A DNA stretch of 64,000 bases. Source: Sediminibacillus dalangtanensis (GTDB lineage Bacteria > Bacillota > Bacilli > Bacillales > Amphibacillaceae). Below, one piece after another: positions 1 through 64,000 of this stretch (position 1 is the first letter of the stretch; every line of letters begins with the position of its first letter). The notes below the pieces were generated by a model, which saw only the letters and a list, made by a program, of their open reading frames with translations, did no database searches and was not told the DNA's origin. Location: assembly GCF_017792025.1 (NCBI RefSeq), contig NZ_CP046956.1, positions 3,162,001-3,226,000 on the forward strand, read 5' to 3'. The position numbers and the translations under genes were made by a program.

Positions 1-90
1 ATGGGCTTGCAAAAGTTCAGAAATCACTTTATGTAAGAGTTGATTTACACCGGCTGGTGCCATTTCAAAATTGATGATCCCTATGTTCAT
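1..90 (-). CDS. Partial CDS, N-terminal 30 residues, unknown function
   Basis: A reading frame starts at ATG 90 on the minus strand and runs off the window edge. It begins MNIGIINFEMAPAGVNQLLH and is preceded by an AGGCGG ribosome site about 6 nt upstream. The hydrophobic first strand (NIGIINFEM) could be the start of a Rossmann-like fold, but I do not recognise the family. The gene lies 160 bp downstream of the tRNA pair in the same direction and may share its promoter. The rest of the gene is outside the window. Confidence 0.5.
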   Translation of the reverse strand, partial: MNIGIINFEMAPAGVNQLLHKVISELLQAH

Positions 91-252
91 TTGTACCGCC
101 TCGCTTCTGATGTAGTCTACCGTTTATTAAAAATTTCCACCTGAAGGACAGACTGGAATTAATACGTATTGAATAGATAATTCGATTAAAGTAATTGGGT
201 TCGAATGAATGAGGAAGGCAGCAAAAAAATGTGAAGAATAGATGAAATAAAG

Positions 253-345
253 TGGCGGAGAAGGTGGGATTCGAACCCACGCGGCGGTAACCCGCCCTAA
301 TGCATTTCGAGTGCATCCCCTTCAGCCGGACTTGGGTACTTCTCC
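253..345 (-). tRNA. tRNA-Ser (anticodon CGA)
   Basis: The minus strand reads as a class II tRNA with a long variable arm. The acceptor arm GGAGAAG pairs with CTTCTCC, the anticodon loop is CTCGAAA between ATGCA and TGCAT, and the T loop is TTCGAAT. The anticodon CGA reads the serine codon TCG. A CCA tail is encoded (253-255). It follows tRNA-Thr on the same strand with a 9-nt gap, so both probably come from one transcript. Confidence 0.95.
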
Positions 346-354
346 ATATACGAG

Positions 355-427
355 TGCTGGTGAGAGGACTCGAACCTCCGACCCCTTCATTACGAGTGAA
401 GTGCACTACCAACTGTGCTACACCAGC
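355..427 (-). tRNA. tRNA-Thr (anticodon CGT)
   Basis: The minus strand folds as a standard 73-nt cloverleaf. The acceptor arm GCTGGTG pairs with CACCAGC, the discriminator base is A, the anticodon loop is CTCGTAA between CTTCA and TGAAG, and the T loop is TTCGAGT. The anticodon CGT reads the threonine codon ACG. CCA is not encoded, unlike in the neighbouring tRNA-Ser. Confidence 0.95.
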
Positions 428-451
428 AAGTCTTTTAAAAGCACATAGAAA

Positions 452-480
452 ATAATAATACATTTTCCGTTTTTCTTCAA
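452..480 (-). promoter_or_regulatory. Sigma-A-type promoter for the tRNA-Thr/tRNA-Ser pair
   Basis: On the minus strand TTGAAG (480-475) and TATTAT (457-452) are separated by 17 nt and end 24 nt before tRNA-Thr. The rest of the 428-724 gap shows no other gene. A GATAAT at 683-688 is a possible -10 for the amino acid transporter, but it has no convincing -35. Confidence 0.6.
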
Positions 481-724
481 CCAACTTGCAGCTTTTCCGG
501 AAAAATTTTTTCGAGTGATTATGGATACTGCGCAATGTACCTTGTCCTCGATTTAAAGAAAAACAAACAAATACATAGCTATTCTGCCTCCATTCCATTC
601 TATATGGGCTTCACGCTCAAAAATCACGTTTAAACCGATTATATGGATTATTTTAAAAATTTATCATTTTCTAAATTTTTGGGATAATGAAAAGGGTTTA
701 AAAAATTAGGGGGTATTGAAAAGC

Positions 725-1495
725 ATGAAAAAAACTTATTTAGGGATTTTTGCACTGGTTCTATTTTTATTAATGTTGACAGCATGCGGATCAGGCGAAA
801 CGTCTGGAGAAACGACAGATGGTGAAACGTACACGGTTGCCACAGATGCTAACTTCCAGCCCTTTGAATACAAAAATCCAGAGACTGGGGAAATGGAAGG
901 ATTCGATATTGATTTAATCAAAGCCATTGCCGATGAGGCAGGTTTTAATGTGGAATTTGAGACAATGGAATTCGATGGTCTGATTGCCTCTATGCAATCA
1001 GGGAAATTCCCGATTGGCATCGCCGGAATATCCATTACCGACGAACGGAAGGAAACCATTTCCTTCTCCGACTCCTATTATGATTCAGGCTTGATTCTCG
1101 CCGTTCCGGAAGAATCAACTATCCAATCCATCGATGATGTAGACGGATTGAAAGTCGGAGCCCGACAAGGTTCGACAAGTGAATCTTATTTGAATGCTAA
1201 TACAGATGCTGAGGTGGTCGCATATCCAGAAATCGTAACCGCCTATATGAATCTGGAAAAAGATCGGCTTGATGCTGTGCTTTACGACTTACCGAACGTC
1301 CAATATTACATTAAAGAGAATGCAGAAGGAAAGCTGAAAACAGTTGGCGACGTATTAGAAGGACAGCCTTATGGAATTGCCTTTCCTAAAGACTCCGAGC
1401 TCGTTGATTCGGTAAATGATGCACTTGCTACCTTAAAAGAAGATGGTACCTACGATGAAATCTATAAAAAGTGGTTCGGCACAGAGCCTGAATAA
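725..1495 (+). CDS. Amino acid ABC transporter substrate-binding lipoprotein
   Basis: This is the extracellular binding protein of a polar amino acid ABC importer (family 3 SBP, the GlnH/ArtP type). The signal peptide MKKTYLGIFALVLFLLMLTAC ends in a lipobox whose Cys is lipidated. The mature part has the family block FEYKNPETGEMEGFDIDLIK followed by the ITDERKE..SFSDSYY segment. I start it at ATG 725, because AGGGGG (708-713) lies 11 nt upstream; the TTG at 716 is only 2 nt from that site. A permease and an ATPase follow. The substrate (glutamine, arginine, cystine and so on) cannot be read from the sequence. Confidence 0.9.
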   Translation: MKKTYLGIFALVLFLLMLTACGSGETSGETTDGETYTVATDANFQPFEYKNPETGEMEGFDIDLIKAIADEAGFNVEFETMEFDGLIASMQSGKFPIGIAGISITDERKETISFSDSYYDSGLILAVPEESTIQSIDDVDGLKVGARQGSTSESYLNANTDAEVVAYPEIVTAYMNLEKDRLDAVLYDLPNVQYYIKENAEGKLKTVGDVLEGQPYGIAFPKDSELVDSVNDALATLKEDGTYDEIYKKWFGTEPE

Positions 1496-1537
1496 GCCAT
1501 GCCGACTCTCCACGAGGAACATATAGATACTTATCAG

Positions 1538-1571
1538 GCGTAACAAGCAAAAGCTTGTTGCGCTATTTTTT
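1538..1571 (+). terminator. Intrinsic terminator/attenuator between SBP and permease
   Basis: GCGTAACAAGC, AAAA, GCTTGTTGCGC gives an 11-bp stem with one G-U pair, followed by TATTTTTT. It lies inside the transporter locus, after the binding-protein gene. It would let the SBP be made in excess over the membrane parts, or imply a second promoter in 1572-1800. Confidence 0.8.
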
Positions 1572-1809
1572 AGAAAGTTCCTATTTTAAAAAGGTTCTTT
1601 CCTTCCATCAAAATTCAAACTGCAACATAACTCATACAGTACCATAAGAAATCAATCAACCCAATGTTGGGTCGCAATTTATATCTATTGCATCGATTAA
1701 AAACAACACCGCATGCGTAAAGGCTTTTAGAAACCACTAAAATACAGCGCGTCTGGCGGACCATCACTTTGTTTTCCAGATGCCTTGTCAATCAAGGGGA
1801 GATTCATAC

Positions 1810-2472
1810 GTGATCGAAGCTATAATGGAGTCACCATATATAAACTCACTGCCTACCCTTTTCGAAGGGCTGAAAATGACACTTTTAATTACAATAGCTG
1901 GTTTATTCCTTGGCTTTATACTTGGAGGCCTAGTCGGGCTTGGAAAACTTTCTAAAAACAAATTGATCCAGGGGATTTGTACGGTTTATGTAGAAGTCGT
2001 TCGGGGTACGCCGATTTTGGCTCAAGTATTATTCATTTATTATGGTCTTACCGAAGACTTAATCGGGCTAAGCATAAATGCATTGACAGCGGCGATTATT
2101 GCCATTACGATCAATGCCGCTGCCTACATAGCTGAAATCGTACGGGGTGCTGTCTATTCGATAGAAAGAGGACAGCGTGAGGCCGGTCGTTCTCTGGGCC
2201 TTACCGAAAAACAGACAATGCGCTACATTATTTGGCCCCAAGCTTTTAAACGAATGATTCCACCACTCGGAAACCAATTTGTTATCAGCCTGAAGGATAC
2301 TTCTTTATTTTCGGTCATTGCAGTCCATGAAGTTCTATATATGGGAAAACAATATTACAATGTGACCTATGAGATTTTCGAAACACTAGTTATGGTTTGT
2401 ATTCTTTACTTAATAATTACGATTCCGACCTCCATCATTTTAAGACGTTTAGAAAGGAAGCTGGATGTATAA
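1810..2472 (+). CDS. Amino acid ABC transporter permease
   Basis: This is the membrane subunit of the polar amino acid ABC importer (HisM/GlnP family), 221 residues with about five transmembrane helices. The cytoplasmic EAA loop that docks on the ATPase is visible as REAGRSLGLTEKQTMRYIIW. I use GTG 1810, because AAGGGGA lies 8 nt upstream; upstream in-frame codons have no ribosome site. Its TAA is directly followed by the ATG of the ATPase. A 300-bp gap with a terminator separates it from the SBP gene, which is unusual for a tight ABC operon. Confidence 0.9.
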   Translation: MIEAIMESPYINSLPTLFEGLKMTLLITIAGLFLGFILGGLVGLGKLSKNKLIQGICTVYVEVVRGTPILAQVLFIYYGLTEDLIGLSINALTAAIIAITINAAAYIAEIVRGAVYSIERGQREAGRSLGLTEKQTMRYIIWPQAFKRMIPPLGNQFVISLKDTSLFSVIAVHEVLYMGKQYYNVTYEIFETLVMVCILYLIITIPTSIILRRLERKLDV

Positions 2473-3195
2473 ATGATAGAAATCAAAGACTTGCATAAAT
2501 CTTTCGGTGACGTTGAAGTACTTTCTGGAATCAACGCCACTATTAAACAAAAAGAAGTAGTGTGTGTAATTGGCCCCTCAGGATCTGGAAAAAGTACGCT
2601 GTTGCGTTGCTTAAACCTTCTGGAAGAGATCACATCCGGCCAGGTACTCATCGACGGTACAGATTTGACTGACCCGGCAACCGATATTAACAAACTCCGG
2701 ACCGATGTCGGCATGGTATTTCAACATTTTAATCTTTTCCCCCATAAAACCGTGTTAGAAAATATTACGCTCGCCCCTATTAAAGTAAAAAGAATGTCTG
2801 AAAGGGAAGCAAGAGATGTGGCGATGCCTTTGCTTGAGAAAGTTGGTTTGTCCGATAAAGCCGATGCGTATCCAGACAGTCTTTCCGGCGGGCAAAAACA
2901 ACGGGTGGCCATCGCACGTGCCCTTGCAATGAACCCGAAATATATGTTGTTCGATGAGCCTACTTCGGCACTTGACCCCGAATTGGTCGGGGAAGTTCTG
3001 CAGGTAATGAAAGACCTTGCCGATGAGGGCATGACTATGGTGGTCGTTACTCATGAAATGGGGTTTGCCCGAGAAGTGGGAGACCGTGTTATTTTCATGG
3101 ATGAAGGGATTATTCAAGAAGAAGGCAACCCGGAGCAGGTATTTGTCGATCCTCAAAACGAACGAACACAAGGCTTTTTAAGTAAAATTTTATAG
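2473..3195 (+). CDS. Amino acid ABC transporter ATP-binding protein (GlnQ/ArtM type)
   Basis: A 240-residue ABC ATPase that powers the preceding permease. It has Walker [10 protein letters not shown] (about residues 34-42), Q-loop VFQH, signature LSGGQKQR, Walker [14 protein letters not shown] and the H-loop [11 protein letters not shown] typical of polar amino acid importers. Its start directly abuts the permease stop codon, so the two are translationally coupled. The protein is complete, and all catalytic motifs are intact. Confidence 0.93.
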
Positions 3196-3240
3196 TCAAG
3201 GTATCCATTCTGAAAAACATTCCAAGCATCAGTCAATTAA

Positions 3241-3270
3241 AGAGAGCAGGGATCTGCACCCTGCCCTCTT
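3241..3270 (+). terminator. Possible terminator after the amino acid ABC operon
   Basis: GAGAGCAGGG and CCCTGCCCTC form a 10-bp stem with one mismatch around ATCTGCA, but only CTTCATCCCTTTC follows instead of a clean T-run. The placement 45 bp after the ATPase stop is right. The remaining 3271-3443 holds no recognised feature except the ribosome site of the next gene. Confidence 0.4.
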
Positions 3271-3443
3271 CATCCCTTTCATTATCGGGTTGTACTATTG
3301 TTTGCAAGTTCAGTGATAACCTCTCCTTTAACAACTTTCTAAGGTGTAGTCTGTTCGGCAACTACTTCCATTTAGCTAAAATGTTTCAAATTTGTCGTGA
3401 CTGGCAATAGACAAGCAACACGTTTGGAAAGGTGTGTGAGTTC

Positions 3444-4574
3444 GTGAAAGCAGTAACCAATCAGGGTAAACAAAAAGTAGAAGTCAAAAATGTAGCTGAT
3501 CCGTCAATCACTACAGGAGATGACATGATTGTCCGAATCACTTCCACCGCCATTTGCGGCTCAGATTTACATTTGTACCACGGACATATCCCTTTAGGGG
3601 ACGATTACGTGATCGGACATGAACCAATGGGAATTGTCGAAGAAGTCGGACCGGATGTAAAAAAAGTAAAGAAGGGCGATCGCGTAGTTATCCCATTCAA
3701 TGTAAGCTGCGGTGAGTGCCACTTCTGTAAAAACCAAATGGAAAGTCAGTGTGATAATTCCAACCCACATCGCGATACAGGCGCCTACTTTGGGTATTCG
3801 GAAATGTACGGAAACTATCCAGGAGGACAGGCTGAATACTTACGTGTACCTTATGCAGATTTTTCTTCTTTTGTGGTCCCGGAAAGCAGTGAACTCGAAG
3901 ATGAAAGTTTGCTGTTTCTCTCCGATATTATTCCTACCGCTTACTGGAGTGTAGTAGGCAGCGGGGTTAAAGAAGGAGATACGGTTATCGTACTCGGCTC
4001 TGGTCCAGTCGGACTACTAACCCAAAAGTTCGCCTGGCTGCAAGGCGCGAAACGAGTGATTGCTGTCGATCATGTGCCTTACCGTTTAGAACATGCGAAA
4101 CGAACAAATAACGTAGAAGTTTATAATTTTGAGGAGTTCACCGATATGGGTGGGCATCTCCATGAAATCACCAGAGGCGGAGCTGAAGTTGTCATAGACT
4201 GCGTCGGAATGGACGGAAAGGTTACCATGAAGGATCATGTCAAGACACTCGCCGGACAGGTGGGCACGATTGATCCCATCATCACAGCCGCTCACTCCGT
4301 CAAGAAATTTGGCACCATCCAGTTAACCGGCGTATATGGAGCCCCTGCTACGGCCTATCCAATGAATTCCATCTTCTCCCGCAACATTACTGTAAAGGCT
4401 GGACAGGCTCCGGTCATTCATTTTATGCCAGAACTCTATGATATGGTTGAAAAAGGGGTATTTGACCCGACAGATATAATCACTCATAAAGTAGGATTGG
4501 ACGATGCTGCTGAATCCTACCGAATATTCGATAAAAAGGAAGACGATTGTATCAAGGTGGTCCTCAAACCTTAA
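3444..4574 (+). CDS. Zinc-dependent alcohol dehydrogenase (medium-chain family)
   Basis: A 376-residue MDR-family oxidoreductase, probably NAD-linked and acting on an alcohol or formaldehyde adduct. The catalytic zinc site is seen in ICGSDLHLYHG and GHEPMG, and the structural zinc cysteines in CGECHFCKNQMESQC. The nucleotide-binding glycines are VIVLGSGPVGLL. GTG 3444 is chosen because GGAAAGGTG lies about 9 nt upstream and the resulting start VKAVTNQGK fits the family's usual MKAVTWxGK. The length and the mid-region insertion resemble FdhA-like zinc dehydrogenases. It appears to be monocistronic, with its own terminator downstream. Confidence 0.88.
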   Translation: MKAVTNQGKQKVEVKNVADPSITTGDDMIVRITSTAICGSDLHLYHGHIPLGDDYVIGHEPMGIVEEVGPDVKKVKKGDRVVIPFNVSCGECHFCKNQMESQCDNSNPHRDTGAYFGYSEMYGNYPGGQAEYLRVPYADFSSFVVPESSELEDESLLFLSDIIPTAYWSVVGSGVKEGDTVIVLGSGPVGLLTQKFAWLQGAKRVIAVDHVPYRLEHAKRTNNVEVYNFEEFTDMGGHLHEITRGGAEVVIDCVGMDGKVTMKDHVKTLAGQVGTIDPIITAAHSVKKFGTIQLTGVYGAPATAYPMNSIFSRNITVKAGQAPVIHFMPELYDMVEKGVFDPTDIITHKVGLDDAAESYRIFDKKEDDCIKVVLKP

Positions 4575-4602
4575 GAAAAATACTGTTAAAAGGCTTTCCT
4601 GG

Positions 4603-4643
4603 AAAATCACCTGTATCACAACAAGATACTGGTGATTTTTTTT
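4603..4643 (+). terminator. Intrinsic terminator after the zinc alcohol dehydrogenase
   Basis: AAAATCACCTGTATC pairs with GATACTGGTGATTTT (one mismatch) around ACAACAA and runs directly into a T-run. The remaining stretch to the nitroreductase promoter (4644-4842) shows nothing recognisable. Confidence 0.85.
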
Positions 4644-4842
4644 GCATTATATAAGTAAGACACCGAATCTTTTCAGATTGTAATGATCCACGACTCTAGA
4701 ATGCTAAGTGCTCCGTCATACAGCAATTAAAAATATGTACCTGACGGAGGAGATTAGCCTGTGGTTTCCTGTCCTCTATCTGAAAAAGGACAGGCACTGC
4801 TCTGGCATAATCTTATTCCGAGTGAATTGGTAAGCATTTATC

Positions 4843-4871
4843 TTGATGTCAAATGGTATCTTTTCTATACT
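4843..4871 (+). promoter_or_regulatory. Sigma-A promoter for the nitroreductase
   Basis: TTGATG and TATACT are separated by exactly 17 nt, placing the transcription start near 4878, about 17 nt before the AAAGGAGG ribosome site of the nitroreductase. Confidence 0.7.
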
Positions 4872-4911
4872 GATTCTTACATCAGGAAATTAGTTAAAGG
4901 AGGTTAATATA

Positions 4912-5505
4912 ATGAGCTCCACAAAAGTTCTTCCCGAAATTGAAAAATACCGAAAAGCCGGCTACGATATTGACCCGCTCTTCGTCAACCGATGGTCTCC
5001 TCGGTCTTTCACAGATAAAGAGGTACCGGAGGATGTCTTATTCAGCGTTTTTGAAGCGGCACGGTGGGCCCCTTCATCGCTGAACATCCAACCTTGGCGG
5101 TTTATCTTGGCAAGAACAAATGAAGATTTGGAGAAATTCCATTCGTTCATTCTCCCAGGTAACAGGACATGGGCCGATAAGGCACCCGTCTTAACACTGA
5201 TTATCTCAAAAAAAACGGATGAAAAAGTCGGAGAAAATGCTCCACATGCTTTTGACACAGGAGCAGCTTGGGGATTCTTGGCTCTGCAGGCTTCTTTAAA
5301 GGGATTGTCAACCCATCCAATGGGTGGATTTGACAAAGAAAAGGCTCGTGAAGTATTAAACATTCCAGAAGACTATGCAATCCATGCAGTAGTCGCCATC
5401 GGCTATCAAGGAGAAAAGTCTGATTTACCTGAAAACCTTCAGGAACGAGAGCGGCCTTCTCCACGCCGTCCTCTCCAGGAAACGATTCATGAAGGATCCT
5501 TTTAA
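4912..5505 (+). CDS. Nitroreductase-family FMN-dependent oxidoreductase
   Basis: A 197-residue cytoplasmic flavoenzyme of the nitroreductase fold, usually an FMN-bound homodimer that reduces nitro compounds or quinones with NAD(P)H. The N-terminal FMN-binding block is RWSPRSF followed by ARWAPSSLNIQPWRF. The later GAAWGFLALQASLKGLSTHP segment and the Arg-rich end (RERPSPRRPL) also fit the family. The start ATG has AAAGGAGG 9 nt upstream and a good sigma-A promoter. It is monocistronic. The natural substrate is unknown. Confidence 0.9.
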   Translation: MSSTKVLPEIEKYRKAGYDIDPLFVNRWSPRSFTDKEVPEDVLFSVFEAARWAPSSLNIQPWRFILARTNEDLEKFHSFILPGNRTWADKAPVLTLIISKKTDEKVGENAPHAFDTGAAWGFLALQASLKGLSTHPMGGFDKEKAREVLNIPEDYAIHAVVAIGYQGEKSDLPENLQERERPSPRRPLQETIHEGSF

Positions 5506-5522
5506 CTACGCTTGACTGGAAA

Positions 5523-5552
5523 ATGCATCGCTGGATAAGGCGGTGCTTTTTT
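5523..5552 (+). terminator. Intrinsic terminator after the nitroreductase
   Basis: GCATCGC and GCGGTGC form a 7-bp stem with one G-U pair and an 8-nt loop, followed by TTTTTT. Confidence 0.7.
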
Positions 5553-5588
5553 CATGAGATAGACCCGGTCATGCTTCATTTGCTTGAA

Positions 5589-6038
5589 TTACTTGTTTAA
5601 TATAATTTCCTTTATGGCCAACTGGTGTCCCTTTACTTCCGTCAGTTCCATTCGGTCACTACCCGTGTTGGCAGCATATTCTTCTAAATTAAAGTCTTCT
5701 TTTCTAGGTTCGATTGTGGCCCGGAACCCTTTCCTGCCTTCATATGGCCCATAAATAAAGTTCACTTGTTCCTTTTTGTCTTTTTCTTCTTCGTCCTTTT
5801 CTTTATTTCCTTTTGCAATGCCATATCCCATGCTAGTCTTGTATAATTGCTTTTCATCGTTGTAAATAAGTTTTGCTTCTAATAGTGAGTAGCCGTCAGG
5901 CTCCACGATGTGCACTTCCGCTCCTAGTTTTTCACTTGCTGTTTGTTCTATTTCTCGATATTCTCCCTGACAAGCGGCGGAACAACTTGAAATAAAACTG
6001 AGTAGCCCAATCCCTATTACAGCGAAAGTCCATCTAAT
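5589..6038 (-). CDS. Small lipoprotein, unknown function, apparent ATT start
   Basis: The frame encodes 149 residues. It opens with a clear lipoprotein signal peptide, (M)RWTFAVIGIGLLSFISSC, whose lipobox is ISSC. The mature part has a Lys/Glu-rich insert (KGNKEKDEEEKDKKEQ) and ends KEIILNK. No ATG, GTG or TTG exists between an upstream in-frame TAG and this signal peptide. The only plausible initiator is ATT at 6038-6036, with AGGAGGGG (6051-6044) 5 nt upstream. A start at GTG 5915 would remove the export signal and has no ribosome site. The family is not recognised. A one-base sequencing error is the main alternative to a true ATT start. Confidence 0.6.
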   Translation of the reverse strand: MRWTFAVIGIGLLSFISSCSAACQGEYREIEQTASEKLGAEVHIVEPDGYSLLEAKLIYNDEKQLYKTSMGYGIAKGNKEKDEEEKDKKEQVNFIYGPYEGRKGFRATIEPRKEDFNLEEYAANTGSDRMELTEVKGHQLAIKEIILNK

Positions 6039-6405
6039 AAAAACCCCTCCTGTCCGTAATGTGATTCTCTTATTCTAGTTTACCATTTTATAGGTAGTTT
6101 TTTAACATAAAATGACAATTAGAGTGGCGTTTTATTTCAGCTGGACACATGCCAAAAAAGCCTGTGAGCTAAGCTCAACACGAGAACTCAACAAGCTTTT
6201 TTTAAGAATGTTAGTAGTTGGTATATATTGCGACTTCATATTTTATCCAAGCTTCTTTTACAAATTCCGTGCTAGTTGGTGCCCGAAAAATAGCCTGCAC
6301 TCTATGAGTACTTATCCTGAGATGTTCGTAAGGGTTCGACACAAACTGCGGAGAAATCTGCTATTGTTTAAGTTGTTGAAGCCGGGCCCTCTCTTATTAC
6401 TTCAG
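6039..6405. other. Intergenic region, no gene supported
   Basis: This 367-bp stretch carries the lipoprotein's ribosome site and a hairpin (next entry). A possible plus-strand frame at 6112-6417 has no ribosome site and unremarkable composition, so I do not call it. Confidence 0.5.
6154..6203 (-). terminator. Possible bidirectional terminator hairpin
   Basis: A-rich AAAAAAGCCTGTGAG pairs imperfectly with CTCAACAAGCTTTTTTT, and a small GAGCTAAGCTC hairpin sits inside. On the minus strand it would end the adenosine deaminase transcript about 200 bp after its stop codon. The pairing has a mismatch and a bulge, so confidence is low. Confidence 0.35.
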
Positions 6406-7440
6406 TTATGTCGGTAAAACGAATGTTTCCAACTTCCGCTTTAGTGCTTGCTTATCCTCTTCTCCGAGAAAGGCAGCTTCTATACCATTTCGAACTAATT
6501 GTACGAGCTCTTCAACCGAAAAACCAAACCGATCGGCAAGAATCGCATACTCCCTCGTTATCGTCGTATTAGATACCGTTAGATTATCCGTATTCACCGT
6601 AACAGATAATCCTCTATCAAAATAATCACGGAGTGGATAGTCCTCCCAGCTTGCTGCGGCCTTTGTTTGGATATTACTTACGGGACACATTTCGAGTGGT
6701 ATTTTCTCTGCAGCGATTGCAGCCAACAAGTCTGGGTCTTCCCGCAACCGAACCCCATGGCCAATTCTAACTGCTCCAAGCTTCTCAATGGCATCCTTAA
6801 TGTTTACTGGTCCGGCTGCCTCTCCCGCATGGATGGTAACCGGCAGTCTTTTGCTTGCTGCAAGGGCAAAAACATCCTCAAACAGTTTTGCCGGATATCC
6901 CGCTTCATCACCTGCCAAATCAATTCCCACCAAGCCTTTCCCGAGAAAAGATGCTGCTGCTTCTACCACTTCACAATTTAATGAAGTTGAATGATGACGG
7001 AGACAGCAAACGATTACGTTTGCCTTCACGCCAAACGCTGCCTCCCCTTTTTTCAACCCTGTAATAGCTGCATTGATCGACTGGTCAAGTGATAAACCGA
7101 GCTGTCGGTGCAGTTGAGGACCAAATCGCACTTCCATATATAAGCAATTCTGATCATAGGCCTGCTTTACCGTTTCATACGCGGATAGTTCCAACGATTC
7201 TGGTGTTTGTAAGAGCGGTCCTATCAGCTGGAATTTCTCCAAATATTCTTCTAAGTTATTACATTCTCCAGCAATCTGCATATGGGGAAGCAGCTTATCG
7301 ATTTCTTTTTCCGGAAGTTCGATTCGCTGCTGCTTCGCCAATTCTATAGCCGTACCTGGTCGCACGCTTCCATCTAAATGGACATGAAGATCGACTTTTG
7401 GCAGTCTTCTAATCAACTCCATCAGTTTCTTTTCGGGCAT
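6406..7440 (-). CDS. add: Adenosine deaminase
   Basis: A 344-residue zinc hydrolase of the adenosine/AMP deaminase family that converts adenosine to inosine. The zinc ligands are in VDLHVHLDGS near the N-terminus and HAGEA in the middle. The HGVRL and CPVSNIQT motifs and the C-terminal VNTDN carry the remaining active-site residues (the usual NTDDP is NTDN here, a common variant in this family). I use ATG 7440, with AAGGAG upstream; longer versions add an unrelated 20-residue tail. Adenine deaminase of the same fold is possible but less likely. It is monocistronic. Confidence 0.85.
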   Translation of the reverse strand: MPEKKLMELIRRLPKVDLHVHLDGSVRPGTAIELAKQQRIELPEKEIDKLLPHMQIAGECNNLEEYLEKFQLIGPLLQTPESLELSAYETVKQAYDQNCLYMEVRFGPQLHRQLGLSLDQSINAAITGLKKGEAAFGVKANVIVCCLRHHSTSLNCEVVEAAASFLGKGLVGIDLAGDEAGYPAKLFEDVFALAASKRLPVTIHAGEAAGPVNIKDAIEKLGAVRIGHGVRLREDPDLLAAIAAEKIPLEMCPVSNIQTKAAASWEDYPLRDYFDRGLSVTVNTDNLTVSNTTITREYAILADRFGFSVEELVQLVRNGIEAAFLGEEDKQALKRKLETFVLPT

Positions 7441-8012
7441 TTCCTCATCTCCTTTTCCACATATATTGTGCTTGAGTTTACTATATGTTCTTCTTTCCAT
7501 CCATCATTGTGTCATTTTTACTCACATCAATTATCCCGTTTTCAAACTCTAGGAACGGAGAGCTGATAGGTTTATAGAAAGAGAAGATTCGTGACAGGAG
7601 GAAGATGATTTTTTGCCGCAATTTATGTTTACCATAAGTAGAGGCCCATATGTTATACCGTCCATTTTACATCCGATGAAGTGCGTTTTCCTGCTTCCTA
7701 CTCCTCATTTCTACCTTCATCAGCCGCATGATGGCAGTTGGCAAACTCCTTCGCTTTTTCTAACCCAGGGTGTAAGTATCAGACTTGGAACTCCCACCCA
7801 TACAATTAGTTAACTCCTAAGACGGTGACAAGGACACTATCAGACTAGTATTTTATCCCTTCGATTATCTATTTACAGATAATTCCACACCTGTTGCCTT
7901 TAGGATAAAGTACCTCCCTTTTATCGTTCTTTCCTCCTTCACTTCCCAAAGCCGGGTAAAAGGCAATACGCACATTTTCCTTCTTTTAAATTCAGCAAGG
8001 GGATTAGCCTGA
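7441..8012. other. Intergenic region between add and the collagen-like gene
   Basis: About 570 bp without a supportable gene. It holds the add promoter region, a degenerate copy of the 52-bp repeat (next entry), and AT-rich sequence. A frame of 66 codons at 7613-7813 lacks a ribosome site and is cut from the repeat-like sequence. Confidence 0.5.
7675..7734. repeat. Degenerate single copy of the 52-bp repeat found at 39.9 kb
   Basis: GATGAAGTGCGTTTTCCTGC, then pyrimidine-rich sequence, then CTTCATCAGCCGCATGATGG follow the same order as the tandem unit at 39936-40192 (ATGAAGTGC, TTTTC, CTTCATCAACCGCATGAAG). The ends match well and the middle has diverged. Confidence 0.5.
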
Positions 8013-8039
8013 ACAAGCATATCTACTTTACATACTATA
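8013..8039 (+). promoter_or_regulatory. Sigma-K-type (late mother-cell) promoter of the collagen-like gene
   Basis: AC at 8013-8014, a 16-nt spacer and CATACTATA at 8031-8039 match the sigma-K pattern AC-N16-17-CATANNNTA. The same -10 is also close to the sigma-E form. It lies 64 bp before the TTG start, which fits an exosporium gene. A TTGACG...CGTCAA inverted repeat follows in the leader (8047-8075). Confidence 0.6.
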
Positions 8040-8102
8040 TGGTAAGTTGACGTAATGTGAATACCACCTGCGTCAATATATAGGTGTAAAGGAGGATATC
8101 AT

Positions 8103-9419
8103 TTGTCAGTCAATAATCTTATAGTAAACGGTGGCTTTGAAACCGGTGATTTTACAGGTTGGCAAGTTGTCAACACAGATATTGTAGTAGAACCTGTCCA
8201 TACCGGAGATTATGCCGCAAGGTTTGCTAACAGTACTGTGACTGCCTCCCTGGTTCAAAATGTTCCCGCGGAAGAAGGGGCTAGCTATGAGCTTCTTGTC
8301 TCCTTGTCTAAAAGTACGCTCCAACCTAGTCCTATTATCAATCTTCAAGTGTTGTTTTTGGATGCTACAAATACCGTAATTGGAACAGGACTAGATACTG
8401 AAGTATCATACGATAATATACCTTATGGCGGTAATGACACATGGCTTGAGGTTTATCAAACAACAGACGAAGCTCCAGCTGGGACTACGCAAGCACAGGT
8501 GATTATCAGTAAGCCGCTCAGTGCTTTAAATGCCCCATTCGTGTTCGTTGATGATATTAGTTTATTAGAGGCTGATGGAACCGATCCTGATGGACCAACA
8601 GGGCCGACTGGACCGACTGGCGCTACTGGGCCAACCGGCGCTACCGGGCCAACTGGCGCTACTGGGCCGACCGGCGCTACCGGGCCAACCGGGGCTATCG
8701 GGCCGACTGGTGCTACTGGGCCGACCGGCGCTACCGGACCGACTGGCGCTACCGGGCCAACCGGGGCTATCGGGCCGACTGGTGCTACCGGACCGACCGG
8801 CGCTACTGGGCCGACTGGTGCTACCGGACCGACCGGCGCTACTGGGCCGACTGGTGCTACTGGGCCGACCGGCGCTACTGGGCCGACTGGTGCTACCGGA
8901 CCGACCGGCGCTACTGGGCCGACTGGTGCTACTGGGCCGACTGGTGCTACTGGGCCGACTGGTGCTACCGGACCGACTGGGCCGATTGGACCAACAGCTG
9001 CATCCGTAACGGAAACTTCCGCTTTTGCAGCAAATACAAGTGGAGAAACCGTTGCCGTAGTAATAACAGGAACACCAGTACCTTTACCTGATGCCCAAAC
9101 ATTAGACGGAGTAACAACCAATGCTGCCAATACCGTATTTACGGTTCCTGAAGCAGGACGTTACTATTTATCCTATAACGTTAATTTGACAGCTGGCTTG
9201 TTACTAGGTTCCCGATTAGTCGTCAACGGTGCACCTGTAGAAGCCACCACTATCAACCCAGTTTTGACACTTTCCAATTTCAATGGTGATGCCATTGTAC
9301 CACTAGCGGCAGGTAGTACTATTAGCCTCGAATTGTTCGGCCTACTGGGAGCTGCAGTCCTGCAAGACGGTGCCGGCGCCACCCTTACGATTATCCGGGT
9401 GGATGACGACTTGGCATAA
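8103..9419 (+). CDS. Collagen-like exosporium/spore-surface glycoprotein (BclA type)
   Basis: A 438-residue protein in three parts. Residues 1 to about 160 form a beta-rich N-terminal domain starting [20 protein letters not shown], resembling the NTTRR-F1 domain seen before triple-helix repeats in Bacillaceae. Residues 164-298 are 45 uninterrupted Gly-X-Y triplets, mostly GPTGAT. The rest is a BclA-like jelly-roll cap ending [10 protein letters not shown]. Threonine at Y positions is a likely glycosylation site in such proteins. The start is TTG 8103 with AAAGGAGG 7 nt upstream. The sigma-K-type promoter and monocistronic arrangement support a role on the spore surface. It lacks the classic BclA N-terminal exosporium leader, so attachment probably uses the N-terminal domain. 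Confidence 0.88.
8592..8996 (+). repeat. GPTGAT-coding tandem repeat (45 collagen triplets)
   Basis: 405 bp of 9/18-bp near-perfect repeats encode Gly-Pro-Thr-Gly-Ala-Thr, with occasional Ile replacing Thr. Third positions vary between copies, so the repeat is kept at the protein level. The array is likely to vary in length between strains. Confidence 0.95.
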
Positions 9420-9423
9420 CGCA

Positions 9424-9460
9424 AAAGGCATGAATGCAATTGCATTCATGCCTTTCTATT
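9424..9460 (+). terminator. Intrinsic terminator after the collagen-like gene
   Basis: A 32-nt perfect palindrome, AAAGGCATGAATGCA and its complement, begins 5 nt after the stop codon. It is followed by a modest T-rich tail (CTATTTAAT). Confidence 0.85.
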
Positions 9461-9507
9461 TAATAGATGTATAATAAAAATGGAACATTCAAACTACCCT
9501 TCTAGCC

Positions 9508-9547
9508 GGTAGCATTCTTGGAACAAGAATCAACTAGTAGAGCTACC
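9508..9547. other. Nested inverted repeat of unknown role
   Basis: GGTAGC (9508-9513) pairs with GCTACC (9542-9547) and encloses ATTCTTG-GAA-CAAGAAT, a perfect 7-bp hairpin. A T-rich run follows on the plus strand (CATTTCTTTTTT). It could be a second terminator or a protein site between the convergent genes. Confidence 0.4.
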
Positions 9548-9624
9548 GCTTCATTTCTTTTTTATTACTCCCATACACGTACCATTAAAAATTAGTTAAT
9601 TACCGGTGTTAAACGTTTTTGCTC

Positions 9625-9891
9625 TTACCCTATACACTGCTTTTTTTCTGAAAATGGAAGTTCCTCTCGATGCATGATATCAAGCATGTGTTGAAAAACA
9701 ATCCCTCTGTTTTCTGCAATATCTTCCTGCAAACGAAGCTGGAGCAGCCGCCTTGTCCCCGGATCCATTTTTTCTATTAGCTCCGCCCATAACTGCATAA
9801 AGTCCTTTGAGGGAGTTGCCTTAATTCCGTAATGAGCACACGTTTTTTTAAGTTGATCTTCAAGCTCGTCCATCAATTTTTTCCCTTTCAC
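9625..9891 (-). CDS. Small hypothetical protein (88 residues)
   Basis: A soluble, helical, charge-rich protein starting at GTG 9891 with AAGGAGG about 8 nt upstream. It contains KTCAHYGIKATPSKDF and LLQLRLQEDIAENRGIVFQH and has no signal peptide or membrane segment. I do not recognise the family. It stands alone between the collagen-like gene and the dpp operon. The strong ribosome site is the main reason to believe in it. Confidence 0.6.
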   Translation of the reverse strand: MKGKKLMDELEDQLKKTCAHYGIKATPSKDFMQLWAELIEKMDPGTRRLLQLRLQEDIAENRGIVFQHMLDIMHREELPFSEKKQCIG

Positions 9892-10087
9892 GCCGCTTCC
9901 TCCTTCCTTTCCATTTATTCTATTATTATGCGGGAATAGAAAAGATAGAAGAAAAAAAGAGAGACATGCCTATCATGCGTCGAAAAAAAAGGCTACGAAT
10001 GAGTACGTGAATGGAAGACAAAGGGAGAACAAAGGTAATGCAACTGATTATTAAGGAATGTCGAATTCCCTTCGTTTACGATCACCT

Positions 10088-10456
10088 TTACAGAAAAAAC
10101 AGCCCAATGATTGAGACGAGCAAGGAGGCAGCCCCTGTCGCTAAAGAGCTTTGACCAACTAGTTGGATTGTCTTTTGTCTAAAGTCCTGTAATTCGCAGT
10201 CTTCCGCTAAGTAAGCATCCGTCCGCTCCATCGCATGGGATTTGCTTCCTAACGATGCGCCTATCAGACGAAATCCTTTGAAAAATGGAGACAAAAAGCC
10301 TGTTTGCAAGATGGCTGTAACTGCGGCAAGAATCAATAGCAAAAGTCCGATGGAGAACGTAAGATTCACCCATTCCAGCAAACGGAAAGACAACAAGTAT
10401 TTCGTACCTATCCATGCCGCCATGGAAATGAAAAAAAGCAGTAATTTCGCTTTCAT
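10088..10456 (-). CDS. DUF3899-like membrane protein at the end of the dpp operon
   Basis: A 122-residue protein with a TM helix pair near the N-terminus (LLLFFISMAAW and VNLTFSIGLLLLILAAVTAI), a soluble loop rich in charge, and a last TM helix (GAASLLVSIIGLFFL). Proteins of this layout, annotated DUF3899, commonly sit next to opp/dpp operons in Bacillaceae. The gene follows dppE by 67 bp on the same strand with ribosome site GGAAGG. Its function is unknown; an accessory role in peptide transport is inference. Confidence 0.65.
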   Translation of the reverse strand: MKAKLLLFFISMAAWIGTKYLLSFRLLEWVNLTFSIGLLLLILAAVTAILQTGFLSPFFKGFRLIGASLGSKSHAMERTDAYLAEDCELQDFRQKTIQLVGQSSLATGAASLLVSIIGLFFL

Positions 10457-10523
10457 GTCCTACCTTCCTTTCAAAGGAAGCACGAAAGGGATCGACAATC
10501 GACCCCTTTTGCGCTTCCGCTTG

Positions 10524-12140
10524 TTATTCAGAAACCTTTTGAGCCCACTTCAAATAGGGATACCGGTTGACCGGATAAACGATATCTTCGAAGTTTTGCG
10601 AGGTTAGATACGTATTGGTGTAATGATAAATCGGATTGAACGGCAAGTCTTCCATCAATACTTCCTCTGCCTGATGCAGCAGATCATACCGTTTTTGTTC
10701 ATCTTGTTCTACTTTAGCCTGCGCAATTAGCTCGTCATATTTTTCGTTGACCCAATTTGTCCGGTTATTCGGGCTGTCTCCCAAATAGTAATCGAGAATG
10801 ACAACAGGATCTACGAGAACTCCAATCCATCCCATTCTTGCCATTTGGAAGTTGCCTTGTTCCGTTGTATCCAAATATGTTTTCCACTCTTGGTTAGACA
10901 ATTTAATATCTACGCCAAGGTTTTGACTATACATTTCCTGGACTGCTTCCGCTATCTTCTTATGATTCTCCGATGTATTATACAGCAAGGTTACTTCCGG
11001 CAGCTCGTTCCATCCTTCTTCTTCCATACCTTCTTGAAGCAATTGTTTCGCTTTCTCGGCATTCTCTTCAAAATAGGCACCGCCGGTTTCCCGGAAATCT
11101 CCCTCCGGTGTTTCTACTCCTTCGGGTACAAAAGCATAAGCAGGCGTTTCTCCAGCCTTGGATACATTTTCGGTAAGTGATGTACGATCTACTGCCAGGG
11201 TAAAGGCACGTCTGATTTTGGCATTGGTGAATGGTTCTTTATCCACATTGAACATATACATGTAAGTTCCGAAATAAGGCGTTTCTTTATATTCTTCCGA
11301 ATCCTTTTCCTGATCAATGACATCGGTTGGCAACGTTTGAATCAAATCCAATTCATTTGTCTTGAACATTTGATAGTAAGTCGTGGCGTCATTGACCATT
11401 TCATAAGTGACTTTATCGAGTTTGACAACATCTTTGTCCCAGTATTCTTCATTTTTCTCGATTACCACTTGGCTGTCGTGCTCCCAGGACGTCAGCTTGA
11501 ACGGCCCGTTACTTACATACGTATCTTCAGAGGCAGACCAATTGGCATCTGACTCGACAACATCCTGTTTGACAGGATAGAAGGTCCACATGGTAAGCAA
11601 TTCGTCAAAGTAACCGAGTGGTGCTTCCAAGTCTACGACCAATGTCTTTTCATCTTCTGCTGTGACTCCGACGTCATCAACAGAGCCTTCGCCTTTGTTA
11701 TAAGCTTCCGCTCCTTTAATATAGTACATGTAGAAGGCAAATGAACTACCCGTGTCCGGATTCAACACACGTTTCCACCCATACTCGAAGTCCTGAGCGG
11801 TCACTGGAGATCCGTCAGACCATGTGGCATCTTCCCGGATGGTGAACGTGTAGGTCTTCCCATCATCCGATACCTGGACATCGCTTGCTGTTCCGAGTAC
11901 CGGGTTTCCCTCTTTGTCTTTGGTGTATAGTCCTTCAAACACATGATCCAGCACCCAGCCAGATGTCGTATCTGTGGCCAGAGCCGGGTCTAAATCCGGC
12001 GGCTCGCTCATCGCATTGACCACGATTTCCTGATCGACATCCTCCGCGGAACCTTGATCTGCTGCCCCCTCGCTGTTACATCCAGCAAGTACAAAGCCTA
12101 CTGCCAACACCAATAAAAATCCTGACAACCATTTTTTCAT
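10524..12140 (-). CDS. dppE: Oligopeptide/dipeptide ABC transporter substrate-binding lipoprotein
   Basis: A 538-residue family 5 solute-binding protein of the OppA/DppE/MppA kind, anchored outside the membrane by a lipid on the Cys of FVLAGCNSEG (about residue 21). The signature block near the N-terminus, AMSEPPDLDPALATDTTSGW, and the ATWSDGSPVTAQDFEYGWKR segment are typical. It captures peptides for the DppBC channel. As in Bacillus subtilis dpp, the binding-protein gene comes last in the operon. Confidence 0.92.
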   Translation of the reverse strand: MKKWLSGFLLVLAVGFVLAGCNSEGAADQGSAEDVDQEIVVNAMSEPPDLDPALATDTTSGWVLDHVFEGLYTKDKEGNPVLGTASDVQVSDDGKTYTFTIREDATWSDGSPVTAQDFEYGWKRVLNPDTGSSFAFYMYYIKGAEAYNKGEGSVDDVGVTAEDEKTLVVDLEAPLGYFDELLTMWTFYPVKQDVVESDANWSASEDTYVSNGPFKLTSWEHDSQVVIEKNEEYWDKDVVKLDKVTYEMVNDATTYYQMFKTNELDLIQTLPTDVIDQEKDSEEYKETPYFGTYMYMFNVDKEPFTNAKIRRAFTLAVDRTSLTENVSKAGETPAYAFVPEGVETPEGDFRETGGAYFEENAEKAKQLLQEGMEEEGWNELPEVTLLYNTSENHKKIAEAVQEMYSQNLGVDIKLSNQEWKTYLDTTEQGNFQMARMGWIGVLVDPVVILDYYLGDSPNNRTNWVNEKYDELIAQAKVEQDEQKRYDLLHQAEEVLMEDLPFNPIYHYTNTYLTSQNFEDIVYPVNRYPYLKWAQKVSE

Positions 12141-12153
12141 GAAAATTCCTCCC

Positions 12154-13110
12154 TTATTGTTGGTAAAGATGGCATGATGCCCAATGATTCTGCTTAACTT
12201 CTGTCCATTTCGGAGTCACTTCAGCACAAATATCCATCGCAAATGGACAACGTGTCCGGAACCGGCACCCACTTGGCGGATCAACAGGGCTCGGTGGATC
12301 ACCATTAATGACGATTCTTTCCCTTCTCTTCGCCTGTGGATCGGCTACTGGAATGGCTGTAAGCAATGCCTGTGTATAGGGATGGAGCGGATCAGCGAAC
12401 AATGCATCACTATCAGCCAGTTCCATCATCCTTCCCAAGTACATCACGCCGATCCGATCGCTGATATGCTTGACCATCCCCAGATCATGAGCAATAAACA
12501 GATAGGTCAGGTCTTCCTGTTCTTTTAAATCCTCAAGCAGATTGACTACCTGGGCCTGGATGGATACATCCAAAGCAGAAATCGGTTCATCGGCGACGAT
12601 AAAACTGGGCTCCACTGCCAAGGCACGTGCAATCCCTATCCGTTGACGCTGCCCGCCGCTAAATTCGTGGGGATACCGCTTGGCGTGTTCTGGTCTTAAA
12701 CCGACCCGCTCCAGCAATTGGTAAACCCGTTCTTCACGCCGCTTTCCTTTGGCAAGCCCATGGGCATCGATTCCTTCGGCAACAATATCGCCGACTCTCA
12801 TCCTTGGATTAAGAGATGCCTGTGGATCTTGGAAAATAATTTGAATTTCCCGATTGGCATCCTTCTTTTCTTGTTTCGTTAAGCTGCTGACATCTTTACC
12901 GTTGTAAAGTATTTTCCCGGCAGTGGGGTCCTGCAGGCCGACGATGGTTTTCCCCAATGTCGACTTTCCGCTACCGCTTTCGCCAACCAATCCGAATGTT
13001 TCCCCCTTGCGGATGGAAATCGAGATATCATCGACTGACTTTACTGTTTGTTCTTTATTCAGCCGGAAATGCTTCTTGATTTCTTCTACTTGTATGATGG
13101 TTTCGGTCAA
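12154..13110 (-). CDS. dppF: Peptide ABC transporter ATP-binding protein (DppF/OppF)
   Basis: A 318-residue ABC ATPase, the second nucleotide-binding subunit of the peptide importer. It has Walker [10 protein letters not shown], signature FSGGQRQRIG, Walker B IVADEPISALDV, an H-loop IAHDLG, and the C-terminal oligopeptide-type extension with a Cys-rich stretch (CRFRTRCPFAMDIC) that can bind an iron-sulfur cluster in this family. The start is TTG 13110, overlapping the dppD stop codon by 4 bp. Bacillus subtilis dpp has only DppD, so this second ATPase is closer to the Opp arrangement. Confidence 0.9.
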   Translation of the reverse strand: MTETIIQVEEIKKHFRLNKEQTVKSVDDISISIRKGETFGLVGESGSGKSTLGKTIVGLQDPTAGKILYNGKDVSSLTKQEKKDANREIQIIFQDPQASLNPRMRVGDIVAEGIDAHGLAKGKRREERVYQLLERVGLRPEHAKRYPHEFSGGQRQRIGIARALAVEPSFIVADEPISALDVSIQAQVVNLLEDLKEQEDLTYLFIAHDLGMVKHISDRIGVMYLGRMMELADSDALFADPLHPYTQALLTAIPVADPQAKRRERIVINGDPPSPVDPPSGCRFRTRCPFAMDICAEVTPKWTEVKQNHWASCHLYQQ

Positions 13111-14126
13111 TGTTCTTCCCTCCCGGCTGCTATCAAGTCTTCCACATTCGGTGTTCGCGGGTCATTCAGCCAACATTTCGCCTGATGCCCTTCCTCTGCT
13201 TCAAAACCAGGCGGCATCGCTTCGACACAGACCTCCATTGCATATTTGCATCGAGGTGCAAACGGGCAACCCTTGGGCGGTGAAAATAAATCGGGAGGCG
13301 ACCCTTCGATAGGGATCAGTCGCTCTTTTGTTTCACTGTTGACATCCGGTATCGATTCAAGTAACCCCCACGTATAAGGATGGCGCGGATTGTTGAATAT
13401 CTCTTCAACCGTGCCGGATTCGACAATGACACCGGCATACATGACAGCAACCCGTTCCGCTGTTTCAGCTACCACGCCCAAATCGTGGGTAATCAAAATA
13501 ATCGAAGTATTCATCTTTTCTTTTAAGTCCTTCATCAAGTCCAATACTTGCGCCTGAATCGTTACATCAAGTGCTGTGGTCGGCTCATCGGCAATCAATA
13601 ATTCCGGTCTGCAGGCAAGCGCGATGGCAATCATGATTCGCTGCCGCATTCCACCGCTGAATTCATGCGGATACTGATTGTACCTTTCTTCCGGGTTGGA
13701 AATACCGACGAGACGGATCATTTCCATTGCCCGTTTTTTGACTTCTGCTTTTCCAAGTTTTTGATGGGTCGTGATGCTTTCTTCGATCTGCTTACCGACT
13801 TTCATGGTTGGATTAAGTGATGTCATCGGATCCTGGAACACCATGCTCATCTTCGATCCTTTCACTTTTTGCATCCGTTTTTTCGAGAGCTTGAGCAAAT
13901 CCTGACCATGCAGCAATGCTTCTCCGTTGTTGATTTTTCCAGGCGGCATCGGAATCAGACCCATAATTGTTTGAACGGTGACACTCTTGCCGCTGCCACT
14001 TTCGCCGACGATTGCCATAATTTCACCCTTATCGACGTGGAAAGAAACATCACGGACCGCCTTGACTTCCCCGCCATAAGTTTTAAAATTCACTTCTAGA
14101 TGGTTCACTTCTAATAAATGGTCCAT
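13107..14126 (-). CDS. dppD: Peptide ABC transporter ATP-binding protein (DppD/OppD)
   Basis: A 339-residue ABC ATPase pairing with DppF. It has Walker [10 protein letters not shown], signature [10 protein letters not shown], Walker [14 protein letters not shown]-loop [10 protein letters not shown], and the C-terminal peptide-transporter extension with [17 protein letters not shown] 14126 has AGGAGG 8 nt upstream. It is co-transcribed with dppC upstream and dppF downstream. Confidence 0.92.
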
Positions 14127-14137
14127 ATGCCCACCTC

Positions 14138-15082
14138 CTATTTTCGTGCTCTTGGGTCCAAAGCGTCCTGCAGCCCATCGCCGAATGCGTTAAAAGCAAA
14201 CATTGTAAGGGAAATCATGAAACCCGGAAAGAACAACCGCCACCATTGCCCACTAAGAATAACGCCCAACGAATCATTGGCCATCGTGCCCCAGCTGGCA
14301 AACGGGGCTTGTACTCCCAGTCCGAGAAAGCTTAAAAACGATTCGGCAAAAATCGCCTGTGGAATGGTAAAGGTTAGATTGACGATGATAATTCCTGCTG
14401 TATTCGGGATGAGATGGCGCCAAATAATTTTTGGATGAGAGGTTCCCAATTTTTCTGCAGCCAGTACATATTCTTGCGACTTCAGCTGTAAAATTTGGCC
14501 GCGGATAATCCGGGCCATCCCCACCCATCCTGTAACAGACAGTGCGATGATAATCGATGTAACACCGGGCTCCATGATGACCATCAGCAAAATAACAATC
14601 AAAAGGTACGGAATACCGTATAAAATTTCTACAATCCGCATCAGCACTCCGTCGACACGATCTCCTGTCTTGCCCCTTCCCGCCATATAACCAGAAATAC
14701 CGCCGATCGTTACGCCAAGCAATATGTCTATCGCGGCCGCCACCAGACCGATTGTCAGCGATACCCTCGCTCCATACCAGGTTCGCGACCAAACGTCACG
14801 GCCAAGGTCGTCTGTACCGAACCAGTGCTCGCTCGAAGGAGCAAGATTTGTATCGGTGAGACTCTGGGCCGAGGGTGAAAAAGCCACCATTTTCGGCCCA
14901 AAAATCGCAAATATGATAATGAGGAGTAGTAAGGAAAAACCGAGCACAGCCATTTTATTTTTTAAAACATTGATGGTGGTTTCCTTCCAGACACTCATAC
15001 TTGGACGCTGGATCGGATCTGACTGTTTCCGCTCAGCTGACAAGGGGCGGAACAAAGATTCATCTACTTGGTTAGGTTCCAT
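14138..15082 (-). CDS. dppC: Peptide ABC transporter permease (DppC/OppC)
   Basis: A 314-residue integral membrane subunit of the peptide importer. It has the OppC N-terminal cytoplasmic tail and first TM helix ([20 protein letters not shown]), then five more helices, with the EAA loop AAEKLGTSHPKIIWRHLIPN. ATG 15082 is chosen because GGAGGGG lies 6 nt upstream; the GTG 15 nt earlier overlaps that site. Only one base separates it from the dppB stop codon. Confidence 0.92.
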   Translation of the reverse strand: MEPNQVDESLFRPLSAERKQSDPIQRPSMSVWKETTINVLKNKMAVLGFSLLLLIIIFAIFGPKMVAFSPSAQSLTDTNLAPSSEHWFGTDDLGRDVWSRTWYGARVSLTIGLVAAAIDILLGVTIGGISGYMAGRGKTGDRVDGVLMRIVEILYGIPYLLIVILLMVIMEPGVTSIIIALSVTGWVGMARIIRGQILQLKSQEYVLAAEKLGTSHPKIIWRHLIPNTAGIIIVNLTFTIPQAIFAESFLSFLGLGVQAPFASWGTMANDSLGVILSGQWWRLFFPGFMISLTMFAFNAFGDGLQDALDPRARK

Positions 15083-15083
15083 G

Positions 15084-16010
15084 TTAATCCCCTCCACTTG
15101 TTAGTTTTATTCTCGGATCAATAAACCGATAGGATATATCGATTAAGAATAGGGTCAACACCAGGATGGAGCTGAAGAAAATCGTCGTCCCCATGATCAC
15201 CGGATAATCCCGGTTGAAGATGCTGTCGACGAAATAACGTCCGATCCCCGGTATCGCAAAAATCTTTTCAATGACGAACGTTCCCGTGATCAGTGCCACA
15301 AATAATGGCCCGATAAAGGAAACAACAGGCAGGATGGCATTTCGGATGCCATGTCTAATGACTAGTTTGGTCGTCGGAAGCCCTTTGGCATCTGCTGTCT
15401 TGATATAATTTTGGTTCATCACTTCCAGCATGCTCGATCGCATAAAGCGGGCGATTACCGCCAGCGGGGTCGCCGCCAGGGCGACAGAGGGCAGGATGGA
15501 ATGCTGCCATGTTCCCCACGAAGCAACCGGAAGCATTTGCCAATCGACGGCAAAATAGTTGATCAACAAAGGAGCTAAAATAAAGCTCGGAACGGAGATG
15601 CCTACAATGGCGATAAACATGGAAAAGTAATCAAGCATTTTGTTATGGTTCAGAGCGGCCACAATACCCAACAGCAACCCGAAGATAAGCGCGATTACCA
15701 TTGCCTGGGTCCCTAACAGTGCAGAAGCGGGAGCGCCATCCCAAATGATGCCGTTGACCGTCCGGGACTCCGACTCAATTGAGATACCTAAATCAAATGT
15801 AGCCAAATCCTTCATATAGAGAACATATTGCACCGGGATCGGTTCATCGAGGTTGTATTTTGCACGAATATTTTGTAAAACCTCTTCGGGCAGCACATCT
15901 GCATCGGAAGCAAATGGATCACCCGGTATGATTTTCATGATGAAAAAGGTTAAACTGGCAATCACCCAAATGGTTACAAACATTGTTATCAACCGTTTTA
16001 AAATATACAT
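15084..16010 (-). CDS. dppB: Peptide ABC transporter permease (DppB/OppB)
   Basis: A 308-residue membrane subunit with six predicted helices and the OppB start MYILKRLITMFVTIWVIASL. The family block RAKYNLDEPIPVQYVLYMKD and the EAA loop KTADAKGLPTTKLVIRHGIR are present. GGAGGTGAAAGG directly precedes the ATG. It sits 43 bp after dppA and forms the heterodimeric channel with DppC. Confidence 0.92.
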   Translation of the reverse strand: MYILKRLITMFVTIWVIASLTFFIMKIIPGDPFASDADVLPEEVLQNIRAKYNLDEPIPVQYVLYMKDLATFDLGISIESESRTVNGIIWDGAPASALLGTQAMVIALIFGLLLGIVAALNHNKMLDYFSMFIAIVGISVPSFILAPLLINYFAVDWQMLPVASWGTWQHSILPSVALAATPLAVIARFMRSSMLEVMNQNYIKTADAKGLPTTKLVIRHGIRNAILPVVSFIGPLFVALITGTFVIEKIFAIPGIGRYFVDSIFNRDYPVIMGTTIFFSSILVLTLFLIDISYRFIDPRIKLTSGGD

Positions 16011-16053
16011 CCTTTCACCTCCGGATCAGTTGGTTGTCATTTAGGGTTATCGA

Positions 16054-16902
16054 TCAGGCATTCACCTGTCCCAGAACACCATTCGTTGCGGTCATCGCGA
16101 TGATCACACACCCCCACATATGCTTGTACGCGGTGACGATATCATTACAAGTGAATCGGATCCGCTTCGGAGAGATCAATTCCACCGTCGGCAGAGTGGT
16201 CGTCATCTGTGCCTGCTGCGGTCCTTTCATTTCGATTTCAAATGTGGTCGGTCCTGTGATGGTTTCCGGCTCGAGACTTGCCGCTTTGTTGACTGCTGCT
16301 TCCGCTTTTTTCCGAATCTCGTCACGAGCTTCCTCCGGATGAATCAACTCGGCGGCGAATCTGTCGACTGCCCGTTTTGTAATGGCGGCTTCCACATGGG
16401 GAAAAGAAGCTTGTACTTCCTGGACGTAAGCATCATCCCCGCTAATGAAAATAGCTGGAACACCAAACCTCCCGGCTACGAGACTGTTCATTTCTGTTTC
16501 CCCGACGACTCTTCCATTGATTTTCATCTCGTTGACACAGACTCCGGCCAACGTGTGGCTGATCACTGTGCGTTCCGAACCGCCCTCACGACCATGATGG
16601 CCGACGAACATGATGCCATCAAAGCTATCATCAAGACCTTCCAGCTGGCACATCACGCGATTGTTCCCCGAGACAAGCCTTGCACGGCGATCAAGCTCCT
16701 CGATTAGGATGTTGGACATATTTCCGTGACCATCTGCGACGACGACTTCCTTTGCCCCTCCCTGGAAAGCCCCTTCGATTGCCGCATTGACATCTGCTGT
16801 CATTAACTTTCGGAAGCGCTGATACTCGGCGTTTGTTTTTAATTGCTGGTTGGTTGCCACACCGGAGATTCCCTCCATGTCGGCAGAAATAAAGATTTTC
16901 AT
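16054..16902 (-). CDS. dppA: D-aminopeptidase DppA (M55 family)
   Basis: A 282-residue zinc peptidase that removes N-terminal D-amino acids from short peptides; the Bacillus subtilis DppA is the family model and also the first gene of its dpp operon. The metal ligands fall at D8 and E10 (SADMEG), H59 (VADGHGNM), H103 (FVGHHGREG) and E135 (GETEMNS), with the catalytic region ISHTLAG. ATG 16902 follows AGGAGG. It leads dppABCDFE, so import and cutting of D-Ala-containing wall peptides are genetically linked. Confidence 0.93.
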   Translation of the reverse strand: MKIFISADMEGISGVATNQQLKTNAEYQRFRKLMTADVNAAIEGAFQGGAKEVVVADGHGNMSNILIEELDRRARLVSGNNRVMCQLEGLDDSFDGIMFVGHHGREGGSERTVISHTLAGVCVNEMKINGRVVGETEMNSLVAGRFGVPAIFISGDDAYVQEVQASFPHVEAAITKRAVDRFAAELIHPEEARDEIRKKAEAAVNKAASLEPETITGPTTFEIEMKGPQQAQMTTTLPTVELISPKRIRFTCNDIVTAYKHMWGCVIIAMTATNGVLGQVNA

Positions 16903-16933
16903 CGAATCCCTCCTGAATAGTCTTTCGATTTAA

Positions 16934-16948
16934 AATTTTCTAACATTT
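16934..16948 (-). promoter_or_regulatory. CodY-like box upstream of dppA
   Basis: AATTTTCTAACATTT matches the CodY consensus AATTTTCWGAAAATT at 12 of 15 positions and lies about 32 bp upstream of dppA. CodY represses the Bacillus subtilis dpp operon in rich medium, so the location is meaningful, but AT-rich leaders give chance matches. Confidence 0.4.
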
Positions 16949-17090
16949 ATTTGTAAAAAAAGGATGTACTGCGAAATAGTATTAGGTGCACTTCTTCATT
17001 CTTTTGGAAAGTTGTTTCCTAATACGGAGATACGGAAATACGCTGTGCTGAAAAAAAGCAACCACGATGGGTGAAAAGCATGAAAAGTTA

Positions 17091-18158
17091 TCAAAAAGCA
17101 AAGGACTGTTGTTCGTCCATTTGCAAAATGAAAGTCCTCACTATCTCCTTTACCGCCATCACGTCCCCCAGATCGACCAGCTCCACTGCAGAATGGGTGT
17201 ACCGTGACGGAATCGACAGCACACCTGTCGGAATTCCTTTGTTAGCGTAAGTGACAGCTCCCCCGTCTGTCCCGATGCCGGTGAAAACTTCCAGTTGATA
17301 GGGGATTTGCTCTTTTTGGGCAAAATCGATCAGCAGCTGTTTTATGGTGCTGTGAACAATCAGGCTTGCATCCATCACCTTGATACCCGCTCCCCTGCCT
17401 AAACCAAGACTGTCATCCATCGGACCCTCCGGAGTGTCACTGACCGCTGTCGTATCGATAGCTAAAGCGGCATCAGCGGTTATATGTTGTGCCGCCGTTT
17501 TGGCACCACGCAATCCGACTTCTTCCTGGACGGTAAAAAGAAAGATCAACTCACCGGAAAAAGCGGTCCCCTCCAGTTCCTCCAATACTTGCAGCAATAC
17601 AGCACACCCTGATCGGTCATCAAGCGATTTAGCACGGATTTGCTGTTTATCTGGTGGTCCCAGCAACTTCCATTCCTTTCCCCAGGTTACGGGTGTACCG
17701 ACCTCTACTCCCATTTCCAAGACCTCTTGTTCAGAAGCTGCCCCGATATCAATGTACAACTCCCGATGATTTCTAACCGAAACGACATCATCAAATTTTG
17801 CAAAGTGGGCAGACAACGTACCAATCATGCCGTCAACGATGGAGTCCCTGCCCAACAGCTTGACCGGCTGTGCCGGGAGATTACGGTCATCGTTTCCTCC
17901 CAGCTTTTCAAAACGAAGCAGTCCATTTGGTTCCACTTTTTTGATCAAAAATCCCACTTCATCCATGTGAGCTGTCAATAACAGAACAGGACCCGGTCGA
18001 CTTCCTTTCTTTCTGGCTGTCACATTTCCGAGTGCGTCTACCGTAACGGTATCTGTTCTTTCTTTTAAGTAGTCGGTTAAGTAGTTACTGACTTGATGCT
18101 CATAGCCGCTCGGTCCGAGTAGACTTGTCAGTTTCTTTATATGTTGCAGCACGTCCAT
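17091..18158 (-). CDS. M42 family metallopeptidase (glutamyl aminopeptidase/endoglucanase-like)
   Basis: A 355-residue cytoplasmic di-metal aminopeptidase of the FrvX/YsdC/PepA type. The metal and catalytic motifs are LLTAHMDEVGFLI, KSLDDRSGCAVLLQ, the EE pair in FTVQEEVGLRGA, ALAIDTTAV and YTHSAVE. Family members form 12-subunit tetrahedral complexes that trim peptides. ATG 18158 has AGGGGGAGA just upstream. It is 8 bp after the Lrp-type regulator and 188 bp before dppA on the same strand, which points to a shared role in peptide use. Confidence 0.9.
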   Translation of the reverse strand: MDVLQHIKKLTSLLGPSGYEHQVSNYLTDYLKERTDTVTVDALGNVTARKKGSRPGPVLLLTAHMDEVGFLIKKVEPNGLLRFEKLGGNDDRNLPAQPVKLLGRDSIVDGMIGTLSAHFAKFDDVVSVRNHRELYIDIGAASEQEVLEMGVEVGTPVTWGKEWKLLGPPDKQQIRAKSLDDRSGCAVLLQVLEELEGTAFSGELIFLFTVQEEVGLRGAKTAAQHITADAALAIDTTAVSDTPEGPMDDSLGLGRGAGIKVMDASLIVHSTIKQLLIDFAQKEQIPYQLEVFTGIGTDGGAVTYANKGIPTGVLSIPSRYTHSAVELVDLGDVMAVKEIVRTFILQMDEQQSFAF

Positions 18159-18166
18159 TCTCCCCC

Positions 18167-18613
18167 TTATATATACTCAAACGTATTTTTGTAGTTCTCC
18201 AGTTGGATAATCGTGTTGATTTCAACGATCCCTTCAATCTTGTCCAACTGCAAAATACTCTCCCTGATATCCTCCTGGCTTTGCACATTGATTTGAATCA
18301 ATAGTGGATAGGGGCCGGAAGTCATGGTAATAAACCTGACTTCCTTCATTGTCTTCAATTCTTCCATCACCTGTTCACACCGGCCTTGAGCCGTTTTGAT
18401 TTGGATAATGGCTCCCGCCTTCAAACCTAGCGCTATCGGGTTTACGACACCGACTACTTCAATAATGTCGTTTTGCACAAGGTTCTTATACCGCAGACGG
18501 ATTGTCTTTTCTGTCACATTCAATTGATTGGCAATTTCCGAAAAAGGGATTCTGCCATCCTTGGATAATATCCGGATGATACCCCGGTCTAATTCATCGA
18601 TTTGATACTCCAC
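18167..18613 (-). CDS. Lrp/AsnC family transcriptional regulator
   Basis: A 148-residue DNA-binding protein with an N-terminal winged helix-turn-helix (IDELDRGIIRILSKDGRIPF and ANQLNVTEKTIRLRYKNL) and a C-terminal RAM/AsnC effector domain. Such proteins sense an amino acid and control local genes. It starts at GTG 18613 with a weak GGTGAT ribosome site. It heads the minus-strand peptide genes and lies opposite the plus-strand amidohydrolase, so it is well placed to control both arms. Confidence 0.88.
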   Translation of the reverse strand: MEYQIDELDRGIIRILSKDGRIPFSEIANQLNVTEKTIRLRYKNLVQNDIIEVVGVVNPIALGLKAGAIIQIKTAQGRCEQVMEELKTMKEVRFITMTSGPYPLLIQINVQSQEDIRESILQLDKIEGIVEINTIIQLENYKNTFEYI

Positions 18614-18800
18614 TAAATCACCGACTTTCGTCCTATTTTTCTATATTACTACTCTTTTATGATACCTTTTTAAAAAATTAAGATTATTTACAATATTATT
18701 TTTTTGATTTAATATCGTAACAAGGAATTGTATAAAGGCCATTATATAAAGAAAGATTTCAGAAATCAATGATAATTTTGAATTTTTGGGAGGAAATTTC

Positions 18801-19931
18801 ATGAAAGCCATTACAAATGTGACAGGTGTCGACGGAACAGGCCAAAAAATGGAAGACGTCACGATCCTAATCGAAAATGGGAAGTTCTTAGAGATTGGCA
18901 GACAGTTGGTTATACCAGAAGGAACCCAGACGATTGATGCCCACGGCAAGTTTTTCACGCCCGGACTGATTGATGTACATACCCACCTAGGTGTGCATGA
19001 GGAAGGAATCGGAAAAGAAGGGCAGGATTTCAATGAAACTAGCCATGCGGCCACACCTGAAGTGCGATCCATCGATGGCATCAACCCATTCGACAAGGGG
19101 TTTTCCGATGCCCGGAACGCCGGGGTGACCACGGTGCAAGTCATGCCCGGAAGTGCCAACGTGATCGGCGGCGAAATGTGTGTACTTAAAACGGCCGGAA
19201 CAATCGTCGATCAAATGGTCATCCGCAACCCCTCCGGATTGAAAGCTGCTACAGGGGAAAATCCGAAACGGTTCCATGGGGAAAAAGGAAGAATGCCTGT
19301 AACGAGAATGGGAGTCGCCGCCATCCTGCGCCAAAAACTCATCGAAACGGAGAACTACATAGCCAAACGGAAAGCTGGGACTGCCGACCGGGACTTGGCC
19401 TACGAACAGCTTGCAAAAGTATTGAACAAGGAAATCCCTTTGCGTGTCCATGCCCATCGTGCGGACGATATCGTGACCGTTTTGCGGATTAAACGGGAGT
19501 TTTCCATCGACGTGACAATCGAACATTGTACAGAGGGACATTTGCTTGCACCCTACCTAGCGGAGCATGGTGTCCGTGTCTCTTCTGGTCCGACCATGAC
19601 CCCTCGCTCGAAAGTAGAGTTGTCCGACAAAGGCTGGCATACGCTTCCTGCTTTAGCAGAAGCCGGTGTACCATTTTCCATCACTACCGACCATCCGGTA
19701 ATCGCCATCGAACATTTGATGACCAGTGCCATCATGTCGGTCAAAAACGGGCTGAGCGAGGCTCAAGCCATGCGTGCCATCACAATGGATGCTGCCAAGC
19801 ATTTAGGTGTGGAAAGCCGCGTCGGATCGGTGGAAGCAGGTAAAGATGCCGACTTCGTTTTATGGAGCGGAAGTCCATTCGATTTACAAAGCAAGGTAGA
19901 GAAAACATTTATCGAGGGACAGCAAGTATAG
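18801..19931 (+). CDS. Metal-dependent amidohydrolase (imidazolonepropionase/prolidase-like)
   Basis: A 376-residue amidohydrolase-superfamily enzyme. The first metal site is FTPGLIDVHTHLG. Later ligands are in LRVHAHRADD, VTIEHCTEGH and ITTDHP, and the C-terminal beta-sandwich strand is GKDADFVLWSG. ATG 18801 has GGGAGGAAA upstream. The protein is shorter than secreted prolidase relatives and has no signal peptide. It is divergent from the Lrp gene and upstream of peptidases, so a cyclic or modified dipeptide is a reasonable substrate guess; family members act on many amides. Confidence 0.85.
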   Translation: MKAITNVTGVDGTGQKMEDVTILIENGKFLEIGRQLVIPEGTQTIDAHGKFFTPGLIDVHTHLGVHEEGIGKEGQDFNETSHAATPEVRSIDGINPFDKGFSDARNAGVTTVQVMPGSANVIGGEMCVLKTAGTIVDQMVIRNPSGLKAATGENPKRFHGEKGRMPVTRMGVAAILRQKLIETENYIAKRKAGTADRDLAYEQLAKVLNKEIPLRVHAHRADDIVTVLRIKREFSIDVTIEHCTEGHLLAPYLAEHGVRVSSGPTMTPRSKVELSDKGWHTLPALAEAGVPFSITTDHPVIAIEHLMTSAIMSVKNGLSEAQAMRAITMDAAKHLGVESRVGSVEAGKDADFVLWSGSPFDLQSKVEKTFIEGQQV

Positions 19932-19974
19932 TAGGGAGTTTCATGAATAAACCGGAAAAATATATCATAGAAAA

Positions 19975-20062
19975 GCGTATGCACCTGATACTGTAAAAAC
20001 GGGTGACGCTCTTTGTCACCGAGTGGGTTGGCCTTAGGACCTCTTAGAGGTTAGCGGTACGC
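19975..20062 (+). promoter_or_regulatory. Candidate structured RNA leader before the S9 peptidase gene
   Basis: A closing stem GCGTA (19975-19979) / TACGC (20058-20062) encloses two perfect hairpins, GGTGAC-GCTCTTT-GTCACC (20002-20020) and ACCTC-TTA-GAGGT (20039-20051), plus CCTTAGG. The three-way-junction shape ends 17 nt before the ribosome site. It matches no riboswitch class I can recall, and it may only be a degenerate terminator of the upstream gene. Confidence 0.35.
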
Positions 20063-20093
20063 AGAAACTTTAAAAAATGAGGATGATAAACAA

Positions 20094-22070
20094 ATGATGA
20101 CAAAAACAATCACTGCGGATGATTTATTGAAATTTTCCTTTCTTTCTGATCCCCAGCTTTCTCCTGATGGAAACTGGGTCGTATATGCTGTCCGCACAAT
20201 CAGCGAAAAGAAAAAATACCAGTCAAATTTATTTGTCGTCAACTTAACGACAAACGAAGCCATTCCATTTACTCATGGGGATAGCTTGGACTACCAACCA
20301 CGCTGGTCCCCCGACGGACAAACAATTGTTTTCACTTCGAACCGATCCGGCAAACAACAGGTTTGGAAAATTTCATTCAGGGGTGGGGAAGCTGAACAGC
20401 TCACTAATTTCAAACACGGCGCCTCACAGCCCGTCTTTTCACCAGATGGACATAAACTGCTGCTCAAGGTTCCCCTTTCCGACCAGGACAGTGTGGAAGA
20501 GGAAGCCGATGAAAAAGATAACGAGGACGCCAGCAAAGAAGCTTACGCTACTACACGCCTCAAGTATAAATCGGATGATGCCGGACTTTTGCATGATACC
20601 TATCAACAACTGGTCCTATGGGATCTCAAAGACGAGACAGCCGTGCAGCTTACCAGCGGCAAATTCGACCATCAGTTTGGAAGCTTTTCTCCTGACGGAA
20701 GCCGTATCGCTTTCAGTGCCAATCGTACAGATGATCCCGATCGTTCCTTCGTCTCAGACATTTTTGAATACGACCTGAAGGATGGGATTTTGACCAGACT
20801 TACTAATGGCATCGGGATGTTCATCCAGCCGAATTACGCCCCTGACGGAAACAAGTTGTCTCTATTAGGACACGATTTGACCTATGCAGGAGCAACACTT
20901 ACCAGGGTTTGGGTATTGGACCGAATCAGCAAGCAGCTTACTTGCCTGACAGACGATTGGGATGTACAGGCATCCGATGTTGCCATCAATGATATGGGAA
21001 CGGGTACAGCAGGGAAGGGCGCCCTATGGGACAAGCAGCAGGATCGACTATACTTTTTGGGCAGCCAGAATGGGAACACCTCTGTCTACCAAGTAAGCAT
21101 GGAAAAACAAGTGTCCACAGTTACCGGTGGAAGCAGGCAAATTTATGCTTTTCAATTGGACAATAAAGGAAATGCCGTCATCGCTGTCAGCGACCAACTG
21201 ACACCAGGCGACCTTTATTTTGTTCCAAAATCAGGCGGCGATGAAAAGCGACTGACAGCCGTTAACAAGTGGCTTGACGATCGAACGCTTTCTTCAACTG
21301 AAGAGATTCACTTTCAAGCTTCAGACGGACAAAAGTTGCATGGTTGGATGATGAGGCCTGTTGGATTTACAAAAGAAAAAAAGCACCCACTTATCGTGGA
21401 AGTACACGGTGGTCCGCATGCCATGTACAGCAATGCCTTCATGCATGAATTCCAAGTACTTGCCGCAGCCGGGTACGGCGTTTTGTTCATCAATCCCCGC
21501 GGCAGTCATGGCTATGGTCAGACTTTTGTCGATGCGGTGCGCGGTGATTATGGAGGAAAAGACTATCAGGACATTCTCGATGCTGTAGATTACGCAACAT
21601 CCCACTTTGAATGGATCGATGAAAACCGTATAGGAATCACTGGGGGAAGCTATGGAGGATTCATGACGAACTGGGCAGTCGGACATACAAATCGTTTCAA
21701 AGCTGCCGTTACACAGCGTTCCATCAGTAATTGGATCAGCTTCTACGGAGTCAGTGATATTGGTTACTTTTTTACCGATTGGGAGCTAAAAACCAATTTA
21801 CTCGAAGATCCGGACCGCATGTGGAAACATTCTCCCCTTCGCTATGTAAAAGATATCGAGACACCGCTGCTGATATTGCATAGTGAAAATGATTTTCGCT
21901 GTCCGATCGAACAAGGCGAACAGCTATACGTCGCCCTTAAGCACCAAAACAAAACGACAAAGTTTGTGCGATTCCCCGGGTCTAATCATGAATTGTCCCG
22001 CAGCGGAGATCCTTCCCTGCGAATTCGCCGTTTGAACGAAATCACGGATTGGTTTGACCACTATCTATAA
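20094..22070 (+). CDS. S9 family prolyl oligopeptidase-like serine peptidase
   Basis: A 658-residue acylaminoacyl-peptidase-type enzyme. The N-terminal 400 residues form a WD40/TolB-like beta-propeller with repeats such as SPDGNWVVYAV and SPDGQTIVFTS. The C-terminal alpha/beta hydrolase carries the nucleophile in ITGGSYGGFMTNW, the Asp in LHSENDFRCP and the His in GSNHELSRSG. There is no signal peptide, so it acts in the cytoplasm on short peptides entering the cell. The start at ATG 20094 follows GAGGAT by about 10 nt. It is followed by pcp after 21 bp. Confidence 0.92.
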   Translation: MMTKTITADDLLKFSFLSDPQLSPDGNWVVYAVRTISEKKKYQSNLFVVNLTTNEAIPFTHGDSLDYQPRWSPDGQTIVFTSNRSGKQQVWKISFRGGEAEQLTNFKHGASQPVFSPDGHKLLLKVPLSDQDSVEEEADEKDNEDASKEAYATTRLKYKSDDAGLLHDTYQQLVLWDLKDETAVQLTSGKFDHQFGSFSPDGSRIAFSANRTDDPDRSFVSDIFEYDLKDGILTRLTNGIGMFIQPNYAPDGNKLSLLGHDLTYAGATLTRVWVLDRISKQLTCLTDDWDVQASDVAINDMGTGTAGKGALWDKQQDRLYFLGSQNGNTSVYQVSMEKQVSTVTGGSRQIYAFQLDNKGNAVIAVSDQLTPGDLYFVPKSGGDEKRLTAVNKWLDDRTLSSTEEIHFQASDGQKLHGWMMRPVGFTKEKKHPLIVEVHGGPHAMYSNAFMHEFQVLAAAGYGVLFINPRGSHGYGQTFVDAVRGDYGGKDYQDILDAVDYATSHFEWIDENRIGITGGSYGGFMTNWAVGHTNRFKAAVTQRSISNWISFYGVSDIGYFFTDWELKTNLLEDPDRMWKHSPLRYVKDIETPLLILHSENDFRCPIEQGEQLYVALKHQNKTTKFVRFPGSNHELSRSGDPSLRIRRLNEITDWFDHYL

Positions 22071-22091
22071 TCAGGAGAAGAGGTTTTATTC

Positions 22092-22715
22092 ATGAAGATA
22101 TTACTAACAGGTTTTGAACCGTTTTTGGGGATGAGTGAAAATCCAACCGAGCTTGTAACTAAAAAATTCACAGGGAAAACATTCATGGGCATGGAGATAA
22201 TCGGTCATATATTGCCCGTTGATTTCCAAAAAGCTTCGAAACAACTGATCACTCAAGTAGACCAACTGCAGCCGGATATGATTGTTTCCCTCGGTTTGGC
22301 TGCCGGCCGCAACCGGATTACACCGGAACGGATCGCCATCAACTGTATGGACGGAGAACCGGATAATGCCGGGAACAGCTTTCAGGACAAAAAAATAGCC
22401 GACAACGGCCCTGATGGTTATTTTTCCACTCTGCCAATCCGGACCTTGGTGGATGCACTTCAGCAAACAGGCATTCCCGCCGGCATCTCTAATTCAGCAG
22501 GTACTTATCTTTGCAATCAAGTCATGTACACAGCCCGCCACTATATCGAAACCAGCGACATCGATTGCCGAACAGGCTTTATCCATATGCCCGCCCACCA
22601 CAAGCTGGCACTGGAGAATCCGAAGCTTCCTTCCTGGTCGTTGAACGATTTGAACACAGCTGTGGAGGTCATTTTGCAGGAGCTGGCAAAAACATCTAAA
22701 AAGGCAATCAGCTAA
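22092..22715 (+). CDS. pcp: Pyroglutamyl-peptidase I
   Basis: A 207-residue cysteine peptidase (C15 family) that removes N-terminal pyroglutamate. The start MKILLTGFEPF is diagnostic. The catalytic triad is visible as Glu in RNRITPERIAIN, Cys in SNSAGTYLCNQVMY and His in GFIHMPAHH. It is 21 bp after the S9 peptidase and likely in the same transcript, which adds pyroglutamyl peptides to the substrates this island can use. Confidence 0.95.
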   Translation: MKILLTGFEPFLGMSENPTELVTKKFTGKTFMGMEIIGHILPVDFQKASKQLITQVDQLQPDMIVSLGLAAGRNRITPERIAINCMDGEPDNAGNSFQDKKIADNGPDGYFSTLPIRTLVDALQQTGIPAGISNSAGTYLCNQVMYTARHYIETSDIDCRTGFIHMPAHHKLALENPKLPSWSLNDLNTAVEVILQELAKTSKKAIS

Positions 22716-22840
22716 ACGATTGTGTCGGTCGCCCGCATAAAGGAAAGTAAGTTGCCAAAGCGGTTCCCGGCTCTCAAACTAGATAAAAAGAAATAAACCG
22801 ATTGAACCGATTTAATCAACAATTTTAGGAGGACATGTTA

Positions 22841-24649
22841 ATGACCAAACACCAACGTATAAGCCGTGACCAGGTCCCTAATGCAGCAACCTGGGATTTA
22901 ACCGATTTATTCGCTTCAAGGGATGAATGGGAAGAGGAATTACGTGCAGTCCAGCAAAGTTTACCAGAAGTCACTCAGTATCAGGGAGAAGTCGGAGAAA
23001 ATGCTGCAACACTCCGAGACTGTTTAGAAGCCCGCGAACAGTTGTTGCAACGGGTAGTACGAGTAGCCACTTATGCAAACTTAAGGCAATCAGCTGACAG
23101 TGCCGATAGTACCAACCAGGCGGATGCAGCAAAGGTAAGCGATGCTTTGGCAAAAATCGACGCGGCTCTTTCCTTTGTGGAAATCGAAATCATTTCCGTT
23201 CCGGAAGCGAAACTCAATCAATTTTTCGATGATGAGCCGAAGCTTATTCCTTTCTCCAAATACGTAAATGATTTAAAAGAAAAACAACCGCATACCCTGT
23301 CAGCGGAAACAGAGTCGGCTCTGGCTTCTTTGGGTTCTTTATTCCGTTCTCCTTATACTACATATAATCGGAGCAAGCTGTCAGACATGCAGTTTGAACC
23401 TTTCGCCAATGATAATGGAGAGTATCAACCGAATTCCTTTTCCCTGTATGAAGCCAATTACGAAGCCTCCCCATCTGCTGTGGTTAGGAAAAATGCATTT
23501 GATTCTTTTGTCAAAACGTTAAAACAGTATAAAAACACGTTTGCTGCTACCTATGCCACCAAAGTCAATCAGGAAGTAGTGATGTCGAGGCTGCGCAACT
23601 ATGATTCCGTCACCGACATGCTGCTGGCCCCACAGCAAGTGACACAGGAAATGTACCATAACCAGTTGGATATTCTTCTAGAGGAATTGGCTCCGCATAT
23701 GCGCCGATTTGCCAAGTTGAAACAGCAAGTACTCGGTTTGGAGAAAATGGCCTTCCATGATTTAAAAGCCCCGCTCGACCCTGATTTCAATCCGGAAACC
23801 AGTTATGAAGAGGCGGCCGAAACCGTATTGGAAGCTCTAAAGGTCATGGGACCCGAATACAGCCGCATTATGGAAACAGCATTATCTGAACGTTGGATCG
23901 ACTATGCCGACAACATCGGAAAATCGACCGGTGCTTTTTGCTCCAGTCCATATGGCGTTCATCCCTATATATTGACAACCTGGACCAATCAAATGCGTGG
24001 AGCCTTTACGCTCGCCCACGAACTCGGACACGCAGGTCACTTTTATCTGGCTGGCAAAAATCAACGCATGACCAATACCAGACCATCTACCTATTTCATC
24101 GAAGCACCTTCAACGATGAACGAAATGCTGCTTGGCAACCATTTGTTATCGAATACTGATGATACCCGGATGAGAAGATGGGTCATTTTACAGCTGCTTG
24201 GCACCTATTATCATAACTTCGTTACCCATCTGCTGGAAGGAGCTTTTCAGCGCAGGGTCTATCAGCTTGCAGAAGCCGGCGAGCCATTGACAGCCGACGT
24301 TTTATCCGGGCAAAAAGCTGCTGTATTGTCGGAGTTTTGGGGTGCTGCCGTCGAAATTGATGAAGGAGCGAGCTTGACCTGGATGCGCCAGCCGCATTAC
24401 TATATGGGTCTTTATCCTTACACGTATTCAGCAGGATTGACGGTTTCTACAGCCGTTTCACAAACCATTTTCGAGGAAGGACAGCCTGCCATCGACCGTT
24501 GGCTTGACGTTTTAAAAGCAGGAGGTACCAAGAAACCACTCGATCTAATTAAACAAGCAGGTGTCGACATGGAAAAGCCCGATGCCATCCGCCAGGCCGT
24601 CTCCTATGTTGCCAGCCTGATCGACGAACTCGAAAAAAGCTACAACTGA
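22841..24649 (+). CDS. pepF: Oligoendopeptidase F
   Basis: A 602-residue M3B zinc endopeptidase that cuts short peptides in the cytoplasm. The zinc site HELGH lies in TLAHELGHAGHFYLAG (about residue 393), and the third ligand is Glu in the downstream FIEAPSTMNEML helix. ATG 22841 is preferred, because AGGAGGA lies 7 nt upstream; the ATG two codons earlier is too close. The coiled N-terminal helical lobe is complete. A long hairpin terminator follows directly, closing the plus-strand peptidase arm. Confidence 0.94.
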   Translation: MTKHQRISRDQVPNAATWDLTDLFASRDEWEEELRAVQQSLPEVTQYQGEVGENAATLRDCLEAREQLLQRVVRVATYANLRQSADSADSTNQADAAKVSDALAKIDAALSFVEIEIISVPEAKLNQFFDDEPKLIPFSKYVNDLKEKQPHTLSAETESALASLGSLFRSPYTTYNRSKLSDMQFEPFANDNGEYQPNSFSLYEANYEASPSAVVRKNAFDSFVKTLKQYKNTFAATYATKVNQEVVMSRLRNYDSVTDMLLAPQQVTQEMYHNQLDILLEELAPHMRRFAKLKQQVLGLEKMAFHDLKAPLDPDFNPETSYEEAAETVLEALKVMGPEYSRIMETALSERWIDYADNIGKSTGAFCSSPYGVHPYILTTWTNQMRGAFTLAHELGHAGHFYLAGKNQRMTNTRPSTYFIEAPSTMNEMLLGNHLLSNTDDTRMRRWVILQLLGTYYHNFVTHLLEGAFQRRVYQLAEAGEPLTADVLSGQKAAVLSEFWGAAVEIDEGASLTWMRQPHYYMGLYPYTYSAGLTVSTAVSQTIFEEGQPAIDRWLDVLKAGGTKKPLDLIKQAGVDMEKPDAIRQAVSYVASLIDELEKSYN

Positions 24650-24653
24650 TGAA

Positions 24654-24720
24654 GGGACAGTCCCCCACCCAATTAACACTGCGTCACGCTAACACGACAG
24701 TGCGGTGGGGGACTGTTCCC
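24654..24720 (+). terminator. Long GGGACAGTCCCC-type hairpin/terminator after pepF
   Basis: GGGACAGTCCCCCACC pairs with GGTGGGGGACTGTTCCC, and inside it CACTG pairs with CAGTG around a 16-nt loop. The arms are unusually long and the T-run after it (ATTTTC) is short. It starts 5 nt after the pepF stop codon. Confidence 0.65.
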
Positions 24721-24850
24721 ATTTTCATATATTTTTCTGAATATTCGTGATATTGCACAACTAGGCATCCCTTTTCTTGTGCACGTTGTCCATTTACTTC
24801 CTTCCCCTTCTTCTATACGCTTAATCTATGGATAAAAAGGAGGAAAAGGA

Positions 24851-25978
24851 ATGGCGAAAATCAATCTCTCAAATATTGAAAAAGTTTATGATAAAAAAGT
24901 CTCAGCAGTGCAAAACTTCAATTTGGAAGTGGAAGACAAAGAATTTATCGTATTTGTCGGCCCTTCCGGATGTGGCAAATCGACAACGCTGCGAATGATT
25001 GCCGGATTGGAAGAAATCACTTCTGGCGACTTTCTAATCGATGGGAAACGCATGAACGATATTCCCCCAAAAGACCGTGATATTGCCATGGTTTTTCAAA
25101 ACTACGCACTCTATCCGCATATGGACGTATACAGCAATATGGCATTCGGACTGAAACTGCGTAAATTTGATAAAAAAGAAATAGATAGACGGGTGAAGGA
25201 AGCAGCGAAAATCCTCGGTCTGGAAGGATACTTAAAGCGAAAGCCAAAAGCGCTTTCTGGCGGACAAAGACAGCGGGTCGCACTTGGACGGGCGATTGTC
25301 CGGGATGCAAAAGTGTTTTTGATGGACGAGCCGTTATCCAATCTAGATGCCAAATTACGGGTTCAAATGCGCGCAGAAATTCAAAAGCTGCATAAACGAC
25401 TGCAAACAACTACTATTTACGTCACGCACGACCAAACCGAGGCCATGACGATGGCAAGCCGTCTAGTGGTCATGAAGGATGGCATTGTCCAACAAGTCGG
25501 AGCCCCCAAAGAAGTCTATGACTGTCCAAACAATGTATTCGTTGGTGGTTTCATCGGTTCTCCCTCTATGAATTTCTTTCATGGCAGGATAACGGACGAC
25601 GGTTTTGTCATCGGCGACTTCCGGTTCAAACTTCCAGAAGCCAAATTAAAACAACTTTCAAGATTAGGCTATCGGGAAAAGGATGTGATAATGGGTATCC
25701 GACCGGAGGCCATCGAAAAGGAGGAGCAAATTGCTCCAAATAAATCAGATACGAGTTTCCCTGTCACCGTCGATGTAGCCGAACTTATGGGAGCAGAAAC
25801 ATACCTTTATTCAAGTCTAGGGGAACAAACCTTTATTGCAAGGATCGATGCCAAGTTTTCTATTCAAGGCGGGGATCAGCTGAACCTTTCTTTTGATATG
25901 GAGCAGGTTCTTTTCTTTGATCAAGACAGCGAGGATCGAATTCATCTTGATGCCGAAGTCGCCTCCGCAACCGGCTAA
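24851..25978 (+). CDS. Sugar ABC transporter ATP-binding protein (MsmX/UgpC type)
   Basis: A 375-residue CUT1-family ATPase with Walker A GPSGCGKST, signature LSGGQRQRVA, Walker B VFLMDEPLSNLDA, H-loop VTHDQTEA, and a C-terminal OB/TOBE regulatory domain (IMGIRPEAIEKEEQ onward). No sugar permease or binding protein is nearby, so it stands alone like MsmX of Bacillus subtilis, which powers several sugar importers. AAGGAGG precedes the ATG. Alternatively it could serve a single remote maltose- or glycerol-phosphate-type system. Confidence 0.88.
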   Translation: MAKINLSNIEKVYDKKVSAVQNFNLEVEDKEFIVFVGPSGCGKSTTLRMIAGLEEITSGDFLIDGKRMNDIPPKDRDIAMVFQNYALYPHMDVYSNMAFGLKLRKFDKKEIDRRVKEAAKILGLEGYLKRKPKALSGGQRQRVALGRAIVRDAKVFLMDEPLSNLDAKLRVQMRAEIQKLHKRLQTTTIYVTHDQTEAMTMASRLVVMKDGIVQQVGAPKEVYDCPNNVFVGGFIGSPSMNFFHGRITDDGFVIGDFRFKLPEAKLKQLSRLGYREKDVIMGIRPEAIEKEEQIAPNKSDTSFPVTVDVAELMGAETYLYSSLGEQTFIARIDAKFSIQGGDQLNLSFDMEQVLFFDQDSEDRIHLDAEVASATG

Positions 25979-26004
25979 AAAGAAAAAATATTCCGAAATA
26001 TCTG

Positions 26005-26033
26005 TTGACAGTTATCGTTACCATTGGTAATAT
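26005..26033 (+). promoter_or_regulatory. Sigma-A promoter of the SAM-riboswitch operon
   Basis: A consensus TTGACA (26005-26010), a 17-nt spacer and TAATAT (26028-26033) place the start near 26040, about 30 nt before the riboswitch P1 stem. Confidence 0.8.
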
Positions 26034-26071
26034 AATTCCTAATTAAACCAAAAACCAAATAAACGAAGGTG

Positions 26072-26226
26072 TCTCTTATCAAGAGCAGGTGGAGGGAAAT
26101 GGCCCGATGAAGCCCGGCAACCGACTGTAATACCATTGTGAAATGGGGCGTATCACTACGCCGCGGTTCTAACCGCTTAAAGCACGGTGCTAATTCCTGC
26201 AGTAGCAATACTGCAAGATAAGAGAA
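26072..26226 (+). promoter_or_regulatory. SAM-I (S-box) riboswitch
   Basis: The aptamer shows all S-box landmarks: TCTCTTATCAAGAGCAGGTG with GGAGGGA at the 5' side, GATGAAGCCCGGCAACCG, the GGTGCTAATTCCTGC core, and the closing AAGATAAGAGA. The outer stem TCTCTTATC pairs with GATAAGAGA. A terminator follows at 26252. When S-adenosylmethionine is scarce, transcription would read through into the micropeptide, symporter and monooxygenase genes. Confidence 0.96.
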
Positions 26227-26251
26227 AGGGCGTTGCATGTTTTGGATGATA

Positions 26252-26281
26252 AACCTCTTTCTCTTAGAAAGAGGTTTTTTT
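26252..26281 (+). terminator. Riboswitch-controlled intrinsic terminator
   Basis: AACCTCTTTCT and AGAAAGAGGTT form a strong stem followed by a T-run, 25 nt after the SAM aptamer. The AGAGAAAG sequence at the 3' end of P1 could pair with the CTCTTTCTCTT arm, giving the antiterminator. Confidence 0.92.
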
Positions 26282-26314
26282 GATTGCTTTTATCAACTAA
26301 AGGAGGAATACGAA

Positions 26315-26413
26315 ATGTTTCTAATGTATGGATTATCGGCTATTGGTTTTGCTTTGATCGGGAGCATTGTTTGCTCGATTATGTATCCGAAAGGCAAGGA
26401 GGCCGCTAAATGA
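26315..26413 (+). CDS. Symporter small accessory protein (32 residues)
   Basis: AAAGGAGG lies 10 nt before an ATG opening a 32-residue frame, MFLMYGLSAIGFALIGSIVC followed by SIMYPKGKEAAK. It is one transmembrane helix with a short positively charged cytoplasmic end. Its TGA overlaps the ATG of the symporter by 4 bp (ATGA), so the two are translationally coupled. Tiny one-helix partners are known next to some Na+ symporters, for example MetS beside MetP in Corynebacterium. It probably stabilises or completes the transporter. Confidence 0.8.
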   Translation: MFLMYGLSAIGFALIGSIVCSIMYPKGKEAAK

Positions 26414-27909
26414 GTACATTGCCGACTTGGACAATTATACTGATTGTATTGCTGCTCGCCAGTTATGTTGTTGGTGTCTCCTATATCGGAAAACGGGGTG
26501 CCCCATACAGCAAAACAATGGCCGGATTCGCAACGGCTCGCGGCAAAGTAAGTCCCTGGCTTGTCGGAGCCAGTTTTGCTGCTACCTTTGCCAGCGCCAA
26601 TTTATACTTAGGGCTTCCGGGACTCGCCTATCAATATGGCATTTCAGTATTGTGGTACACATTAGGCAGCTTTGGCACCGCATGGATCGGGCTGCTACTC
26701 TTCGCAAAAACATTTTGGAAGTATCAAAAAGAAAAAGGCGGTGTGTCCACCTTGCCAGAGTGGCTGGGAAAACGCTATAACAGCAAAACGCTTCAAATCT
26801 TGGTATCTATTCTACTATTGTTCAATATCTATTATATCGTCGGACAAAATGTAGGACTAGCAACCATATTTGAAACGATCATCGGTATCCCATACGAATG
26901 GGGAGTCGTCGCCGGCGTGATGATCACCATCATTTACATCGGGCTGGGCGGTGCCTTTGCTCAAATCATCACCGATGCTTTTCAGGGGATATTGATGTCT
27001 GTCACCTCTGTCTTGATTATTGTTTCATTGTTCTGGACAATTGGTGGCGGCTTCCAGGTATTTGACCGGATGTTCGATCAACTTGCGGCCATTCATCCTT
27101 CCCTAGTCTCCACCTTTTCAGCAGAGGGTCCCTATGACAGCGTTCCGACTGTCCTTGCCATACAATTTTTGATGATCAGTTTTGTATTGATGCCTCATTT
27201 ACTAAATAAGATTTTGGCGATTGAAACGGAAAAAGAACTGCGTCCATTTGTAATTTCCAGTGGCGTGCATTTATTCTTCATTTCTTATCTGCCTGTGTTT
27301 GGCGGATTTGCAGCAAGGATTCTCGTTCCCGGCCTGGCCGAGGCAGATCAAGCATTGCCCGCTTATTTAATCGAGGCTTTTCCACCCGCCCTCGTTGCGT
27401 TGATGATTGTCGGTGTAATTTCAGCAGTGCTTTCGAGCACAGACAGCCTTTATCTATCGATAACTTCCAGTATCGGCAATGACATTTACCTGCCGCTGGT
27501 ACAAAAAACACAATCCAGACTTACTCCCGCCAACTATGATCAGCGTGCAGTTATCATTGCAAAGTCTTCTTTGATAGTTGTCGGAGCTGCTTCGCTGTAC
27601 TTGTCAATAAATCGCCCGGAGTCCCTGGCCATGCTCATTCAATTTAGTTTCTCGGCCATCATCAGCGGCGTATTCGGACCAGTGCTGCTAGGCTACTTTT
27701 GGAATAAAGGAAATCGAACAGGCGCAATTGTTTCCGTTTTAACCGGTTCCCTGTCCTATTTGGCCTTTACACAATTCAACCTGCTCCCTAATTTGTACAT
27801 TGCCCTGTTTGTCAGTTCTGCTCTTGGATTTATCAGCATGCTGGCGGCGAGCTATTTGGCGACAGCATTCGGACCTAAGGTGCGTATGGCTGGCAAACAT
27901 AGTGCTTAA
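26410..27909 (+). CDS. Sodium:solute symporter (SSS family), SAM-riboswitch controlled
   Basis: A 499-residue membrane protein with about 13 helices. The SSS landmarks include FATARGKVSPWLVGASFAAT near the N-terminus, the GVMITIIYIGLGGAFAQIIT helix with DAFQG after it, and VISAVLSSTDSLYLSITSSI for Na+ coordination. AAGGAGG lies before the ATG, inside the accessory gene. Most SSS proteins carry proline, pantothenate, sugars or carboxylates. Here control by SAM level and the following monooxygenase suggest a methionine precursor or an organosulfur compound, but the substrate is not readable from sequence. Confidence 0.9.
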   Translation: MSTLPTWTIILIVLLLASYVVGVSYIGKRGAPYSKTMAGFATARGKVSPWLVGASFAATFASANLYLGLPGLAYQYGISVLWYTLGSFGTAWIGLLLFAKTFWKYQKEKGGVSTLPEWLGKRYNSKTLQILVSILLLFNIYYIVGQNVGLATIFETIIGIPYEWGVVAGVMITIIYIGLGGAFAQIITDAFQGILMSVTSVLIIVSLFWTIGGGFQVFDRMFDQLAAIHPSLVSTFSAEGPYDSVPTVLAIQFLMISFVLMPHLLNKILAIETEKELRPFVISSGVHLFFISYLPVFGGFAARILVPGLAEADQALPAYLIEAFPPALVALMIVGVISAVLSSTDSLYLSITSSIGNDIYLPLVQKTQSRLTPANYDQRAVIIAKSSLIVVGAASLYLSINRPESLAMLIQFSFSAIISGVFGPVLLGYFWNKGNRTGAIVSVLTGSLSYLAFTQFNLLPNLYIALFVSSALGFISMLAASYLATAFGPKVRMAGKHSA

Positions 27910-27950
27910 ATGGCAAATTGCTAAATAATTCGTTACAGGAGGAATTCCCA

Positions 27951-29336
27951 TTGACAAAAGAAATCATTTTACATGCCTTCGAAATGAACAGCGCGATGCA
28001 TAATTCGCATGGACTTTGGAAACATCCGGACAGCAAGCGGCATCGCGGCTATAAGGATTTGCAATATTGGGTAGACCTTGCCCGCTTGTTGGAGAAAGGT
28101 AAATTCGATGCGGTGTTTTTTGCTGATGTGCTCGGCATTTACGATGTTTACCGTAATAGTAAAACGCCATCAATCCGAGATGGTTTACAAGTGCCGGTGA
28201 ACGACCCTGCCCTGCTTGTTTCAGCAATGGCACAAGCGACTGATCACCTGGCATTCGCCATTACTGTCAGCACCACCTATGAGCCACCCTTCGGCAATGC
28301 CAGACGTTTTTCCACTCTTGATCATTTAACTAATGGCAGGGTAGCCTGGAATATCGTCACCTCCTACCTGCCGAACGCTGCCAGAAACTTTGGTCTCGAA
28401 AAGATGATTAAACACGATGAACGATATGATATTGCCGATGAATATCTGGATGTATCCTACCAACTTTGGGAAGGCAGCTGGGAAAATGATGCATTTCTTG
28501 AAGACAGGAAAGAAGGTACTTTGATCAACCCGGAAAAAGTCCACGAAATCAAACATCATGGTAATTATTTCAATGTGGAAGGACCGCACCTTAGTGAACC
28601 ATCCCCGCAAAGAACTCCTGTCCTTTACCAGGCAGGAACATCAGAACGCGGCCGTGCCTTCGCCGCAAAGCATGCCGAGTGTATTTTTGTCGGCGGTCCG
28701 ACCCCAGAAAGGATCCGATATTATATCGAAGACATCAAAGAACGGGCAGAAAAACACGGACGGGATGCTTCCAAAATCAAGTTTTTATGCTTCCTAAATG
28801 TGATTGTCGGAGAAACAACCGAGGAAGCGGAGCGGAAATACGAAGAATACGCCAGTCATTGGAGTCCGGATGCTGCCAAAGCACAGTACGGTGCCAGTGG
28901 CTATGACATTTCAGAGTATGAAGTACTCGACCGCTCCTTGCCGTTTGAATATACAAAAAAGACAGAGGGTGGCCATTACAAAGCGGCAACCCTGACAAAA
29001 GATGCTCCGAAAAAGCTTACTGTAGGGGAAGTGCTCGACCGCTTTGAAACGTTGGACCGTTCTACTATCATTGTCGGAAATCCAGAAGAGGTAGCCGACG
29101 CCATCCAATTCCAATTTGAAGAATCCGGAGTGGACGGCTTTAACTTAAACCATTTTGTCACTCCTGGAGATTTAGAGGCTTTTGTGGAATTAGTGGTACC
29201 TGTCCTGCAAAAACGCGGCATTTACAAAAAGTCGTACAGGGAGGGAACCCTGAGAGAAAAGCTTTTCTCCACAGGGACTTTCCTGCCCGCCGATCATCCG
29301 GGCAGCAAATATCGAAAAGAATCAGTGAAAAAATGA
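27951..29336 (+). CDS. LLM class flavin-dependent monooxygenase (NtaA/SnaA/DmoA family)
   Basis: A 461-residue bacterial-luciferase-like enzyme that uses reduced FMN and O2 and needs a separate flavin reductase. Diagnostic blocks are FDAVFFADVLGIYDVY, the TVSTTYEPPFGNARRF segment, DHLTNGRVAWNIVTSYLPNA, ERYDIADEYLDV and GTSERGRAFAAKHAECIFVG. Relatives oxidise sulfur compounds (dimethyl sulfide, sulfones, dibenzothiophene sulfone, S-succinylcysteine) or NTA/EDTA. The start is TTG 27951 with AGGAGG 7 nt upstream. It is the last gene of the SAM-riboswitch operon, so oxidative release of sulfur for methionine is the most economical reading. Confidence 0.9.
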   Translation: MTKEIILHAFEMNSAMHNSHGLWKHPDSKRHRGYKDLQYWVDLARLLEKGKFDAVFFADVLGIYDVYRNSKTPSIRDGLQVPVNDPALLVSAMAQATDHLAFAITVSTTYEPPFGNARRFSTLDHLTNGRVAWNIVTSYLPNAARNFGLEKMIKHDERYDIADEYLDVSYQLWEGSWENDAFLEDRKEGTLINPEKVHEIKHHGNYFNVEGPHLSEPSPQRTPVLYQAGTSERGRAFAAKHAECIFVGGPTPERIRYYIEDIKERAEKHGRDASKIKFLCFLNVIVGETTEEAERKYEEYASHWSPDAAKAQYGASGYDISEYEVLDRSLPFEYTKKTEGGHYKAATLTKDAPKKLTVGEVLDRFETLDRSTIIVGNPEEVADAIQFQFEESGVDGFNLNHFVTPGDLEAFVELVVPVLQKRGIYKKSYREGTLREKLFSTGTFLPADHPGSKYRKESVKK

Positions 29337-29338
29337 TT

Positions 29339-29369
29339 GAAGACAGACTCTAGGGTCTGTCTTCGTTTT
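29339..29369. terminator. Bidirectional terminator
   Basis: GAAGACAGAC-TCTAGG-GTCTGTCTTC forms a 10-bp perfect stem. GTTTTAT follows on the plus strand, after the monooxygenase, and ATCATTTTTTC follows on the minus strand, after the PadR operon. Confidence 0.85.
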
Positions 29370-29769
29370 ATGGTGCAAATGAGAAATAAAGCACTCCCAA
29401 TACAAACAATAGGAAATACCCGGCGATGATGTAAAACAGACTAAACACGATCTCCACAAAGAGGAGCGTCCATTTCACTGCAGGCGTCTGGCCCCAGGCA
29501 AAACGAATCCATCGGTAATTAATCAACAGCAACAAGTAGATACCAAGAATAATAAATCCCAAAACTACCCAATTACCTACTGCTTCACTGCTTTCCTGGT
29601 TATACCCATCAAAAAAACCGGACTGCCACTTCACGATTTGACAGCCGATGAGGAAAATGATCCCTAATATTGCCCCGAAACCGCCCAACCAACGCTTTTC
29701 CCGCTTAGAGGCTCTAAATAACAGTCCAAATGCAATTAATCCAAATAATATGGCGATGGTATAATCCAA
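29368..29769 (-). CDS. Hypothetical four-helix membrane protein, end of the PadR operon
   Basis: A 133-residue hydrophobic protein with four predicted helices (for example IAILFGLIAFGLLF, WVVLGFIILGIYLLLLI and a C-terminal YFLLFVLGVLYF). I place the start at TTG 29769, because AAGGAGGG is 7 nt upstream; the TTG at 29775 directly abuts that site. The family is not recognised. It follows the propeller protein almost without a gap and is probably translationally coupled to it. Confidence 0.7.
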   Translation of the reverse strand: MDYTIAILFGLIAFGLLFRASKREKRWLGGFGAILGIIFLIGCQIVKWQSGFFDGYNQESSEAVGNWVVLGFIILGIYLLLLINYRWIRFAWGQTPAVKWTLLFVEIVFSLFYIIAGYFLLFVLGVLYFSFAP

Positions 29770-29771
29770 GC

Positions 29772-30827
29772 TCAACCCTCCTTTGAGGATTTCATATAGA
29801 GTATTTCTTCTTGTGAGTTTTTCCCATTCAAATCGACACTGTATAAATGGTAATCAGGCTGTTGCTGGCCAAATTTCTTATCCACCATAAAATAAACGCG
29901 ACGTCCTTCAGGTCCCATAATCACATTGCTGACACTATGTTTCAGTGTGGTTAATTGGCTTTCTTCCTTCGTCTCTCTGTCATAGGAAAACAATTCGTAC
30001 TCAAACGTTCCACCTTCATCAGCATTGCTGACTGCCTGGAACAGGATGGTCTGTTCATCTGGCGTCAAAGCAAAATCAAAAACATCCTCCTGTCGATTTT
30101 CAGCACTTAAAGCCTGCAAATTTCCATTGTCATCCAAGGGAAGCTTGAATATCCGCTGATGGCTTTCAAAGATGTCATCTGCTGTTTCTGTATCCATATC
30201 GTCATCCATTTGCCAAAACACGGCCTGCTCCCTAGAAGAGACCTTTAACGACTTCATGTTATATTTTTTCAAATCTGTATGGCGCTCTGTTTTCCCACTG
30301 GAAAGGTCGAAGCTGAAAACGTCAAAATCATGTGGATGAGCACTTGCAATCGGTGAATAACTTTCGAAGGTTCCGGCTTGCAAGAAATAAAGTGTATCCG
30401 AGTCTTTGGGATCAAACTCAATCTCTGTAATCAAAGACTCTCCATTGAACAGCTCCTCATCATGATTGGTTGCTGGATAATACTTGTGAACGGAACTTGC
30501 CATCCCTGCCTGCTTATCTTTACCGCTGGTCACGTAGGTAAAAGAAGATCCATCCGGTGAAAAACTGATATCAAGGATTTCCTGATCAATCGACAGCTCA
30601 ACTAAAGGCTCATTTGGGTTATGGCTGTCATTCTCGAAGTAAATACCTGGGTGTCCTTCATCAAAATATACGTAAGCGATGGATCCATCAGGAGAGATAT
30701 CGTAAATCCCTGTTAAGCCTTGCTGTTTTTCGAATTCTTCCTTCCCGAAAACGACACCAAGGATAACCAAAAATATTGTTACGATAGCTATGGCAATCAG
30801 CAAAGCCCAAATGCCTTTTTTCTTCAC
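29772..30827 (-). CDS. Membrane-anchored TolB-like beta-propeller protein
   Basis: A 351-residue protein with an N-terminal signal anchor (IWALLIAIAIVTIFLVILGV) and an extracellular region with propeller repeats: ISPDGSIAYVYFDE, FSPDGSSFTYVTSG, LTPDEQTILFQAV and MGPEGRRVYFMVD. It resembles the propeller of DPP-IV/TolB proteins without a catalytic domain. The start is GTG 30827 behind GGGGGGAG. In this PadR operon it could be a sensor or a scaffold for the neighbouring membrane proteins; the role is unknown. Confidence 0.75.
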   Translation of the reverse strand: MKKKGIWALLIAIAIVTIFLVILGVVFGKEEFEKQQGLTGIYDISPDGSIAYVYFDEGHPGIYFENDSHNPNEPLVELSIDQEILDISFSPDGSSFTYVTSGKDKQAGMASSVHKYYPATNHDEELFNGESLITEIEFDPKDSDTLYFLQAGTFESYSPIASAHPHDFDVFSFDLSSGKTERHTDLKKYNMKSLKVSSREQAVFWQMDDDMDTETADDIFESHQRIFKLPLDDNGNLQALSAENRQEDVFDFALTPDEQTILFQAVSNADEGGTFEYELFSYDRETKEESQLTTLKHSVSNVIMGPEGRRVYFMVDKKFGQQQPDYHLYSVDLNGKNSQEEILYMKSSKEG

Positions 30828-30840
30828 GTGTACTCCCCCC

Positions 30841-31722
30841 TTACATTTGCATGAGATCGTAAATAAAATAGCTTACTGCCAGACCAATTACGAGCAGTGG
30901 TACTATCGCCGTTCCAAAGGCAGCTATCCGTTTGTGCCTCCGGATCAGGTTCATTTGCATCACATACAAACCAATCCAAATGATGAGTGGTAGTAGCCCG
31001 AGCGCCATTGCCGGCACTAGTTCTCCCGTGAAAATCAACACTCCCCATAGAAAAAACAGCACGACGCCAATTACAATAATGCCAGCTGTAATATTAATCG
31101 CGTGCAGCCACTTGGCCTGTTTCGGCAGTGGGTGACTGCCAGATTTGTAATCATGGAGCGTGGTGCGGTAAATCAAAACAATAGCGAGCAATAAAAGCAA
31201 GGAAACAAAGACAATTAAACTGGAAGATACCGCCGAAGTCCTGACTCCTGTTGCTAAGAGCAAGCCGAATAGGTAGACTGCTAGATAAACAATCAGCAGG
31301 CTGTTCATCCATAAACGGCGATTTAACAAGGTCACTGGTTTAAGAGACAATACCAGTAGGGAGGAACTGACAATAACGGAGAGTACCAGCCAAAAAATAT
31401 AGGCATCCCCCTCCAAAAACAATTGTGCCAGGTAGACACAAAAAGAAAAAAGAATCGAGGATCCGGAAAGTGCAAGCATCATTTCTTTTCGATAAGGAAA
31501 CATTGCCTGCTGAATCTGACTGCCGACCGCAGCTTCGTCGCCGAATAGCCGTATCGCCTTCATTTCTGCTTCTTTATCCGATAGTTTTTCGACTTCCATC
31601 AACTCTTGTTTGCTCAGTTGCAAATGGGTCAAAAGCTCCTCTGCCAGATCTTCCTTTTCTTGTTGATTCCCTTCGATTTGTCGGACGGTTTTATCTACAA
31701 ACGCTTTCAACCGCTTGCTCAT
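30841..31722 (-). CDS. Membrane protein with N-terminal permease-prefix-like domain
   Basis: A 293-residue protein. Its first about 80 residues are a helical soluble domain (RLKAFVDKTVRQIEGNQQEK, EELLTHLQLSKQELM, EAEMKAIRLFGDE) of the type found in PadR-linked membrane proteins (DUF1700/permease prefix-like). Then come seven or eight TM helices. ATG 31722 overlaps the PadR stop codon (ATGA), with GGAGGG 6 nt upstream. Such genes directly after PadR regulators often answer envelope stress or antimicrobials, but no substrate is evident. Confidence 0.75.
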   Translation of the reverse strand: MSKRLKAFVDKTVRQIEGNQQEKEDLAEELLTHLQLSKQELMEVEKLSDKEAEMKAIRLFGDEAAVGSQIQQAMFPYRKEMMLALSGSSILFSFCVYLAQLFLEGDAYIFWLVLSVIVSSSLLVLSLKPVTLLNRRLWMNSLLIVYLAVYLFGLLLATGVRTSAVSSSLIVFVSLLLLLAIVLIYRTTLHDYKSGSHPLPKQAKWLHAINITAGIIVIGVVLFFLWGVLIFTGELVPAMALGLLPLIIWIGLYVMQMNLIRRHKRIAAFGTAIVPLLVIGLAVSYFIYDLMQM

Positions 31723-32042
31723 ACCCATCCCTCCGTGCTCTTTTGGACAAGTGATTCAATCATTTTCCAATTTTCCTGTTTTCGCTTTAGCTCTGAACCA
31801 CCTTCGTCGGTCAAACGGTAATATTTCCGGCGGCCGTGTTCTGTTTCACTCCAGTAGGATTCTATCCATTGTTTCCGTTCCAGCCGCTTAAGCGCAGAAT
31901 ATAACGTCCCTTCACTCATTTCGTAGGTATCGTCACTTAATTGTTTTAGAATCTTGGTGATTTGGTAGCCATATAGATCCCGCTGTGCTATTAGTGACAT
32001 AATAAGCAAATCGATACTGCCTTTCATCATTTCCTTATCCAT
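31719..32042 (-). CDS. PadR family transcriptional regulator
   Basis: A 107-residue winged-helix repressor with the PadR signature LIMSLIAQRDLYGYQITKIL, SEGTLYSALKRLERKQWIES and HGRRKYYRLTDEG. The start at ATG 32042 follows GGGGTGAT. A longer in-frame version would translate through the palindromic operator and is unlikely. It is first in a four-gene operon and probably represses itself through the 34-bp palindrome just upstream, as PadR-type regulators bind ATGT-ACAT-containing inverted repeats. Confidence 0.9.
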   Translation of the reverse strand: MDKEMMKGSIDLLIMSLIAQRDLYGYQITKILKQLSDDTYEMSEGTLYSALKRLERKQWIESYWSETEHGRRKYYRLTDEGGSELKRKQENWKMIESLVQKSTEGWV

Positions 32043-32068
32043 CCAATCACCCCATTTCCTGCTTATCA

Positions 32069-32102
32069 CCATTGTATTACGATGTACATCGTAATACAAT
32101 GG
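32069..32102. promoter_or_regulatory. 34-bp perfect palindrome: PadR operator and symmetric promoter
   Basis: CCATTGTATTACGATGT and its exact complement make a 34-bp perfect palindrome centred at 32085/32086 with ATGTACAT at its core. It contains TTGTAT-17 nt-TACAAT, a sigma-A-type promoter, and because of symmetry the same promoter exists on both strands. The minus-strand copy would drive the padR operon, starting about 32060. Confidence 0.75.
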
Positions 32103-32111
32103 TTAAAGGAA

Positions 32112-32146
32112 TAAAAATCACTATTCTTAACCGAATAGTGATTTCC
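32112..32146 (-). terminator. Intrinsic terminator after the SDR gene
   Basis: On the minus strand AAATCACTATTC-GGTTAA-GAATAGTGATTT is followed by TTATTCC. It lies between the SDR stop codon and the symmetric promoter and would also stop plus-strand transcripts starting in the palindrome. Confidence 0.8.
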
Positions 32147-32160
32147 CTAATCGTTGCTGA

Positions 32161-32883
32161 TCAAAATGGATTTGTCGCCCATAAAGAAGCAGATTTAATA
32201 AATATTCTTGGATGCAACTTCAGCTGCGCAACCATATACTCTGCCAAATCTTCCGGTTGCATATATTTTTCCTGGTCCACTTCATCCAGTTTATCTTTGA
32301 AAACCAATTCAGTCGCTACGGTGCTGGGTGTAAGGGCTGCTACACGGATATTATGTTTGCGAACTTCTTGAGCGAGTGATTCTGTCATGCCAAGCAGCCC
32401 GAACTTCGAAGCACTGTATGCACTCGATCCAGGTGTTCCCCGTAAACCAGAGGTGGAAGAAATGTTGATAATATCGCCGCGATTCTTTTTGATTAACTGC
32501 GGAAGCACCGTTCGTGTTACATAATAAACACCCATGAGATTGACCTCGATCACCCGTTTCCAGTCTTCCGGATCGAAGTCAAGAAAGGTGTCGTATTTAC
32601 CAATTCCTGCATTATTGATGAGTATATCCGCCGATCCTATTTTTTGCTCTATTGCTTTTACAGCAGCTTCAACCTGTGAAAGATCCGATACGTCAGCCGT
32701 AGCATAGGCAGCTTCTCCTCCATGCGCGGTAATTTCCTCTGCTACAGCCTGCAAATCAGACAGTGTTCGCGCTATCAACCCAATCTTCACCCCTTCTTTT
32801 GCCAGAGCAAGAGCAGTAGCACGACCAATTCCTTTTCCTCCTCCAGTTATGTAGGCAACCTTCCCTTGCAATGATTGCGCCAT
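32161..32883 (-). CDS. Short-chain dehydrogenase/reductase (3-ketoacyl-ACP reductase-like)
   Basis: A 240-residue NAD(P)H-dependent oxidoreductase. The cofactor site is [14 protein letters not shown], the structural motif NNAGIG, and the catalytic Ser-Tyr-Lys are in [11 protein letters not shown] and [13 protein letters not shown] 32883 has GGGG 8 nt upstream and is preferred over the ATG two codons earlier. Annotation pipelines usually call this FabG-like; the true substrate is unknown. It is monocistronic, divergent from the PfpI gene. Confidence 0.88.
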
Positions 32884-33043
32884 TTTCATTTCCCCTTTCC
32901 GATTAAATTTTTCCCTTCTATTTATTTTAACAGTTACCTTGTTCTCTATCTTGTCATGAACCTTGTTCTTTTTTCAAAAACAGAAGGATTATCAGCCAAA
33001 GGCTTGAATAGAGTAGATTAGAAACAAAACAGGAGGGATACAA

Positions 33044-33595
33044 ATGGCAAAGAAAATTTTGATTCTTGCTGGAGATGCTGTAGAGTCGTTGGAAATTTAC
33101 TATCCATATTTCCGCTGTTTGGAGGAAGGGTTTGATACGACCATTGCCGCAACGAGCCCTAAACCATTGCATACGGTCGTCCACGATTTTGTCGGTTGGG
33201 AAACATATACCGAAAAGGCTGGGTATTTAATCGAAGCAAACGAGGCCTTTTCTGATATCGTTCCGCAACAATATGACGGTCTCATCATTCCTGGCGGCCG
33301 GGCGCCCGAACACATTCGTTTGAATGAACATGTGCCGAAAATCGTTAGCCATTTCTTTGAAGCAAACAAACCGATCGCAGCTGTCTGCCATGCCAGCCTC
33401 GTCCTGACAACTGTCCGGGAGCATATAAAAAACCGCGAAATGACTGCATATGTTGCCTGCAAGCCAGAAGTAGAAGCAGCAGGGTCCATTTACATCGAAG
33501 AGCATCTTCATACAGACGGTAACCTGATTTCCGGCCATGCCTGGCCAGATTTGCCGGGATTGATGAAAGAGTTTATCAAACAAATAAACGGCTAA
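33044..33595 (+). CDS. DJ-1/PfpI family protein
   Basis: A 183-residue protein of the glutamine-amidotransferase-like DJ-1/PfpI superfamily. The conserved Glu is in LAGDAVESLEIYYP, the nucleophile Cys in PIAAVCHASLVL, and GLIIPGGRAPE forms the oxyanion strand. Relatives act as deglycases, chaperones or stress proteins, and the activity here cannot be decided. AGGAGGG lies upstream of the ATG. A long hairpin follows the gene. Confidence 0.87.
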   Translation: MAKKILILAGDAVESLEIYYPYFRCLEEGFDTTIAATSPKPLHTVVHDFVGWETYTEKAGYLIEANEAFSDIVPQQYDGLIIPGGRAPEHIRLNEHVPKIVSHFFEANKPIAAVCHASLVLTTVREHIKNREMTAYVACKPEVEAAGSIYIEEHLHTDGNLISGHAWPDLPGLMKEFIKQING

Positions 33596-33607
33596 GCCTT
33601 CCTTGAT

Positions 33608-33691
33608 AAATCGGCCTCATTCAAAAATGTCCTTCTTTGTGGTAAACCGTTCACACTTGAAAGATCATTTCGATTACAGAGGCCGATTTTT
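33608..33691 (+). terminator. Terminator-like hairpin with long loop after the PfpI gene
   Basis: AAATCGGCCTC (33608-33618) pairs perfectly with GAGGCCGATTT (33679-33689), which leads into TTTTTG. The loop is about 60 nt, longer than usual. The following 33692-33887, up to the ribosome site of the beta-galactosidase gene, is AT-rich and holds no recognised feature. Confidence 0.55.
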
Positions 33692-33882
33692 GTTACTTCA
33701 TCTCCTTTTAGTAAAATTCTACTACTCTGTCATCCTATTTGACGGAAAGTTAGTAGATTAACCCCATTGAGTACCTGTTCCTTCCATGTTTTAATATAGT
33801 TAACTGACTATTTTTAATATTATATTTACATTTTTTTCATCCCTCCACTGCTTCTATTTTTTTTTGATAGTTAGTTAATTAA

Positions 33883-38091
<4,209 letters not shown>

Positions 38092-38099
38092 AGCAAACT

Positions 38100-38138
38100 T
38101 AAAAAGCCGCCAGCTTTCATAAGCTGGCGGCTTTTTCA
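38100..38138. terminator. Bidirectional terminator between beta-galactosidase and catalase
   Basis: AAAAAGCCGCCAGCTT-TCAT-AAGCTGGCGGCTTTTT is a perfect stem with A- and T-runs on both sides. It closes both convergent genes. Confidence 0.93.
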
Positions 38139-38141
38139 CAA

Positions 38142-39767
38142 TCAATATGGATCAGAAGGGATGCTGTCTTCCATGGCTTGCTCTACACCTTCTTCTGTCT
38201 GGGTTGCTCCGGCTGGTCCACCGTGTGTTGAATCCATATCGGCGGCGTCCATTTTATCATTTTCCAATCCTTCTTTTACCCTGCGGCCATATTCCTCGTC
38301 ACATTTCGTGAAGTGCTCGATCATTTTTTCCTGTATTTCTTTCCGGCATGGTTTAAGGTTGGCAACAAGGTTTTTAATCAATTCGTCGCGTTCCCAATCT
38401 TTGAATTTACGATACGTTTCGCCAGCCTGTTTGTACGGGTTTTGCCTGTCTATCGCTTCTTTCTTTACCTCACCGGACACATGCGGGGTATGAGCCTTGC
38501 TGCTAGGATTCGCTTCCTCCAGGTTATTCATCAAAGAAGGCTCATAGTTGACATGCGGGTTTTGATTTTCATCATTATCAACTTGGTAAGACATCTGACC
38601 GCCCCGTTGATTGGTGGCCACCTTTTTCTTCGGACGATTGATTGGCAGCTGCAAATAGTTTGCTCCTACACGGTAACGCTGCGTATCCGAATAGGAAAAA
38701 GTCCGTCCCTGAAGCATTTTGTCGTCCGAAAAGTCCATGCCGTCTACAAGAACCCCAGTCCCGAAAGCGGCCTGTTCTACTTCATTGAAGTAATCTTCCG
38801 GATTGCGATTCAACACCATTTTCCCAACAGGAATCCAAGGGAATTGGTCTTTAGGCCAAATCTTCGTATCATCAAGCGGATCGAAATCCAACTCCGGATG
38901 CTCGTCATCACTCATCACTTGCACATAGAGCTCCCATTCCGGATAATCTCCTCGCTCAATCGCTTCATATAAATCCTGTGTTGCATGGTTGAAATTTTTC
39001 TTTTGAATCTCTTCAGCCTGTTCCTGGGTTAAATTGCGGATTCCTTGTACCGGTTCAAAATGATACTTAACAAGTACCGCTTCTCCGTCTTCATTCACCC
39101 ACTTATACGTATTCACTCCAGAACCTTGCATTTGGCGATAATTGGCCGGAATACCCCATGGGGAAAATAAAAATGTCAGCATATGCATGGCTTCAGGTGT
39201 TTGCGACATGAAGTCAAAAATCCGTTCACTGTCCTGGATATTGGTTACGGGATCAGGTTTCAATGCGTGAATCACGTCGGGAAACTTGATGGCATCGCGG
39301 ATAAAAAATACTTTCAAATTGTTCCCGACTAAATCCCAGTTGCCATCTTCTGTATAAAATTTCACCGCGAAGCCTCGAGGATCACGTAACGTTTCCGGAG
39401 AGGTTCCGCTATGGATCACCGTTGAAAAACGAACAAAGACGGGTGTCCGCTTCCCTTTTTCCTGAAACAATTTCGCCCTGGTATATTTGGAAATCGGCTC
39501 ATCTCCTGCAGAACCATATGCTTCAAAATAGCCATGAGCGCCTGCACCCCGTGCGTGGACAACGCGTTCCGGGATTCTTTCCCTGTCAAAATGACTGATT
39601 TTTTCTATGAATTCGTAGTTTTCCAGCGTTGCAGGTCCGCGGTTTCCTACAGTCTTTGTGTTCTGATTGTCTCTTACAGGGTGTCCCTGTCTCGTCGTCA
39701 AGGTCCCTTTTTCCTTGTTGCCCCCTTCTTTGTTGCTATGTAGATTTTCTTTAGAGTTCTTTTCCAT
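38142..39767 (-). CDS. Catalase (monofunctional heme)
   Basis: A 541-residue heme catalase that destroys hydrogen peroxide. The distal His is in [13 protein letters not shown] (about residue 71), the distal Asn in [10 protein letters not shown], and the proximal heme-ligating Tyr in [12 protein letters not shown]. The length is between the typical small-subunit (about 485) and large-subunit (about 700+) types, because of a charged N-terminal tail and an acidic C-terminal tail ([12 protein letters not shown] onward). AAAGGAGGG precedes the ATG. A Fur/PerR-like box 75 bp upstream suggests peroxide control. The gene is monocistronic. Confidence 0.94.
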
Positions 39768-39840
39768 TAATCGTCCCTCCTTTAGAAATTCCTTACTCTA
39801 TTCCCAAATCGAGCAGACGACAAACGGAGTTTTCAAAAAA

Positions 39841-39855
39841 TAATAATGATTATTT
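39841..39855 (-). promoter_or_regulatory. PerR/Fur-like box upstream of catalase
   Basis: TAATAATGATTATTT contains the perfect core ATAAT-N-ATTAT and matches the 7-1-7 Per box at about 11 of 14 positions. PerR represses katA in Bacillus subtilis. It is 74 bp upstream of the catalase start codon. Confidence 0.5.
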
Positions 39856-39935
39856 TTAAAAAGAAATTATTAGATGAGCGCAAGTCCCTTGCTCCCGGAC
39901 AAAAAACAGGCGAGTACTATTTATCTGCACATTAC

Positions 39936-40192
39936 TATGAAGTGCTTTTCTTCCGGTTCACCGCCTCTTTTTGCTCTTCATCAACCGCATGAAGTGCTTT
40001 TCTCCCGGTTCGCCGCCTCCTTTTGCTATTCATCCACCGCATGAAGTGCTTTTCTCCCGGTTCACCGCCTCTTTTTGCTCTTCATCAACCGCATGAAGCG
40101 CTTTTCTCCCGGTTCGCGGCCTCTTTTTGCTCTTCATCAACCGCATGAAGTGCTTTTCTCCCGGTCCGCCGCCTCCTTTTGCTCTTCATCCT
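39936..40192. repeat. Five tandem 52-bp repeats in the catalase-pbuX gap
   Basis: The unit (C/T)ATGAAGTGCTTTTCTCCCGG, then (T/C)(T/C)C(A/G)CCGCCTC, then TTTTGCTCTTCATCAACCG, begins at 39936, 39988, 40040, 40092 and 40144. The last copy is cut at about 40192. ATGAAG and CTTCAT inside each unit are inverted. The period is not a multiple of three and all frames are interrupted, so it is not coding. The rest of the 39768-40230 gap is AT-rich. Confidence 0.93.
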
Positions 40193-40210
40193 TCCCTTTT
40201 ACTCTATTTT

Positions 40211-40243
40211 TAAAAAAACAAGCGCCCCTATCAGGACGCTTGT
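40211..40243 (-). terminator. Intrinsic terminator overlapping the end of pbuX
   Basis: On the minus strand ACAAGCGTCC-TGATA-GGGGCGCTTGT is followed by a run of seven T. The pbuX stop codon lies in the loop side of the stem. Confidence 0.85.
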
Positions 40244-41544
40244 TCTTCTCTTATCTGTCTTTGAATCGATCTCTCGGAACGCTCAGGAATCACGTTAAAT
40301 AAGACATTCAAAACAATGGCTGTCAGACTGCCGGCAACGATGCCGCTGTCGGTCAAAATCCGGATGCTTTCCGGAAGGTTGGCGAAGATTTCCGGGACTG
40401 CCGTTACACCCAGCCCCATTCCGACAGAACACGCAACCGTCAACAGGTTGCCCTGGCTTTCGAAGTTCACTTGGCTGAGCATCTTGATTCCATAAGCAAT
40501 AACCATTCCGAACATCGCCAATGAGGCTCCGCCAAGCACAGCAGTCGGAATCAACGTGGTGATAGCGGCGATTTTCGGCAGGAAGCCCAATACAACCAAA
40601 ATAGAGCCGGCAGCAAAAATGGCTTGTTTCGTTTTGACCCCAGTAAGCTGGACCAGACCGACATTTTGCGAATAGGCGGTATAAGGGAAAGCGTTAAAGA
40701 TACCGCCTAACACAATTGCAAGTCCTTCCGCCCGATATCCTTTTTCCAGGTCCTTTCCGCTGATTTCGCGATTGGTTATATCGCCAAGAGCCAGGTAAAC
40801 GCCAGTGGATTCGATCAAACTGACAATCGCCACCAATGTCATCGTCAGGATGGCAGAAATGTTAAAAGTCGGGGCTCCAAAGTAAAATGGCTGGATAGAA
40901 TGAAACCAGGAAGCATCTCCGACTTCTGAAAAATCGACCATTCCCATCAAAGCGGCTGCAATCGTGCCGGCCACCAAGCCGATAAGAATCGAAATCGTGC
41001 GCAGAAATCCTTTCGCAAATTTATTCAGTAATAAAATGAATACGAGAACACCAAATGCTAACAACAGATTGGCAGGATTGCCGAAATCCGCGCTGCCTTC
41101 ACCACCTGCCATGTCATTGAATGCTACCGGGACGAGAGTCAACCCGATTATCATCACGACAGAACCGGTGACAACCGGCGGGAAAAACCGGACCAACTTA
41201 CTAAAGTATTTCGAAATCAACACGACGAACAGCCCGGAAACAAGGATCGCTCCATAAATAGCGGATATTCCATGCTGACTCCCTATTGCAATCATCGGCC
41301 CGACGGCAGTGAATGTACAACCAAGCATGACAGGCAAGCCGATGCCGAAAAATTTGTTTCTCCATACTTGCAGAAGGGTGGCAACACCACAGGCAAGCAA
41401 ATCAATCGAAATCAGATAGGTGAGCTGTTCGAAGGTTAACGCTAATGCTCCTCCGACAATCAACGGAACGACGACAGCTCCTGCGTACATCGCCAATACA
41501 TGCTGGAAGCCGATCGATAGTGTTTGCAGTTTCTTTTTATTCAT
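40231..41544 (-). CDS. pbuX: Xanthine permease
   Basis: A 437-residue NCS2-family (nucleobase:cation symporter) purine transporter with about 14 helices. It has the family start FQHVLAMYAGAVVVPLIVGG and the substrate-site Gln region YSQNVGLVQLTGVKTKQ. It follows xpt by 21 bp on the same strand, the Bacillus xpt-pbuX arrangement, and AGGAGG precedes the ATG. Both genes would be shut off by guanine through the upstream riboswitch. The cargo is inferred from this context. Confidence 0.92.
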   Translation of the reverse strand: MNKKKLQTLSIGFQHVLAMYAGAVVVPLIVGGALALTFEQLTYLISIDLLACGVATLLQVWRNKFFGIGLPVMLGCTFTAVGPMIAIGSQHGISAIYGAILVSGLFVVLISKYFSKLVRFFPPVVTGSVVMIIGLTLVPVAFNDMAGGEGSADFGNPANLLLAFGVLVFILLLNKFAKGFLRTISILIGLVAGTIAAALMGMVDFSEVGDASWFHSIQPFYFGAPTFNISAILTMTLVAIVSLIESTGVYLALGDITNREISGKDLEKGYRAEGLAIVLGGIFNAFPYTAYSQNVGLVQLTGVKTKQAIFAAGSILVVLGFLPKIAAITTLIPTAVLGGASLAMFGMVIAYGIKMLSQVNFESQGNLLTVACSVGMGLGVTAVPEIFANLPESIRILTDSGIVAGSLTAIVLNVLFNVIPERSERSIQRQIREEQAS

Positions 41545-41565
41545 CTGTATTCTCCTCCTATCGCT

Positions 41566-42230
<665 letters not shown>

Positions 42231-42298
42231 CAGAATGAAAAAACACATAAACGCCCCGAACTGACAGGACGCCATACGTTGATCTAACTGTTCGCTTA

Positions 42299-42365
42299 CT
42301 CGTAGTCGGGCAATTTACGGTTACCCGGTAGAAACTTGCAGGCCATATTCCTGCTATTATACGAG
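42299..42365 (-). promoter_or_regulatory. Guanine (purine) riboswitch of xpt-pbuX
   Basis: On the minus strand the aptamer reads CTCGTATAATAGCAGG, ATATGGCCTGC, the conserved loop GTTTCTACC, and ACCGTAAATTGCCCGACTACGAG. P1 is CTCGTA/TACGAG. The specificity base in GACTACGAG is C, which selects guanine over adenine. Guanine binding would stop transcription before xpt. The stretch 42366-42648 shows no other clear feature; it must hold the xpt promoter. Confidence 0.95.
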
Positions 42366-42648
42366 TTTCATCAGTGCGTATATTGTTTTCGATACATTGA
42401 ATTATAACGAATTTTGTCAGATATGCAAATGTTTTTTCATGACAGTTTACTAGAAAGGTGTTGTTTTAGACACTAGGTAGAAACAGCGACACAGTGATAA
42501 CCTCTTTTCAATTAAGTCCATACATAAAGCATCAGCAGAACACTTTGCTTTCCGTGGGTAGGACTTCAAGCAAAAAACTTCTTTGAGATCTTCAGAAGTG
42601 TATTCTCCCCATCGAAAATAAAGACTTTGCCTAAATTGCAGAGCGGAA

Positions 42649-42678
42649 TTGGTAAAATGAGGAAATTTCTAGTATAGT
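42649..42678 (+). promoter_or_regulatory. Putative promoter of the DUF2268-type lipoprotein
   Basis: TTGGTA and TATAGT, 18 nt apart, lie 38 bp before the start codon. The -35 is only a 4/6 match. Confidence 0.4.
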
Positions 42679-42716
42679 AAAGAAAAAAACAGAATAGGAG
42701 GATTCCATTTCACCAG

Positions 42717-43681
42717 ATGAAAAAAATCGCTCGCTTGTTAATACTCATGAATATGCTTTTTTTGATGACAAGTTGTTCAAACCCTGCCCAGCCAGATTCC
42801 CTCTCACAGGAGGCTGAAGGAAACCCTGTAGAGTTTGACTATAAAGGGCAACATTTCACCATTGTCAATCTCTTTGATGAGATGGAAGGCTATGTCAAAG
42901 CCGCCAAACAACAACCGGAAAACCTGGACTCATTATATAAAAAGCATGTATTGGAACCGCTCCGCTCCATGGCTTTTGGCGAAGGGAACGGTTATGATAG
43001 GCTCCGATTCCAGGCACCAACAGATATAGAAGCTACGGAAAAAGCGCTTCATACACTAATCGGTCAGCAAGAGGAAATAAGCAATATCATCAGAGAAACG
43101 TTAAAGAAATCGGCCGATGAACTACCAGGGGGTGAGAAAACAGTCTATATCATCCCCGCCAATACTGATTTCCCCGATATATATAAGGTAGTTGATAATG
43201 TTTCCGGCATGGTCTGGCAAGAAAATTTTATTTAATAGAATTAGCCCCAAATTTCCCTGAACAAGTTTTACAGTACACAGTCGCTCATGAGTATCACCAT
43301 ACCATTCACTGGGAAAGCCGGAAAGACCATTCAAGGAACTTGTTGCAGGATGTAATGGTTGAAGGCAGAGCTGAAATGTTTGCCAAACAAGTTTATCCCG
43401 GAATAGAAGTACCATGGAATTCAGCCCTCCCGCCCGGAACGGAAAAACAAATTTGGCAAGTGCTCAAGGAAAACAAGGATTCAACCAATACTGGCATGTT
43501 GGATGACTTTTTCAACGGAAATCCCAGCAAAGGGCTCCCGCGTTGGAGCAATTACAAAATAGGTTATAAAATTATTGAAAAATACGTAGAAGAAAATCCG
43601 GACGTTCCCATCGAAGAATGGACACAACTGCCTGCCGTCGAAATATTGGAACTAAGCCATTATCAGGATAAATTCAACTAA
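42717..43681 (+). pseudogene. Frameshifted DUF2268-type zinc-protease lipoprotein
   Basis: The first frame (42717-43235) gives a lipoprotein signal peptide, MKKIARLLILMNMLFLMTSC, and about 150 more residues, ending after NVSGMVWQ. The next frame continues with LIELAPNFPEQVLQYTVAHE, a YHHTIHWE zinc-site end (HExxH = HEYHH), and a complete C-terminal domain to 43681. One extra base near 43221 (GAAAA to GGAAAA) would restore a single protein of about 320 residues. It resembles the predicted Zn-dependent proteases of DUF2268. AGGAGG is 15 nt from the ATG, a long spacing. Either the gene is recently broken or the base call is wrong. Confidence 0.8.
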
Positions 43682-43702
43682 TTAAAGCCAAGTTGAAAAC
43701 AG

Positions 43703-43740
43703 AGAAAAACGGCCCTGAACAGGTTGATTCAAGGCCGTTC
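43703..43740 (-). terminator. Terminator between the convergent genes
   Basis: AACGGCCCTGAA (43708-43719) and TTCAAGGCCGTT (43728-43739) form a stem with one mismatch. The minus-strand exit runs into TTTTTC, closing the oxidoreductase transcript; it may also serve the lipoprotein gene. Confidence 0.75.
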
Positions 43741-43752
43741 ATTTCACTTTTT

Positions 43753-44778
43753 CTAGTCGTGACGAATCACGATTTTCCCGAAAAACTTCTGACTGGCTAA
43801 ATAGTCAAATGCTTCCCGTGCTTGATCAAACGAAAACACGCTGTCGATGACTGGAGTCATCTTCTTTTCTGCAATCAGCTTGTTCATGTTTTCGAAATCT
43901 TCCCGGCTTCCTACTCCGATGGTTCTGGTGGACGCCCTGCCAAAAATGTCGAAGTAATCAAGCTTGTCGCCTTCCTTCGTCAGCACGCCGATCATGGCCA
44001 CTTCTTCTCCATTTGCCACAGCATGCAGGGATTGTTTAATTGTAGCCGGACCGCCTACTTCGACGACTCGTTGGACACCTCCGGTCCGTTCCTTGACCAC
44101 TTCTCCCCAATTAGGAGTAGATTGATAGTTAATCACGTCTTCCGCTCCGAGTTCTTTCAATCTTTCTGCTTTTTTATCACTGGAAGTCGTGGCGATAACA
44201 CGTAAGCCGAGCAGCTTAGCCAATTGAATGGCAAAAACGGACACCCCTCCGCTTCCCAGTGTAAGAACCGTGTCACCGGCAGCTAATGGGCTTGGACCGT
44301 GAAGCGCCGACCAGGCTGTGACAGCAGCACATGGCAGTGTCGATGCCTGTTCATAGGTGAGATGTTCAGGTATCGCAACGAGCAATTCGGGATTCAGCAC
44401 CTTGTATTCCGTGAGCCAGCCATCACTATGTGAGCCATAAGGTTCCGTGTACCCGGGCCGTTTTCCGCCAAACCATTCTTTTGTGAAATTTCCTGCGACC
44501 CTGTCCCCTACCTGAAAGCGACGGACACCTTCTCCGACTGCAACGATTTCTCCAGCACCATCCGATAGCGGAATCAGATTGTCTGCGACCCCGCCCGGAT
44601 AATCATTCTGGACCATCGCTAAATCGCGATAATTCAAAGAGGTCGCTTTTACTTTCACCAGCACTTCTCCCCTTTGAACCTGTGGCATTTCCTCCTGTAT
44701 CCTTTCAAGTTCATCAAGAGAACCTGCCTGCTTCAACCGATAGGATTGCATGTAGCCGCTTATTTGTTGATTAGACAT
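43753..44778 (-). CDS. Zinc-free NAD(P)-dependent medium-chain dehydrogenase (quinone oxidoreductase-like)
   Basis: A 341-residue MDR-family oxidoreductase without the structural zinc cysteines of classical alcohol dehydrogenases. The N-terminal GroES-like part includes KATSLNYRDLAMVQNDYPGG and LSDGAGEIVAVGEGV. The cofactor site is VLTLGSGGVSVFAIQLAKLL. ATG 44778 has AAGGAGGAG 6 nt upstream; a second good start at 44802 with its own GGAGGG adds MENEGGVL. The substrate is unknown. It is monocistronic with a terminator. Confidence 0.87.
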   Translation of the reverse strand: MSNQQISGYMQSYRLKQAGSLDELERIQEEMPQVQRGEVLVKVKATSLNYRDLAMVQNDYPGGVADNLIPLSDGAGEIVAVGEGVRRFQVGDRVAGNFTKEWFGGKRPGYTEPYGSHSDGWLTEYKVLNPELLVAIPEHLTYEQASTLPCAAVTAWSALHGPSPLAAGDTVLTLGSGGVSVFAIQLAKLLGLRVIATTSSDKKAERLKELGAEDVINYQSTPNWGEVVKERTGGVQRVVEVGGPATIKQSLHAVANGEEVAMIGVLTKEGDKLDYFDIFGRASTRTIGVGSREDFENMNKLIAEKKMTPVIDSVFSFDQAREAFDYLASQKFFGKIVIRHD

Positions 44779-44898
44779 TAAAACTCCTCCTTCATTTTCC
44801 ATATCTTCCCTCCTCCTTTTTACCAAGAATGGAGCAGTCTGAAAAGCAATATGTTTGGCATGCAATAAGGAGATTGAAACAGGAGTGACATTGCACGA

Positions 44899-44934
44899 GC
44901 AAAAACCGAACGATTCTGATTAACATCGTTCGGT
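44899..44934 (-). terminator. Intrinsic terminator after the giant surface protein gene
   Basis: On the minus strand ACCGAACGAT, a 10-nt loop, and ATCGTTCGGT are followed by TTTTGC. Confidence 0.85.
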
Positions 44935-44968
44935 CTTTGCTCTGGTTAAGGTCCTCTTTTCCCAGCCA

Positions 44969-47900
44969 TCAAATCAATCGTTTTTTTCTGTAAAAATAGA
45001 TGAACAAGCTTGCACCAGTGACGAACAACAGGAAGCCAATCACCAGCAGGTTGTACATATTGGTTGCTGTATCGGCAAGCTTTCCGCCCAATAGTGAAGA
45101 AAAATCATTGACAGGGTCTTCCTTCTTCTCCCCATCATCATTCTTATCTTTTTCTGGTCCTTCCTTACTGCCATCCTCCTTATCTCCCGATTGGTTCTTT
45201 GGCGGTGTTTCCTTATCTTTTCCAGGATCTACAGGATCTTCTGGCTTATCGTAGTCATCTTTATCTCCCTCATTGTCTGAAGGAGGCACTGGGTTTTCAC
45301 CTTTACCGGGAGGTACCGGGTCACTTTCTGGATCCTCTCCATCTTGAGGAGGTTCTGGCTGATCCGGCTCCTTTTCCTCTTTTCCTTTGACAAAGGACCA
45401 TATGTCCGACCTTGCTTCACCGGTGAACTGGTCGGTAACCAGCGCATACCAGGAGTAGGTCTCCCCTTCTTCCAGTCCGGTCCACGTTACCTCCGCTGTT
45501 TCTCCACTTGGTACATCTTCTACTGTTCCGATTTCATTATTCGTGTAGACATTGACGGCAAAAGAATCCGTTGCCACTCGCTTTTGTTTCGCTTCCAGAT
45601 CCAATTCCAGCGTAAATTCATCCTTATCTGGATAGGCGTCGGAATCGTAATAATTATAATCATCTAGATACGGAGAATACGTATTGACGAAAATACGGTT
45701 GTTGGCAGTATCGAAATGCAGCAGACGCATGTAACCTTGACCGCCTTCAGGACCTGCCTGGTAATCAGCCAGCATTTGATACACCGTACGGTCCGTTGCC
45801 CCATCTCCATCGTCATCGAGCTCGTCCACAAGCAATTGTGCTTCATGGTAATGCCCGGATAGAACGGCAATGACATTTTCATTCGGAACGACGACTTCGT
45901 TATACAATTTATCTCCCAATGGATGCCTTGTTCCTGTTGCCTGTAAATATTCATGGAAGTTTAGAATTGCCTGACGGTCAGGGTAAGCAGCCAATACTTC
46001 ATTCATCCAGGCGATGCCTTCCTCTTCGATACCCCAGCCAAGATACACCATGATATAATCGTTTCCATTGGCGGAAATTAGGTCATAATGGCCGCGATTG
46101 TTCAAATAAGAGCCGCCGTAATACGGCTTGTCCTGGAACCTGTCTGCCCCGAAGTACTTGTAGTATTCGGTATAGTCATTGGTTTTTTGTGCGACATCAT
46201 GGTTTCCGGCTAGGACGCCATATGGCACATCCGCATCATCCAGTGTCTTCATATAGTCATCGGCATGAAGCCATTGATATTCCTTGTCCGATTCATCGAC
46301 CAGGTCGCCGGTATGCATGACGTACTGGATATTCATCGCTTCTCTGTTTTCTACAATCCATTTTGTCTGCTTGTCATAAATATATGGATAACTTTCCGAG
46401 TAATATTGCGTATCGGACATCCAGACAAACGTATAATCGTACGCCTCCGGATCACTCGGAATTTCATCCTGTACAATGACATTGACCTTGTTGTCCTTGA
46501 CAAATTCTTTTACAGATACCGTTCCAGTCAATTCAAAATCTTCCTCCCCTGCTATCCGGAAATCGACCATTTCCCACTTCGCTTCCGGATGGTTCCAGGC
46601 ATACATGGTCACTTTTCTTCCTGCCAGCGAGTTGCCGTTCCAGACAAGCTCGATCAAATCATCCTCATCCACCTGATCATCCACCGTGACATCAAACCGA
46701 TGATAAGGGAACTGTCCAGTGGAGTCCGTCACCATATACTTTCCATCCTTTTCGGAAGCAAGACCGATATCTCCTTTGTTGAAAACTGTCTCCCCATCGG
46801 GAACCTGGGTTGCTGGCGGTTCAACATCCGCTTTGTTGCTAAAAGAGACGACATGGTCCAGATCAGCTGGTGTATATTGATAGGCCTGATAAAAACCGAC
46901 ATCCATGGCGTCACCCATCGGGTCTTTCACTTTGACCCGCAAGGTGGGATCACCGTCAATTGGTTGGTTCAAATCTGCCTGCGGGCTTTGGTTGACCGGA
47001 TTGGATGGATGTTCGTCGACTACGGAAAATTCCACCATTTTTTCAGACTGATTGCCGACAGTATCGATTGCTTCGATTCGTAATTCATGGGTTCCTGCTG
47101 TCAACAGTCCAGAAGAAGCAGCATAAGGAACATCGATTTCTTCTCCGTCAAGCCAGATAGTCTGCTCCTCGACTCCGGCAATTTCGTCGGAAACGGATAC
47201 GTTTATAGCAAATTCGCCCTTGTATTCGTGGCTTTCCTCTATATTTGTCTCGATTACGGGTGCAGCATTGTCGACATATACTTCAGTGTCCACTCGTTCA
47301 TCCTGATCTTCTGCAGTGATGACATGCCTTCCATCCTCAACTTGTTCTGTGTCCCATAGATACGCTTTCGATGGCGCAAGTTCTTCTTCAATCGTAAAAG
47401 TGAAGTCTTCCGAAATGCGCATTGTCCCATCATCGCCCATATCCAGCACCGTGTCGGCATCAGCATGAACCGGATCGGTCAATACCGTTCCATCCGATAA
47501 TACCAGCCGGACATTGCGGAGATTGTAATCATCCCGGTTTTCACCCGGGTCACCTTCCCATGGGGTTGCTTTATTTCCCGCCCGTATGGTAATCGTGTTG
47601 GCGCCAACCTTTAGTTTTTCCGGCTCAATCGGTACCGTGATCGTCTGCCATTGTGCAATCCAGTCATCAAAAATATGCACAATTTCATCCCCGATGGTTA
47701 CTCCGTTCTGGAAATAGGTATTGACGCCGCTAACTTCAAAAGCGAAATAGGCGGGATGCTCGACCGCTCGTGAAGTTTTCTCCCCTGCTTCCTTGCCGTC
47801 AATCAACAGCTTCACGGCTTCGGGCTCATCCTCGCGGGATGTTGCTTTGATTACTTTTTCGCCGTTTAAGACAGCACCGTCCTTCACATTTAAACGCAGA

Positions 47901-50900
47901 CTGGAATTGTCCAAGGTGCTGGTCACTTGAATCCGGTACGTGTCACTTTTCGTTTGATTCGTTCCGTCGGATGCAGTGAAATAATATTCGACATATTCTT
48001 TTGCAATAATTTCCGGCGAATAAACACGGAAATGGTACAGCATATCATCGTAATCTTCTTGAAGAAGTGCAGATTGATAAGCCTCCTGTCCATTTGTACG
48101 ATAATGCACTTGGACGGTCTTCACAGCGATATCGTCTGTGACATCAGCTGTCAAATCGATATTTTCCGTTTGCTTCACTTCGGTTACTTCTGTCAAATTG
48201 TCGATGGTCGGAGGCGTATTATCCTCCGGCACCGTGACCCGGCTGTCAGGAACTTGATAGTCTCCTACCGATCCAGGGGTAGCTTGTAACATGCCTGCGC
48301 TCACTTTTTTCATTAAATTCGAGCCGTCCCTTGGGTACGTATAGACAATCCCTTTATTTGGCTTGGTATCGTCTACCTCTTCCTCGTCGTTATAATAAGC
48401 AATCGATAATTCTTCGCCTGCATTGGTCGCAACGATCAGCCCTCTCATGCTTCCATTAGCCATTCCTGCCGTGTGAACTCGGACAATGTCCTGATTTTCC
48501 ACTAGGTCGGTACCATAATTGGCATTAAAATCAGCAACGGACTGGCCGCCGTTTTCCCCGTTAATAACCCAAAACACAAGGGTTTCGCCGGATGGTATGA
48601 CGACGTCGTCAGGAACCGACGGCCAGAGGATATCACTTTCCGGATCGGTGCCATAGCGATATTGAAGCTTGTAATCTTGAAAATTGATGGCTTGATTCGT
48701 ATTGTTGTAGACTTCGATGAACTCATACCCATCGGCAGAGCCCGTGTTGGTTGAATCAGGAACCACCTCTGTCACCAGCAGGGATGGTAGTTTTTCCGGA
48801 TCTGCCTCCTGTTTTTCCACCTTGACGAAGGCTTCTTTCGTGCGAACAGTATGAATGCCATCACTAGCTTCGATATAGTAGCGAAAGTCATCCCTGACAT
48901 AGATACCAGGTATATCGGCTGTGTAAGTGGTTGGATCTGCTCCCGCAGCTGACATCGCCAATGGGGTATAATCTTCTTCGCCTTCCGCTTTTACATATAG
49001 CGTAGCAGTAGGTACAGCCCGATCATCCGTAATGGTGGCTTCAATGGCAAGCGGGGAGAAGGCGGTCGCTTCCGATATAGGCTCATGGTTGATGACCGGT
49101 TCCGTGACATCTTCATCTGTTTCCGGTACAGGAACTGGCTGGTCCGGTACTTGTTCCATGTCGATAGTACCTGGAGTAGGTTCTGCCATGGTATGGTATT
49201 TTTTCATGACCGTCCCTTCCGTTGGATATTGGTAATGGATGTCTGCCCCTGTATTATCATTCTCTTCCCCTAGATAATCGGCATAAATTACTTGTTCTCC
49301 ATGGTTGTCCTGCAAAATAAGCGCACGGTTTCCTCCATTGGCAAAGCCAGGAAAGCTGGAATCCGTAACCTCGACAAGCTGTTCTTCCGTCAGCTCCGTG
49401 TCAAAGTTCGCATTAAATGCTTCGATCGTTTTGCCGCCATTGTTATACCAGAAAACGCGTGTTTCCTGTGGCTCCAGGATCGTGTCAGGAATCTGGAAAA
49501 CTACTTCACTATCAGAATCCGTGTAGTAATAAAGAAATCGATAGTTTGTCAACGATAGTGGCTGATCCGTATTATTATACAGTTCAAAGTACTCAAAGTA
49601 ATCGGTTCCGCCCCCTTTTGAATTGGGGGACAATTCGGTAATCAACAAATGGGGATATGAAGAAAAATCCTCCAATTCTGCTTGTTGACTTACTTTCGCT
49701 GTAGCCTGTACTTCCTCTGCCTTTTCCGGCTGGGTTATCTTCACTTCGACCGGCGCTTCCGCAGGATAAGTAACTTGATCATGGGCAGTTGTCACGGTCA
49801 TATAATAAGTAAAGGTCTTACCTTGCAATTGATCGGCTGCTAATTCTGCGGAAAAGCGATTCTTTTCCTTCGGGGTCATTTCGATGGTATCGAAGTCTGG
49901 CTGATCACTAGTTTGGTAGAAAAGCGTTGCCACCACAGCTTGTCCATCTGCATCGATTTCTGCTTCGACTTTTACTGCCTTTCCGCTTTCCACTTCTTGT
50001 ATCGCATCGTGATGAACGACAGGTTGCGACATATCAGCCAGCGTGATCTTCTGCTCTGGAAGCTGGCCATCATCCGTCAGCGTCGGAGTGTTACCGGAAT
50101 CTGTTTGAAAAAGCCTCATTTCTTTTCCGCTTGCCGGATATTGAAAATGTACCGCTTTTCCTAACTGCCTATCTTCCGTCGTAAAGCTTGCCGAAACGAT
50201 TTCCTCCTTATCCGGCATTGTCACGGAAAGCTTTTGTCCATCAGTAAACACGGGGCCGGTAAACTCGACAATCGATTCTAGCGATATATCTGCTTGATAG
50301 TGGTCGATAAAGTCTTGTGTATTTCGTTGTTTCTCATTATTCCAGAAAATAAGGGTTTGGTCTGGTTCGATGGTTTTTGGGCCATTTTCTATGCTTGTAT
50401 GGTCTTCAGAAGAGGAAAAAGAAAAGTTCAGGAAATCAAGGACGAACGGCAAATTAGAATGGTTATGTAGTTCAAAATAGCTGTAGCCGTCCTCACTCTG
50501 CATGATTTCGGTAATCATTAAAGGGGGTAAAGCATCGATGTCGATATTTTCCGCTTGTGGCTCAGAGTTTTTTTCGTCTTGCTGTTCCTTTGTATCTTGC
50601 TGTTGATCAGTCTCTTCTTGCTGGTCAGGTGTATTCTTCTGGTCTACGTTAGGTGAATGTTCTTCCCCACCTGTTTCATTTTTCTCATCTGTTGGGGCTG
50701 TTTCGGTTTCATTCTCAGTCACTTTTTTCGGACTATCCTCTGCTTGCTCTTTTGAATCTTGAGAGGAGGCATCTGTTTCACTAGTTTGGTTTTCTCCTTC
50801 CACTTCTGTTTGTTCTTCAGTGTTTTGTTCTTCCTGTTGTACGGATAATTCTTCCATGGATTTCTCCTGCTTTGGTTGGAGGGCATCGTCCGTAGCAGCA

Positions 50901-51013
50901 GAAACCATTAAACTGCCAGGCAGGATTGCAGCCGCGTCCATCAGTAAAACGGTAAAAATGATGCTCAGCGACAAAAATTGACGTACTCGTTTTTGCACTA
51001 TTCTCCTTTTCAT
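44969..51013 (-). CDS. Giant cell-surface protein: three lamin-tail domains plus metallophosphatase
   Basis: A 2014-residue exported protein. Residues 1-40 are a signal peptide, and about 42-155 an acidic Glu/Gln-rich linker. Lamin-tail domains begin near 159 (LMITEIMQSEDGYSYFELHN), 454 (LLITELSPNSKGGGTDYFEY) and 744 (LLVTEVVPDSTN). Ig-like and carbohydrate-binding-like modules follow. A calcineurin-type phosphatase spans about 1528-1730, with VWMSDTQYYSES, HTGDLVDES, LAGNHD, NFHEYL and LSGHYHEA. After an Fn3-like domain comes a Pro/Asp/Lys-rich wall-spanning tail, then LADTATN, one TM helix and YRKKRLI, a sortase-type anchor whose usual Pro is Ala. RBS and ATG 51013 are clear. It is probably an extracellular phosphodiesterase or nucleotidase; the substrate is unknown. 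Confidence 0.88.
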   Translation of the reverse strand: MKRRIVQKRVRQFLSLSIIFTVLLMDAAAILPGSLMVSAATDDALQPKQEKSMEELSVQQEEQNTEEQTEVEGENQTSETDASSQDSKEQAEDSPKKVTENETETAPTDEKNETGGEEHSPNVDQKNTPDQQEETDQQQDTKEQQDEKNSEPQAENIDIDALPPLMITEIMQSEDGYSYFELHNHSNLPFVLDFLNFSFSSSEDHTSIENGPKTIEPDQTLIFWNNEKQRNTQDFIDHYQADISLESIVEFTGPVFTDGQKLSVTMPDKEEIVSASFTTEDRQLGKAVHFQYPASGKEMRLFQTDSGNTPTLTDDGQLPEQKITLADMSQPVVHHDAIQEVESGKAVKVEAEIDADGQAVVATLFYQTSDQPDFDTIEMTPKEKNRFSAELAADQLQGKTFTYYMTVTTAHDQVTYPAEAPVEVKITQPEKAEEVQATAKVSQQAELEDFSSYPHLLITELSPNSKGGGTDYFEYFELYNNTDQPLSLTNYRFLYYYTDSDSEVVFQIPDTILEPQETRVFWYNNGGKTIEAFNANFDTELTEEQLVEVTDSSFPGFANGGNRALILQDNHGEQVIYADYLGEENDNTGADIHYQYPTEGTVMKKYHTMAEPTPGTIDMEQVPDQPVPVPETDEDVTEPVINHEPISEATAFSPLAIEATITDDRAVPTATLYVKAEGEEDYTPLAMSAAGADPTTYTADIPGIYVRDDFRYYIEASDGIHTVRTKEAFVKVEKQEADPEKLPSLLVTEVVPDSTNTGSADGYEFIEVYNNTNQAINFQDYKLQYRYGTDPESDILWPSVPDDVVIPSGETLVFWVINGENGGQSVADFNANYGTDLVENQDIVRVHTAGMANGSMRGLIVATNAGEELSIAYYNDEEEVDDTKPNKGIVYTYPRDGSNLMKKVSAGMLQATPGSVGDYQVPDSRVTVPEDNTPPTIDNLTEVTEVKQTENIDLTADVTDDIAVKTVQVHYRTNGQEAYQSALLQEDYDDMLYHFRVYSPEIIAKEYVEYYFTASDGTNQTKSDTYRIQVTSTLDNSSLRLNVKDGAVLNGEKVIKATSREDEPEAVKLLIDGKEAGEKTSRAVEHPAYFAFEVSGVNTYFQNGVTIGDEIVHIFDDWIAQWQTITVPIEPEKLKVGANTITIRAGNKATPWEGDPGENRDDYNLRNVRLVLSDGTVLTDPVHADADTVLDMGDDGTMRISEDFTFTIEEELAPSKAYLWDTEQVEDGRHVITAEDQDERVDTEVYVDNAAPVIETNIEESHEYKGEFAINVSVSDEIAGVEEQTIWLDGEEIDVPYAASSGLLTAGTHELRIEAIDTVGNQSEKMVEFSVVDEHPSNPVNQSPQADLNQPIDGDPTLRVKVKDPMGDAMDVGFYQAYQYTPADLDHVVSFSNKADVEPPATQVPDGETVFNKGDIGLASEKDGKYMVTDSTGQFPYHRFDVTVDDQVDEDDLIELVWNGNSLAGRKVTMYAWNHPEAKWEMVDFRIAGEEDFELTGTVSVKEFVKDNKVNVIVQDEIPSDPEAYDYTFVWMSDTQYYSESYPYIYDKQTKWIVENREAMNIQYVMHTGDLVDESDKEYQWLHADDYMKTLDDADVPYGVLAGNHDVAQKTNDYTEYYKYFGADRFQDKPYYGGSYLNNRGHYDLISANGNDYIMVYLGWGIEEEGIAWMNEVLAAYPDRQAILNFHEYLQATGTRHPLGDKLYNEVVVPNENVIAVLSGHYHEAQLLVDELDDDGDGATDRTVYQMLADYQAGPEGGQGYMRLLHFDTANNRIFVNTYSPYLDDYNYYDSDAYPDKDEFTLELDLEAKQKRVATDSFAVNVYTNNEIGTVEDVPSGETAEVTWTGLEEGETYSWYALVTDQFTGEARSDIWSFVKGKEEKEPDQPEPPQDGEDPESDPVPPGKGENPVPPSDNEGDKDDYDKPEDPVDPGKDKETPPKNQSGDKEDGSKEGPEKDKNDDGEKKEDPVNDFSSLLGGKLADTATNMYNLLVIGFLLFVTGASLFIYFYRKKRLI

Positions 51014-51320
51014 GGCTACCTCCTTATGATTTTGGTATCACTATTAGTGTAAGGCGGCAGTATGAAGCAGGCATGAACGTTCTGTAAATCTATGTAAATT
51101 ACTAGCCAATATGTTAGTACGAGGGAATGCTGACGAAACCTTTTTATATGGGAGAAAAGGCCTCGGTGAGACCCACATTGCGGAAGCTTACCAGCTGCCA
51201 GTGAAAAGCAGTGTACATCCACAACACAGTACTAGACTTATCTCATATAAAACAACCAATTAATGATCCACTCCATTTTTATCAACCACATCGACTAGTA
51301 ATAAAGCATGAAAAAACCTA
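51014..51320. other. Intergenic region, no gene seen
   Basis: This 307-bp stretch separates the divergent giant surface gene and the permease operon. It contains the surface gene's leader and AT-rich sequence, but no convincing gene, RNA or repeat. Confidence 0.5.
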
Positions 51321-51361
51321 TTGACCGTCTTTATGTATTAGTGTACTATTTAATTAATACA
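51321..51361 (+). promoter_or_regulatory. Promoter and likely GntR operator of the YtrA-type ABC operon
   Basis: TTGACC (51321-51326), 17 nt and TACTAT (51344-51349) form a sigma-A promoter. TGTATTA (51334-51340) and TAATACA (51355-51361) are inverted arms flanking the -10. A dimeric GntR repressor bound there would block transcription. Confidence 0.6.
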
Positions 51362-51390
51362 ATAATACAACGAACACAGGAGGAATCTGT

Positions 51391-52179
51391 ATGAATGCAT
51401 TTGCAAGTCTTACAAAGAAGGAATTGCGGATGGGAATGCCTGTTTTTCTCGTCCCCGTGATTATTTTCATCGTAGCGGTGGGAGCAGCCGCCTATTTCGG
51501 CGGAAGATCAGGCGTAGCGGCGGAAGCAATAACCGGTGTTTCGGTTGCCGCGGTCACCATGCAAATTTTTTATCTTATTTACTATTTGAATTTCAGTTTA
51601 AAAGCAGAGAAGAAAAAACTGCACCTCTGGCTGCACAACCCACTGCCAGGTTATTCGATGCTTCTGGCAAAACTAGGCGCAGGCTTGATTTCCATGCTGG
51701 CCACTCTGCTCATTACCGGTGTCACCCTAATCATTTCTGCACAGTCAGCGGGATTCATCACCCATTTGCAGAACGATTTCAACCTGACAAACATTGGCTT
51801 TTTCAGCGGCCTGCATGTCGTTCTGATTGCCATCGACCTTTCGATTTACTTTGTGTTTTTCTATATGATCTATCTGTTGTTTAATCGCTACTTTGGTGGT
51901 TTCATCAGTTTTTGTTCCACCTTTGTCCTTTTCGGGGTTTCTACCTACCTCTGGGGAAAGTTTTCCGAAACAGCAATTCACCGAAGTTTGACTTCTTGGG
52001 GGGAAATAGAACTGAATGGCTTTGTTTTCAACCGCAATTTTGATACCAACGGCATCGAGTTTTTCACCGAATTTGATACGGTCCATGTTTTTCTCGGATC
52101 TTACTTGTTTGAAACAATCATTGTCCTCATCTTGTTTTTTGCTGCAAGCTGGATGCTCGATAGAAAAGTCGAGGTGTAA
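51391..52179 (+). CDS. ABC-2-type membrane permease of a GntR-controlled exporter
   Basis: A 262-residue protein with six predicted helices and a soluble insertion (KFSETAIHRSLTSWGEIELN). The start MNAFASLTKKELRMGMPVFL is typical of permeases paired with YtrA-type regulators. AGGAGG precedes the ATG. It is the first gene of an operon followed by the GntR regulator and the ATPase. Related systems pump out or detect cell-wall antibiotics or bacteriocins; the cargo here is unknown. Confidence 0.78.
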   Translation: MNAFASLTKKELRMGMPVFLVPVIIFIVAVGAAAYFGGRSGVAAEAITGVSVAAVTMQIFYLIYYLNFSLKAEKKKLHLWLHNPLPGYSMLLAKLGAGLISMLATLLITGVTLIISAQSAGFITHLQNDFNLTNIGFFSGLHVVLIAIDLSIYFVFFYMIYLLFNRYFGGFISFCSTFVLFGVSTYLWGKFSETAIHRSLTSWGEIELNGFVFNRNFDTNGIEFFTEFDTVHVFLGSYLFETIIVLILFFAASWMLDRKVEV

Positions 52180-52182
52180 AAA

Positions 52183-52563
52183 ATGGCCGATACCTTTCAT
52201 TCATCAACGCCTATATACAGCCAACTGACCGAACGCATTAACAAACAAATTTTACGTGGCGAATTAAAGCCTGGTGACAAGCTCCCCTCAGTCCGTGAAA
52301 TGGGGTTGAAGGTGAACGTAAACCCGAACACTGTACAAAGGACATATCGTGAACTGGAAGGAATGATGATCGTGGAATCCAGACGAGGACAAGGAACGTT
52401 CGTGACCGAAAATCAAAGCATCCTTCAGGACATGAGAGAGCGCCTGAAGCAGGAAGAGATATCGCAATTCGTTGCCAGCATGCATGAAATGGGTTATGAA
52501 AACGAGGAAATCGAAGCAGGATTACAAAGCTATTTGACAGAGGATAAGGAGGATACGGAATGA
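52183..52563 (+). CDS. GntR family transcriptional regulator (YtrA subfamily)
   Basis: A 126-residue short GntR protein with an N-terminal winged helix (YSQLTERINKQILRGELKPG, KLPSVREMGLKVNVNPNTVQ, RTYRELEGMMIVESRRGQGT) and only a short helical tail, as in the YtrA subfamily, which lacks a large ligand-binding domain. It lies 3 bp after the permease and overlaps the ATPase start by 4 bp. It probably represses its own operon until an envelope stress signal arrives. Confidence 0.9.
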   Translation: MADTFHSSTPIYSQLTERINKQILRGELKPGDKLPSVREMGLKVNVNPNTVQRTYRELEGMMIVESRRGQGTFVTENQSILQDMRERLKQEEISQFVASMHEMGYENEEIEAGLQSYLTEDKEDTE

Positions 52564-53261
52564 TTGAACTGGAGAATGTCAACAAACGATTTATGAAAAA
52601 AAGTGCTTTACAGGATGTCTCCCTAGAACTGACCAAAGGGAAAATAATCGGTCTCGTCGGAGAAAACGGGAGCGGGAAATCCACAACATTGAAGTTGATT
52701 GCCGGACTCGTCCGTCCATCGAAGGGATCCGTAAAAGTGAACGGAAACCCTGTCGACCGCAGAATCGCCAGCCAGGTTTCCTATCTATCTGAGCTCGATG
52801 ACTACTACAGCTTTTATAATGTAGGCCAGACGATCGATTTTTTTGCAGAACAATTTGCCGACTTCAACAAGGAAAAGGCAGAAGAAATTCGCGCTTTCAT
52901 GAAATTAGACCCAGATGCCAAATTGAAACAACTTTCCAAGGGGAACCGAGGTCGTCTAAAAATTGTCCTGACACTGGCCAGGGAGGTTCCTGTCATTTTG
53001 ATGGATGAACCGCTTTCCGGATTGGACCCGATGGTACGTGACTCCATCGTCAAAGGGCTCATTTCGTTTATTGACTTAGAACACCAAATCGTACTCATTA
53101 CCACTCATGAAATCAAGGAAATTGAAACGATACTCGATGAAGTAATCGCCATACGGGACGGCCATATTATTGGCCATCATAATGTAGAACAACTTCGCAT
53201 CGAAGAAAACCAGGGCATTGTTGAATGGATGACTTCCATCTATGACCGTGAAATCCATTAA
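52560..53261 (+). CDS. ABC transporter ATP-binding protein
   Basis: A 233-residue ABC ATPase with Walker A GENGSGKST, Walker B VILMDEPLSGLDP and H-loop ITTHEIKEIE. The signature is unusual, LSKGNRGRLKI instead of LSGGQ, as in several YtrB/BcrA-like exporters. The ATG overlaps the GntR stop codon. It pairs with the permease two genes upstream; having the regulator between them is a less common order. Confidence 0.88.
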   Translation: MIELENVNKRFMKKSALQDVSLELTKGKIIGLVGENGSGKSTTLKLIAGLVRPSKGSVKVNGNPVDRRIASQVSYLSELDDYYSFYNVGQTIDFFAEQFADFNKEKAEEIRAFMKLDPDAKLKQLSKGNRGRLKIVLTLAREVPVILMDEPLSGLDPMVRDSIVKGLISFIDLEHQIVLITTHEIKEIETILDEVIAIRDGHIIGHHNVEQLRIEENQGIVEWMTSIYDREIH

Positions 53262-53268
53262 AAATGCC

Positions 53269-53304
53269 AGGAGTTTCCGCCCAGTCCGGAAACTCCTTTT
53301 ATTT
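53269..53304 (+). terminator. Intrinsic terminator of the GntR/ABC operon
   Basis: AGGAGTTTCCG, a 7-nt loop and CGGAAACTCCT are followed by TTTATTTTTT, 8 nt after the ATPase stop. Confidence 0.9.
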
Positions 53305-53458
53305 TTTCTCCTCTTTCTGTCTAAGCCATCATCCCCCTTTTCTTCGCTTAAGTAAGCCAATATACCTAACCTTGCCAATAGAGTCAATTTTTTGACATCT
53401 TGCATTCACTTGTTAAAATTGCATTGTATAAAAATACATCGCAAAGAAGGGAAGCACG

Positions 53459-54274
53459 TTGAAAGAAACATGGTATTTCGTCGATTCAGGCTACTGCACG
53501 CCCTCCTTTAATATGGCATTGGACGAGGCACTCCTGAATTGGCATAGCCAAGGGATAATACCACCAATCCTCCGTTTTTATGGATGGAAACCAGCAGGAA
53601 TTTCTGTAGGCTATTTTCAGAAGGTCAATGGCAAAATCGATGTGGATGGAGCCCGTCAGCATGGTATCGAGCTCGTCCGCAGACAGACCGGAGGGAGAGC
53701 GGTGCTCCACGATCAGGAACTTACATACAGCGTCCTTGTTTCAGAGGACCATGAAGCGATGCCGGCTTCGGTAAAAGAAGCCTATTTAGTGATTTCCCGC
53801 GGTTTGCTGGAAGGCTTTAAAGAACTTGGAATCGAAGCAGAATTCGCTGTGCCGGAGGAAAAGCTGCAAACGACCGATTCAGCAGTCTGCTTTGAAGAAC
53901 CGTCATGGTATGAATTGATTGTCGCCGGTAAAAAGGCGGCTGGAAGCGCCCAAACCAGAAAAAAAGGCGTGATTTTGCAGCATGGCTCCATTCCCTTGAA
54001 TGTGGATAAAGAGAAGCTGTTTGATTTATTCGTCTATCCGAACGAACGGGTAAAGGAACGGGCAAAAAGAACATTTGGCGATAAAGCAGTCGCCATTAAC
54101 GAAGTCTCAAAGCATCCCATCCGTTTTGAAGAAGCCAAACAAGCTTTTAAAACCGGATTTGAACGCGGCCTTGAGATCCAACTCGAACCGTTCACGCTTA
54201 CGGAAGAACAACTGTCCGAAGTACATGCACTGGAATCCAAGTATAAAAGCGAAGAATGGAATTTTTCCAGATGA
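53459..54274 (+). CDS. lipM: Octanoyltransferase LipM
   Basis: A 271-residue LplA/LipB-superfamily enzyme that moves octanoate from acyl carrier protein to the H protein of glycine cleavage, the first step of lipoate synthesis in Bacillus. The family start [39 protein letters not shown], the probable catalytic Cys in [13 protein letters not shown] and the Lys in [16 protein letters not shown] are present. The start is TTG 53459 with a GGGAAG ribosome site. LipM rather than a true lipoate ligase is favoured by the Cys and by lipA next door. Confidence 0.88.
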
Positions 54275-54289
54275 AGGAGTGGTGTAAAA

Positions 54290-55234
54290 ATGCCGAAGCA
54301 ATATGAACACATACGGAAACCGGAATGGCTCAAAGTGAAAATCAACACGAACAAGTCTTATAACAGACTAAAGCGGTTGATGCGCGAAAAGAATCTGCAT
54401 ACAGTATGCGAAGAAGCGAAGTGTCCGAATATTCACGAATGTTGGAGCGAGCGGGCGACTGCCACTTTCATGATTTTAGGCGACACCTGCACACGCGGCT
54501 GCCGATTTTGTGCAGTGAAAACAGGACTACCGAATGAACTGGATTGGGGAGAGCCGGAACGCGTCGCAGAATCGGTGGAAATTATGGGGCTCAAGCATGC
54601 GGTAGTTACGGCTGTCGCAAGAGATGATTTAAACGACGGAGGCGCTGCGGTATTTGCGGAAACAGTCCGTGCTATTAGAAGAAGAGTCCCTAGCTGCACA
54701 GTCGAAGTCCTCCCTTCCGACATGAAAGGAGATTACGAAAGCCTCCATACCTTAATGGACAGCGGACCGGACATCTTCAACCATAATATCGAAACAGTCC
54801 GCCGGCTCACGAAACGTGTCCGGGCAATCGCGATGTACGACCGCTCCTTGCAGCTGCTGGAACGCGTCAAGGAAATAGCCCCTGACACACCGACAAAATC
54901 GAGCATCATGGTCGGCCTGGGAGAGACAAAAGAAGAAATCATGGAGGCGATGGACGACCTGCTAGCCCATAAAGTCGATATCATGACAATCGGCCAGTAC
55001 CTCCAGCCGACCAAAAAGCATTTGAACGTCGAGCGATATTACCATCCGGATGAATTTGAAGAGTTGAAGCAAATCGCGCTGGAAAAAGGGTTCAAGCATT
55101 GCGAAGCAGGTCCGATGGTACGCTCCTCTTATCACGCTGACGAGCAAGTCAATGAAACTTCCGCACAGCGTCGGATCAAATACATGAAGGGCTACGAATC
55201 ACAGGGTGAGACGCTTGATCATGTGAAGTTTTAG
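54290..55234 (+). CDS. lipA: Lipoyl synthase
   Basis: A 314-residue radical SAM enzyme that inserts two sulfurs into octanoyl groups on lipoyl domains. The radical-SAM cluster cysteines are in [13 protein letters not shown]. The auxiliary cluster cysteines are in [12 protein letters not shown] near the N-terminus, and the C-terminal Arg-Ser-Ser is in [11 protein letters not shown]. It lies 15 bp after lipM, so octanoylation and sulfur insertion are made together, and it ends at a strong terminator. Confidence 0.97.
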
Positions 55235-55235
55235 T

Positions 55236-55277
55236 AAAAACAACCGCTCAGAGGGAAATCTGAGCGGTTGTTTTTGA
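55236..55277. terminator. Intrinsic terminator after lipA, probably bidirectional
   Basis: AAAAACAACCGCTCAGA-GGGAAA-TCTGAGCGGTTGTTTTT is a perfect stem with A/T flanks between lipA and the convergent VOC gene. Confidence 0.93.
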
Positions 55278-55302
55278 CCGATGTTATAAAACCAATTTAA
55301 AA

Positions 55303-55680
55303 CTAGCCGTTGCAAATCATGATAATATTCCCATCCGGATCGCTTATGGTAAAAAAAGCAAAGTCCTCAAATTCCACGATGTCCGACTCTATTTTGTAAC
55401 CTGAAGTTTGCAGGTATTGATAGGATTGCTCGATCTCGTCTGTATGAAAATTGAATAACGGATACGGCGAAGGAATGATATTCTTTGTTTCTCCTGCAGG
55501 ACCTGCGTCCAGAGTGAGACCGATGTCTTGATCCATGATAAGATTGTGTACAGGTCGAGAGACATTTGATATATCTGCTTCCTGGTTTAGCAATTTGCTG
55601 TACCAATTAACCGATTTCTCTAAATCACTTACATGCACAAAAATGGTGTTGATTTGGTTTTTAATGAAGCTGTTCACCAC
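55303..55680 (-). CDS. VOC (glyoxalase/bleomycin resistance-like) family protein
   Basis: A 125-residue protein with the vicinal-oxygen-chelate fold: INTIFVHVSDLEKSVNWYSK at the start, PYPLFNFHTDEIEQSYQYLQ in the middle and FFTISDPDGNIIMICNG at the end. Such proteins bind a metal and act as lyases, dioxygenases or drug-binding proteins; the activity is unknown. It starts at GTG 55680 directly after the preceding stop codon, with GGAGGG in the end of the upstream gene, so the pair is coupled. Confidence 0.83.
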   Translation of the reverse strand: MVNSFIKNQINTIFVHVSDLEKSVNWYSKLLNQEADISNVSRPVHNLIMDQDIGLTLDAGPAGETKNIIPSPYPLFNFHTDEIEQSYQYLQTSGYKIESDIVEFEDFAFFTISDPDGNIIMICNG

Positions 55681-55983
55681 TCAGTGCTTCCCTCCTCTTG
55701 GTCTTAAGCTACTTATTCTTTCCATGTCTGTTATGATCGGTTTGGCCCTTTTGATTAATGTTTGTGTAGCTTCCAAGGACAGCGACGCGCGATGTGCGCT
55801 TTCCTTGCTCCATACCTCATATACGAACACAGCATTGGGTTCCTCATCGGATGTGTTCACTAGATAGATTTCGCACTCTTCAAGCTCTTCCATTTCTTTT
55901 GCAGCGTCTAACAAAATTTCTACTAAATTGTCACGCTCTCCATCTTTTACAGTGAATTTACCATATAAGCCAAATTTGCCCAT
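55681..55983 (-). CDS. Antibiotic biosynthesis monooxygenase (ABM) domain protein
   Basis: A 100-residue ferredoxin-like alpha+beta barrel of the ABM/YgiN family: GLYGKFTVKDGERDNLVEIL, EMEELEECEIYLVNTSDEEP and VFVYEVWSKESAHRASLSLE. Members act as small quinol oxygenases or heme-degrading enzymes; this one has no diagnostic residues for either that I can see. GGAGGAGG precedes the ATG. It forms a two-gene unit with the VOC protein. Confidence 0.82.
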   Translation of the reverse strand: MGKFGLYGKFTVKDGERDNLVEILLDAAKEMEELEECEIYLVNTSDEEPNAVFVYEVWSKESAHRASLSLEATQTLIKRAKPIITDMERISSLRPRGGKH

Positions 55984-56330
55984 TTCCTTCCTCCTCCATT
56001 ATCTTTTTATCAACATCCTTCTCCAGTTGCGGATAACCGATCCTTGATAATATGATAAGTTCCACTCCATGAGCGATATTCCTTCTATTCTTTCGATATC
56101 CATTTTGCTATGTAATCAAAAAGTGGTAATTTGGATAAGCATGAATCTGCCGAAAAAAACCGAATGCTAAACAGGAGCATTCGGTAGATTGCACAATGGA
56201 ACAACCAACAGAGAAGGTGCAAATGAATATATTTCATTCTGTTTTTTTCTTAAGCTGTTGCTATCGTTTTTCTAAATTTTTGCTTTTGTCACCAAGGGGG
56301 TTATCCGTCAACAGTAATACGATGCCTTAC
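55984..56330. other. Intergenic region, terminator only
   Basis: 347 bp between the ABM and cupin genes. Apart from the terminator at 56152-56183 I see no gene or repeat. A possible frame at 56196-56423 has no ribosome site and overlaps the cupin gene. Confidence 0.5.
56152..56183 (-). terminator. Intrinsic terminator downstream of the cupin gene
   Basis: On the minus strand CCGAATGCT-CCTGTT-AGCATTCGG is followed by a run of seven T. It lies about 150 bp after the cupin stop codon. Confidence 0.8.
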
Positions 56331-56888
56331 CTAGTGTTCTTCTGCTGCCATGGCCTCTGCCTTTGTCCTATGCACAGTACCGAATGGATGATTAGGAGGT
56401 GCATAAATGGAATAAAGCTTTAAAGGATTATTGCCCGTGTTCGTTAAATTATGCCATGTGCCAGCAGGTATCATGATTGCTGAATCATCGAAAACGTTTC
56501 TTACAAAACGCAAGTTATCCTTCCGTCGTCCCATTTGGACAACTCCTTGGCCTTGTTCTATCCGTAAAAATTGATCAACGTCTGGATGTCTCTCCAATCC
56601 GATATCCTCGCCAGGGCGGAGACTCATCAATGTAACTTGTAAATGTTCTCCCGTCCACAAAGCAGTGCGGAATGTGTTGTTTGACTTGGATGCCTCGTTA
56701 ATGTTCACCACATAAGGTTTGCGCCCCTGATCTTTTAATGAATGACCCCCTTGATGAGGAGAACGGAAAGAATGATATTGGTGATTTTGTTCTCTTTCCT
56801 GGAATGCTCCTCCTTCATCGTAATAGTACGGTGCTTGCCCATAATAAGGATAATAATAATATGGGTATCTATAAGGATCGTAGTACAT
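56331..56888 (-). CDS. Cupin protein with Tyr-rich N-terminus, possibly spore coat
   Basis: A 185-residue protein. The first about 25 residues are extremely Tyr/Pro-rich (MYYDPYRYPYYYYPYYGQAP), then a His/Gln-rich linker, then a cupin barrel with LRPGEDIGLERHPDVDQFLR and MIPAGTWHNLTNTGNNPLKL, which carry the metal ligands. Tyr-rich tails are typical of Bacillus spore-coat proteins that become cross-linked, so a coat location is a fair inference. GGGAGGGAG precedes the ATG. No sporulation promoter was identified with confidence. Confidence 0.82.
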   Translation of the reverse strand: MYYDPYRYPYYYYPYYGQAPYYYDEGGAFQEREQNHQYHSFRSPHQGGHSLKDQGRKPYVVNINEASKSNNTFRTALWTGEHLQVTLMSLRPGEDIGLERHPDVDQFLRIEQGQGVVQMGRRKDNLRFVRNVFDDSAIMIPAGTWHNLTNTGNNPLKLYSIYAPPNHPFGTVHRTKAEAMAAEEH

Positions 56889-56965
56889 ATATATCCACTC
56901 CCTCCCAATTATAGAATCATCCTATTCAGTTATGGCGAAAATGTACGTTGAAATTTCTTTAATTA

Positions 56966-57007
56966 CTAAAACACCGCTTGTATTCATATAAGAACCCGAG
57001 CGGTGTT
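56966..57007 (-). terminator. Possible terminator of the M3 peptidase gene
   Basis: ACACCGCT (56971-56978) and AGCGGTGT (56999-57006) form an 8-bp stem with a 20-nt loop. On the minus strand TTTAGTAATT follows. It lies 95 bp after the peptidase stop. Confidence 0.55.
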
Positions 57008-57101
57008 GCCTGCTCATTCGCAAAATCCTCTCCTACAACATCCAACTTTGAATCGAAACTAGAAATTACCTCTGCACTCTTGTTTTTTGGTCAACGCAAA
57101 A

Positions 57102-58781
57102 TTATTCACAGGCTTTGCGAATCCAGTGCTGAACATAATTCAAAAGTGGTTGCAGACTGTTTTCATCGAATGGAGATTTAATATTCGCTTGATTGATCAG
57201 TTCCTTAAGGGGTAACTTACCTCCGTTTCGGCACATATTCAAATAGTCTTTCCAGGCAACCTCAGAATTCTCCTGCTGTCTTTTCCATAGCTGAACTGCC
57301 AAAAAATGCGCCAAATCATAATCCATAAAATAAAATGGCGTAGTGAACAAATGACCGATTTCGTAAAAGCTTGTTCCCTTTTCTAAAAAGTCATTGCCAT
57401 CGTAATCACGTTCCGGAAGATATTCCCTTTCTAATTCTCTCCATTTATCTTTTCTATCCTCAATAGTGGCTGAAGTATTACTATATAAGTAATGCTCGAA
57501 CTCATCTACGGCGCTTGCCAGGGGCATGTACATAAATCCTCCAATTAAATGTTCAAGTTGGTACCGCTTTGTATCTTTGCCAAAGAATCGGTCCATCCAA
57601 GGCCATACAAGCAGCTCCATTCCAAATGAAAACAGTTCAGCCGAATCGTAAGGGATAATATATTCAGGGATATTCCAATGCCTTGCCATAAAAAACTGAA
57701 AAGCATGACCTGTTTCGTGTGCCAGAACTCGTATATCATTAGCAGTTCCGTTTAAATTCAAGAAGAGAAATGGTTGTTTCGTTTGACCTAAATAAGAAGC
57801 GAAGTTCCCACTCATTTTAGCTGGGCGCCCTTCTATATCATAGGAATGATGAAAAGAAATCTCCTCGAAAAACGCTTCTGTTTCAGGAGATATTTCGGAA
57901 AACATTTTATGAAATTTTTCCAAGATTGTTTCAGTGGATTCATTGGGAACAGGAGCCGGTTCAGGAGACAAGTAACCTTCATCATAGTATTTTATTTTTC
58001 CAACATCAATCCTGTTTCTTTGTGCTTGACGAAGCTGCTCAACAAAGGGGACACCGTTTTTTCTTACCTGATTTCGATAAGTTGCTAAATCTGTTGGAGT
58101 ATGTGCCGTTCGATTCATTCTTTTATATCCTAATTCTATAAAGGAATGATAACCTAACTTGGTTGCCATATCGTTTCTTGTTTTGACCAGTTCATTAAGT
58201 ATTTCATCTAAATCATTTTCTATTTCACTAAAAAACTGAGACTTCGCATGATGGGCGTTCTTTCTAGTCAGTCGATCTGGGGAATTGAGAAAAGGAGCCA
58301 GTTCTGAAAAATTCATACTTTGATTCTTGAAGGAGATGCCTGCTTTCCCAATAAGAGACTGATAGTTTATGATAAGCTGTTTTTCTTTTTGCAAATCTTC
58401 CTCAATCTTTTTGGAAAAAATATCTTGTTTTAATTCAGCAAGGCGAAAAAGCTGTTTTCCCCATCGGTCTTCAAGATAATTACGAAAAGTAGCATCTATT
58501 AAACTTTGGTAGTAACTAGCAGTCAATTTTTCATAACAGACCTCCTTGTGACTAAACCAAGTGTATTCCTTCCTCGAGGACACGTTTTCCATATCCTGAA
58601 AATATTTGATTCTTGCATTGTTAAGAGCTGTTTCAAAAACAAATCGATGATCGTTAAGCTTGATAAACCAATCACATTGTTGTTGTGGGGTGGAAGCTTT
58701 TTCAAATTGAAACAACAATTCCTTGAATGCTTGTTCGTACTTTCCCATATCGAACTGGTCTTCCCTTACATTTTCACTCAT
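57102..58781 (-). CDS. M3 family oligoendopeptidase
   Basis: A 559-residue cytoplasmic zinc peptidase with HETGH in VLAHETGHAFQFFMARHW (about residue 354) and the downstream Glu helix DSAELFSFGMELLVW. It is a second M3 enzyme in this window, shorter than PepF at 22841-24649 and from a different branch. AGGAGGGA precedes the ATG. It is monocistronic. Confidence 0.92.
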   Translation of the reverse strand: MSENVREDQFDMGKYEQAFKELLFQFEKASTPQQQCDWFIKLNDHRFVFETALNNARIKYFQDMENVSSRKEYTWFSHKEVCYEKLTASYYQSLIDATFRNYLEDRWGKQLFRLAELKQDIFSKKIEEDLQKEKQLIINYQSLIGKAGISFKNQSMNFSELAPFLNSPDRLTRKNAHHAKSQFFSEIENDLDEILNELVKTRNDMATKLGYHSFIELGYKRMNRTAHTPTDLATYRNQVRKNGVPFVEQLRQAQRNRIDVGKIKYYDEGYLSPEPAPVPNESTETILEKFHKMFSEISPETEAFFEEISFHHSYDIEGRPAKMSGNFASYLGQTKQPFLFLNLNGTANDIRVLAHETGHAFQFFMARHWNIPEYIIPYDSAELFSFGMELLVWPWMDRFFGKDTKRYQLEHLIGGFMYMPLASAVDEFEHYLYSNTSATIEDRKDKWRELEREYLPERDYDGNDFLEKGTSFYEIGHLFTTPFYFMDYDLAHFLAVQLWKRQQENSEVAWKDYLNMCRNGGKLPLKELINQANIKSPFDENSLQPLLNYVQHWIRKACE

Positions 58782-59165
58782 AAATATCCCTCCTCGTCAG
58801 TTACTACTATTGTACAGGATAAAACAACAAAAAGTAAAAATAATTACTTTAAAACGTAATAATATTCATTTAGAGGAGAACCGCTTTTTAATTAGGTTGT
58901 ATTTCGTATATTTTAAAGGAGCAAACAGGTAAATAGTCTTATGACCAACCGTTTTATTATCAGAATATTGGTTCTATTTTGGTATAGACAACTATAAAGG
59001 GAGCGGTTACGCTAAGAAGGTATGGAATATTCACCAGGAAAGGAGGCGGAGTTTATTACGTACAGTCATTCTGTTTGTTCTTTCCATCCTAGAACTGCTT
59101 TCCGCAAGATCGGCTTAGTCAGACTTGCATGCTATTAAGCTATCACTATGTTTGGAGGCGGTTGA
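58782..59165. other. Intergenic region upstream of the EEP gene
   Basis: 384 bp between divergent genes, AT-rich. TTGGTT at about 58971 and TATAAA near 58996 are weak promoter elements for the plus-strand genes. No RNA, repeat or small gene is supported. Confidence 0.4.
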
Positions 59166-60017
59166 ATGAAGTAGTATGCTTTTCTCTTACTGGCGACTAT
59201 TTTTTTCCTCCTGTTTTCCACCACCGGTGCCGTTGTCGAAGCCAACGCAAGTGATGAAGCAAGACAAGTACCGGTCCGCGTCATGACCTATAACATGCAT
59301 ACCGGTATCGGCAGTGATGGCAGCTATGACCTTGACCGCATCGCCAATACACTCCAAGCTGCAGACGCCGATGTGATCGGCCTGCAGGAAGTCGATGTGC
59401 ACTGGGCTGCCCGTAGTAATTTTGATGATCAGTTAACAGAGCTTGCAGATTCATTGAACATGTATTCCTTTTTTGCCCCTATTTACGACCAAGATCCCCT
59501 CACCGAAGACGAACCCAGACGGCAATTCGGCGTCGCCGTCCTAAGTAAGTATCCCATTACATCCGCAACAAATCGCGAGATCACCAGGCTTTCGACACAG
59601 GATACCAATCCTGAACCTGCTTTGGCTCCCGGGTTCGCAGATGTCCGGATCAACGCAAAAGGGGCGCACTTTTCGTTTTTTGTGACCCATCTGGATTATC
59701 GTGCCGATCCCTTTGTCAGGGAAATGCAGGTGGAAGATATGCTGCGCATCATTCCGGAAACAGGCAGCTCTGTCTTAGCCGGGGATATGAATGCCGGACC
59801 GGATGCTTCCGAATTGCAGCCGCTCTTGGACAGATTTCAAGACGCCTGGAACGGAGCCGGTGATGGGAACACATATCCTGCCGTTTCCCCGCAAAAACGA
59901 ATTGATTTTATCCTTGCTTCGCAAAATGTTGACTTGCTCCATACGGAAGTGATTCAAACAGACGCATCCGACCATTTACCAGTTGTCAGTGATTTACTGT
60001 TGAGAAGAGGAAACTAA
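59166..60017 (+). pseudogene. Secreted endonuclease/exonuclease/phosphatase-family protein, amber at codon 3
   Basis: GGAGGCG lies 5 nt before ATG 59166, but the frame reads ATG AAG TAG. After the stop it continues as an excellent signal peptide, YAFLLLATIFFLLFSTTGAV then VEANA, and a complete EEP domain. The DNase I-like residues are all there: VMTYNMHTG, GLQEVDVHW, VTHLDYR, LAGDMNAGPD and ASDHLPVV. The intact ancestor would start MKKYAFLLL (AAG to TAG). Starting at ATG 59283 gives 244 residues without the export signal. So the gene is either recently inactivated, read through, or miscalled at one base. It is 22 bp upstream of the NagZ-type gene. Confidence 0.8.
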
Positions 60018-60039
60018 ATTTAAATAAGGAGTGGGCCTA

Positions 60040-61824
60040 TTGCAAAAACAACGATTGATTGCTGCATTGTCACTGTTGCTTACGTTACTGTTGGCGTTCC
60101 CTTTAGCGAGCTTCGCGAAAGGATGGGACGACCCTTCTAAACCCGGATGGGGAGATGGTGATAAAGCCAAACACGGCTGGATCGTCAGCAAGATGAAGCA
60201 TATGACTTTGGAAGAAAAAATTGGGCAGCTTTTCATCATCCATATGTATGGACAAACTCCGACAGACCCGGATTATGAGCAAACAAATCTCAACAACAAC
60301 CGCGGAGCAAAGAACTTTGAAGAAGCCATCGAAAAGTACCATATCGGCGGAGTGATTTATTTTAACTGGACCGATAATATCGGCACCCCGGCTGATTTGG
60401 AACAGGTAAACGCCTTGTCTAATGGCCTGCAGGAAATTGCGATGGATCAGCGCATGCCGATTCCGTTATTTATTTCTACCGATCAGGAAGGCGGCATCGT
60501 TCAGCGCCTGACCAGTCCCGGGACCGTGTTCCCTGGCAATATGGCCTTGGGAGCCACCCGTTCCGCTGACCTGGCAGCAGACTCTGCCTCGATTATCGGT
60601 ACAGAACTAAAAAGCCTTGGAGTCAATATGAACTTCGCTCCAGTGTTTGATGTCAACGTCAACCCAGCAAACCCGGTAATCGGTGTCCGGTCCTTTGCAG
60701 AAAATCCTGACCTTGTTTCCGAATTGGGCGTGGCACAATCGCAAGCTTATGAAGCGGAAAACGTCATTCCGACCGCCAAGCACTTTCCGGGCCATGGCGA
60801 CACGGATGTCGATTCCCATTACGGACTTCCAATCATAAATCATGACCTGGAAACCTTACAGGAGGTGGACTTAAAACCGTTCCAGGCCGGAATCGATGCT
60901 GGGATTGATGCCATAATGACAGCTCACATCGTTGTCCCTGCGCTGGATGATTCCGGGTTGCCCGCTACGCTGTCGAAGCCGATACTGACCGATCTTTTGC
61001 GGGAACAAATGGGATTTGACGGTCTGATCGTCACCGATAGCCTTGGTATGTCGGGTGCTAATGTATTAGAACCGGAAGAAGTCCCGGTAGAAGCATTTAA
61101 AGCAGGGAACGATATCCTGTTGAATCCGCCTGATGTAGAACTGGCATACAATGCCATGCTGGAAGCAGTTAAAAGCGGTGAAATCAGCGAACAACGTGTC
61201 GATGAATCGGTTTATCGCATTTTAAAAGCGAAGATGGAAAAAGGCTTATTCGGTGATCCATTCACGGACGAGGATGCCATTGCCAACATCGGTACCGAGT
61301 CAAACTTGGCAAAAGCTGATGAAATCGCCGATAAGAGTATCACACTAGTAAAAAATGATGAGAATGTACTACCGCTTTCCCAAGATCAAAGCGTCTTCAT
61401 CACGGGCCCATCAGCAGCAGAGCCGGAATATTTGGCAGAACAACTGCAGTCTAAGGGGTTTGATGTAACCGCATATGCGACAAACACTAGTCCGACACAG
61501 GCACAGATCACGGAAGCAAGCGAACAGGCAGCAGCAGCCGACACGGTCATCGCCACTACTTATACGGCCAACACCAATGCAGCCCAACAGCGACTGGTGG
61601 AAGCACTGATGGGTACCGGAAAGCCTGTGATTGCTTCTGCCATCCGAAATCCATACGACTTGATGGCTTTCCCTGAGGTGGATGGCTATCTTGCCACTTA
61701 CGGCAATCAGGATGTTTCGGTTGAAGCGCTTGCCCGTGTAATTAGCGGGGAAGTTAATCCGCAGGGAAAACTGCCGGTCACGATTCCGGAGTTGTATGAG
61801 TATGGTCACTTTTTGAGCTATTAA
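60040..61824 (+). CDS. Secreted beta-N-acetylhexosaminidase (GH3, NagZ-like)
   Basis: A 594-residue exported GH3 enzyme that removes terminal N-acetylglucosamine, for example from muropeptides. The signal peptide is LIAALSLLLTLLLAFPLASF followed by AKG. The NagZ signature KHFPGHGDTDVDSHYGLP holds the His/Asp proton-donor pair, and the nucleophile Asp is in LIVTDSLGMSGA. A C-terminal GH3 domain (about 420-594) follows, as in Bacillus NagZ. The start is TTG 60040 with AAGGAG 8 nt upstream; the GTG nine bases earlier lies on the ribosome site. It is probably co-transcribed with the EEP gene. Confidence 0.92.
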   Translation: MQKQRLIAALSLLLTLLLAFPLASFAKGWDDPSKPGWGDGDKAKHGWIVSKMKHMTLEEKIGQLFIIHMYGQTPTDPDYEQTNLNNNRGAKNFEEAIEKYHIGGVIYFNWTDNIGTPADLEQVNALSNGLQEIAMDQRMPIPLFISTDQEGGIVQRLTSPGTVFPGNMALGATRSADLAADSASIIGTELKSLGVNMNFAPVFDVNVNPANPVIGVRSFAENPDLVSELGVAQSQAYEAENVIPTAKHFPGHGDTDVDSHYGLPIINHDLETLQEVDLKPFQAGIDAGIDAIMTAHIVVPALDDSGLPATLSKPILTDLLREQMGFDGLIVTDSLGMSGANVLEPEEVPVEAFKAGNDILLNPPDVELAYNAMLEAVKSGEISEQRVDESVYRILKAKMEKGLFGDPFTDEDAIANIGTESNLAKADEIADKSITLVKNDENVLPLSQDQSVFITGPSAAEPEYLAEQLQSKGFDVTAYATNTSPTQAQITEASEQAAAADTVIATTYTANTNAAQQRLVEALMGTGKPVIASAIRNPYDLMAFPEVDGYLATYGNQDVSVEALARVISGEVNPQGKLPVTIPELYEYGHFLSY

Positions 61825-61830
61825 GCAGTT

Positions 61831-61876
61831 AGGGCTGTCCCATTAGTCGAACATACTTAGGGGCAGCCCTTTTTAT
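61831..61876 (+). terminator. Intrinsic terminator after the NagZ-like gene
   Basis: AGGGCTGTCCC pairs with GGGGCAGCCCT around an 18-nt loop, followed by TTTTTAT, 7 nt after the stop codon. Confidence 0.85.
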
Positions 61877-61962
61877 ATAATTACCTTCCTCTTCGAATTG
61901 CTAATTCCTCTGCATATCAATACCCTTAATGGTTCAAGGGTTCTTTGTTCCTAAGCTGTTTA

Positions 61963-63342
61963 CTAGTAATTCAAAACATAAGGCCAATAAATTATTACTG
62001 CTCCCAAAATAGTCAACACCCATAGACTAAAAGACGGCAGTCCGATGCTCAAAAGTTCCCTTTCTGAAAAGTAACCGAACGAATGACTTATTAAGTGAAC
62101 TGGCGATTGGGTGATCAGGAAAAAACCAGGAATCCCAACCAAAAACACGACCATTGCAGTTAAAAACGGCGGATAACCTCCAAGGGTCTCCCCAATCTCT
62201 ATCGCCAACGGAATCATGATGGTTAAAAACCCTAAGATATTGACAAAAATGATTCTCAGTATGGCTGTACATACAATTAGCAATAAGATCACCAAAAACG
62301 GAGATTGAAAGGAAATCAATGATATGAAAGAATCAGCAATCGAAGCAATCGTTCCTGTTTTGATCAACATGCCGGAAACCATAAGCGTGCTTGCAAAGAA
62401 CAGCATCATATCCCAATTAACCGAATCCTTTGCTTGGTCCCATTTCCAGACGCCGATCCAAGGTGTCACCGTAAGAACCGCTCCCAACAATCCGACTAGC
62501 GGAATAGAGAATCCGTGTAAGGATTGTGTTATCCACAACAGCAAGGTAAGTCCCATGATAAACATTACTTTCTTTTCAGCCAGGCTTAACAAGCCTAACT
62601 CATCAAGCCCCTCTTCAATCAATTTCACCATCTTTTTCCGATCAATCTTTTCCGGTGGAAGCTTAAAGATAAAAAGCACCCATAGCAGAGTGGTAAAGAG
62701 AAGAACAGGCGGAACAAAATACAAGATCCAGGTTATGTAGTTTAGGTCAGCATGGACTGAAGTGAACAATTCAAACGTATATATGGTGGAGCTTGCTCCT
62801 GTGGCTACCAGTGCTCCGGAAATAGCTGTAAGGTAGCTGATACCGATGAACAACGCCTTCCCGAGGTTCTCAATCTTGTTGATTTTCCTTACATTTTTTA
62901 ATAGCCGATCCAGTACAGAGGCTACCAGATTTCCTTTGCCGACATTCGAAGGAATAAGGATCGCTAGCACGAGCATTAGCAAGAAAGAAATCAGGAGCAA
63001 AGCCCGTCCTGAACCACCCGATACTTTTAAAACAGTAAGAGAAATCCGACTGGCAAGCCCTGTTTCGATAAAAGCACGGGAAATGATGAAAGTGGCAAAT
63101 AGTAGCCAGACTACCTCCGAACTGAAATAAGCGAGCGTCTCTTCATAAGTAAAAAAATGAAATGACAGTAGTAACATAAATAACAAGGAGCTGTGTGCTA
63201 ACGGAAATACTCTGCCAATCCACATCATTTGGATAATGATTAAAGCTGCGATCGCCTGGGTTTTGATATTCCAGTCAATAAGCGGGAGGAAAAAAACAAG
63301 GTAGAGAATCAATGATATAAGTAAGAGAGTCCTATTGTTCAT
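61963..63342 (-). CDS. SLC13/DASS-type anion:sodium symporter
   Basis: A 459-residue membrane protein with about 11-12 helices. Family landmarks are the SNVGKGNLVASVLDRLL region near residue 150 and the C-terminal ITQSPVHLISHSFGYFSERE hairpin. Members import succinate, citrate, tricarballylate or sulfate with Na+. The start is ATG 63342 behind GGGGGCGG; longer versions add an unrelated 47-residue tail. It follows the flavoprotein gene after a terminator, pairing a carboxylate importer with a carboxylate oxidoreductase. Confidence 0.83.
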   Translation of the reverse strand: MNNRTLLLISLILYLVFFLPLIDWNIKTQAIAALIIIQMMWIGRVFPLAHSSLLFMLLLSFHFFTYEETLAYFSSEVVWLLFATFIISRAFIETGLASRISLTVLKVSGGSGRALLLISFLLMLVLAILIPSNVGKGNLVASVLDRLLKNVRKINKIENLGKALFIGISYLTAISGALVATGASSTIYTFELFTSVHADLNYITWILYFVPPVLLFTTLLWVLFIFKLPPEKIDRKKMVKLIEEGLDELGLLSLAEKKVMFIMGLTLLLWITQSLHGFSIPLVGLLGAVLTVTPWIGVWKWDQAKDSVNWDMMLFFASTLMVSGMLIKTGTIASIADSFISLISFQSPFLVILLLIVCTAILRIIFVNILGFLTIMIPLAIEIGETLGGYPPFLTAMVVFLVGIPGFFLITQSPVHLISHSFGYFSERELLSIGLPSFSLWVLTILGAVIIYWPYVLNY

Positions 63343-63380
63343 AGCGTCCGCCCCCATCCCTTCGTTCATCGTTATGCAAA

Positions 63381-63407
63381 AGCAAAAGCCACCGGGATGG
63401 TGGCTTT
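63381..63407 (-). terminator. Intrinsic terminator after the TcuA-like gene
   Basis: On the minus strand AAAGCCACC-ATCCC-GGTGGCTTT is followed by TGCTTTTGC. It separates the flavoprotein gene from the transporter gene. Confidence 0.8.
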
Positions 63408-63421
63408 CCTGCATAAATGGA

Positions 63422-64000
63422 CTATTGAACCGTTCCTGCCGCTTGGATATAGTTCGCTGCTGTATTTCCGGATATTCTACCAAAAACCGCTCCCGACATC
63501 AGCCCTGAACCCCCAGGATAATTGCCATAGAAGATACCGCCAACCATTTCGCCTGCAGCAAACAAACCAGGAATCGGCTGTTCGTTTTCATCTAATACTT
63601 CAGCGTGCGGACTGACCTTAAGGCCTCCAAATGAAAAGGTTATACCGCAGGTAACAGGGAATGCATAGAACGGTCTCTTTTCAATCGGCAAAGCCCAATT
63701 AGACTTCGGAGGATTGATTCCCTGCGTTCCTTTATTGTCCTTAATGGTCGGGTTATAGTTCCCTTCCATCACGGAACAATTGTATTCCTCAATTGTTTGT
63801 AAAAACTGTTGCTTGTTCACCGGAAGCTGATCGACCAATTCTTCAAGTGTATCCGCCTGGTAATAAGTGGCCTCATCCAAATTATATTCTTTTCGAAGCA
63901 TCGGCCTTACTTGCTGGTCATAAATCTGATAGGCAACATGTTCCGGCTGCTTGAGAATTTCCTTCCCATACTTGGCGTATGTATAGTTACGGAAGTCTGC
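63422..64000 (-). CDS. FAD-binding flavoprotein, TcuA/fumarate-reductase-like (C-terminal part)
   Basis: The frame enters from the window edge (64000) and runs 192 residues to TAA 63422. It is the C-terminal end of a flavocytochrome c/tricarballylate dehydrogenase-type protein. The substrate-domain segment is CGITFSFGGLKVSPHAEVLD, and the FAD-binding end is PGLFAAGEMVGGIFYGNYPG followed by GSGLMSGAVFGRISG. The N-terminal Rossmann region is outside the window. With the DASS transporter it suggests uptake and oxidation or reduction of a di- or tricarboxylate. Confidence 0.85.
   Translation of the reverse strand, partial: ADFRNYTYAKYGKEILKQPEHVAYQIYDQQVRPMLRKEYNLDEATYYQADTLEELVDQLPVNKQQFLQTIEEYNCSVMEGNYNPTIKDNKGTQGINPPKSNWALPIEKRPFYAFPVTCGITFSFGGLKVSPHAEVLDENEQPIPGLFAAGEMVGGIFYGNYPGGSGLMSGAVFGRISGNTAANYIQAAGTVQ

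Follow-up and report, generated by a model that had tools for sequence, protein, structure and literature searches.

The 64,000-nucleotide stretch of DNA analysed here (the window), from the salt-loving bacterium Sediminibacillus dalangtanensis, carries an operon that is most probably, at roughly 60%, a SAM-repressed unit for scavenging organosulfur compounds. From promoter to closing hairpin, the unit occupies positions 26005-29365 of the forward strand, on which all of its features lie. It is composed of a SAM-I (S-box) riboswitch, a micropeptide gene, an SSS-family symporter gene, and a gene for an NtaA/DmoA-family FMN-dependent (luciferase-like) monooxygenase. All parts are retained in the five Sediminibacillus species examined (5/5); what the computations show directly is which parts are present, how they are conserved, and how they are linked. 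This is the architecture described in a first-pass annotation of the DNA. Its S-box with promoter and terminator is borne out by the features given below, and the three genes behind the S-box by their open reading frames and their Pfam and NCBIfam scores.

The leader is a predicted SAM-I riboswitch with an antiterminator/terminator expression platform. A sigma-A-type promoter (TTGACA-N17-TAATAT, with a TG before the -10 element) lies at 26005-26033 and is conserved in five aligned Sediminibacillus loci, despite promoter-like sites in this stretch showing no enrichment over shuffled sequences (8 observed, 9.7 expected). The aptamer (26073-26224) scores 73.5 bits against RF00162, above the gathering score of 44.4 (E 2.5e-15). 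Its P3 region holds an insert of ~51 nt with three hairpins (26129-26179), which is seen in the Rfam alignment and in the fold and is conserved across the five aligned loci of the genus. An intrinsic terminator followed by a T run was located at 26251-26277 by terminator scan and folding. In the fold computation, a 10-bp antiterminator, in which TAAGAGAAAG (26219-26228) pairs with CTTTCTCTTA (26257-26266), is mutually exclusive with both P1 and the terminator. Taken as hairpins alone, the computed energies are -16.5 kcal/mol for the antiterminator and -13.8 kcal/mol for the terminator. The whole ligand-free leader is computed at -75.0 kcal/mol in the terminator form and at -72.2 with the antiterminator enforced, a preference of 2.8 kcal/mol for the terminator form that counts against a model of SAM-controlled readthrough.

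The micropeptide (26315-26413, 32 aa) is preceded by the Shine-Dalgarno (SD) sequence AAAGGAGG. A longer reading frame of 58 aa begins upstream of the terminator and is the less likely choice of start. The product has the appearance of a single-TM peptide and shows pN below pS in 10/10 species pairs. It matches no Pfam or NCBIfam family, and the micropeptides of five relatives match none above cut-off. The stop codon overlaps the start of the symporter gene (ATGA; 26410-27909, 499 aa). The symporter scores 185 bits against PF00474 (Pfam SSF; threshold 22.8) and is barely above the TIGR00813 cut-off (184.3 vs 184 bits). PanF, the top single-function NCBIfam model, stays below its cut-off (163.9 vs 328). 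The symporter is probably coupled to Na+.

Homologues of the micropeptide are present at 46/48 SSS loci, a count that holds partly by construction because the filter (Tyr5, Gly16, length, and SD) was chosen after the relatives' loci had been viewed; the identical filter, applied to the other genes of loci L091-L150, returned 0/326. An S-box also lies upstream of the symporter homologue in 46/48 loci. One exception (G082 / L113 / L239) has no S-box within the retrieved sequence, and the other (L126) is truncated by the contig end. YhdT, DUF485, and MetS are larger companions of other symporters. The micropeptide may serve its symporter as a small subunit. ThiV, a PanF homologue, lies behind a riboswitch according to an excerpt of PMC2211319. 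The riboswitch of ThiV is of the TPP type, whereas that of the window symporter is of the SAM type. The window symporter also differs from the PanF/ThiV type in having a companion (~26-35 aa among relatives) with no family over cut-off.

The monooxygenase (27951-29336, 461 aa) begins at a TTG codon behind AGGAGG, and this start is preferred over the mechanical reading frame from 27918 (472 aa). A terminator-like hairpin found by terminator scan (29338-29365) closes the operon. The protein scores 527 bits against TIGR03860 (NtaA/DmoA family; cut-off 279.7) and fails the SfnG model TIGR04021 (92.1 bits vs cut-off 382.95). Its closest solved structure is LadA of Geobacillus thermodenitrificans (3b9n; 553 bits, 53% identity), followed by DmoA (6ak1; 439 bits), both of the same subfamily; YtnJ (267 bits) and DszA (255 bits) are more distant. 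The luciferase-like fold family is common to the window enzyme and to CmoJ/YtnJ, DszA, SfnG, and SsuD, which are FMNH2-dependent and cleave C-S bonds but are distant in sequence. Enzymes of these types use a separate flavin reductase. We infer that the window enzyme also cleaves a C-S bond.

Related enzymes form a clade in the tree with 100/100 support, and its sample comprises 43 loci (42 from relatives and the window). Three of these (L164, L167, and L168) belong to one species, and eight further loci (L151-L154, L156-L158, and L170) were excluded from the counts as duplicate genomes. S-boxes were counted as upstream by strand and order, with locus maps inspected for intervening opposite-strand genes. 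The covariance model R1 and RF00162 agreed on the window and on nine other sources (eight found by both, the LadA plasmid locus by neither). A same-strand S-box lies upstream of the monooxygenase in 43/43 loci (42/42 relatives plus the window). Among LLM2-type paralogues, counted by eye, this holds for 24/25 loci, L254 being the one without; LLM2 is often found in S-box SsuE-LLM2 operons.

Importer and enzyme are therefore each tied to an S-box in several genera, in line with the earlier suggestion that the importer and a sulfur-type monooxygenase are placed under an S-box for organosulfur use. Their pairing with one another is narrower. Searching relatives for the order riboswitch, micropeptide, SSS, and monooxygenase recovered it in the five Sediminibacillus species and nowhere else. 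The SSS gene is on the same strand in 5/43 clade loci and divergent in one (1/43), the Halobacillus locus L162, where symporter and monooxygenase each lie behind their own S-box. MetNPQ-type importer genes (including MetQ-type) adjoin the enzyme in 27/43, and neither importer type is present in 10/43. The common neighbour of the enzyme is thus a MetNPQ-type importer rather than an SSS symporter, a point on which the first-pass annotation needs amending.

That reading gains from the S-box regulon of the same genome, which includes SsuE, SsuA-family, MetY, and SfnG-like proteins. The genome holds 12 S-boxes, three of which precede luciferase-like monooxygenases. The S-box units include SsuE with an NtaA/DmoA-family monooxygenase, an SfnG-like monooxygenase, and metY with SsuABC (SsuA-family). 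The SfnG-like gene (G000:C1:3717) was at first taken for a broken NtaA-type monooxygenase; it encodes an intact 349-aa protein that scores 274.6 bits, under the SfnG cut-off. The window operon has no methionine gene, as had been noted, although S-boxes elsewhere in the genome precede metY and metE-type genes. Those in front of metX, metK, and MetNPQ were assigned by reading the sequence.

Since both halves of the operon are linked to S-boxes and the genome has S-box-controlled SsuE, SsuABC, and monooxygenases, organosulfur scavenging under SAM control is well supported. The role of the operon is very probably to scavenge organosulfur compounds when methionine is short. The direction of control would be repression by SAM. 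With SAM bound, P1 would be held and transcription would stop at 26251-26277. At low SAM, the 3' strand of P1 would instead pair with the terminator's 5' arm, allowing transcription of the operon. The symporter, with the micropeptide as its subunit, would import a small organosulfur compound, perhaps a thioether carboxylate resembling methionine or the S-oxide of such a compound. A C-S bond in it would then be cleaved by the monooxygenase, using FMNH2 provided in trans by the S-box-controlled SsuE. The freed thiol, sulfite, or homocysteine would pass through MetX/MetY to methionine and SAM.

Shared S-box regulation does not prove a single pathway, and MetNPQ and the enzyme could merely share a regulon; the 10/43 clade loci that have neither importer beside the enzyme count against one pathway. 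Dimethyl sulfone, DMSP, methyl thioethers, and S-succinyl-cysteine had been named as candidate substrates, and none of them is singled out by the present results. DmoA groups with a different paralogue, and the genome encodes its SfnG-like enzyme behind another S-box. Dimethyl sulfide, considered through homology to DmoA, was lowered as a substrate because DmoA falls outside the window clade in the tree.

The enzyme might instead attack a small sulfur compound that crosses the membrane unaided, such as dimethyl sulfide or dimethyl sulfone, and free methanethiol or a sulfinate for MetY or other enzymes, while the co-regulated symporter carries something else, for example methionine or a DMSP-like precursor. 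This is considerably less probable than the scavenging pathway. MetY uses methanethiol, and in relatives, S-box loci place enzymes of the DmoA group and of SfnG-like type close to homologues of MetY and SsuA. DmoA, the second-best solved match, has Tyr at the LadA His site, as does the window enzyme. In the tree, however, DmoA clusters with LLM2 (98/95) and apart from the window clade, a placement made less sure by its long branch. The MetNPQ-type importers at 27/43 clade loci also suggest a substrate that requires uptake.

An unlikely alternative is that the symporter is a plain importer of methionine or keto-methionine, and that the monooxygenase merely shares its transcript and has an independent function in repair or detoxification, for example dealkylating damaged thioethers in the way that CmoJ acts for cysteine. 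The frequent adjacency of the enzyme clade to MetNPQ-type genes fits this, and so does the salvage of S-alkylcysteine sulfoxides by CmoJ through C-S cleavage described in an excerpt of PMC10863075. The genome, as read from its sequence, already has two S-box MetNPQ systems. At most SSS loci the usual partners of the symporter homologue are thiolase and acyl-CoA-ligase genes, not a window-type monooxygenase; these partners, like the FMN monooxygenase, would be odd for a symporter of methionine alone. They also weigh against the scavenging pathway, since the symporter may carry an acid that is activated with CoA and has nothing to do with the monooxygenase.

It is very improbable that the enzyme is a LadA-type alkane monooxygenase or acts on another non-sulfur substrate (such as a C-N compound) brought in by the importer. 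LadA is its top solved match, and the family matches include enzymes named nitrilotriacetate and EDTA monooxygenase. However, all clade members lie behind S-boxes, whereas the LadA plasmid locus has none, and LadA is a weakly supported sister of the clade (81/31). LadA has Cys at query site 14, where the clade has Ser or Ala, and it alone of 129 rows has His at query site 139, where the clade has Tyr. The window enzyme, with Ser14 and Tyr139, lacks the Cys14 and His138 of LadA, which we take to be catalytically important. Alkane oxidation became less probable in view of the S-box linkage and of the 2025 report that the alkane activity of LadA was not reproducible (PMC12449030). The same report describes LadA as inactive on dibenzothiophene sulfone as well, which counts against the scavenging pathway. 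That the S-box is non-functional or does not control the operon is barely credible, given that promoter, core, antiterminator, and terminator are kept in five species and S-boxes recur at orthologous genes, although only one of the genome's 12 S-boxes scores lower and the ~51-nt insert is unusual.

On the organosulfur scavenging reading, the S-box regulon reaches beyond making and importing methionine and probably includes the oxidative scavenging of sulfur across many Bacillaceae and related bacteria. The known Bacillales S-box regulon has the same aptamer and termination logic, whereas the genes of the window operon encode a symporter and an FMN monooxygenase. Among the literature matches listed, titles and abstract openings give no account of S-box control of such an operon, and an earlier mention is possible. 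The regulation also offers a clue to the true role of LadA/DmoA-group flavin monooxygenases, in view of the failed reproduction of LadA's alkane activity reported in PMC12449030. At ~30 residues, the micropeptide conserved next to a sodium symporter is easily overlooked by annotation. A broader generalization is tentative and falls somewhat short of even odds: that SSS symporters with an obligatory single-TM micropeptide of ~30 residues are a new class of organosulfur (methionine-like) transporters, and that Bacillota LadA-like monooxygenases are C-S enzymes of SAM starvation, not alkane enzymes, that release a methionine precursor.

A DszC/SfnB-type (ACAD-type) flavoprotein, scoring below the NCBIfam cut-offs, is encoded no more than 3.5 kb from the enzyme gene in 17/42 relatives' loci and recalls the DszC/DszA pair. 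The closest ACAD homologue in the S. dalangtanensis genome (49%) adjoins none of the 12 S-boxes. Named homologue loci were taken as the best 80 of 157; 60 are proteobacterial, mostly from Pseudomonas and not independent, and an S-box scan of six of the 60 found none. These proteobacterial homologues keep a related pairing: homologues of MetQ, MetN, and MetP follow downstream in 44/60 loci, and in 50/60 a flavoprotein of the SfnB/acyl-CoA-dehydrogenase type lies upstream.

The riboswitch, micropeptide, symporter and monooxygenase unit claimed by the first-pass annotation is real: a promoter, an RF00162 (SAM-I, S-box) aptamer, a terminator and three open reading frames are all found within 3.3 kb of the forward strand. 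The promoter (26005-26033) is followed by the aptamer (26073-26224; 73.5 bits, gathering score 44.4), the terminator (26251-26277), a 32-amino-acid micropeptide (26315-26413), an SSS symporter (26410-27909), and an FMN monooxygenase with a TTG start (27951-29336), 3' of which a terminator-like hairpin on the same strand closes the operon. In folding, an antiterminator can form between 26219-26228, which covers the 3' side of P1 and runs past it, and 26257-26266 within the terminator's 5' arm. The antiterminator hairpin has a computed energy of -16.5 kcal/mol and the terminator -13.8 kcal/mol; the whole leader reaches -75.0 kcal/mol in the terminator form versus -72.2 kcal/mol with the antiterminator enforced. 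SAM binding stabilizes P1 and, by analogy with known S-boxes, should therefore favor termination.

The control region, its conservation and its linkage to the genes are shown computationally. Five loci of the genus share a conserved promoter, aptamer core, antiterminator, and terminator, and the S-box, micropeptide, symporter, and monooxygenase are kept in all four genus relatives (Sediminibacillus terrae, S. halophilus, S. albus, and Virgibacillus senegalensis). By alignment and folding, the aptamer is extended in its P3 region by an unusual insert of some 51 nt that folds into three hairpins (26129-26179, forward strand); this insert is conserved in the same five loci, varying mostly in loops. 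Two other S-boxes longer than 150 nt (7059-7210 of locus L127 and 7579-7734 of L250) have a different sequence at this place.

In comparisons among species of the genus, the micropeptide has a lower per-site count of non-synonymous changes than of synonymous ones (1 and 11 changes, respectively, between the window and S. halophilus). M1, Y5, G16, and Y24 are invariant in 18 aligned examples. Using a filter of Tyr5, Gly16, length, and Shine-Dalgarno sequence, partly set from these same loci, the micropeptide is present at 46 of 48 SSS loci; one miss is an SSS match without its first 95 residues and the other has an internal stop. None of 326 other genes passes the filter, and no Pfam or NCBIfam family searched covers the micropeptide.

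The window enzyme falls within a 43-row clade of the monooxygenase tree (support 100/100), composed of every one of the 30 homologues with 63% identity or more, 12 further loci from the best 80 of 157 named, and one plasmid. A same-strand S-box lies upstream of every member (42 of 42 plus the window). A same-strand SSS adjoins the enzyme in 5/43 loci, all of the Sediminibacillus genus. MetNPQ-type genes adjoin it in 27/43, and neither neighbor is present in 10/43. The remaining locus, L162 of Halobacillus hunanensis, where S-box-micropeptide-symporter and S-box-monooxygenase diverge, is the only place outside Sediminibacillus where the symporter and a monooxygenase of this clade were found as neighbors. 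Because the window's five rows are nested among MetNPQ-linked rows and L162 (a group of 15, 96/97), the SSS symporter seems to have replaced an earlier importer beside the enzyme. Judging by best-hit labels, the window's own genome still carries this type of MetNPQ set behind a separate S-box (L028). Of 60 proteobacterial loci, mostly Pseudomonas, in the best 80 of 157 named, 44 have MetQ, MetN, and MetP homologues downstream, while upstream 50 have a protein of SfnB-like or ACAD type. In three Acinetobacter loci (L188, L208, L216), a homologue 54-55% identical to LLM2, a paralogous monooxygenase type, lies 3' of a MetK homologue and in the same orientation.

The best solved match to the window enzyme is LadA (553 bits), followed by DmoA (439 bits), which has a long branch and groups with LLM2 in the tree. 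Counted by eye, 24/25 fetched LLM2 loci have an S-box in front; none was found on scanning the LadA locus, and LadA is the sole row with His at site 139 among 129 aligned. A published study reports a failure to reproduce LadA alkane hydroxylation and declares the role of LadA open (PMC12449030). In L250-L253, L255, and L258, divergent S-boxes drive SsuE with a DmoA-group monooxygenase on one side and an SfnG-like protein with an ATP-grasp protein on the other, joined there in some loci by homologues of MetY or SsuA.

In 17/42 loci, the clade enzyme has an acyl-CoA-dehydrogenase-type flavoprotein no more than 3.5 kb away, divergent or tandem; 16 of these 17 flavoproteins are themselves preceded by a same-strand S-box. 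Acyl-CoA dehydrogenases feature a YEGT glutamate motif. The L127 flavoprotein, the one scanned, lacks this motif in its sequence, which fits a putative S-oxygenase; SfnB, DszC, and 3-sulfinopropanoyl-CoA desulfinase models match it, all below cut-off. The same flavoprotein type lies 3' of the symporter in L096, L274, and L283, and thereby ties the symporter and monooxygenase halves together.

SSS homologues occur in 37/159 genomes of the family (E 1e-80 or better) and, at 1e-120, in 16/299 genomes drawn from the order, 6 of the 16 being already in the family set. In the sample of 48 loci, the window included, a same-strand S-box lies upstream of the SSS in 46 (40 within the main sequence segment and 6 within additional segments from further upstream). 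At the G082 symporter locus (L113, L239), the micropeptide and a thiolase set stand behind metY and an AhpD-like gene; no S-box was found in the sequence fetched, and another regulator may have taken its place. The symporter has three partner types: the window-type operon; a thiolase set that includes SCP2-thiolase, OB-fold genes, and an acetoacetate-CoA-ligase (698 vs cut-off 520.9 for the L102 copy); and an LLM2-type monooxygenase, in some loci with an AhpD-like protein. These would suit an organic acid or an organosulfur compound, naming neither. S-box-led operons of the second type, in varied subsets and orders with micropeptide and symporter, occupy L097-L118, L275-L278, L280, and L281, several behind two tandem S-boxes. 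For the candidate sulfur compound, a CoA-dependent route is implied by the thiolase and acetoacetate-CoA-ligase operons. In L095, L096, and L274, a 221-223-amino-acid protein sits between the S-box and symporter genes; its L095 copy resembles MsrP and sulfite dehydrogenases, with scores below cut-off. At L121, the LLM2-type homologue next to the symporter is split across two reading frames.

The window's own genome has 12 S-boxes. By sequence reading, they lead metX, two MetNPQ units, a second metY, alcohol dehydrogenase with nitrilase, metK, and (L027, G000:C1:1425500-1436000) a 250-amino-acid SDR-type protein and, after it, an NhaC-like antiporter with no NCBIfam match at 1e-30. Others lead metY (661 bits, cut-off 495) with an SsuA-family protein (259, cut-off 163.5) and, by sequence reading, SsuC and SsuB; a metE-type gene (548 vs 313); an SfnG-like monooxygenase (274.6, short of the 382.95 cut-off) with ATP-grasp (sequence reading) and a BCCT-type transporter (359.6, short of 407.55); SsuE (196 vs 164) with an NtaA/DmoA-family monooxygenase (584 vs 279.7) and a PLP enzyme; and the window unit. 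Luciferase-like monooxygenases occur in 3/12 units, and the sole flavin reductase recognized in this regulon, SsuE, is in trans to the window unit.

From enzyme family and regulon, we infer the chemistry as follows. Low SAM would allow read-through of the operon, the symporter plus micropeptide would import the substrate, the monooxygenase would carry out FMNH2-dependent C-S cleavage, and the released sulfur would enter MetY-based methionine synthesis. Two features, the MetNPQ swap and the CoA-ligase partners, make a methionine-like thioether carboxylate or its S-oxide the preferred substrate class, at a probability below one half. The parts of the unit belong to known families, and the S-box to an established riboswitch class; a literature search, with the most relevant older survey outside it, found no description of the window-type operon. 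Elsewhere in the window, a purine riboswitch aptamer lies on the reverse strand at 42283-42384 (RF00167, 89.1 bits).
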